Under the pieces are notes generated by a model. The model saw only the letters and a program-made list of their open reading frames with translations, ran no database searches and was not told where the DNA came from. Below, one piece after another: positions 1-30,218 of a stretch of 30,218 nucleotides of DNA; position 1 is the stretch's first letter, and the number at the start of each line of letters is the position of its first letter. The stretch is from a virus. The stretch covers positions 1 through 30,218 of IMG/VR virus record IMGVR_UViG_3300032304_000544. One strand, written 5' to 3'. Position numbers and translations under genes: made by a program.

Positions 1-3000
1 AAATCTGATACTATTGTATACTTGGATCAACGATATTCGTACAATCAAGATACCTGTGCTCGAGACACAGGATACATCTGTGATGCAATCGCACACGACA
101 TTTATTACAGCGGTAACTTAAAAACAGTACAGGCAGCACTGTCTTATTTTAATGCCAGTGCTAGTTCTAAAATTGTTATTGACCAACAGTTGACCAATAC
201 ACTTGCGGCTATCAGTTACATTGAAACATTGATCCTAAATGTTATCAACAATGAAGATCCAACCGTAAGATATCAACAATCAGTATTGCAATTCATTGAC
301 ACCAGTGTCACTGACGGCGGATTAGCAGAATCTACAGTACAAGATTTGTTCGACGAATTCCTTGAAATTTTAGGAAATCCTCCCAATGCAAGAGGTGCTC
401 GTGCATTACTAGTCGAAAACAAAGACTTCATTAGAGCAGAAGTTATCAACTACATCAACAACAAGTATGTGGGATTTACCTACGACGATGCTACATGTCG
501 ACGTGACGTTGGATATGTAATTGATGCTGTTGGCTATGACTTGATGTTTGGCAGTAACTTCCAAACAATCACTGCGGCTAGACGTTACTACGATGCCGCA
601 AGTTCAGTGGCCATCGGCGTACAAAAAGCCGCAACTATCGATGCATTTACATTCTTAAGAGATGAAATGTTAACGGTGGTTTCGTCCAATGCAACTGCTG
701 TTGCCAGAGTAACAGCAAATATGAACACGTTCTTGGACATGATTACCAATGGATTAGATCAAGAGCCTGCTATTGTAAATCCAAATCCAACAGGATATGA
801 TTCTAACTTTAACCGTGCTAGAACACTAATTGACAACAACAGAGCGTTCATCAGAGCAGAAATTATACAATATGTTACCAATAACTATGTGGGATTGAGT
901 TTTAGTCCTGCGGTTTATCAAAAGAATGTCAACTATATCTTAGATGCACTATATCACGATTTAACTTATGGCGGCAACCTACAGAGTTTAATTGCGGGTA
1001 GAACATATTATTCATATCTAGTGTTTCAGTACACAGGTCCTGAAAAGCCAGCAATATTGGCTGCTTACACATACTTGCAAAGTTTAGTAGAGGATCTTGC
1101 ATTAGACTTGCCTATTACACCTTTACAAGGCGGTGTGGCTCAAGTTCGCGGTGATCCAGGTAACGTGGCGGCCAGTACGGCTGCTGGTCAACGCATTGGC
1201 GAAATAATAACTATTATTGACTTGGGACTGGCGTCCTCTCCTGCAACAATTACTCCAAGCACTGCCTGGGTAAGTGCTGGATTAACAGGTGCAAACTCTG
1301 CATTGCAAACAGACAAGTCGAGTCTTCAAACTGCTGTAACCAATTACATCGATGCCAACTACAGCAATACATTGGTATACGATGAAGTAATATGTTCTCG
1401 AGACGTTGGGTTTATTGTGGCCGCAGTATCGTCAGATTTACTATACGGCGGGACATATCTAACAATTCGCGCCGCACAGAGGTATTATGTAGGCACCGCT
1501 AGCAGTCGTGTAGTGTTGGAAAATCAACTGGCACAGACTATTGATTCCTTTGAATATGCTAAAGAAGTGGCTCAGGCAGTGCTAAATCAATTACCGCCAA
1601 CATTGAATTTCCAAGATATCAATGATATTCCTGTGGAAGATAGAGTATCTCAGATATTCAGTTCAGACTACGATGGAACAGCATTTGTCACAAGAGCAGG
1701 TCAGTTATTTGATTTGTTAAATGAAGTAATTACTGATCCGGAAGTTGATGTTTCTACAGTATTAGTTGGTGCTAGACCAATTGTATATCCAACATATAGA
1801 TTGGTACTATCCACTACCACAGCCATAACCAATGACTTAGAGTATACCATATCCAGTTATGTCAGCAAAGGAGACTCTGGAGTTGGGGATGGTTCATTTG
1901 ATGTAGTGTTTAACATTGTTACTCCAGTAGGCACTACTGTTCCTTTACGTAAAACACGTTATAGAATTTTTGGCAACAGTAATGCCAATTATAACAACGA
2001 TGCTGTAGAGTGCGTGGCCTCAACATTGACATCAATGACCATGCGCTATCCAAGTGATCCAGGCACATTTGGTTCTGGCACAACAACCATAGAGTATGCC
2101 AAAGACTTTATGTTATTGAGTGCTGGTAACACCAGTATGTGTTCCAATGACTTTACACAGATCAATGACTTGGGCTACGGCTTGATTGCCACAAACATTG
2201 GGCTGATTGAAACTGTGTCTGTGTTCTCATACTACTGCTGGACTGCTTACTATGCCAGCAATGGTGGACAAATTCGTTCACTGAACGGTTCTAATGCACA
2301 CGGTGAATTTGGTATTATTTCTGAAGGCAGTGACCCGTTAGAAGTTCCAGACAAATGTAACCTTTCCGATAACATGATGCAGGTTGCAAAGGTGTACAAG
2401 CAAGGCATCTACAGCACAGACAATGACGAAGGCGACTTACAAGTATTCTTCTATCAACACGATTATGCACCTTACAGTGTTTCTGAAGTTGAAATCAATC
2501 ACGGCGCAGGTGTTATTACAGAATTAGAAGTTACCAGTTTAATTGCAGGTACAGGTTACACCAATGGCACATATATTAACGTTCCATTAACAGGCGGAAC
2601 TGGATCAGGCGCAACTGCTAACATCGTAGTTTCAGGTGGCGTAGTAACTACAGTAGGACTAGTCAGTGCTGGTATAAGATACACCGAAGGCGATATTTTA
2701 AGTTGTTCAAACGCCAGCGTTGGTGGCACTGGATCTGGCTTCTTTATCACTGTAAAAACCATTATCGGTAACGGTATTGCTCGTTACGAAGTTGCCAGTG
2801 TAACTGACGTATCAAGCACATTACCACATACTGTATCTGGAACACCAGTTAAAACTGGGCCAACGGGTGGCAAATATTATGTGACCTACGCATTTACCAC
2901 TCCAGGATACCTGCCAAAAATTGGTGTGCCTTACACAGTCAGTGGATCCACCACAGCAGGATTTAATGGAGCAAAAACTGCCACTGCCAGTACCACAACC

Positions 3001-6000
3001 AGTGTCACTTTAGAATATGCCACTGATCCAGGAACATGGGCAGGCGGATTGGCCAGCCTATGGGGACGAGGCAACGTTGTACGATTAAACATTAATACTG
3101 GCGGTAACAACGATACTTCAACTAACGGCTTGGCTGTTGCATTAGCGCACGACCAAAAAATTGTTATTCGTAGTAATCAAAACTTCAAATTCTACGAAGT
3201 AGATGATACTAATCCAGTTCGTCCAAGTACTGCGCTGACATTCGTGGGAGATCCCGATGCCGGTGCTATTGTTTATCGTGTACTGGCATATGGTAATAAA
3301 GGACCACTGAACGAAGATTTAGCAGTAGACGAATCAATTTTAGGCTTCGACACAACATACGATTATATTAAATTACTGGTCAATGCTGACAATGTTGGAA
3401 ATTCTGACTCTGAAAATCCTGGTCAGAAACTAGGCGGTGCAGTGGGCGATACAAGAATTGCCATTGACCGTGTAAACGAAGTTGACATCGAAGACAGACT
3501 TAACACAGGCGATATGATTATTGCCTGGGACGGCAAAATACACAAAGTTTTAAGTTATACTGATTTAGGATTGTTAGCCGGTTATGCTATTATCGAAATC
3601 GAAGACGTAGCGGACAAATGTCTAAGCGGAACATCAGTAAGTGGTATCAATTCTCCAGTCGACCCAGACGCTAACTTAGACATATCAGAACCGCCAACAA
3701 TTCGAGCTGGTTTAGCATCAACTGAGCCTGCAGAAGTTATTGTACGTATCAGTACTTGCCGTGTTACAGGACACGACTTCTTGGATATCGGCACTGGTGG
3801 ATATAACGACACGAACTATCCAGGTAAAATTTACGGCGCTCCTAGAGAACCTAACCAAGCAAAAGAAGTTCAAGAACGCGGCAGAGGTCGTTGTTTCTAT
3901 GTAACCACAGACCAAGACGGTATTTTCCGTGTGGGTCGATTCTTTACAGTTGACCAAGGTACTGGTCGTGTGACATTTGCGGCGTCCATTGCGTTGAGTA
4001 ACTTGGACGGTCTAGGATTTAAACGTGGTGTTACAGTCAGTGAATTCTCAAACGATGATAGATTCACAGACGGTGCCAACGATGCACTGCCAACTGAAGC
4101 GGCCACACAGGGTTACATCGACAGACGTCTTGGCATGGATCGTACAAATAATACGTTAGATCCAACTGCACTGATTGGTCCAGGTTATATGGACAGAGCA
4201 GGTATTCAAGCGTTTACTGGTCCAGACGCCATGGACATGGGTGGATACAATATCAGTAACTTGGCCAGTCCAACTGCTGATACTGATGCGGCCAATAAAT
4301 TGTATGTTAGAACTCAAGAACTATCGGATGATAGAGTTGATACGTCTACTGCGCCAGCACGTAGTCTAAATGATTTACTAATCTACAACGGGGTCAAATG
4401 GGTCAACGCTGAAACTGTTACTTCAGGTGATATCCAAACATCCTTGGCCGTAGGAACTAAGAACCTTGCATTGAATATCAAAGCCGGTGCTATTATTAAC
4501 GTCGACGTTAATGCCAGTGCGGCCATCGAACAGAGCAAGTTAAACATGACTGCGGCCAGCACTCGTGCTAATGCCACAGGTATTGCACAGGCCAATTTGG
4601 GTCTAGCCAGTTTCAAGAGCACAGAATTTACTGCAACCAACGGTTGGATTGAGTTACAAACATCTACTAATACAACCACAGGTGTACTACAAACTAAATT
4701 GCAATTCATTGCCAACGATACTTACTTAGGTAATGCCACCGGTAGCTCTACGTATCCTCGTCAAGTGACATCAGGAACTATTGTTACCAACGGTGACGGT
4801 ATTAAAAATGCGGCGTTTGCACCAGGAAGCGTTGGCAGTAACGGCCGTGCAATGATTTTAACTGCAATCGGTCCTAATGCTTACAGCACAACAAACATCA
4901 GTACCAGTGCGCAGGCCAGTTCGTTGATACAGTCTGACGGTAGCGGTCGTGTTGCAGTAGCACAGTTAGACTTAACTTCAAGTTCATATAAAACTCTAAG
5001 TGTCAGCGGAACTACACTGTCAATAACTACGCCGGGTACTGTGGATTTCTTAACAGCAGTTGGAAGTAGTCCAAGTGCTACCATAATTACCACTGTGGGT
5101 ACATTGAGTGTTAATGCATTAACATCGGCCAGCACCACAACATTTAGCCCTGCTAACGCTACTGTGACATTGAGTCCAAGCGGCACAGGAACAGTGACTA
5201 TTGCTCCGGCTAGTGTGGGTTCAATTAACAATATCAACATTGGTGCTACCACTCGAGGCGACGGCCGCTTCAAGATACTCGAAGCCAACGATGCTGTTTC
5301 ATTAACTGCCAACCAAGCAGTAACAGGTGCCGCTAACAGTACAGGTACATTACGTGTAACTGGTGGTGCTGGTATCAGTGGTGACTTGCGTGTTGGTGGA
5401 ACTATCTACGGTGCTATTACTGGTACACTGGCTGGATCTTTGACTCTAAGTACATATCTAAGTTTTACTTCAGGTACAGACTATAACGGCGGCACAAGTC
5501 GTGTAATTCAAACTAATGCTACTTCAGCAAATACAGCAAGTACAATAGTGGCCAGAGATGGCAACGGTGACTTTAATGCACGTTACGCTATGCTGGGCTA
5601 TGTTAACACTACTGACGATACTACTACTACTGCCGCAGTCAGTGCCGTTATGGCCAAGAAAGGCGACAACTACTATCGCAGTGCAACTGGACAGCAGGTA
5701 GCAACATTCTTAAGTGGTTCTTCGATAAACAACTTGACTATTGCAAGTCAATTAACTATGAACGCTAGTTCTAGTATTAGACAAAATACGACTACTTGGA
5801 CAGGCGATGCGGCAGCAGGTACTGGTAAACTTGAATATCACAGCAATCGCTGGTACGCTAACGCCGGCAGTGACTCAACCGAGATTATGCGCTTCCGTAG
5901 AGGTGCCACTGACGTATCGTATATTGATAACAGTGGTACATACAACGGCCGTGCTACCAGTGCTAACTATGCTGACTTGGCTGAGAAATACATGGCCGAT

Positions 6001-6348
6001 GCTGTTTACGAAACTGGCACTGTTATGGTGTTCGGTGGCGATGCTGAAGTCACTGTAACAGACAAGCACAACGACACAAGAGTTGCTGGTGTTATTTCCG
6101 AAAAGCCAGCTCATTTGATGAATAACTTACTAGAAGGCGAACATGCTCTAGCAGTTGGCTTGACTGGACGTTTGCCTTGTAAAGTAATTGGCAAGGTCAA
6201 GAAAGGCGATATTCTAGTAACAGCGGCCAAGCCAGGTTACGCAATAGTAAACAATACTCCACTACCAGGAACTATCATTGGTAAGAGTTTGGAAAACAAA
6301 GACAACTTCGATGAAGGCCTAGTTGAAATTGTTGTTGGTAGATTCTAA
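1..6348 (+). CDS. Giant tail-fibre / virion structural protein, 5' end outside window
   Basis: The reading frame is open from base 1, so the true start lies upstream and the TTG at 22 is not a credible start. About 2115 residues are visible. The N-terminal part has four diverged modules (cores at nt 40, 481, 901 and 1378) with a Tyr-x4-Cys-x-Arg-Asp-x-Gly-Tyr type core. The middle is rich in Gly, Thr and Ser. Around nt 3890-4060 lies a block typical of marine T4-like fibre proteins (FYVTTDQDG, then FRVGRFFTVDQGTG). The last ~125 residues begin YADLAEKY and include DTRVAGVIS, resembling C-terminal assembly/chaperone domains of phage fibres. The following structural gene starts 11 bases downstream. 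A distal tail-fibre or receptor-binding role is inferred from family resemblance and context; no receptor can be named. Confidence 0.85.
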   Translation, partial: KSDTIVYLDQRYSYNQDTCARDTGYICDAIAHDIYYSGNLKTVQAALSYFNASASSKIVIDQQLTNTLAAISYIETLILNVINNEDPTVRYQQSVLQFIDTSVTDGGLAESTVQDLFDEFLEILGNPPNARGARALLVENKDFIRAEVINYINNKYVGFTYDDATCRRDVGYVIDAVGYDLMFGSNFQTITAARRYYDAASSVAIGVQKAATIDAFTFLRDEMLTVVSSNATAVARVTANMNTFLDMITNGLDQEPAIVNPNPTGYDSNFNRARTLIDNNRAFIRAEIIQYVTNNYVGLSFSPAVYQKNVNYILDALYHDLTYGGNLQSLIAGRTYYSYLVFQYTGPEKPAILAAYTYLQSLVEDLALDLPITPLQGGVAQVRGDPGNVAASTAAGQRIGEIITIIDLGLASSPATITPSTAWVSAGLTGANSALQTDKSSLQTAVTNYIDANYSNTLVYDEVICSRDVGFIVAAVSSDLLYGGTYLTIRAAQRYYVGTASSRVVLENQLAQTIDSFEYAKEVAQAVLNQLPPTLNFQDINDIPVEDRVSQIFSSDYDGTAFVTRAGQLFDLLNEVITDPEVDVSTVLVGARPIVYPTYRLVLSTTTAITNDLEYTISSYVSKGDSGVGDGSFDVVFNIVTPVGTTVPLRKTRYRIFGNSNANYNNDAVECVASTLTSMTMRYPSDPGTFGSGTTTIEYAKDFMLLSAGNTSMCSNDFTQINDLGYGLIATNIGLIETVSVFSYYCWTAYYASNGGQIRSLNGSNAHGEFGIISEGSDPLEVPDKCNLSDNMMQVAKVYKQGIYSTDNDEGDLQVFFYQHDYAPYSVSEVEINHGAGVITELEVTSLIAGTGYTNGTYINVPLTGGTGSGATANIVVSGGVVTTVGLVSAGIRYTEGDILSCSNASVGGTGSGFFITVKTIIGNGIARYEVASVTDVSSTLPHTVSGTPVKTGPTGGKYYVTYAFTTPGYLPKIGVPYTVSGSTTAGFNGAKTATASTTTSVTLEYATDPGTWAGGLASLWGRGNVVRLNINTGGNNDTSTNGLAVALAHDQKIVIRSNQNFKFYEVDDTNPVRPSTALTFVGDPDAGAIVYRVLAYGNKGPLNEDLAVDESILGFDTTYDYIKLLVNADNVGNSDSENPGQKLGGAVGDTRIAIDRVNEVDIEDRLNTGDMIIAWDGKIHKVLSYTDLGLLAGYAIIEIEDVADKCLSGTSVSGINSPVDPDANLDISEPPTIRAGLASTEPAEVIVRISTCRVTGHDFLDIGTGGYNDTNYPGKIYGAPREPNQAKEVQERGRGRCFYVTTDQDGIFRVGRFFTVDQGTGRVTFAASIALSNLDGLGFKRGVTVSEFSNDDRFTDGANDALPTEAATQGYIDRRLGMDRTNNTLDPTALIGPGYMDRAGIQAFTGPDAMDMGGYNISNLASPTADTDAANKLYVRTQELSDDRVDTSTAPARSLNDLLIYNGVKWVNAETVTSGDIQTSLAVGTKNLALNIKAGAIINVDVNASAAIEQSKLNMTAASTRANATGIAQANLGLASFKSTEFTATNGWIELQTSTNTTTGVLQTKLQFIANDTYLGNATGSSTYPRQVTSGTIVTNGDGIKNAAFAPGSVGSNGRAMILTAIGPNAYSTTNISTSAQASSLIQSDGSGRVAVAQLDLTSSSYKTLSVSGTTLSITTPGTVDFLTAVGSSPSATIITTVGTLSVNALTSASTTTFSPANATVTLSPSGTGTVTIAPASVGSINNINIGATTRGDGRFKILEANDAVSLTANQAVTGAANSTGTLRVTGGAGISGDLRVGGTIYGAITGTLAGSLTLSTYLSFTSGTDYNGGTSRVIQTNATSANTASTIVARDGNGDFNARYAMLGYVNTTDDTTTTAAVSAVMAKKGDNYYRSATGQQVATFLSGSSINNLTIASQLTMNASSSIRQNTTTWTGDAAAGTGKLEYHSNRWYANAGSDSTEIMRFRRGATDVSYIDNSGTYNGRATSANYADLAEKYMADAVYETGTVMVFGGDAEVTVTDKHNDTRVAGVISEKPAHLMNNLLEGEHALAVGLTGRLPCKVIGKVKKGDILVTAAKPGYAIVNNTPLPGTIIGKSLENKDNFDEGLVEIVVGRF
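40..1455 (+). repeat. Four diverged protein-level repeats in the fibre N-terminal region
   Basis: Four cores of about 26 residues start at nt 40, 481, 901 and 1378, giving spacings of 441, 420 and 477 bases. Shared features are Tyr-x4-Cys-x-Arg-Asp-x-Gly in copies 1, 2 and 4, then an (I/V)xDA- or AAV-type helix, an (Y/F)(G/S)(G/S)N-type turn and a downstream RxYY element. Three modules end in a similar helix (e.g. DFIRAEVINYINNKY near nt 427 and AFIRAEIIQYVTNNY near nt 844). Copy 3 lacks the Cys. DNA identity is low, so these are old duplications and not recent tandem copies. Confidence 0.7.
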
Positions 6349-6359
6349 GGAAAAATATC

Positions 6360-6950
6360 ATGGCATTATATGACGATTTATTAGAGATCAACTTAGGTAA
6401 CGTTGTTAATGACGGTACTGGAGATGATCTCCGTACAGCCTTTGAAAAAGTTAAAACTAACTTTGAAAGATTGTATGATTTTGGAAATGCGCCAACAACT
6501 GCATCCAACGTGGGTGCAAGTGGGCTGGGTGTTTTTAAACAAAAAACCGACACCAACTTCGAGTTTAGAAAACTGGATAGTGTTGGGGCAATAAAACTAA
6601 CACTGGTGGGTGATGTTATACAGGCGGCATTTTTGCCCACAGCGGCTGTGGATTTTAACAGTCAGAATATCACCAACGTAACAACCATAACAGCCGCTAC
6701 AGTTAATGCAAATGTTACCGGTAATTTAACTGGTAATGTTGTGGGATTAATCAGAAACGGTAGTACTGTTACACAAAACCCGTTTGTTGATGTAACTGTT
6801 TTAAATAGACAGGTAAATACATTTGACTATGGATTTATCGAATCTACATATAATAACCCAATTACATATTTGTTAAATGAAATTGGCACGGACATGGGCA
6901 CATTCACTGACCCAAGCCCAATAAGCATAGACGCTGGAACCATAGCATAA
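6360..6950 (+). CDS. Tail-fibre-like virion protein (196 aa)
   Basis: This 196-residue protein has an AAGGA ribosome binding site at 6348-6352 before ATG 6360. Its N-terminus carries NLGNVVNDGTGDDLRTAFEK followed by VKTNFERLYD. This segment recurs at the start of several fibre and neck-region proteins of marine T4-like phages. The rest is Thr, Asn and Val rich, with short beta-type repeats such as NVTGNLTGNVVG near residue 120, as expected for a beta-structured fibre segment. It lies 11 bases after the giant fibre gene and 12 bases before another fibre-like gene, so it is part of a structural operon. The exact virion position is unknown. Confidence 0.75.
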   Translation: MALYDDLLEINLGNVVNDGTGDDLRTAFEKVKTNFERLYDFGNAPTTASNVGASGLGVFKQKTDTNFEFRKLDSVGAIKLTLVGDVIQAAFLPTAAVDFNSQNITNVTTITAATVNANVTGNLTGNVVGLIRNGSTVTQNPFVDVTVLNRQVNTFDYGFIESTYNNPITYLLNEIGTDMGTFTDPSPISIDAGTIA

Positions 6951-6962
6951 GGAGAGATTAGA

Positions 6963-8222
6963 ATGGCATTACAAATCCGCAGAGGAACAACCGCTGAGAG
7001 AACTGCAAGAAGATTCCTCGTTGGCGAATTAATTTATGACACAACACTTCAACAGGTGTTTGTCGGGGACAGTGCTGATGGTAGCACTGGAACGTTGGGC
7101 GGCAAAGCCGTAACTGCGTTTACACAAGAAGATGCGCAAGATGCTATCCGAGATCTATTCTCCGCAGGTACACATACCAACATCAGTTATTCTTATAACG
7201 ATCCAGGTAACAGTATCAGTTCCACCGTAAGTTTATCGAATTACGTTGGCAATATCAGTGCTTCAGGAACTGTCACAGCCAGCGGATTTAACGGATGGCT
7301 AGAAGGTAACGTATTTGCAAACGACTCTACTCTCCTAGTCGACTCAGGCAACGGCCGTATTCCAGCAGAAGTAGTTACAGGAACGTTTACAGGTACCGTA
7401 GTTGGTAATGCTAGTTCAGCAACTTTAGCATCAACTGTAAGTTTGACTGCAACCAGTACCAACAGCGACCATTTTGTTACATTTGTGGATACTGCCACAG
7501 GTAATGAAAATGTAAGAACTGATGCGGATTTAAAATATAATCCAAGCACGAACACACTAACAGCCGGTGCATTTGTTGGTAACGTAACTGGCAGTGTAAC
7601 TGGTAATGTGTTTACTACATTAATCGACAGTGCAGATTCTAGTGCTATTACGTTTACTCCAGCGGTAGTGTTTAGCAGTGATGTAACTGTTCAAAATGAA
7701 TTTTATACAGCAAATTTAAATTCCACCGATGTGGCCAAGTTCACAGTATCTCAAGCAATTGGTTCTAACTTTACACCAACTATTTTAGATTTAATTGTTG
7801 ACTGCGGTACAGGTAATACTCTATCATCTGGGCCAGTAATTAACTTTACTGTACAATCTACTCCCGACGGAGTATTTAATCCAGCATCTATTAGTGTTTA
7901 CAGAGACACTGGCGATATTGGTGTACTTGAAATTAAAGCTCGTAACCTAAATAACGGTGCAATGGATTCTGTTGCATCATTTAGCTCGTGGAACGGCGCA
8001 CAATTTAACAGTGCCATTGTTGCACTAGGTGGTGTTAATATACAAAATGCATTGGCTAGACCTGCTCCGGCAACCAGTGCCGGTATAGAGGGCGACTTTG
8101 CTGGAGACATGTTATTTGCAGAGGATACTGGAACCTGGTACTTATATTATTGTATAGCAGACTGGACTGACGGACTTTCAGATATTTGGCTTCGTTGGGC
8201 GCCAACTGACACAACTTGGTAA
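6963..8222 (+). CDS. Tail-fibre-like protein with Mtd-N-like N-terminus (419 aa)
   Basis: ATG 6963 follows an AAGGAGAG ribosome binding site. The N-terminus MALQIRRGTTAER then FLVGELIYDTTLQQVFVGD matches the short trimerising head seen in phage fibre, hyaluronidase and major-tropism-determinant-type proteins (Mtd_N-like). The body is made of Gly/Thr/Val-rich repeats such as GNVTGSVTGNV near residue 205. The C-terminus (GDMLFAEDTGTWYLYYCIAD, about residues 378-397) looks like a compact tip. It is probably a fibre or short-fibre subunit. Family resemblance and location support a structural role; receptor specificity is unknown. Confidence 0.75.
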   Translation: MALQIRRGTTAERTARRFLVGELIYDTTLQQVFVGDSADGSTGTLGGKAVTAFTQEDAQDAIRDLFSAGTHTNISYSYNDPGNSISSTVSLSNYVGNISASGTVTASGFNGWLEGNVFANDSTLLVDSGNGRIPAEVVTGTFTGTVVGNASSATLASTVSLTATSTNSDHFVTFVDTATGNENVRTDADLKYNPSTNTLTAGAFVGNVTGSVTGNVFTTLIDSADSSAITFTPAVVFSSDVTVQNEFYTANLNSTDVAKFTVSQAIGSNFTPTILDLIVDCGTGNTLSSGPVINFTVQSTPDGVFNPASISVYRDTGDIGVLEIKARNLNNGAMDSVASFSSWNGAQFNSAIVALGGVNIQNALARPAPATSAGIEGDFAGDMLFAEDTGTWYLYYCIADWTDGLSDIWLRWAPTDTTW

Positions 8223-8233
8223 TATTTTAATCG

Positions 8234-8260
8234 CCCGATGCCGATAAATACAGTATCGGG
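8234..8260 (+). promoter_or_regulatory. RNA hairpin enclosing a late promoter and masking the SD of the 8270 gene
   Basis: CCCGATGC (8234-8241) can pair with GTATCGGG (8253-8260), giving 8 bp with one G-U. The 11-base loop holds most of the late promoter box. The 3' arm overlaps the Shine-Dalgarno GGGGA (8258-8262) of the gene at 8270. RNA reading through from upstream would fold and hide the site; RNA started near 8256 would lack the 5' arm. T4 genes e, soc and 49 use this design. The pairing is seen in the sequence; the regulatory effect is inferred. Confidence 0.6.
8243..8250 (+). promoter_or_regulatory. Putative T4-type late promoter (GATAAATA)
   Basis: GATAAATA at 8243-8250 is one mismatch from the T4 late -10 element TATAAATA. 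It lies 20 bases before ATG 8270, in one of the few non-coding gaps of the structural region. Expected transcription start is about 8256. The same ATAAATA core occurs just upstream of the genes at 11422, 16872 and 25507. Confidence 0.65.
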
Positions 8261-8269
8261 GATTAAACA

Positions 8270-11200
8270 ATGCTTAACATATGGAATCAACCTTCTGGGT
8301 ACAGTTTTAACACGTACAGCGAACGTCAGACTCAGACCATACCTCTGCCCATAATTCCGGGCGCAGACCTAACAGGTGTATCTTTTACAGTGATCGCTGG
8401 CAAATTGCCCAGCGGCCTGCGTTTGGCCTACGACACAGGGTTAACTACTTGGGTCATCAAAGGTTCTCCGTTAGAAGTAGCCAGCAACACAACTTCCACA
8501 TTTGTAATCCGTGCATCCAAAGGCACAGAAATTGCCGACAGAACTTATACCATGACCATAGATGGTCCAGATGCTCCAGTATGGGTGACTCCTGGACCCA
8601 ACCCGGATATTCAAATCTACGACTTTGATTCTGCAACAACTTACCTGCCCGGTACTGTTATCAGACGCACAGTTGGAACTGTCAGTACTTTGTACACAAC
8701 TACTGCTACTGTGACTGGCGTAACTCCGCCTAACAGCGCATACTATCAAATTTTCACAGAGGACTCGGGATTATTACCTGTTGGTCCAGTTACTACCAGG
8801 GTGTCGTCGGTGGTTAGTGCAAAGAGAATTAGTAATATAGTCACTGTGACGACCGCATCACCACATAACTTCGTGTTTGGAAATATTGTTACTATTGCCA
8901 CCAATGTGCCTGCATTTAATGCGGCCAATGTCGAGGTGTTGCAACCTGTACCGCTCGACGGAGAAGAATACGAAGACTATCTCACAAGAATATCCACCAC
9001 AGTAACATTTAACAAACTAGGCGGCGATCTTACAACACAAACAGTATCAGGTACGGTGACATTAATTAAATCACCGTTAACTTTTGTATTAGATAACACA
9101 CCAGTAGATTTTCAACTAGAAGCAACAGACACCGACTTGTCGTCCGCTGATAATTTAGAATTTTTTATTGGAGATGGTGACGGCGAATTGCCACCGGGCC
9201 TATCTATGAGCACCAGTGGCAGAATTACTGGCATTATTGATCCAATCTTAGCGTTAGATATCACTGCTCGAACAGGATTCTACGATACAAATTTGTATGA
9301 TGCTTATGCCTATGACTTTGGCAAACGTCCCAATATTGGTGAGGAAGATTTTTTAAATGTGGTTACTCCCCGAAAATTAAACAGAAACTATGAATTCATA
9401 GTCACAGTTTCAGACGGAGAAACTATAGCAAGAAGAAGATTTAGAATTTATGTAGTTGGTGATGATTTCTTAAGAACAGATAACACACTGTTACAAGTTG
9501 GTGATGGTGCGTACACCGCTGACTCAACATATCTAAGAGCACCTATATGGTTAAGTGCGGCCAACCTTGGCCTACGTAGAGCAAACAACTATGTAACAAT
9601 ATTGTTAGATGTATTTGATCCAAATCCTGAAGTAGGTCCAGTGAGATACCAGTTGGCAGCGTTGAATGACGACTTGACGCCAAGTGTATTGCCCGACGGC
9701 CTATACATTGATACTGACACTGCTGAAGTGTTTGGGTTTGCTCCCTATCAGCCAGCAATCACAAAAGAATTTAAATTTACTGTAAATGCTATCAAATACG
9801 ATAAAGAAAATATCACAGAAGTAGAAGTGGCCATTGTAGTAGCAGACGATGCTCCTATAGGCCAGACCTTTTTGAAGATTCTGCCATTACCCGCAGAAGA
9901 TATCGAGTTATTGATCGGAGATGTTATTCGTATAGGTCCTAGTATCTATACCATGACTGAATATATTAGTAATACAGTTACTGGCGGAACAATGGCCACA
10001 CTTAGATTAGCAGAAGCATTGTTAACAAACGTAATCGACGGATTAATTATTAGAAAATTTTATAATCAATCTGTCAGCGAATTTTCAACACAGATTGCTC
10101 CCAAGACCTTTACTATTGCAGTGCTAGGTGAAGTTGATTCTGTCATTCAGTTTAATACAGATCGAATATTAGGTTCTATTAAGCCCAGTTTTCCAAGTAA
10201 CTTTTATGTGGAAGCAACCACTACAGTACCCAATGCTAAACTAAGATATACTCTAGTGGACGGGCAGTTACCCGAAGGGCTTGCACTAAGAGCGTCGGGT
10301 ATTATAGAAGGCAAGATCAATCAGTTCCGTGCTAACTCAGTATCAGGATTCACTTTGTTCGACGGTGGCGACACTACCTTTGACGGTGACAGTTTAACTG
10401 TGGATCGTTCGTATAGGTTCGTGGTTAATGCACAGGATCAGTTTAGATACAGTTCAGTCGATAAAGAATTTGTAATTACCATCAGTGAAGGTACACTGAC
10501 ACTGTATAGTAATATCTATACCAAACCGTTACCCAAACAAGCAAAGAGGGAATTATTTTATAATTTTATCAATGATACTACTGTGTTTACTCCAGAAAAA
10601 ATTTATCGTCTAGGCGATCCGTTTTACGGACTACAAACAGAATTAAAAATGTTGATATACGCTGGCATCGAAAGTAAGGAAATGCCAGCGTATATTGCCG
10701 CGCTATCAAAGAATATTCGACGCAAGCGTTATAGAATTGGTAATCTTAAAAAGGCTGTGGCCAAAACACAGGGCACTAATAATATTATCTACGAAGTGAT
10801 TTATCTTGAAATTTTAGATAATTATGAAATAGCCAACAAATCCGTGGCCAGTAGAATTAAGTTGGATCAAAACAGCAATAGTCCCACAAAAATTAACCAA
10901 GCAAGACGCAATCCAGTTGACGGCAGGCTTGGAACTGTTAACGGCAGTGGTGTAGTGACCTACGATAATTCTTATACAAATAGTAAGCTCAACGAACAGG
11001 CATTTGATAGATTTAGCCCAACATCAACACCACTGACTATTGATACTGCAAATGTGACGGTCAGCGGGGATGACGCAGAGTACGTTTATCCAAGTAGTAT
11101 TAAAAACATAAGAGCTAATATTGCACAAGTGGGATTGACAGAAAATGAATTTTTACCGCTATGGATGACAACTCCACAAGACTCAAGAACAGCGGCCACA

Positions 11201-11392
11201 GGATTTGTAAAAGCAGTACCATTGTGCTACTGTAAGCCTGGAGAAGGACAATTCATATTGGACAACATCAATAACAGAAGTTTTGATTTTAACCAACTAG
11301 ATTTTGAAATCGATAGGTTTATTATCGATTCTGACATAAACGATGTGCAGGAAAAATATCTAAAATTCTCCGATGCACGTTACAACATATGA
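8270..11392 (+). CDS. Large virion structural protein with Ig-like (He_PIG-type) repeats (1040 aa)
   Basis: ATG 8270 has SD GGGGA (8258-8262) and a late promoter immediately upstream. The 1040-residue product contains at least four copies of the LPxGLxx...GxIxG signature of putative Ig-like (He_PIG) domains: LPSGLRL near residue 45, LPPGLSMSTSGRITG near 306, LPDGLYIDTDTAEVFG near 473 and LPEGLALRASGIIEG near 667. The C-terminal ~200 residues include FLPLWMTTPQDSRTAA and VKAVPLCYCKPGEG, a tail segment I recognise from large structural proteins of marine T4-like phages. It probably forms an extended tail- or baseplate-associated component. Its exact T4 counterpart is unclear. Confidence 0.8.
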   Translation: MLNIWNQPSGYSFNTYSERQTQTIPLPIIPGADLTGVSFTVIAGKLPSGLRLAYDTGLTTWVIKGSPLEVASNTTSTFVIRASKGTEIADRTYTMTIDGPDAPVWVTPGPNPDIQIYDFDSATTYLPGTVIRRTVGTVSTLYTTTATVTGVTPPNSAYYQIFTEDSGLLPVGPVTTRVSSVVSAKRISNIVTVTTASPHNFVFGNIVTIATNVPAFNAANVEVLQPVPLDGEEYEDYLTRISTTVTFNKLGGDLTTQTVSGTVTLIKSPLTFVLDNTPVDFQLEATDTDLSSADNLEFFIGDGDGELPPGLSMSTSGRITGIIDPILALDITARTGFYDTNLYDAYAYDFGKRPNIGEEDFLNVVTPRKLNRNYEFIVTVSDGETIARRRFRIYVVGDDFLRTDNTLLQVGDGAYTADSTYLRAPIWLSAANLGLRRANNYVTILLDVFDPNPEVGPVRYQLAALNDDLTPSVLPDGLYIDTDTAEVFGFAPYQPAITKEFKFTVNAIKYDKENITEVEVAIVVADDAPIGQTFLKILPLPAEDIELLIGDVIRIGPSIYTMTEYISNTVTGGTMATLRLAEALLTNVIDGLIIRKFYNQSVSEFSTQIAPKTFTIAVLGEVDSVIQFNTDRILGSIKPSFPSNFYVEATTTVPNAKLRYTLVDGQLPEGLALRASGIIEGKINQFRANSVSGFTLFDGGDTTFDGDSLTVDRSYRFVVNAQDQFRYSSVDKEFVITISEGTLTLYSNIYTKPLPKQAKRELFYNFINDTTVFTPEKIYRLGDPFYGLQTELKMLIYAGIESKEMPAYIAALSKNIRRKRYRIGNLKKAVAKTQGTNNIIYEVIYLEILDNYEIANKSVASRIKLDQNSNSPTKINQARRNPVDGRLGTVNGSGVVTYDNSYTNSKLNEQAFDRFSPTSTPLTIDTANVTVSGDDAEYVYPSSIKNIRANIAQVGLTENEFLPLWMTTPQDSRTAATGFVKAVPLCYCKPGEGQFILDNINNRSFDFNQLDFEIDRFIIDSDINDVQEKYLKFSDARYNI

Positions 11393-11398
11393 TAAATA
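11391..11398 (+). promoter_or_regulatory. Putative T4-type late promoter (GATAAATA)
   Basis: GATAAATA at 11391-11398 overlaps the stop codon of the preceding gene and lies 23 bases before ATG 11422. The expected start, about 11404, falls just before the AAAGGA ribosome binding site (11405-11410), giving a very short leader. There is no complementary arm that would hide this SD. Confidence 0.6.
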
Positions 11399-11421
11399 TC
11401 ACATAAAGGATACCCAGTAAA

Positions 11422-12000
11422 ATGACATACCGTGAGACCCAAATTGACGAAGCGTTCCCAGTAGCGGGCGTGGACAACGAGAGCCAAGGCTTTCGTGATA
11501 ACTTTTCTGCAATCAAAGATACACTAATTCAAGCCAAAGGTGACATTGTAGACTTACAGGCATCTAGATTGGATATATCTAGTCCAGAAACAGACCTCAG
11601 TGGAAATACCGTTTCCAATGTAAACTTAAAAGGTGCTAGTTACGAATTTAATGCTGGCGGCAATGTTATTACTGGACAAAACGTTAGTTTTACTGCTGGC
11701 GTATACCATGTATATACACTGGCAGCGGCCAGCCCAAGTTCAGGAAGTCCTATAGAACTTACATTCTCCGATTTACCTGCCGCTGACACTCTGGCTGTTA
11801 TTAGAGTTCACTTGTACGGCAACGGCACCGAACAGTTTTTCTCCTTTAATACAGAATCTATCGGTGACTTTTATGTGGCCGCTGGCTGGCCAACACTGAG
11901 TGTGACCAGTGCGTCTGTTCCAAAGATTTTTGAATTTTGGACATATGACGGCGGCAACAACGTGTTTGCAAGATACTTGGGCAACTTTACAGCACTATAA
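11422..12000 (+). CDS. Virion-type structural protein (192 aa)
   Basis: The 192-residue protein has SD AAAGGA at 11405-11410. Its N-terminus (EAFPVAGVDNESQGFRDNFS followed by AIKDTL) resembles the NDGTGDDLRTAF segment of the protein at 6360; both belong to a recurrent N-terminal module of T4-like virion proteins. Residues ~75-190 are beta-rich with regular hydrophobic alternation and end in FARYLGNFTAL. It follows the Ig-repeat protein and overlaps the next gene's start as TAATG. It is likely a tail, neck or fibre accessory protein; its specific role is not identifiable. Confidence 0.65.
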   Translation: MTYRETQIDEAFPVAGVDNESQGFRDNFSAIKDTLIQAKGDIVDLQASRLDISSPETDLSGNTVSNVNLKGASYEFNAGGNVITGQNVSFTAGVYHVYTLAAASPSSGSPIELTFSDLPAADTLAVIRVHLYGNGTEQFFSFNTESIGDFYVAAGWPTLSVTSASVPKIFEFWTYDGGNNVFARYLGNFTAL

Positions 12001-12233
12001 TGCACCCACTAGCAGAAGATTTTTCCAAACTTAAGGATGCGGAATTAGAGACTAAGATTCAAACTCTTAGTCAACGGTACTTTATGTCTAGCAATAATAC
12101 CGCAGTTCAACAGCAGATTGTCATGTTGTTGGAAATGTACAAAGAAGAGCTAAGTGGCCGAAGACAAAAACTTTGGAACGAACAATACCAAAAACGCGAT
12201 ACAGATCTTGACAGCCTCATAAAAGTAAGTTAA
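12000..12233 (+). CDS. Conserved small protein, function unknown (77 aa)
   Basis: ATG 12000 shares its A with the TAA of the preceding gene, indicating coupled translation. The 77-residue product is highly charged and predicted helical (LAEDFSKLKDAELETKIQTL, later MYKEELSGRRQKL), with no signal peptide or membrane segment. I recognise proteins of this length and pattern in the same setting in other marine T4-like phages, but no function is known to me. A coiled-coil adaptor or assembly factor is possible but unsupported. Confidence 0.7.
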   Translation: MHPLAEDFSKLKDAELETKIQTLSQRYFMSSNNTAVQQQIVMLLEMYKEELSGRRQKLWNEQYQKRDTDLDSLIKVS

Positions 12234-12242
12234 AATACTTGC

Positions 12243-12749
12243 ATGAGGATAGATAATTTAGGTATTCCAGTATTTTCGTCTAGTGATGTTTTTGATTTAC
12301 TTTATCAAGGTAAATTGAACGTCCTGCCAAAAATTCTAACAGAACCCCACGATGCGGACGTTAAGCAATTTAACGAACATTCCGAAACCATAACCCTACA
12401 AGAATATCAAGAACCCCAACTATCTAAAACAGAGTTTGACTCTTTAATGCAGAGTAGTTGGAATATGCCCGAAGAATATAAAAACATGGACATAGAAAGT
12501 TATTTGGTATCCGTGTGCCCCGACGAAAACTCTCAACGACTGGTAGAAGAATTACAGGAGTACAAACAGCGAAATATGCTGGATCTGTTGCGCTGGCTCA
12601 AATACTTTGTTGACACTTGTCGCAAGGAACATATTGTTTGGGGTGTGGGCAGGGGTAGTAGTGTAGCCAGTTACGTGTTATACTTAATCGGTGTACATAA
12701 AATTGACAGTTTAAAATATAATTTAGACTGGCGTGAATTCTTGAGATAA
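12243..12749 (+). CDS. DnaE (Pol III alpha)-like fragment with GS motif, no catalytic aspartates (168 aa)
   Basis: Residues ~115-168 align by eye with the bacterial DNA polymerase III alpha palm entry. The segment WGVGRGSSVASYVLYLIGV plus the following DSLKYNLDWREFLR parallels the DnaE consensus GPGRGSxxGSLVAYxLGIT then DPLxxxLLFERFLN. In DnaE the next residues hold the PDxDxD catalytic aspartates, but here the protein stops directly after the FLN-equivalent. The GRGS nucleotide-binding motif is therefore present while metal-binding aspartates are absent. The N-terminal ~110 residues are acidic and unrecognised. No good SD precedes ATG 12243. Similar short proteins occur in other T4-like aquatic phages. 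Catalysis is unlikely; binding a nucleotide or a polymerase partner is an inference. Confidence 0.7.
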   Translation: MRIDNLGIPVFSSSDVFDLLYQGKLNVLPKILTEPHDADVKQFNEHSETITLQEYQEPQLSKTEFDSLMQSSWNMPEEYKNMDIESYLVSVCPDENSQRLVEELQEYKQRNMLDLLRWLKYFVDTCRKEHIVWGVGRGSSVASYVLYLIGVHKIDSLKYNLDWREFLR

Positions 12750-12776
12750 GTACATATATAATAGGAGGGCTTTAAA

Positions 12777-13001
12777 ATGCCACAAAAACCAGCACAAAAG
12801 AAAGTATATAGAACAGCAAACGGCAGAACTGTAGACATGGATTTACTACGTCAACGCAACGAACTGACTCCGGCAGTGGGAAATGCTCGTGTTAATGCTC
12901 GTGGAGATGAATTAGGCGCAGGTGGCCAAATTGTTCGCAAACGTGAAGATATTCTAAAAGATTTTTACGACCAATCTGAATTACCACAAGAAAAGGAATA
13001 A
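12777..13001 (+). CDS. Conserved small basic protein, function unknown (74 aa)
   Basis: Strong SD AGGAGGG at 12763-12769 precedes ATG 12777. The 74-residue protein is basic at the start (KPAQKKVYRTANGRTVDMD) and has a central VGNARVNARGDELGAGGQIV segment that recurs in small proteins at this locus in marine T4-like phages. There are no membrane segments or Cys clusters. It ends two bases before the groES-like gene, so the two are probably co-transcribed. Function is not known. Confidence 0.7.
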   Translation: MPQKPAQKKVYRTANGRTVDMDLLRQRNELTPAVGNARVNARGDELGAGGQIVRKREDILKDFYDQSELPQEKE

Positions 13002-13003
13002 AA

Positions 13004-13348
13004 ATGGCAGGAGTCAAAGGAACCATTCGGCCCTTACACGACAAAGTTATCGTAACTGATATGAACTTTGGGGAAACACGAAGTAGTGGGGGAATTGTTG
13101 TTTTAGGCGACGATGGTAAAGATAGAGGTATCCATCCGCGATGGGCCAAAGTGTTTGCAGTTGGTCCGGAACACAGTGAAGAATACGGAGTCGGCGATTG
13201 GATACTAATGGAACACGGTCGCTGGACTCGCGGTATTAAGTGCGAAAACGATGACGGCACAGAATACACAGTGAGAATGATTGATAAAAATTGTGTAATG
13301 ATGTGGAGTGATGAGGAACCTAACGATATCACGATTGGACACCTATGA
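13004..13348 (+). CDS. GroES-like co-chaperonin (T4 gp31 counterpart), 114 aa
   Basis: The N-terminus IRPLHDKVIVTDM matches the GroES beta-barrel start (RPLxDRVxV). It is followed by a mobile-loop-like stretch ETRSSGGIVVLGDDGK and the returning strand WAKVFAVGPE, equal to GKVxAVGxG in GroES. A further barrel strand is VGDWILMEHG. Length is 114 residues, against about 97 for GroES and 111 for T4 gp31. In T4, gp31 replaces GroES on host GroEL so that the capsid protein can fold. The gene has SD AAGGAA and overlaps the next gene by ATGA. The call is secure at family level; use with host GroEL is inferred. Confidence 0.9.
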   Translation: MAGVKGTIRPLHDKVIVTDMNFGETRSSGGIVVLGDDGKDRGIHPRWAKVFAVGPEHSEEYGVGDWILMEHGRWTRGIKCENDDGTEYTVRMIDKNCVMMWSDEEPNDITIGHL

Positions 13349-13716
13349 CAAATCCGTTCCGAGATCAAGAAAAGTTCATGCGAGCCTGCGACCAATCAGT
13401 TGAAGGCATAAATGTTGATCAATTCAAACTTTATCTTAAATTGATAAATGAAGAAAGTCAAGAACTTATCGATGCCGTTACAAATAATGACGGGGTCGAA
13501 ACGCTAGATGCGTTAATCGATATTCTTGTAGTCACTATCGGTGCTATACATAGTTTGGGAGCCGATGCCGAGGGTGCATGGAAAGAAGTAATGACTACTA
13601 ACTTTGCCAAAATTGATAAGGAAACTGGCAAGGTTCGGAAGCGAGAAGATGGTAAAGTACTCAAACCTGTGGGGTGGAAGCCGCCGGAGTTGGAACCGTA
13701 CTTGACTAAGAAATAA
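13345..13716 (+). CDS. MazG-like nucleoside triphosphate pyrophosphohydrolase (123 aa)
   Basis: ATG 13345 overlaps the groES-like stop (ATGA). The 123-residue all-alpha protein contains the metal-binding EExxE motif (EESQELIDAV, about residues 36-45), then ETLDALIDILVV with the second acidic ExxD pair. This is the arrangement of MazG / phosphoribosyl-ATP-pyrophosphohydrolase-like enzymes, which split NTPs to NMP and PPi. Phage MazG proteins have been linked to nucleotide-pool or alarmone control. The C-terminus KPVGWKPPELEPYL is a usual tail of phage versions. A terminator follows directly, closing the operon. Confidence 0.8.
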   Translation: MTNPFRDQEKFMRACDQSVEGINVDQFKLYLKLINEESQELIDAVTNNDGVETLDALIDILVVTIGAIHSLGADAEGAWKEVMTTNFAKIDKETGKVRKREDGKVLKPVGWKPPELEPYLTKK

Positions 13717-13720
13717 TACC

Positions 13721-13745
13721 AAAGGGTCTTGACGGACCCTTTTTT
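13721..13745 (+). terminator. Intrinsic terminator whose loop is a -35 box
   Basis: AAAGGGTC (13721-13728) pairs perfectly with GACCCTTT (13735-13742). The six-base loop is TTGACG, and a run of six T spans 13740-13745. It lies four bases after the MazG-like stop codon. The loop doubles as the -35 hexamer of the next promoter. Confidence 0.85.
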
Positions 13746-13757
13746 ATTCTATATAAT
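13729..13757 (+). promoter_or_regulatory. Sigma70-type promoter overlapping the terminator
   Basis: TTGACG (13729-13734), a 17-base spacer and TATAAT (13752-13757) form a near-consensus host promoter. The spacer is the terminator's 3' arm and T-tract. Expected start is about 13764, which is the A of the next ATG. It should drive the gp44 block early in infection. Confidence 0.85.
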
Positions 13758-13763
13758 AACAGT

Positions 13764-13934
13764 ATGAATAAAAATACAAAGTGCGAAACTTGTGGAGATT
13801 ATATCTCCACGTCTTGCGATTATCGTCAAGGCCGCTGTCCGCACAGACAGCCAATACTAACAGATTATCATTTTAGATATGTCAACTTGTTCAAAACTAT
13901 TAAGGGGTGGTTTAAAAATGGAAGTTCAACCTAG
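13764..13934 (+). CDS. Cys-rich zinc-ribbon-like mini-protein (56 aa)
   Basis: A 56-codon frame runs from ATG 13764 to TAG 13934. Cys7-x2-Cys10, Cys18 and Cys25-Pro-His27 give a four-Cys (or three-Cys/His) arrangement suited to binding one zinc ion. A basic C-terminus follows (NLFKTIKGWFKNG). I recall small proteins with the same CxxC...CDxxxGRCPH pattern in T4-like aquatic phages. The predicted transcription start coincides with the ATG, so the message may be leaderless; no SD is visible within the transcribed part. Zinc binding is inferred from spacing; function is unknown. Confidence 0.65.
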   Translation: MNKNTKCETCGDYISTSCDYRQGRCPHRQPILTDYHFRYVNLFKTIKGWFKNGSST

Positions 13935-13962
13935 AAATACAACAGTTAGGGAATTAGTATGA
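13918..13962 (+). CDS. 14-codon mini-ORF coupled to the next gene
   Basis: ATG 13918 follows a good SD (AAGGGGTGG, 13902-13910) and encodes MEVQPRNTTVRELV before TGA 13960-13962. It overlaps the end of the Cys-rich gene. Its stop overlaps the next start as ATGA at 13959. This could be a leader peptide for translational coupling or a real micro-protein. The signals are visible, but at this length chance cannot be excluded. Confidence 0.35.
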   Translation: MEVQPRNTTVRELV

Positions 13963-14180
13963 ACGATGACAAACTACAACGGCTGTATTCTAACTTCTTA
14001 GAATTTGCTGATCATATGTGTGTGGAAAACGGACCTATGGAAGTAGCCGCTATTATGATGGCGCAGGCGCTAACAATTTATAAATCAGCGTTGTCCGAAG
14101 ACGAATACAATGCTATAGTAGACAATATCAGCGACAGCAGAGATCAAGTTAAAACTTTTCAAAGGACACATTTACAATGA
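13959..14180 (+). CDS. Conserved small protein upstream of gp44, function unknown (73 aa)
   Basis: The 73-residue helical, acidic protein (KLQRLYSNFLEFADHM, then EVAAIMMAQALTIYKSAL) has its own SD-like AGGGA at about 13949. It overlaps gp44 by ATGA (14177). I recognise similar proteins directly before the clamp-loader gene in T4-like aquatic phages. No motif points to a function. Coupling suggests a need in fixed ratio to gp44, but it is far shorter than T4 gp62 (~187 aa) and I do not see grounds to call it the small clamp-loader subunit. Confidence 0.7.
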   Translation: MNDDKLQRLYSNFLEFADHMCVENGPMEVAAIMMAQALTIYKSALSEDEYNAIVDNISDSRDQVKTFQRTHLQ

Positions 14181-15103
14181 AAGAATTATGGGTAGAGAAA
14201 TATCGCCCCAAGACAGTGGACGGATATGTGTTCAAAGACGACACGCTGAGACAACAAATTGAAAAATGGATTAGTCAAAAAGCCATACCTCATTTGCTGT
14301 TCAGCGGCAATGCTGGCACAGGCAAAACTACGTTGGCAAAATTATTACTGAACGAAATTGGTATAGAAGCCACTGACATCCTTATTGCCAATGGTAGTAA
14401 AGAAGGACGTAAGATTGAATGGATTGATAAACTAATTGGGTTTTGTCAAACTATGCCGTTCGGTGATTACAAAGTTGTGCTGATTGACGAAGCAGATTAT
14501 ATGAACAAAGATTCTGTTCAGCCAGCACTGCGTAACTTAATGGAAGATTACAGTAACAGTGTTCGCTTTATTTTTACTTGTAACTATCCGCACAGAATTA
14601 TTACTCCAGTTAAAAGTCGTTGTCAAGAAATTAAAATCGAGCGTACTGATCTTACAGAGTTTACTGCTCGTGTGGCCACTATCCTTGTGGAAGAAAACGT
14701 TGAGTTTGACCTGGATACCCTGGATACCTATGTTAAAGGCACGTATCCAGATTTACGCAAATGTATTAACAATGTGCAGATGAACAGTTTGGCCGGGCAA
14801 TTGATTTCCCCAGATGCTGTCGAAGGCAGTGCAGATTATAGAATTGAAATGGTTGACCTGTTTAAAAGAGGCAAGATACAAGAAGCACGTAAATTGTTGT
14901 GCAGTCAAGCCCGTCCAGAAGAAATGGAAGAGATTTACACTTGGATGTATAACAACATCTCATTGTTTGGCAAGGACGAACAAGCGCAGGATAATGCTGT
15001 GCTAATAATTAAACAAGGATTAGTGGATCATGTGTCAATGGCTGATCCAGAAATTAACTTGGCGGCCACTATGATTAGATTAGCAAGACTGAATGAAGCC
15101 TGA
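14177..15103 (+). CDS. 44: Sliding-clamp loader large subunit (T4 gp44-like AAA+ ATPase), 308 aa
   Basis: This DNA-replication protein opens and loads the gp45 clamp, using ATP. Visible motifs are the N-terminal WVEKYRPKTVDGYV typical of clamp loaders, Walker A GNAGTGKT (residues 44-51), Walker B VVLIDEAD (about 99-106) and the SRC motif at 147-149 with the arginine finger. The length of 308 residues is close to T4 gp44 (319). It starts inside the stop of the preceding small gene and ends in TGATG with the next gene. In T4 and many relatives gene 62 follows 44, but here an SGNH-like gene does. Assignment is firm. Confidence 0.95.
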   Translation: MKELWVEKYRPKTVDGYVFKDDTLRQQIEKWISQKAIPHLLFSGNAGTGKTTLAKLLLNEIGIEATDILIANGSKEGRKIEWIDKLIGFCQTMPFGDYKVVLIDEADYMNKDSVQPALRNLMEDYSNSVRFIFTCNYPHRIITPVKSRCQEIKIERTDLTEFTARVATILVEENVEFDLDTLDTYVKGTYPDLRKCINNVQMNSLAGQLISPDAVEGSADYRIEMVDLFKRGKIQEARKLLCSQARPEEMEEIYTWMYNNISLFGKDEQAQDNAVLIIKQGLVDHVSMADPEINLAATMIRLARLNEA

Positions 15104-15855
15104 TGAATAGACTTATTGCCAGCGGGGACAGTTTTATTGTTGGGACGGATTTGGCTGATGCTACTGAGATAGGTCATAGTTTACAAACATGGCCTAGTTT
15201 GATTGCAAATTATTTTAAGTTAGAGTATAAATGTTCTGCTGTAGCAGGATCTAGCAATAGCGGCATGGCTAGACGTACTATGTTGGAGTGTGAAGAAAAT
15301 AAACAAAATATTGGATTGGTAGTAGTGCAGTGGACATACACTAATCGATATGAATTAAAGTTTGCATATCATCCATGGCATGATAAAGTGCCGCCGCACG
15401 ATCAAAAATGGATGGATTTTAATAGTGCTGATATAAATTTTAAAAATAATGAATACGAAAAAGATCACGATCCTACTGCTTTTAAATTCATAAAAGATTT
15501 TTATAAAAATGTTGGACACGATGATGTGTTTGAAGCGTATACAACTTTAAAAGAAATAGTATTTTTACAAAACTATCTTATAACAAATCAAATACCGTTT
15601 TTGTTTACAACTGCTCATAATTTTTTCATTTCGTTGCCAACTGACTCTAATATCACAGCATTACTAAATCAAATAAAATTCGATAATTGGTTTTTCTTTG
15701 ATCAAGTGTTTGGATTTGTGCAATGGGCAGAGATGAATAATTATCCTAAAAAACTAGGACATCCGTTAGAACAAGCACACTTAGGTGCTTATAATATTAT
15801 AAAAGACACATTAAATGAAAAAGATATTTTTTTACATAAAATCGGTAATAAATGA
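15103..15855 (+). CDS. SGNH/GDSL-hydrolase-like protein (250 aa)
   Basis: The N-terminal ASGDSFIVG matches SGNH block I (GDS nucleophile region, Ser near residue 10). SSNSGMARR (about residues 49-57) fits block II, VVQWTYTNRYE block III, and GHPLEQAHLGAY near the C-terminus block V with the Asp/His dyad region (HPxxxAH). This is consistent with an esterase or acyl-hydrolase fold acting on surface glycans or lipids, though activity is not proven. It shares one base with the gp44 stop (TGATG). It uses visibly more A/T at third positions than its neighbours and sits at the end of the block before an inverted gene. Both suggest a recently acquired cargo gene. Confidence 0.65.
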   Translation: MNRLIASGDSFIVGTDLADATEIGHSLQTWPSLIANYFKLEYKCSAVAGSSNSGMARRTMLECEENKQNIGLVVVQWTYTNRYELKFAYHPWHDKVPPHDQKWMDFNSADINFKNNEYEKDHDPTAFKFIKDFYKNVGHDDVFEAYTTLKEIVFLQNYLITNQIPFLFTTAHNFFISLPTDSNITALLNQIKFDNWFFFDQVFGFVQWAEMNNYPKKLGHPLEQAHLGAYNIIKDTLNEKDIFLHKIGNK

Positions 15856-15862
15856 ACTAAGA

Positions 15863-15882
15863 TTTCGAATGAAGATTCGAAA
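15863..15882. other. Perfect inverted repeat without T-tract
   Basis: TTTCGAAT (15863-15870), loop GAAG, ATTCGAAA (15875-15882). It lies eight bases after the SGNH-like stop. It is followed by A-rich sequence on the + strand, so it is not a classic terminator; it could be an RNA 3'-end stabiliser or a palindromic binding site. Confidence 0.4.
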
Positions 15883-15912
15883 AAATAGAAAAAAAGATCC
15901 ATTTATATACAA

Positions 15913-15935
15913 ATAAGGGGCGACTTGCCCCTTAT
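15913..15935. terminator. Bidirectional hairpin between convergent genes
   Basis: ATAAGGGGC (15913-15921) pairs with GCCCCTTAT (15927-15935) around a five-base loop. It sits between the ends of the SGNH-like gene (+) and phoH (-). On the minus strand it is followed by a T-rich stretch (TTATTTGTAT), so it is best placed to end phoH transcription. The + strand T-tract is weak. Confidence 0.65.
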
Positions 15936-15939
15936 ATCA

Positions 15940-16713
15940 TTAGTCACCGTATATAGACAACACCTCCTTCACTGCTTCGTGACGTTCGATATCTTTCATA
16001 CCGAATTGTACGACGCTCAATAAATCTAGTTGTTTATCTGCCAATCGCTCCGTGAAATCAATCAAGCCGTTATCTTCCAACCTATCGGCCTGTCTCAGGT
16101 CTCCCGTTACGACCATTTTAGAACCTTCACCCAATCTCGTTAGCAACATCTTCATTTGATTCTGCGTAGCATTTTGCATTTCATCTGCAATAATGTATGC
16201 GTTCTTGAAGGTGCGACCTCTCATATATGCTAACGGACTAATTTCAATTACTCCCTCACGGATCATGTTCTCGATATCACGAGCGTAATAGTACTCGGCT
16301 AGCACATCAAAGATGGGTCTAGTCCAGGGAGCCATTTTTTGCTCTAGGGTACCAGGAAGGAATCCATGGTCTTCATCTACAGAAACAGCAGGGCGTGTTA
16401 CCACGATTTTATCTACCAACCCTTCTTTAAAGAGTTTAATACCGACTTGACACGCTATCAGCGTCTTGCCCGTGCCAGCGGGACCCAGAGCAAAAACTAT
16501 GTTTTTTGATGGATCTAATAGTTTGAATAGATATTCTTCCTGATTACGATTGCGAGGAATTACGTGTACGCTCTTTTTCTTCTGCGGAAGATTTTGAGGA
16601 AGTGTGTGTTGAAATGGTTGAAACTCAATAACGTTCGCGTTTGCACGGTGTCTGTTGTCACCTGCAAAACTTTCATTTCCTGCGAAACGCTTTTTGGCTC
16701 TTTTTGTCGTCAT
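15940..16713 (-). CDS. phoH: PhoH-like ATPase (257 aa)
   Basis: The P-loop protein has Walker A GPAGTGKT, then TRPAVSVDEDHGFLPG, Walker B AYIIADEMQNAT and the sensor-like VVTGDLRQAD, in the order found in PhoH. A longer frame begins at 16770, but ATG 16713 is chosen because SD AAGGAG lies 8 bases before it and the extra 19 residues cover a repeat-rich leader. The product has a basic N-terminal extension of about 60 residues before the conserved core. PhoH is frequent in marine phages; its role there (RNA metabolism or phosphate response) is unsettled. This is the only minus-strand gene here, with its own leader and terminator. Confidence 0.93.
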   Translation of the reverse strand: MTTKRAKKRFAGNESFAGDNRHRANANVIEFQPFQHTLPQNLPQKKKSVHVIPRNRNQEEYLFKLLDPSKNIVFALGPAGTGKTLIACQVGIKLFKEGLVDKIVVTRPAVSVDEDHGFLPGTLEQKMAPWTRPIFDVLAEYYYARDIENMIREGVIEISPLAYMRGRTFKNAYIIADEMQNATQNQMKMLLTRLGEGSKMVVTGDLRQADRLEDNGLIDFTERLADKQLDLLSVVQFGMKDIERHEAVKEVLSIYGD

Positions 16714-16734
16714 TAACTGCTCTCCTTTTTGAGG

Positions 16735-16785
16735 CTGTAGGACGTCATTGTCACACTCACTGTAGGACAACTGAGAGGTCCTACA
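16735..16785 (-). promoter_or_regulatory. phoH leader with direct and inverted CTGTAGGAC repeats
   Basis: On the + strand CTGTAGGAC occurs at 16735-16743 and 16760-16768, with an inverted copy GTCCTACA at 16778-16785. In phoH mRNA the first arm can pair with either of two downstream copies, the nearer giving an 8-bp hairpin. The second copy ends about 9 bases before the phoH SD. It could be an operator or an RNA switch. The sequence arrangement is clear; the role is inferred. Confidence 0.5.
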
Positions 16786-16840
16786 CTCATATTTAAGACA
16801 TAGACAAAAAACAGAACTGATACTATATCAAAATGGTCAA

Positions 16841-16848
16841 GATAAATA
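16841..16848 (+). promoter_or_regulatory. Putative T4-type late promoter (GATAAATA)
   Basis: GATAAATA at 16841-16848 faces rightwards, 23 bases before ATG 16872. It is the first such box after the inverted phoH gene and would drive the lysis region. Expected start, about 16854, lies at the SD GAGGG (16856-16860). Confidence 0.55.
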
Positions 16849-16871
16849 CTTCATCGAGGGATGACTTAAAA

Positions 16872-17438
16872 ATGCACGATATTTTAGATATTATAGAAAA
16901 CATCAACACCATATATAACAACAATAGTAGCCTGGCTATCCTAAAGGATTTCGAGCGTGTATTTGACGAGTTAGATATGTATGTGTTTGAAAACTGGCGA
17001 GATGGTGAACTTATTAAAGGACCCCAAGTAGATCGTCACTGGGTGAGTGCTAGTTTTATGTGGCCTCGCAAACAGATGCCAAATCCGCAAGCGGCTAAAC
17101 GTTTGATGGAATATGGCTGTAAAGTAATTTACAAAAAAGACACACTAGTTAAACCTAGAGAAATTAAAGATCCAGACGACATCCGTCCTGGAACAAAACT
17201 TGGAAAATTAGACGAGAATCCTATTTGGATCGTCGAAGTGCAGATGCCTAAGAAACTGATGTTAGAGATTTTCCGTGGATATCATAATCAATTAATGGAC
17301 GAACTTGATCCAGCAAACGATCAACGAGCACCCGAACTTGCTCCGCCTCCCGCAGGTGAAGCCACAGCAGGCGCTCCGCCAGCGGCCGCAGCCGCTCCAA
17401 TACCAGGAGGAGAAGCCAGTGCACCACCAGCCGCTTAA
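16872..17438 (+). CDS. Conserved phage protein with Ala/Pro-rich tail, function unknown (188 aa)
   Basis: The frame is open from ATG 16833, but that codon has no SD and precedes the expected late transcript start. ATG 16872 has GAGGG upstream and gives 188 residues. The first ~150 residues look globular, with landmarks VFENWRDGELIKGP, SASFMWPRKQMPNPQAAKRL and NPIWIVEVQMPKKLM. The last ~40 are low-complexity Ala/Pro/Gly, suggesting a flexible tail. Its 3' end overlaps the next gene by 20 bases. I do not recognise a function. The late promoter suggests a late or virion-related role. Confidence 0.65.
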   Translation: MHDILDIIENINTIYNNNSSLAILKDFERVFDELDMYVFENWRDGELIKGPQVDRHWVSASFMWPRKQMPNPQAAKRLMEYGCKVIYKKDTLVKPREIKDPDDIRPGTKLGKLDENPIWIVEVQMPKKLMLEIFRGYHNQLMDELDPANDQRAPELAPPPAGEATAGAPPAAAAAPIPGGEASAPPAA

Positions 17439-18162
17439 TGAAACAAGTCTACTGGCCAACGATCTAGTTAATCTAGTAAATCGTGTGTTTGAAGTAGATA
17501 ATTATAAATCAAAAATGGGCGATGACGAAGATGTCGTTGTTCTAAGTTTTACTGTTGAAAGCCGTGTGCCAGCCGAAGATTTGGTTAGTTTTGTAGAAAA
17601 AGGTTACAACTTTGTTCTAGATGCTGATATGAGTCCTGGTGAATTAGAAGACGGCAAATACCGTGTGTTTGTAGAACTTCAACGAACCAGTCAAGTTACA
17701 GAACAAATAAGCGATATGTTATATGGCATCGCTAAACTTACTGGTATCGATAATTTTGCTTTTAGGTATCATAAAAGTTTCGACAGTCTAGATGCTAACC
17801 AAGAAAAATTAAGTGAGATAATTCCAACTAATCCCATGTTGTACAAACAGCGTATGCAAGAAGACGAACTAAATAGTTACGAACAGTTCTTCAACAAAAG
17901 TATGTTAGAAAGTGTTCGTATGCAAGGCAACATTATTGAATTTAAGAAAGTGTATGCCCAACCATTGAAATTTAGATATTTACTTTCCGGCGGTACAAGA
18001 CAAGTTTTAGAAAGTGTAGAAGACAGAATTGCTGTTTCGCACAACGACATGGCCGAAGTTATGTTCTTGACCAAATATATCGGAAACTATAATATTACCA
18101 AATTGGGTAATAAGTTTATGTTTGAAAATAAAGGCCGTGCAGTTATTTTGGAGAAACTATAA
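17419..18162 (+). CDS. Conserved phage protein, function unknown (247 aa, GTG start)
   Basis: The frame is open from 17305, but that region is the shadow of the Ala/Pro-rich tail upstream. GTG 17419 is chosen because a perfect AGGAGG (17405-17410) lies eight bases before it. This gives 247 residues overlapping the previous gene by 20 bases. The soluble, acidic protein has landmarks LLANDLVNLVNRVFEVDNY, VVVLSFTVESRVPAEDLVSF and RYLLSGGTRQVLESVEDRIA. There is no signal peptide or membrane segment. It joins the endolysin gene by TAATG. Function is not identifiable; close coupling with the preceding gene suggests a joint role. Confidence 0.7.
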   Translation: MHHQPLNETSLLANDLVNLVNRVFEVDNYKSKMGDDEDVVVLSFTVESRVPAEDLVSFVEKGYNFVLDADMSPGELEDGKYRVFVELQRTSQVTEQISDMLYGIAKLTGIDNFAFRYHKSFDSLDANQEKLSEIIPTNPMLYKQRMQEDELNSYEQFFNKSMLESVRMQGNIIEFKKVYAQPLKFRYLLSGGTRQVLESVEDRIAVSHNDMAEVMFLTKYIGNYNITKLGNKFMFENKGRAVILEKL

Positions 18163-18791
18163 TGAGTTTTACATTTGAATTTAAAAAAGAACATCTAGCA
18201 GAAATGATCAAGGGCAATCCTTATATTGATCAATGGTACGACGCACTAAACGCAATTCTACCCGAGTATGGAATTAATACACCTGAAAGAGTTGCGGCAT
18301 TCATTGCTCAGTGTGCTCATGAAAGCGGTGGATTTAAATTCCTCAAAGAAAATTTAAATTATAAAGCCGAAAGTTTGCTTAAAGTTTTTCCTAAGTATTT
18401 TAAAACATTAGACGAAGCACGAGCATACGAAAAACGACCAGAAAAAATTGCCAATAAGATTTATGGAAATCGCATGGGCAACGGCGACGAGTCCAGCGGC
18501 GATGGATTCCGTTACTGCGGTCGTGGACTAATCCAATTAACTGGAAAAGAAAACTACAGTTGGTTTGCCGCAAGTTTGGAAATTCCAGTTGAGGAAGCAT
18601 CTGAGTACCTAGAAACATTTGAAGGTGCTGTTCAAAGTGCTTGCTGGTTCTGGGAAGAAAATAAATTAAATCAATGGGCTGACAAAAAAGACATTTTAAC
18701 ATTGACCAAACGTATCAATGGCGGAACTATTGGTTTAGATGATCGTATCAAACATTTTAACCACGCTCTACACGTTCTCGGAGTACACTAA
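18162..18791 (+). CDS. GH19-type endolysin (chitinase/lysozyme-like muramidase), 209 aa
   Basis: The catalytic region AAFIAQCAHESGGFKFLKEN carries the HESGGF motif with the presumed general-acid Glu at residue 54. Residues ~113-127 (FRYCGRGLIQLTGKENY region) give the family's GRGxxQLTGxxNY signature. The C-terminal ITKRINGG-like segment (TLTKRINGGTIGLDDR) completes a glycoside hydrolase 19 / chitinase-like lysozyme domain. It cleaves peptidoglycan glycan strands at lysis. No signal peptide is seen, so it should need a holin for export. Its start overlaps the upstream stop (TAATG), and spanin-like genes follow, forming a lysis cassette. Confident at family level. Confidence 0.92.
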   Translation: MSFTFEFKKEHLAEMIKGNPYIDQWYDALNAILPEYGINTPERVAAFIAQCAHESGGFKFLKENLNYKAESLLKVFPKYFKTLDEARAYEKRPEKIANKIYGNRMGNGDESSGDGFRYCGRGLIQLTGKENYSWFAASLEIPVEEASEYLETFEGAVQSACWFWEENKLNQWADKKDILTLTKRINGGTIGLDDRIKHFNHALHVLGVH

Positions 18792-18793
18792 TC

Positions 18794-19261
18794 GTGTGGC
18801 AGTTTCAGTGGATGTTGAGTTTTATCCCTGACAGTTTGTTTATCTGGATCACTTATGGTTTAATGACCATCGGTGCTGGCCTGTATGTGGCCAGTAAATT
18901 AGTACAATGGATCCCATTAATGGGACAGTATAAACTACCTGCTGAACTAATCGGTATTGTTGTATTACTGAGTGGAGTTTATTTATTTGGCGGCTATGGT
19001 GTAGAAATGGCGTGGCGCGATAAAGTTCGACAACTTGAAGAAAAAGTAAAAGCGGCCGAAGCAAAAAGCCAAGAAGTTAAGATACAGATACAAGAAAAAA
19101 TAGTTTACAAAACTAAAGTTGTAAAAGAAAAAGAAACTGTATACATAGACCGTATTAAAGAAATTGCCAAAGAAATAGATGCCAAGTGTGAAGTTGATCC
19201 TAGAGTTATTGAAGAACTTAACAAAGCCTCCGAAGATCCGTTCAAAGGAGATGCTAAATGA
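18794..19261 (+). CDS. Membrane protein with coiled coil, inner-membrane spanin candidate (155 aa, GTG start)
   Basis: GTG 18794 lies two bases after the endolysin stop, with GGAG at 18779-18782. Two hydrophobic segments (about residues 8-30 and 47-66) are followed by a long charged heptad-rich stretch (DKVRQLEEKVKAAEAKSQEV and onward to about residue 130). The gene overlaps a small lipoprotein gene by ATGA. Endolysin, coiled-coil membrane protein and overlapping lipoprotein is the usual order of two-component spanins, which fuse inner and outer membranes at the end of lysis in Gram-negative hosts. Two rather than one transmembrane segments are atypical for an i-spanin, so the role is a candidate only. 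Confidence 0.6.
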   Translation: MWQFQWMLSFIPDSLFIWITYGLMTIGAGLYVASKLVQWIPLMGQYKLPAELIGIVVLLSGVYLFGGYGVEMAWRDKVRQLEEKVKAAEAKSQEVKIQIQEKIVYKTKVVKEKETVYIDRIKEIAKEIDAKCEVDPRVIEELNKASEDPFKGDAK

Positions 19262-19521
19262 GATATCTAATCTTAGCATTTGCAGTATTATTAACCGGAT
19301 GCGTCACAGCACCCGTGGTTATAAAATTTCCTGAAGTACCAGAAGCACTGATGCAGAAATGCGAAGAACTTGAAAAAGTTCCAGCAAACACCAAACAACT
19401 TAGCACTACTGCTGAAGTTGTTGTACGAAACTATGGTAAGTATCATGTTTGTCGCATCAAAGTAGAAGAATGGCAAGAATGGTACAACGCTAACAAGAAA
19501 ATCCACGAAAGTGTTAAATAG
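19258..19521 (+). CDS. Small lipoprotein, outer-membrane spanin (Rz1-like) candidate (87 aa)
   Basis: A lipoprotein signal peptide is visible, MRYLILAFAVLLTGC, with Cys15 in a good lipobox (LTGC). The mature part starts with Pro-rich KFPEVPEAL and continues LMQKCEELEKVPANTKQLS, then RNYGKYHVCRIKVEEWQEWY. This resembles Rz1-like outer-membrane spanin components of phages infecting proteobacteria. Two further Cys residues could form a disulfide in the periplasm. It overlaps the upstream membrane protein by ATGA. The presence of a lipoprotein implies a Gram-negative host. Spanin function is inferred from order and type. Confidence 0.7.
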   Translation: MRYLILAFAVLLTGCVTAPVVIKFPEVPEALMQKCEELEKVPANTKQLSTTAEVVVRNYGKYHVCRIKVEEWQEWYNANKKIHESVK

Positions 19522-19542
19522 TAGTATATTAAGGAGTGAGCG

Positions 19543-19839
19543 ATGGAAGATAAAAAATTAGTTAAGTGGTTATTACTATTACTGTTATTACCACTTTTCT
19601 TGGCATATTTTAGCGGTGATAGATATCGCTACCCTTGCCAAGATCCGTCAAACTGGGATAAGGATATTTGTAAATTTCCAACATGTGATGTTAATAGATC
19701 CTGCCCAGAACATATTTTTAAAGGTCAGCGTGACCCTAGATTAGGACCCCCAAAAGATGAACCAAATAAAACAACTACTACTCCGGCTCCGACAACGAGC
19801 TTCGGATCTACTGCACAAGGAGCAAACTGTGGAAAATAA
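19543..19839 (+). CDS. Small single-pass membrane protein, Cys-rich (98 aa)
   Basis: SD AAGGAG precedes ATG 19543. One hydrophobic segment (LVKWLLLLLLLPLFLAYF, about residues 6-23) is followed by a Cys-rich ectodomain (YPCQDPSNWDKDICKFP, then CDVNRSCPEH) with four Cys, and a Thr/Pro-rich tail with a fifth Cys. The N-terminus could be a signal anchor. I recognise similar short proteins next to holin-like genes in aquatic T4-like phages, without a known function. An envelope or lysis-timing role is plausible from location. It overlaps the next gene by 11 bases. Confidence 0.7.
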   Translation: MEDKKLVKWLLLLLLLPLFLAYFSGDRYRYPCQDPSNWDKDICKFPTCDVNRSCPEHIFKGQRDPRLGPPKDEPNKTTTTPAPTTSFGSTAQGANCGK

Positions 19840-20359
19840 TAACCAACCTATCTTATATACTGAAGAGCAGTTAATGGCTCGACTAAAATTCTTTATCGGC
19901 ATTTGTCTATCATTGACATTGTTCGGTATTGTATTTGTTGTGCTATACTCATTGATTTTTGTAACTCAGCCACTAAACGCAATCAGTCCAATTGACCAAA
20001 AGTTTTTTGAATTGATTATTCCCATTGCTACATTCTTAACAGGTACACTAAGTGGTATCATGTTGGCAGGTGGAGACAAGGATTTAAAAGCCAAGGCATT
20101 AGAAGCAGCCAATAAGGCTCCAACAGTAAGTCCAGCACCAACAACACCTGCACCTAGCGGATTTAGTGCTAGTGCTAGTTTTGGTGGAGCAACTGCTGGT
20201 TTTAACAAGCCTGCATTTGGTGGCGCACCGTTGGGCGGAAATACAATGAGCAGTTTTGATCCGGCACCAAGTTGGGGCACAACTCCTGTTGCATCATCAG
20301 TAAGTATGTCTTCTACTGGTAAACCGATGCCTGTTCAACCACCACAACCAGAACTTTAA
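19829..20359 (+). CDS. Two-pass membrane protein with Ala/Gly/Pro-rich tail (176 aa, GTG start)
   Basis: The frame is open from 19757, but GTG 19829 has AAGGAG (19817-19822) at ideal spacing and gives 176 residues, overlapping the previous gene by 11 bases. Two transmembrane segments are predicted (about residues 18-43, FFIGICLSLTLFGIVFVVLY core, and about 58-80, ELIIPIATFLTGTLSGIML). A flexible cytoplasm- or periplasm-facing tail rich in Ala, Gly, Pro and Phe follows. The last 16 residues (SSTGKPMPVQPPQPEL) are nearly the same as the end of the next gene's product. A lysis-region membrane function, possibly holin- or antiholin-like, is suggested by context only. Confidence 0.65.
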   Translation: MENNNQPILYTEEQLMARLKFFIGICLSLTLFGIVFVVLYSLIFVTQPLNAISPIDQKFFELIIPIATFLTGTLSGIMLAGGDKDLKAKALEAANKAPTVSPAPTTPAPSGFSASASFGGATAGFNKPAFGGAPLGGNTMSSFDPAPSWGTTPVASSVSMSSTGKPMPVQPPQPEL

Positions 20360-20380
20360 GATAGATAATTAGGAAAAGTG

Positions 20381-20794
20381 ATGTCTGAGATGAGCGTGAC
20401 AGAACAAAAGAAAGAAGATTGGATGAATAGTAAATGGCGTCCAATGATGGGTTGGATGTACATGGTGGTGTGTATTGCCGACTTTGTTATATTTCCTATA
20501 CTCTGGAGCCTAATACAAGTTATAGGTGGCGGTCGTGTTGAAACACAATGGAGTCCGATCACACTTAACGGAGCAGGACTATTCCATATGGCCATGGGTG
20601 CTATACTAGGTATTGCGGCTTATGGGCGTACACAGGAAAAGTTAAATGGTGCAAACAATGGCGGCTTACAGCCTACAGTGTTTAGTCCTGTACCTAGTAC
20701 GACAACAACATTCAGTGGCGTCTCCCCTCAACAACCACTGACTTCTAGTACAGGAAAGCCAATGCCGGCACAACCTGCACAACCAGAACTTTAA
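20381..20794 (+). CDS. Holin-like membrane protein (137 aa)
   Basis: ATG 20381 follows TAGGA at about 20370 (a GTG just before it is less well placed). Residues ~20-48 (KWRPMMGWMYMVVCIADFVI and onward) begin with the R-P-x-x-x-W entry seen in small three-helix phage/GTA-type holins and continue as a long membrane helix. A second hydrophobic stretch, GLFHMAMGAILGIAAYG, follows. Proteins of this kind are annotated as holins in marine T4-like phages. The C-terminal tail is Ser/Thr/Pro-rich and ends SSTGKPMPAQPAQPEL, shared with the upstream membrane protein. A holin would permeabilise the inner membrane for the GH19 endolysin. Likely but not proven. Confidence 0.65.
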   Translation: MSEMSVTEQKKEDWMNSKWRPMMGWMYMVVCIADFVIFPILWSLIQVIGGGRVETQWSPITLNGAGLFHMAMGAILGIAAYGRTQEKLNGANNGGLQPTVFSPVPSTTTTFSGVSPQQPLTSSTGKPMPAQPAQPEL

Positions 20795-20806
20795 AAGGAG
20801 CGTGAC

Positions 20807-20920
20807 ATGTTAGAAACATTATTTTGGTTAGCATTAGGAGCATTTATTGGTTGGAATTTCCCTCAACCAGAATTTGCAAAAACAATACAGGCTAGAGTTT
20901 TAGCCATGTTTAAAAAATAA
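20807..20920 (+). CDS. 37-residue membrane mini-protein
   Basis: ATG 20807 has a strong SD AGGAG at 20796-20800 and a 37-codon frame ending TAA 20920. The protein has a hydrophobic N-terminal half (LETLFWLALGAFIGWNFPQP) and a short amphipathic basic end (ARVLAMFKK). The spacing to both neighbours (12 and 10 bases), with good SD sites on both sides, supports it as a real gene despite its size. Small proteins with a GAFIGW-x-FPQP segment are familiar to me from this region of aquatic T4-like phages. A membrane or lysis accessory role is an inference from context. Confidence 0.65.
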   Translation: MLETLFWLALGAFIGWNFPQPEFAKTIQARVLAMFKK

Positions 20921-20930
20921 GGAAAATAAA

Positions 20931-21203
20931 ATGAAACTATTAGCAACAGCAATTTTTGCAGGTATGTTAGCATTTGGTACAGCGGCCTGTGCCAAAGAAG
21001 AGCCAAAGAAAGCAACACCTGCGGCAACCCAGGCAGCACCTGCAAATGCAAGTGACAAAAAAGACGAAGCACCAAAAACTAAAAGAGCATGTATTAAAAC
21101 TACAGATGCCAAGACTGGAAAAGAAGTTGAAAAGTGCCGTGACGTAAAAATTCACGAAAAGCATGAAGGCACCAAAGTTCCAGAAAAAGCACCTAAGAAA
21201 TAA
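20931..21203 (+). CDS. Secreted Lys-rich protein, possibly a lipoprotein (90 aa)
   Basis: SD AAGGAAA precedes ATG 20931. A signal peptide is visible (MKLLATAIFAGMLAFGTAAC, residues 1-20). Cys20 could be a lipidation site, but Thr at -3 is not a standard lipobox, so cleavage by ordinary signal peptidase is also possible. The mature part is low-complexity Lys/Ala/Pro/Glu with a Cys pair (RACIKTT and KCRDVK) that may form one disulfide. The protein would act in the periplasm or outer envelope. It is the last gene of the lysis/envelope block, before a terminator. Function is unknown. Confidence 0.65.
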   Translation: MKLLATAIFAGMLAFGTAACAKEEPKKATPAATQAAPANASDKKDEAPKTKRACIKTTDAKTGKEVEKCRDVKIHEKHEGTKVPEKAPKK

Positions 21204-21207
21204 ATTC

Positions 21208-21236
21208 TTGACATCTTGAGAAGGGTATAGTATAAT
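21208..21236 (+). promoter_or_regulatory. Consensus sigma70-type promoter
   Basis: TTGACA (21208-21213), 17-base spacer, TATAAT (21231-21236): a full match to the E. coli consensus. Expected start is about 21243. It would drive dnaJ-def-clpA and the following gene with a leader of about 23 bases. Its -10 lies inside a terminator hairpin. Confidence 0.88.
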
Positions 21237-21255
21237 TACTACTATACCTTTTTTT
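21221..21255 (+). terminator. Intrinsic terminator overlapping the promoter
   Basis: GGTATAGTA (21224-21232) pairs with TACTATACC (21240-21248), extended outwards by one G-U and two A-U pairs. The loop has seven bases, and seven T (21249-21255) follow. It ends read-through from the lysis block. RNA started at the overlapping promoter would lack the 5' arm and so escape termination. Confidence 0.82.
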
Positions 21256-21265
21256 ATCATACACT

Positions 21266-22090
21266 ATGGACTATTATTCAATACTAGGCGTTCCAAAATC
21301 TGCTAATCAAGACGATATCAAAACAGCGTATCGTAAATTAGCGTCTAAACATCACCCTGACAGAGGGGGCGATACTGCCAAATTCCAGCAAATCGAAGAA
21401 GCGTATCGCACACTCAGCGACGATCAAACACGAGCACAGTACGATAACCCAGCGCCACAATACAGTTTCAACACTAGCAATATGCATGACATGGGAGATA
21501 TGTTTGGTGCTATGTTTGGTGCAAATCCGTTTGGTGGCGGATTTAGACAGCAAACGAGAAAGAATAGAAACATCAACATTCGTGTTGAAATGACATTAGA
21601 AGAAATTCTAGTTGGTAAAGAAGTCACCGGCAGTATCAGACTGCCCAGTGGCAAGGAACAAGCATTACAATTAAGTATTCCACAAGGCGTTCAAAATGGC
21701 GATGCTATCCGTTTCAGAGGACTGGGAGAAGATAGTATTCCTAATGCTCCTCGCGGTGATGTAATAGCACAGATAGTCGAATTGCCACATCCTAGATTTA
21801 AACGTGACGGCAGAAATTTGTATGCAGAAATAACTATATCGGCATTCGATGCCATGCTGGGCAAAACTATCAGGTTCAACACCCTGGAAGATAAAGAGTT
21901 AGAAATCAAAGTTCCGGCTGGAATACAGCCCGGACAACTAATCAAATGCGACAGTTATGGACTTCCTGCCAGTCCCCATAATATTCACAGAGGTACTTTG
22001 TTCATTCAAGTACAAGTTTCAATTCCAAAAACATTGTTTACAGAAGATAGAAAACAAATTGAGCAACTATCAGATCGCTACAGCACCTGA
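21266..22090 (+). CDS. dnaJ: DnaJ/CbpA-type J-domain co-chaperone (274 aa)
   Basis: Residues 1-65 are a J domain (DYYSILGVPKSANQDDIKTA, with HPD in KHHPDRGGD) that would stimulate host DnaK ATPase. A Gly/Phe/Met-rich linker (about 75-93, with GDMFGAMFGANPFGGGF) is followed by the substrate-binding C-terminal beta domains (LEEILVGKEVTGSIRLPSG, then IPQGVQNGDAIRFRGLGE). The CxxCxGxG zinc finger of true DnaJ is absent, so it is a CbpA/class-B type. It is the first gene after the consensus promoter; ATG 21266 has no obvious SD. It overlaps def by 32 bases. Family assignment is firm. A role with host DnaK in replication or assembly is inferred. Confidence 0.92.
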   Translation: MDYYSILGVPKSANQDDIKTAYRKLASKHHPDRGGDTAKFQQIEEAYRTLSDDQTRAQYDNPAPQYSFNTSNMHDMGDMFGAMFGANPFGGGFRQQTRKNRNINIRVEMTLEEILVGKEVTGSIRLPSGKEQALQLSIPQGVQNGDAIRFRGLGEDSIPNAPRGDVIAQIVELPHPRFKRDGRNLYAEITISAFDAMLGKTIRFNTLEDKELEIKVPAGIQPGQLIKCDSYGLPASPHNIHRGTLFIQVQVSIPKTLFTEDRKQIEQLSDRYST

Positions 22091-22586
22091 TCAATTTCGT
22101 CTAAGAGTTGACCCTGATCCATTGCTACATACGAAATTAGAACCTTTCGATTTTGGCTGTGGATGGAATACAGAAAAAATAGAGCAGTCTATGATTGCAA
22201 TCATGGAGGCTGGCATGGGCATAGGCATTGCCGCTAATCAAGTTGGCTTCGATCGACGTGTTATTGTCGTCAAACCCAAAGGACAACAGCCATTTACATT
22301 ATTCAATCCCGAACTCGTCAGCGGTGATGAATTGGTTGTGGACGAAGAAGGATGTTTGAGTTTTCCAAATCTGTTTATCAAGATCAATAGATTCAATAAT
22401 ATCACTGTGAAATATCTTGACAAACTAGCAAAAGAATGTACAATTACTTTAAGCGGGTACGACGCCAAGTGTGTGCAACATGAAATTGACCACTTAGACG
22501 GCATTACCTTTACTAAACGAGTAAGTAAGTTAAAGTTAGACTTAGCACTGAAAAAACAGAGGAAATTAGATGGTAGAACCAAGTGA
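22059..22586 (+). CDS. def: Peptide deformylase (175 aa, probable TTG start)
   Basis: All three deformylase motifs are present: GIGIAANQVG (GxGxAAxQ), EEGCLSFP (EGCLS) and QHEIDHLDG (HExDH). The Cys and two His therefore bind the catalytic metal and Glu is the base. It removes the formyl group from new proteins. The open frame extends to 21957, but upstream residues are the shadow of dnaJ. TTG 22059 gives a normal N-terminus (SNYQIATAPDQFRLRVDPD) and length, with only a weak SD; the start is the least certain point. It overlaps dnaJ by 32 bases and clpA by 17. Phage deformylases are common in aquatic myoviruses and are thought to support rapid protein maturation. Confidence 0.9.
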   Translation: MSNYQIATAPDQFRLRVDPDPLLHTKLEPFDFGCGWNTEKIEQSMIAIMEAGMGIGIAANQVGFDRRVIVVKPKGQQPFTLFNPELVSGDELVVDEEGCLSFPNLFIKINRFNNITVKYLDKLAKECTITLSGYDAKCVQHEIDHLDGITFTKRVSKLKLDLALKKQRKLDGRTK

Positions 22587-24810
22587 TCAACTGCAAGTAG
22601 TTTTTGAAAAGGCCGTTGCAGATTGCAAAAAATTAGGACACGAATACGTGACGTTAGAGCATCTCATCTTTGCCATGCTCTGCGAAGAAAAGTTCTACGA
22701 ACTACTTGTGAATTTTGGCGGTGATGGAGATTACATTAAAAAGAATCTTGAGCATTATCTCAAAAATCAATTAGACGAAATTAAAATAGATCCTATTCCT
22801 AAAGGATTCAAACCTAAAAAAACACAGACTGTGGAACGTGTGCTTAATCGTGCATTTACACAAGTGCTGTTCAGTGGCCGCCAAAGTATTGAACTGGTCG
22901 ATGTGTTTATGAGTGCGTTGAGTGAAAAGCGCAGTTATGCAGTGTTCTATATTAATAAGGGAGGAGTGGACCGTGAAAAGTTTGCTGACTTTATTAACAG
23001 CGAAATTGATGATGAAGATGAAGAACATGTAACAGATGCACAGAGCGAAAAAGCACTGAAGGCATTTACAACCAACCTTAACGATCAAGTCAAGAAGAAT
23101 AAAATTGATCCTGTTATTGGTCGTACAGAAGAACTGGAGCAAATTGCTCTTGGACTAGGACGCAGAACTAAAAACAATGTGTTGTTAGTTGGCGACCCAG
23201 GTGTGGGTAAAACTGCTATTGCAGAAGGTCTGGCGCACAACATTATTAATAAAGAAGTTCCCGACTTCTTAAAAGAGTACACAGTTTATAATCTGGATAT
23301 CAGTGCCATGCTTGCTGGCAGTAAGTATCGCGGTGACTTTGAAGAACGTTTTAAACTAGTGCTCAAAGGATTGGCCGGCAAAGGCAAAACAGTATTGTTC
23401 ATCGACGAAGCACACATGATCAGCGGTGCTGGTGCTGGCGGACAAGGTAATGCCAACGACTTAGCCAATATGATGAAGCCTGCACTGAGCAAAGGCAACA
23501 TCAAAGTTGTGGCCAGTACCACATGGGAAGAATATCGCAAGTACTTTGAAAAGGATCGTGCGTTGATGCGCAGATTCCAACGCATCACTATCGATGAGCC
23601 TACTCCAGAAATGGCTGTGGAAATTCTTAAAGGTATTAAGAAATACTACGAAAAACATCACGGTGCAGAGATTACCGATGCGGCTATTGAAACAGCAGTT
23701 AGATTATCTGTGAAATACATGACTGATAAGAAATTGCCGGATAAGGCCATTGACTTGATTGATGTTGCATGTAGTCGTTTCAATATTAAACCTGCTGACC
23801 ATAGACTAGTGGATGTTTCCGAAATCCAATACGAACTTGCTAAGATGGTTAATCTTCCTGAAGACACTGTCAAAGAAAAGGAAAACGACAATCTTGCCAA
23901 TCTCGAAAAAAATCTCAAAGGCGAAGTCTACGGACAAGATGCCGCAGTTGACGAAATTGTAGATAAGATTCTTGTTGCACAGGCAGGTTTAAAATCTGAT
24001 AACAAACCCGTTGGTAGTTTTGTATTCATGGGTCCAACTGGTGTTGGTAAAACAGAAGCCGCTAAACAACTCAGTAAACAATTAGGTATTCCGTTGATCC
24101 GCTTTGATATGAGTGAATATCAAGAAAAACACAGTGTATCCAAGTTGATTGGTAGTCCTCCGGGTTACGTGGGCTTTGAAGAAAACGCAGGCTTGTTGAT
24201 TACTAAACTACAAGAGAATCCGCATTGTGTTCTATTGCTGGATGAAATTGAAAAGAGCCATCCAGACGTGTCAACTATCTTGTTGCAGATCATGGATAAC
24301 GGATTTGTCACAGGCAGTAACGGTAAAGTTGCAGATGCTCGTAATATTATCTTAATTATGACCACTAACCTTGGCGCACAAGATGCTGAAAAGAATGTGA
24401 TTGGTTTTGGTAGTCAGGATAATGACTACGAGGACAAAGAGTTGAAGAAATTCTTTGCTCCAGAGTTCCGTAATCGTTTGGACGGCATTGTTACATTCAG
24501 CACGTTAAGCAAAGAAACAATGATTAAGATTGTAGGCAAATTCTTGGTTGAACTTAAAACGCAGGTCAAAGATAAAGGCATTAAAATTACTCTTAGTAAT
24601 GATGCCATCGACTACTTGGTGGATAAAGGATTCGATAAGAAGATGGGTGCTAGACCGTTACAGCGTGTAATCGACAAAGATATCAAGCGTCCACTCTCTA
24701 AACTTATGTTGTTTGGTAGTCTAAAACAAGGCGGTGCAGTAAATATTGCTGTTGAAGACAACGAAATCAAACTTGAAGTTGAGAATGAAACCATACAAGC
24801 AAACGTCTAA
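22570..24810 (+). CDS. clpA: ClpA-like AAA+ unfoldase with ClpP-docking IGF loop (746 aa)
   Basis: The layout is an N-terminal Clp-N domain (GHEYVTLEHLIFAML), then AAA-1 with Walker A GDPGVGKTAIAEG and Walker B VLFIDEAHMISGAG, and AAA-2 with Walker A GPTGVGKTEAAK and Walker B VLLLDEIEKSHPDVS. The linker between the two rings is short, so the ClpB/Hsp104 middle coiled coil is absent. The length matches E. coli ClpA (758). Residues 611-613 are IGF, in the position of the ClpA IGL loop that docks on ClpP. The protein should unfold substrates and could feed host ClpP; no phage clpP is in the window. SD AGAGGAAA precedes ATG 22570. Firm at family level. Confidence 0.92.
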   Translation: MVEPSDQLQVVFEKAVADCKKLGHEYVTLEHLIFAMLCEEKFYELLVNFGGDGDYIKKNLEHYLKNQLDEIKIDPIPKGFKPKKTQTVERVLNRAFTQVLFSGRQSIELVDVFMSALSEKRSYAVFYINKGGVDREKFADFINSEIDDEDEEHVTDAQSEKALKAFTTNLNDQVKKNKIDPVIGRTEELEQIALGLGRRTKNNVLLVGDPGVGKTAIAEGLAHNIINKEVPDFLKEYTVYNLDISAMLAGSKYRGDFEERFKLVLKGLAGKGKTVLFIDEAHMISGAGAGGQGNANDLANMMKPALSKGNIKVVASTTWEEYRKYFEKDRALMRRFQRITIDEPTPEMAVEILKGIKKYYEKHHGAEITDAAIETAVRLSVKYMTDKKLPDKAIDLIDVACSRFNIKPADHRLVDVSEIQYELAKMVNLPEDTVKEKENDNLANLEKNLKGEVYGQDAAVDEIVDKILVAQAGLKSDNKPVGSFVFMGPTGVGKTEAAKQLSKQLGIPLIRFDMSEYQEKHSVSKLIGSPPGYVGFEENAGLLITKLQENPHCVLLLDEIEKSHPDVSTILLQIMDNGFVTGSNGKVADARNIILIMTTNLGAQDAEKNVIGFGSQDNDYEDKELKKFFAPEFRNRLDGIVTFSTLSKETMIKIVGKFLVELKTQVKDKGIKITLSNDAIDYLVDKGFDKKMGARPLQRVIDKDIKRPLSKLMLFGSLKQGGAVNIAVEDNEIKLEVENETIQANV

Positions 24811-25429
24811 ACTATTCTTTGACAAATATGTCAATAAGATTAGTATAACGACTGTACTAGCGTCTGAGTTTCGCAGTAAGAGTCTTGTCCGGGCAGAATT
24901 TCAAATTAGGGCTATTGCTAGTCAAATTGAAAAAAGCTCGGACGGACGAGTACATCTTAAATCGTGGTATAAAAAGCATGCCACTGTTGCTGACATTATG
25001 TATGTAACTAAGATAATCGACTTGCTACGCAACGAAACAGACTATGGGTTACGTGTAGAAAGCAATATTCTGGGTATCTACACCAACGACGACGTATTGA
25101 TTGAACGCATCAATCAATTGGGCAGTGTAAGAGAAATATCTAAACCAGTCAATGACCGGGTTAGAGCATTTTTACTGGCGAATCCCAACTCGATTATATC
25201 TAAAAAGTACACCCACAAGTACAGAGTCACTGTGAACCCATTACGCGATGCGTCTGACAGTTTCCACTCCTGGGCTGAAAAAATACCCAGTATCAAACTG
25301 CTCAAGCGTACATATCGTTCAGATGGCTACTTTTATGCGGCCAACGAGAAAACTTTAGGAATGTGCAAGATATTCCTGGGCAATAAGATACGTAGAGTGG
25401 ATGAAATGTTCCTGGTCAGCGAAATTTAA
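24785..25429 (+). CDS. Conserved phage protein, function unknown (214 aa)
   Basis: The frame is open from 24746, but ATG 24785 is preferred because upstream residues shadow the clpA end; the SD there is weak. The 214-residue protein is basic (about 26 bases of overlap with clpA). Landmarks are KLFFDKYVNKISITTVLASE, DYGLRVESNILGIYTNDDVL and RTYRSDGYFYAANEKTLGM. There is no membrane segment, Cys cluster or P-loop. The high basic content and mixed alpha/beta pattern would suit nucleic-acid binding, but no known motif is seen. It is last in the dnaJ operon. Confidence 0.65.
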   Translation: MKPYKQTSKLFFDKYVNKISITTVLASEFRSKSLVRAEFQIRAIASQIEKSSDGRVHLKSWYKKHATVADIMYVTKIIDLLRNETDYGLRVESNILGIYTNDDVLIERINQLGSVREISKPVNDRVRAFLLANPNSIISKKYTHKYRVTVNPLRDASDSFHSWAEKIPSIKLLKRTYRSDGYFYAANEKTLGMCKIFLGNKIRRVDEMFLVSEI

Positions 25430-25445
25430 TACAGTTGTAAAATAG

Positions 25446-25453
25446 CATAAATA
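25446..25453 (+). promoter_or_regulatory. Putative T4-type late promoter (CATAAATA)
   Basis: CATAAATA at 25446-25453 lies in a 77-base gap between operons. Expected start is about 25459. Its last bases are also the 5' arm of a hairpin that covers the translation start region below. Confidence 0.6.
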
Positions 25454-25470
25454 CTCTATTACTGGAGTAT
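25451..25470 (+). promoter_or_regulatory. RNA hairpin over the start of a mini-ORF
   Basis: ATACTCTA (25451-25458) pairs with TGGAGTAT (25463-25470), 8 bp with one G-U and a four-base loop. The 3' arm holds GGAG and two bases of ATG 25469. RNA initiated at the late promoter would start within or after the 5' arm and not fold. This is the same logic as at 8234-8260. Confidence 0.55.
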
Positions 25471-25510
25471 GTATATCCGCGAGCCTCCGCAGAACATGGT
25501 GATTATATGA
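25469..25510 (+). CDS. 13-codon leader mini-ORF coupled to the next gene
   Basis: ATG 25469 encodes MYIREPPQNMVII and stops at TGA 25508-25510, which overlaps ATG 25507 as ATGA. The SD-like GGAG (25464-25467) is too close to this ATG for a standard site, so its own translation is doubtful. If translated it would deliver ribosomes to the downstream gene, whose own SD is weak. Confidence 0.3.
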   Translation: MYIREPPQNMVII

Positions 25511-25851
25511 AAATAAATGATGTAGATAAGCAATCAGATAAGTTTAATGATGTCGACTTTATCGATGATTTAAAGTTTTTTATGCACAACGACCCACGTT
25601 TTTATCGTAAAGTGGTCTATCCGGTAATTGCTGAGCTCAAGGGCAAGTTAAAAACCGGCAGCAAGTGCAATGAGATGTCATTCATGTCCTGTATCGACAA
25701 GGCTATTCCAGTATATTGTAACAAATTTAAAATAACACAGAATCCCAAAGTTCTCTTCGACCCTGAAGAAGTTAAAGATTTAGCCGTTAAAATGTTTCAT
25801 GAAGAAAAGCACAACATTAACAACGGTGTGTATGACGGGAGAGACGAATGA
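25507..25851 (+). CDS. Conserved phage protein, function unknown (114 aa)
   Basis: The 114-residue, mainly helical soluble protein has landmarks DFIDDLKFFMHNDPRFYRKV and VYPVIAELKGKLKTG, and three Cys spread over residues ~54-71. I recognise the FIDDLxFFMHNDPxFYR type N-terminus from proteins at the head of similar gene groups in marine T4-like phages, without known function. It begins the late-promoter operon and overlaps the nucleotidyltransferase gene by ATGA at 25848. Fixed linkage to that gene suggests a partner or packaging factor, but this is a guess from context. Confidence 0.7.
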   Translation: MKINDVDKQSDKFNDVDFIDDLKFFMHNDPRFYRKVVYPVIAELKGKLKTGSKCNEMSFMSCIDKAIPVYCNKFKITQNPKVLFDPEEVKDLAVKMFHEEKHNINNGVYDGRDE

Positions 25852-26708
25852 TCCTATTAGAAGGCGGCAATGTTTTTAAAACTGCTGACAAACAGCCATT
25901 AACTCAACGTATTGCTACTGAAGATGTGCCAACGACTGTAGATTTTATTGAAAAAATTACAGGGTTAGATTTTACAGCGGAAAAAGATCCTGATGATGAT
26001 AAACCAGTCAAATGGCTAGGGTCAACTGGTCGTAAAGAAGATCCAGAAGGCACATTTGAATTAAACAGTTCTGGCGACTTGGACCTAAGTGTTGATGCTA
26101 GAGAAATAACTAAAGAAGATCTAATACAAAAATTATTCGATTGGTGTATTGCTAACGGTATTTCTGAAGAAGATATTTTTAACAAAGGCACAAAGAAAAC
26201 CGACGGATGGATTAAAGACGCCGGCGACAACGTACATTTTAGAACTCCTATCAATGGTGATCAAGAAAACGGATTTGTACAATCCGATTTTATGATTACA
26301 TCTAATCCTAAATTTCAACAAGGATCTATGATTGGTGGTAATAAGAATTACCGAGGAGAACATAGACATATTGTACTTTCCAGTATTGCAAGATCAAAAG
26401 GAATCAAATACAGTCCAAAGTTTGGACTAATTGATCCCGAGACCAACGAACCGTTACCCGACGGAGATGATTGGAATAGTATTGCTAAAATATTATTAGG
26501 ACAAACTGCATCTGTTAAAGATATTAAAAATGTTAATACAATCTTAGATTATATTATTAAATTGCCTAACTATGAAGAGTTAGTAGCAGCCGCCAGAGAA
26601 ACATTAGATAGGGAAGGTGTTAAACTTCCCAACAAAACAAATGCCGTTGAAACATATACCCCCGGTTCAATCGGATGGATGCGTAAAATTATAGACATTG
26701 TAAAATGA
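25848..26708 (+). CDS. Pol-beta-superfamily nucleotidyltransferase (286 aa)
   Basis: The signature of the Pol-beta nucleotidyltransferase fold is complete: Gly58-Ser59 in WLGSTGRK, then Asp77 and Asp79 in SSGDLDLSVD, and a third acidic residue Asp147 in FVQSDFMI. Such enzymes move an NMP from an NTP to RNA, protein or small molecules; the acceptor here is unknown. The N-terminus MILLEGGNVFK is short and includes LLE|G, which fits the (L/I)-x-E rule of T4 gp21 protease. It overlaps both neighbours by ATGA. I recognise the family from aquatic T4-like phages, where it is uncharacterised. NTase fold is confident; substrate is not. Confidence 0.82.
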   Translation: MILLEGGNVFKTADKQPLTQRIATEDVPTTVDFIEKITGLDFTAEKDPDDDKPVKWLGSTGRKEDPEGTFELNSSGDLDLSVDAREITKEDLIQKLFDWCIANGISEEDIFNKGTKKTDGWIKDAGDNVHFRTPINGDQENGFVQSDFMITSNPKFQQGSMIGGNKNYRGEHRHIVLSSIARSKGIKYSPKFGLIDPETNEPLPDGDDWNSIAKILLGQTASVKDIKNVNTILDYIIKLPNYEELVAAARETLDREGVKLPNKTNAVETYTPGSIGWMRKIIDIVK

Positions 26709-27853
26709 GATTAAGAGAATTATTTTTTGAAACCACAGACTTAGTTAAAAAGAAACTAGGTCGTGCTTTCAACCATCTCGAAGATTTGGTTTTCTTCTAT
26801 GGCGTAGAAGGAACTATTGAGGCACTGGAACACGTTAAAGAAATTGCCACACAAGAAGGTGCAGAATCTGTACGGATGAAATGGGACGGTAATCCTCAAA
26901 TCTATTGGGGCAGAGAAACAGCCAATGGTCCGCTAATTCTTTCTGGACACAACGGATGGGCACGTGGTGCTAAGACTGACAATCCAGAAGCAGTAAAAGA
27001 CTTTATTGCTAACAAAAGTGGTACACCTAAAAACGATGAAGAACGCAAACAACGTGACGAGTTTGCTACAAAGTTTGCCAACTTATATCCAGCGTTTGAT
27101 GCGGCAACTCCTAAAGACTTTGTAGGGTTTGTGTATGCTGATGCATTATTTTTAGACAAACCCGATTTAAAAGATAACGTCTATACATTCTGTCCTAACC
27201 CTAAATCACAGACCTGCTACCATGTAAGAGGTGACTCCGAATTAGGTAAGCGTATTGCCTATGCAGATGTTATGGTAGTGGGTCATGCTTACTTTCCAGA
27301 GTTTGGCATGGATGACAGCGAGCAAAAACCGTTAGACGACTTTGATAAGTTTAATGCAAATCCTAAACTAATTGTACAAGGTCCAATATACAATAAAAAA
27401 TCAGTCAGTGTGGATACACAGATAGTCGATGACATTGAAAGTTATGCACAGCAACATGCTTCTGAAATTGAAGGATTTTTATCTGACACAGCAGGACTCA
27501 GTGACCTTAAAAACATATTCTATACCTATGTGAATCAAACAGCCAGAGCAAAACAATTGGCCAGTTTAGGTTCCGAGAATTTTAAAGCATGGTTGGAAAA
27601 ATCTAAAGTCAGTGCTGGTAAACAAGAAAAAATACAAGGCAAAATGGATGCACATCCAAATGCCGTTGATGCTATTTTTTCCATGGTTAAACAAATACAG
27701 TCCATGAAAAACGAAATACTAAAACAAGTTGAAGGTGAGCAGGGCGATATATGGGATACGAACGGCGAAGGTCGTGTACGTTATGCAGGCTCTGAAAAGA
27801 AATTTGGAAATGTAAAATTGGTGAACAGAGACCAGTGGACACCTGGAGAATAA
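26705..27853 (+). CDS. KxDG ligase-like / DUF6267-type protein (382 aa)
   Basis: Residues 59-62 read Lys-Trp-Asp-Gly inside SVRMKWDGNPQIYWGRE. This is the form of motif I (KxDG) that carries the covalent AMP/GMP in ATP-dependent DNA and RNA ligases and capping enzymes. An FVGFVYADALF segment near residue 140 could supply the later acidic motif. The C-terminal half is helical (FLSDTAGLSDLKNIFYTYVN) and ends KLVNRDQW. The N-terminal MRLRELFFE resembles the next gene's MRLRNLFEE. I place it with the uncharacterised phage DUF6267-like group; a ligase function is inferred from motif I only. It overlaps the NTase gene by ATGA and ends one base before the next start. Confidence 0.7.
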   Translation: MRLRELFFETTDLVKKKLGRAFNHLEDLVFFYGVEGTIEALEHVKEIATQEGAESVRMKWDGNPQIYWGRETANGPLILSGHNGWARGAKTDNPEAVKDFIANKSGTPKNDEERKQRDEFATKFANLYPAFDAATPKDFVGFVYADALFLDKPDLKDNVYTFCPNPKSQTCYHVRGDSELGKRIAYADVMVVGHAYFPEFGMDDSEQKPLDDFDKFNANPKLIVQGPIYNKKSVSVDTQIVDDIESYAQQHASEIEGFLSDTAGLSDLKNIFYTYVNQTARAKQLASLGSENFKAWLEKSKVSAGKQEKIQGKMDAHPNAVDAIFSMVKQIQSMKNEILKQVEGEQGDIWDTNGEGRVRYAGSEKKFGNVKLVNRDQWTPGE

Positions 27854-27854
27854 T

Positions 27855-28865
27855 ATGAGATTAAGAAATTTATTTGAAGAAAAGATTAGCGAGGTAGCCA
27901 TTATATTTGGTCGCTTTAATCCTCCACACAAAGGACACAAAGCGGCGTGGGAAACTGCGGCCACTAAAGATGTATGGTATGTAGGAACCAATCAAAGCAC
28001 GGTAGGTCCAAAAGATCCACTGCCTTACGATGTAAAAGCAGAGTGCATGAGAGTTATTTGGCCTGATGTTGCCGATCACATTGTTCCAGAAACTAGTTGG
28101 TTGACACTGGCCAGTTATGTATATCGAGAACACGGAGATGTAAATTTAATTATTGTCACAGACGAAGAATGGGTAGTTCCTACTATACGGGAATACAATG
28201 GTAAATCCGGACCACACGGTGAGTATAATTTTCCTGAAATTAGATTGTTTCATGATAGTATAGAAGAAGCAAAAGGAGAATTACGTAAAAGTTCTGCCAC
28301 TGCATTGCGTGATGCAGTGTCTAAAGGCGATAGACAGGCATTTAGTGATGCGGCTGGCGTAAGTGCAGAAACACCAGTTATGGGTGAACCATTCTTTGAT
28401 CTAGTTGCAGAATATTTGATGCCTTATCAAGACAAGGCCAAAGAAAAAGCAAAGAAAAAAGATTCTAAGAAAAAAGAAGAGCCTAAAAAAGAAGAGCCTA
28501 AAAAAGAAGAAGAACCTAAGAAGGAAAAATCTGATATGAAGATTAAAGACATAGCAGAAGGCATGGGTGCCTACGACAGAGACTATGCCAGTAGTATAAG
28601 AGGCATGAACAAGAAAGACAGTGTTGCTTATCAGCAAGACGGTGGCGGCAATGACGAAGACCACGAAGGTGATAGACGCCGCGAGCGTGAAGCCGAACAA
28701 GGTCCTTGGTATCTTCGAATCGATGGAAAAATCTTTAAATCAAAAGGCGAAGTAAAAGTATTTGATTGGAAAAAAGGTGCCAATAACTACGCACTTGCAA
28801 TTCTTAAAAATAAACCCGAACTGCAAGGTAAAATAATGCTTACTAAGAATCCAGAAGACAAATGA
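27855..28865 (+). CDS. HxGH nucleotidylyltransferase (NMNAT/cytidylyltransferase-like) with K/E linker and C-terminal domain (336 aa)
   Basis: Residues 14-28 (VAIIFGRFNPPHKGH) hold the T/HxGH active-site motif of nucleotidylyltransferases (His25, His28). SSATALRD near residue 145 fits the ISxTxxR phosphate-binding motif. An NMN adenylyltransferase or related cytidylyltransferase activity is likely for residues ~12-180. A highly charged linker (about 194-225) encoded by a 15-base tandem repeat follows. Next comes a second part starting MKIKDIAEGMGAYDRDYASS, and a C-terminal module with GPWYLRIDGKIFKSKGEVKV and WKKGANNYALAIL. The N-terminal MRLRNLFEE and internal DIAE|G resemble T4 capsid-targeting and gp21-cleavage sites. 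Fold is confident; substrate and packaging are inferred. Confidence 0.82.
   Translation: MRLRNLFEEKISEVAIIFGRFNPPHKGHKAAWETAATKDVWYVGTNQSTVGPKDPLPYDVKAECMRVIWPDVADHIVPETSWLTLASYVYREHGDVNLIIVTDEEWVVPTIREYNGKSGPHGEYNFPEIRLFHDSIEEAKGELRKSSATALRDAVSKGDRQAFSDAAGVSAETPVMGEPFFDLVAEYLMPYQDKAKEKAKKKDSKKKEEPKKEEPKKEEEPKKEKSDMKIKDIAEGMGAYDRDYASSIRGMNKKDSVAYQQDGGGNDEDHEGDRRREREAEQGPWYLRIDGKIFKSKGEVKVFDWKKGANNYALAILKNKPELQGKIMLTKNPEDK
28470..28517 (+). repeat. 15-base tandem repeat coding a Lys/Glu linker
   Basis: AAAAAAGAAGAGCCT occurs exactly at 28470-28484 and 28485-28499. An 18-base variant follows at 28500-28517. It encodes KKEEP-type units between the adenylyltransferase domain and the C-terminal part. 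Confidence 0.85.
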
Positions 28866-29149
28866 AACAATATAGAATCAGTACAGAAAATTTAAATCAA
28901 GACAGTCCCGATGATTGTTTTCTTGATCCATCTGATCCGATTCACGAAATTAAATCTATTCAGCATCTTGCAGGACTGGGTCATGCCGCAAGATTGCAAG
29001 AATATCAAGGCAGTAACATCAGCGTAACCGGCAGTGAAAAGGGCCGAATACAGAGAGAAAAGAATATTAAGCCTGGAACTCCAGAATGGTTCCAACTATG
29101 GTTTAGTCTACCTTATATGACAGGTGAAGGACCGGTAAATAAAAAATGA
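28862..29149 (+). CDS. Conserved small protein, function unknown (95 aa)
   Basis: The 95-residue soluble protein is coupled at both ends by ATGA overlaps (28862 and 29146). The N-terminal half is acidic (DSPDDCFLDPSDPIHEIKSI). The C-terminal third has the segment REKNIKPGTPEWFQLWFSLP, which I recognise as a recurring C-terminal signature in proteins of this gene group in aquatic T4-like phages. No catalytic motif is visible. The GTPEWFQLWF helix may be a docking element shared by the group. Function unknown. Confidence 0.65.
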   Translation: MKQYRISTENLNQDSPDDCFLDPSDPIHEIKSIQHLAGLGHAARLQEYQGSNISVTGSEKGRIQREKNIKPGTPEWFQLWFSLPYMTGEGPVNKK

Positions 29150-30218
29150 AGGCCAGTGATTTAAACTTACCCGAGGGCATGGAAGTCTATGTTGACATGG
29201 ACGGTGTTCTTGCAGACTTTTTTGCAGAGTATGCAGTACTAGCAGGTCTTCCTAGAGGCAGTAGTTACAGAGATATTCCTCCAGCAAAAACAGATCCCAC
29301 ACTAAACAAGATGGTGGGCACAGATTTCTTTGCACGTTTACCAAAGTTTCCCACAGCAGATAAACTAATACAGATAGTTGTTGATACTGCGGGCGGATAT
29401 AACATTTGTTCTAGTCCGTTACGTGGCGATCACGAAGGATCAGCAACATATAAAAAACAGTGGATCGAAGAACACTTGGATCCACAACCAGACAATATCT
29501 ACATTGTATCTAACAAAGCCAAGTATGCTTTCAATCCCAGCGGATTACCCAACGTATTGATAGACGACAGGGGCAGTAATATCACTGCATGGGAAGCCGC
29601 TGGTGGTATTGGTATCAAATATCAAGCAGATGAAGACGGTCTTCAAGTTATACTAGATGGACTTAAACGTGCCAGACGTGTGGCGCAAGGTGACGAAAAA
29701 CATGAACCACAACAACTAAAAAGCCTAGATAGAAGTCAAGGAAAATTAATTGCCACCAGTGGTGACAAAGATGTGGATGAAGGTCGCAAGAAAAAACGTA
29801 GAAATAGATACGGTGCATTGTACGGCCCAGGACCATACGGATTATATGGGTGGGATGCAGGCTACAGCGGATCCGGCTCAATGGGCGGTGATGGTGGCGG
29901 TGATGGTGGCGGTGGCGAAAGTCGTATCAATGAAGCATGGACACCTGATAAACAACAGCGTATCAAAGAGTTTGCGCTGTGGGCCATCAAACTGTTGGAA
30001 ATTGAAAAAGCACCAAAAATTAAACTAGTCAGTGATAGTGGTACTAGTGCGTTGGGATATTTTGATCCGGAAACACAAAACATAGTTGTCACTGTCAAAG
30101 ACAGGCATCAAATGGATATCATGCGTACATTGGCGCATGAACTGGTGCATCGTAAACAAAACGAAGCAAGAGAATTAAATGGCGAAACTGGCAGTCCAGA
30201 CGAAAACGAAGCCAATTC
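29146..30218 (+). CDS. HAD phosphatase fused to HExxH metallopeptidase-like domain, 3' end outside window
   Basis: ATG 29146 overlaps the previous stop (ATGA). The 357 visible residues run off the right edge. Residues ~13-170 are a HAD-type phosphatase like 5'(3')-deoxyribonucleotidases: nucleophile DMDGV (Asp17, Asp19), NICSSP for motif II and VLIDDRGSN for motif IV. A basic stretch (GRKKKRRNRYG) and a Gly-rich linker encoded by a 12-base repeat follow. After INE|A begins a second domain with LAHELVHRKQ (HExxH zinc site) and a downstream ENE that could supply the third ligand, as in gluzincin peptidases. The HAD part is confident. The zincin part is likely; cleavage at INE|A is speculation based on the gp21 rule. 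Confidence 0.82.
   Translation, partial: MKASDLNLPEGMEVYVDMDGVLADFFAEYAVLAGLPRGSSYRDIPPAKTDPTLNKMVGTDFFARLPKFPTADKLIQIVVDTAGGYNICSSPLRGDHEGSATYKKQWIEEHLDPQPDNIYIVSNKAKYAFNPSGLPNVLIDDRGSNITAWEAAGGIGIKYQADEDGLQVILDGLKRARRVAQGDEKHEPQQLKSLDRSQGKLIATSGDKDVDEGRKKKRRNRYGALYGPGPYGLYGWDAGYSGSGSMGGDGGGDGGGGESRINEAWTPDKQQRIKEFALWAIKLLEIEKAPKIKLVSDSGTSALGYFDPETQNIVVTVKDRHQMDIMRTLAHELVHRKQNEARELNGETGSPDENEAN
29887..29916 (+). repeat. 12-base tandem repeat coding a Gly-rich linker
   Basis: GGTGATGGTGGC occurs at 29887-29898 and again at 29899-29910, followed by a GGTGGC half unit. It encodes the GDGG-type hinge between the HAD and metallopeptidase-like domains. Confidence 0.85.

Follow-up and report, generated by a model that had tools for sequence, protein, structure and literature searches.

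The enzymes encoded at the right end of this viral contig, which derives from an uncultured T4-like phage, are probably carried in the phage particle, because the tag at their start resembles the one that loads proteins into the head of T4. Capsid targeting followed by cleavage is the best account of this enzyme array, and we consider it likely to be correct based on comparison with related phages and on the virion protein lists of homologs. The reading is largely supported for three predicted proteins: a DUF6267 protein, a cytidylyltransferase, and a HAD protein. Here, we describe the gene run and its enzymes, and then assess the leaders, their relatives in other phages, and the alternatives.

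A run of coupled enzyme genes

The window, i.e., the whole 30.2-kb viral contig analysed, carries T4-like tail, clamp-loader, endolysin, peptide deformylase, and ClpA/B-like genes identified by library models. At the DNA level, a search with the window turned up no close match in phage isolates. The tail region includes a 1040-aa protein (8270-11392) that matches no PHROG at E 0.001, and a 114-aa protein at 13004-13348 has, by eye, the look of a GroES/gp31-type co-chaperonin. The right end is a run of six tandem genes on the + strand, with neighbours overlapping by 4 bases or lying 1 base apart. The earlier note had described five consecutive coupled genes here; all five are present in tandem, mostly coupled via 4-base overlaps, but the gene just upstream (25507-25851) is a member of the same array too. 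The features are as follows, with a slash marking each putative cleavage site.

25507..25851, + strand: 114-aa protein at the upstream end of the array, with leader-bearing relatives
25848..26708, + strand: Pol-beta-type nucleotidyltransferase (NTase), by motifs, no significant library model
25848..25862, + strand: MILLE/G, a phi-x-E site without the targeting core
26705..27853, + strand: DUF6267, ligase-like (Pfam E 7e-17)
26705..26731, + strand: MRLRELFFE/T, putative leader of DUF6267
27855..28865, + strand: HxGH cytidylyl/adenylyltransferase, multi-part (PHROG E 1e-15)
27855..27878, + strand: MRLRNLFE/E, putative leader of the cytidylyltransferase
28536..28559, + strand: MKIKDIAE/G, putative internal leader at the fusion joint of the cytidylyltransferase
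28566..28832, + strand: mobile C-terminal domain of the cytidylyltransferase
28862..29149, + strand: 95-aa protein without a recognisable leader, conserved among several relatives
29146..30216, + strand: HAD (NT5C-like) domain, Gly-rich linker, and HExxH domain, truncated by the contig end
29146..29175, + strand: MKASDLNLPE/G, putative leader of the HAD protein
29923..29934, + strand: RINE/A, at the linker/HExxH joint of the HAD protein

Motifs and profile matches confirmed the enzyme domains claimed earlier: the NTase, the KxDG ligase-like DUF6267, the HxGH enzyme, and the HAD plus HExxH protein. The NTase has GSTGRK (26019-26036) and DLDLSVD (26076-26096), following the pattern GSxGRK...GDLDLSVD, and the GS and Asp pair are kept in 20 relatives. 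It is named for these motifs and their conservation rather than for a library match, as Pfam and PHROG profile searches named neither the NTase nor the 95-aa protein. Its predicted structure (mean pLDDT 66) was too weak for a structure search. The cytidylyltransferase contains both HxGH (HKGH, 27927-27938) and SSxTxxR (SSATALR, 28290-28310) and matches phrog_3041 (E 1e-15), while its match to Pfam CTP_transf_like falls below that model's cut-off; the enzyme is followed by a Lys/Glu-rich linker, the internal leader, and the mobile C-terminal domain. In the last protein, the HAD part is NT5C-type (PHROG E 1e-19), and the HExxH part (HELVH, 30136-30150) has weak metallopeptidase matches.

DUF6267 carries KWDG (26879-26890), EGRV (27767-27778), and VKLV near its C-terminus. 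Thus, motif I (KxDG) and motif IV (EGxV) are present: K59, W60, D61, G62, E355, G356, and V358 are invariant in 24 relatives, cyanophage included, and a C-terminal VKxV is common to all aligned relatives. Comparing the predicted model by VIA-align, the best 49 matches listed were all DNA/RNA ligases, with modest scores (Z ≤6.1). Foldseek found no significant PDB match for this model, and PDB sequence searches with DUF6267 and with the cytidylyltransferase returned no matches. A ligase-type fold is a tentative assignment. The set of ligase, nucleotidyltransferase, and phosphatase suggests, as a guess, a role in nucleic-acid end processing, and the NMNAT-like protein suggests a role in NAD or nucleotide metabolism.

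Leaders at gene starts and fusion joints

In three of the window enzymes, the putative leader ends in phi-x-E. The MRLRxLF start noted previously is indeed common to the ORFs at 26705 and 27855, and the HAD protein has its own leader, MKASDLNLPE/G, which was absent from the earlier note's list. The other array members differ. MILLE/G of the NTase had been proposed as a targeting peptide; the phi-x-E site is there, but the targeting core is absent and some relatives have no site. One NTase subfamily keeps MIL(L/N)E/GG, while in another it is absent, and some relatives begin with MSKNVIF at the equivalent mature end. A profile search found no NTase homolog in a 10.8-kb stretch of Melnitz or in S-CREM2. 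The case for the NTase as head cargo is weak, and we regard it as doubtful cargo. The 114-aa protein starts with MKINDVDKQ, a leader-like core minus the Glu, and its relatives carry a leader (MKIQDLFEN, MRIRELLEG). The 95-aa protein has no such leader at its start; its packaging is unsupported, and it bears no sign of cargo status.

To place these starts in context, we used 79 related viral loci from a DUF6267 search plus two large related contigs, G1 (365 kb) and G2 (235 kb). Of 37 distinct DUF6267 leaders, which differ in length, 36 have the phi-x-E site ahead of a conserved LGRAFNHLEDL; the residue after the site is usually Ala. Residues 1-19 of the window DUF6267 are disordered in the predicted model. 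The leader is absent in the cyanophage DUF6267 relatives (GC71). Unrelated proteins around the DUF6267 loci start alike (MRANEFLREA, MRLLELKELMEA, MKINQVLVES, MKVREIIAEG, MKIKELISED), with the pattern M[KR]xx[EDQN][LIF].. plus a phi-x-E site. When proteins were clustered on their bodies minus the first 22 residues, and the core was defined as an M[KR]xx[EDQN][LIFVM] start, 34 of 627 protein components had at least one core start, and in at least 12, each with three or more members, the core was the rule; because multi-domain proteins chained one large component together, the family count is an estimate. A second recurring start, MD(M/L/I)(K/R)xI/L..LD, occurs on several genes downstream of the array in two loci (L001 at 12912 and 15096; L022 at 15266 and 16552).

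These leaders exceed chance. In G2, 10 of 303 gene starts but 0 of 1352 internal Met combine the core with phi-x-E (p=4e-8), and the G1 figures are 10 of 457 and 4 of 1560 (p=1e-4); the simple script that called the genes may have misplaced individual starts. One G2 gene block is strongly enriched in the core (11/22 genes vs 4/281 elsewhere; p=2e-11, a descriptive value because the block was picked after tagged genes were seen there). A looser pattern, M[KR] then phi-x-E within 20 residues, was rejected as not clearly above chance: it matched 27/457 and 18/303 starts in G1 and G2, respectively, vs 3% of internal Met. It did no better once M[KR] was given; hence the stricter core was used. Could the similar starts be a functionless by-product of start-codon context, amino-acid composition, or duplication of neighbouring genes? 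Early codons that are AT-rich tend to specify Lys/Asn/Ile, and block neighbours can share starts through recombination. However, the G2 clustering persists among M[KR] starts alone (11/14 vs 4/36, p=1e-5), a result that speaks against start-codon context as the cause. In addition, the bodies are unrelated, and the site stays while leader length and body vary. We thus consider a by-product very improbable. The conservation of the tag apart from domain sequence, which the earlier note had proposed to seek in related phages, is borne out: the leader recurs on unrelated bodies and is clustered.

Sites of the same kind lie within proteins. In L001, whose DUF6267 is 84% identical to that of the window, MKMKDLAE/S takes the place of MKIKDIAE/G, although the downstream sequence differs; likewise, the HAD joint reads ESRINE/AWTPDK in the window and ESRLNE/AWTPDK in L001, although the L001 HAD domain differs. 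Where domains are fused, the internal sites therefore persist even as the flanking sequence diverges. KDIAE/G and RINE/A, as previously listed, are thus present at joints and kept in variant form in L001; the sites may be cut, which would separate the fused domains. The mobile domain that follows the internal leader (~90 residues, AYxRDYxSS...DGGxNDE...IDGKxxK) also occurs on 22 further proteins, almost all of them leader-bearing. Beyond the window copy (28566-28832), it occurs at L047 12825-13361, L065 4589-5116, and 87494-89320 of the G2 contig, and in L047 and L065 it comes immediately after the leader.

Prohead protease, T4-type leaders, and virion protein lists

A Peptidase_S77 (gp21-type) prohead protease is encoded in both G1 and G2 (G001/G002), contigs of >200 kb; it is seen in relatives only because the window is without head genes. 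The gp23 junctions in G1 and G2 have the same phi-x-E form, with Ser next: YLAE/SATGGATSAGN and NIME/SASAGATQAGN, at a position that we take to be about where T4 gp23 is cut. Small leader-bearing proteins repeat this junction after their leaders (MKVYEILE/TASAGATSSAN, MRLRELLGE/TATAGATSAGN). Small Lys-rich proteins with E/TASAGATSxxN, after the leader or internally, are encoded at L022 13861-14118, G1 174115-174372, and L047 12825-13361.

Among the closest known systems is that of the T4 internal proteins IPI, IPII, and IPIII, which carry a capsid targeting sequence (CTS) that gp21 cleaves; IPII and IPIII start with MKTYQEFIAE/A. The leaders here resemble those of T4 in the M-K start, spaced hydrophobics, and phi-x-E/A end, as well as in being interchangeable between bodies, and the relatives G1 and G2 likewise encode an S77 protease and a gp23 with a site of this type. 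The spacing is as a rule 9 residues here and 10 in T4; MRLRELFFE, MRLRNLFE, and MKASDLNLPE have the T4 layout (positions 4 and 7), but with spacing one shorter or positions different. T4 tags small basic proteins, whereas many of the putative cargo proteins here are multi-domain enzymes, and the sites are repeated at internal joints. The new aspect relative to T4 is, on this evidence, a predicted system that is enzyme-rich and modular, with sites at internal joints.

Distant orthologs connect the window leaders to T4. The cytidylyltransferase starts with MKKFSAFLNE/A in Syn19 and S-SM1, MKSFSQFLTE/T in P-SSM2, MKSFFQFLSE/A in S-SM2, and MKNFSSFLTE/A in S-CREM2. The leader is a module, as the cytidylyltransferase is bare in jumbo phages GAP32 and RaK2 and in cyanophage Sf-FP1. 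No leader was found at the annotated S-PM2 cytidylyltransferase start, which may be misplaced. In methylophage Melnitz-1 (MZ577095), homologs of the window's DUF6267, cytidylyltransferase, and HAD proteins likewise lie together in a single run (E 2e-10, 5e-13, and 4e-19), with T4-type leaders (TTG)INFSKYITE/D, MKKFSEIIE/A, and MKSIVEVTSINE/E, respectively. In S-SM1, the homologous HxGH enzyme (T4-GC190) adjoins a DUF6267-type gene (GC71), resembling the window array. The cyanophage leaders are nearer to those of T4 than the window's are, but the cyanophage DUF6267 relative is without one.

Published proteomes report homologs in cyanophage virions. The virion proteome of S-SM1 includes T4-GC190 (PMC3037559), that of S-CREM2 includes its cytidylyltransferase (PMC10665884), and that of S-SCSM1 includes an NMNAT (PMC9602691). 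The HxGH enzyme has the N-terminal leader in S-SM1 and S-CREM2, the two of these phages covered by our leader comparison. Two of the proteome papers allow for carry-over in CsCl purification, which could affect abundant enzymes. In S-CREM2, the virion list contains all four proteins matching a T4-type pattern with a site (ORFs 6, 13, 14, and 154) and 24 of the remaining 191 non-structural proteins (p=3.5e-4); this is one phage, and the pattern was derived from T4 proteins but after the detected list had been seen. The tagged proteins there number four to six; a looser pattern gave 6/6 (p=5e-6) but was shaped by the data and is not to be leaned on. Two of the tagged proteins on that list are a SAM hydrolase and an APH-like kinase (S-CREM2, OR473000), and ORF12, annotated as Cas9-like and also listed, has RFASFMAE/A a few residues inside its start. 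The available text of the S-SM1, S-CREM2, and S-SCSM1 papers yielded no mention of a CTS. Our limited literature search, in such text as it covered, found no instance of "capsid targeting sequence" applied to cyanophages, which is no proof of novelty.

A different address for the leader, such as a degron or adaptor for the phage Clp-like AAA+ ATPase or another assembly site, seems to us a very slim prospect. A ClpA/ClpB-like gene does lie upstream of the array (22570-24810, PHROG E 3e-250), as it also does in L001 and L022. However, such an address predicts neither the phi-x-E end with mostly Ala/Ser next, nor the gp23 junction, nor the link to virion proteomes.

A proposed route from head loading to delivery

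Under capsid targeting and cleavage, a leader of ~8-12 residues (M-K/R, spaced hydrophobics, phi-x-E) would act like the T4 CTS, docking the protein on the prohead scaffold core. The gp21-type S77 protease would cut after the leader Glu while cutting gp23 and the scaffold, and fused proteins with joint sites may at that stage be split into separate domains. The freed enzymes would remain in the head, pass into the next host along with the DNA, and act there before phage gene expression. We infer that the array enzymes of the window phage would be carried in the virion, trimmed there, and delivered in this way. The earlier proposal that the enzymes are packaged and matured is largely supported for the DUF6267, cytidylyltransferase, and HAD proteins, given their leaders, orthologs, and the protease, but is weak for the NTase and has nothing in its favour for the 95-aa protein.

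The leaders could also target the prohead core with cargo that serves head assembly and is then degraded or expelled, or stays, rather than entering the host in active form. T4 IPIII affects head assembly too (PMC9026906), and several of the tagged proteins are small, basic, and core-protein-like. Yet the tagged enzymes have conserved catalytic motifs, which suggests that activity is under selection, and, in S-CREM2, peptides of tagged enzymes persist in purified virions (PMC10665884). We therefore judge a pure assembly role unlikely, and prefer targeting, cleavage, and delivery. Head loading by N-terminal signals or propeptides with delivery to the host is also known for the DarB/Dar proteins of P1 and the ejection proteins of SPN3US/phiKZ, where the cargo is unrelated; the P1 DarB signal lies within 30 residues (PMC9024508) and SPN3US propeptides span 20-254 residues (PMC10052503), both longer than the leaders here.

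A bolder version is tentative and, in our view, somewhat doubtful: a virion-loaded kit of cleavable polyproteins, with every domain behind a protease site, whose nucleic-acid end-processing and nucleotide enzymes, released by the protease that also matures the head, would work on the incoming genome or on the host ahead of any phage gene expression. If the internal sites are cut, the prohead protease would be a polyprotein processor too. Targeting by leaders would offer a mechanism for the presence of NMNAT-like enzymes, SAM hydrolase, and kinase in cyanophage virions, which the authors could not distinguish from contamination. A readable leader would make the head cargo of lake and ocean T4-like phages predictable from sequence alone.
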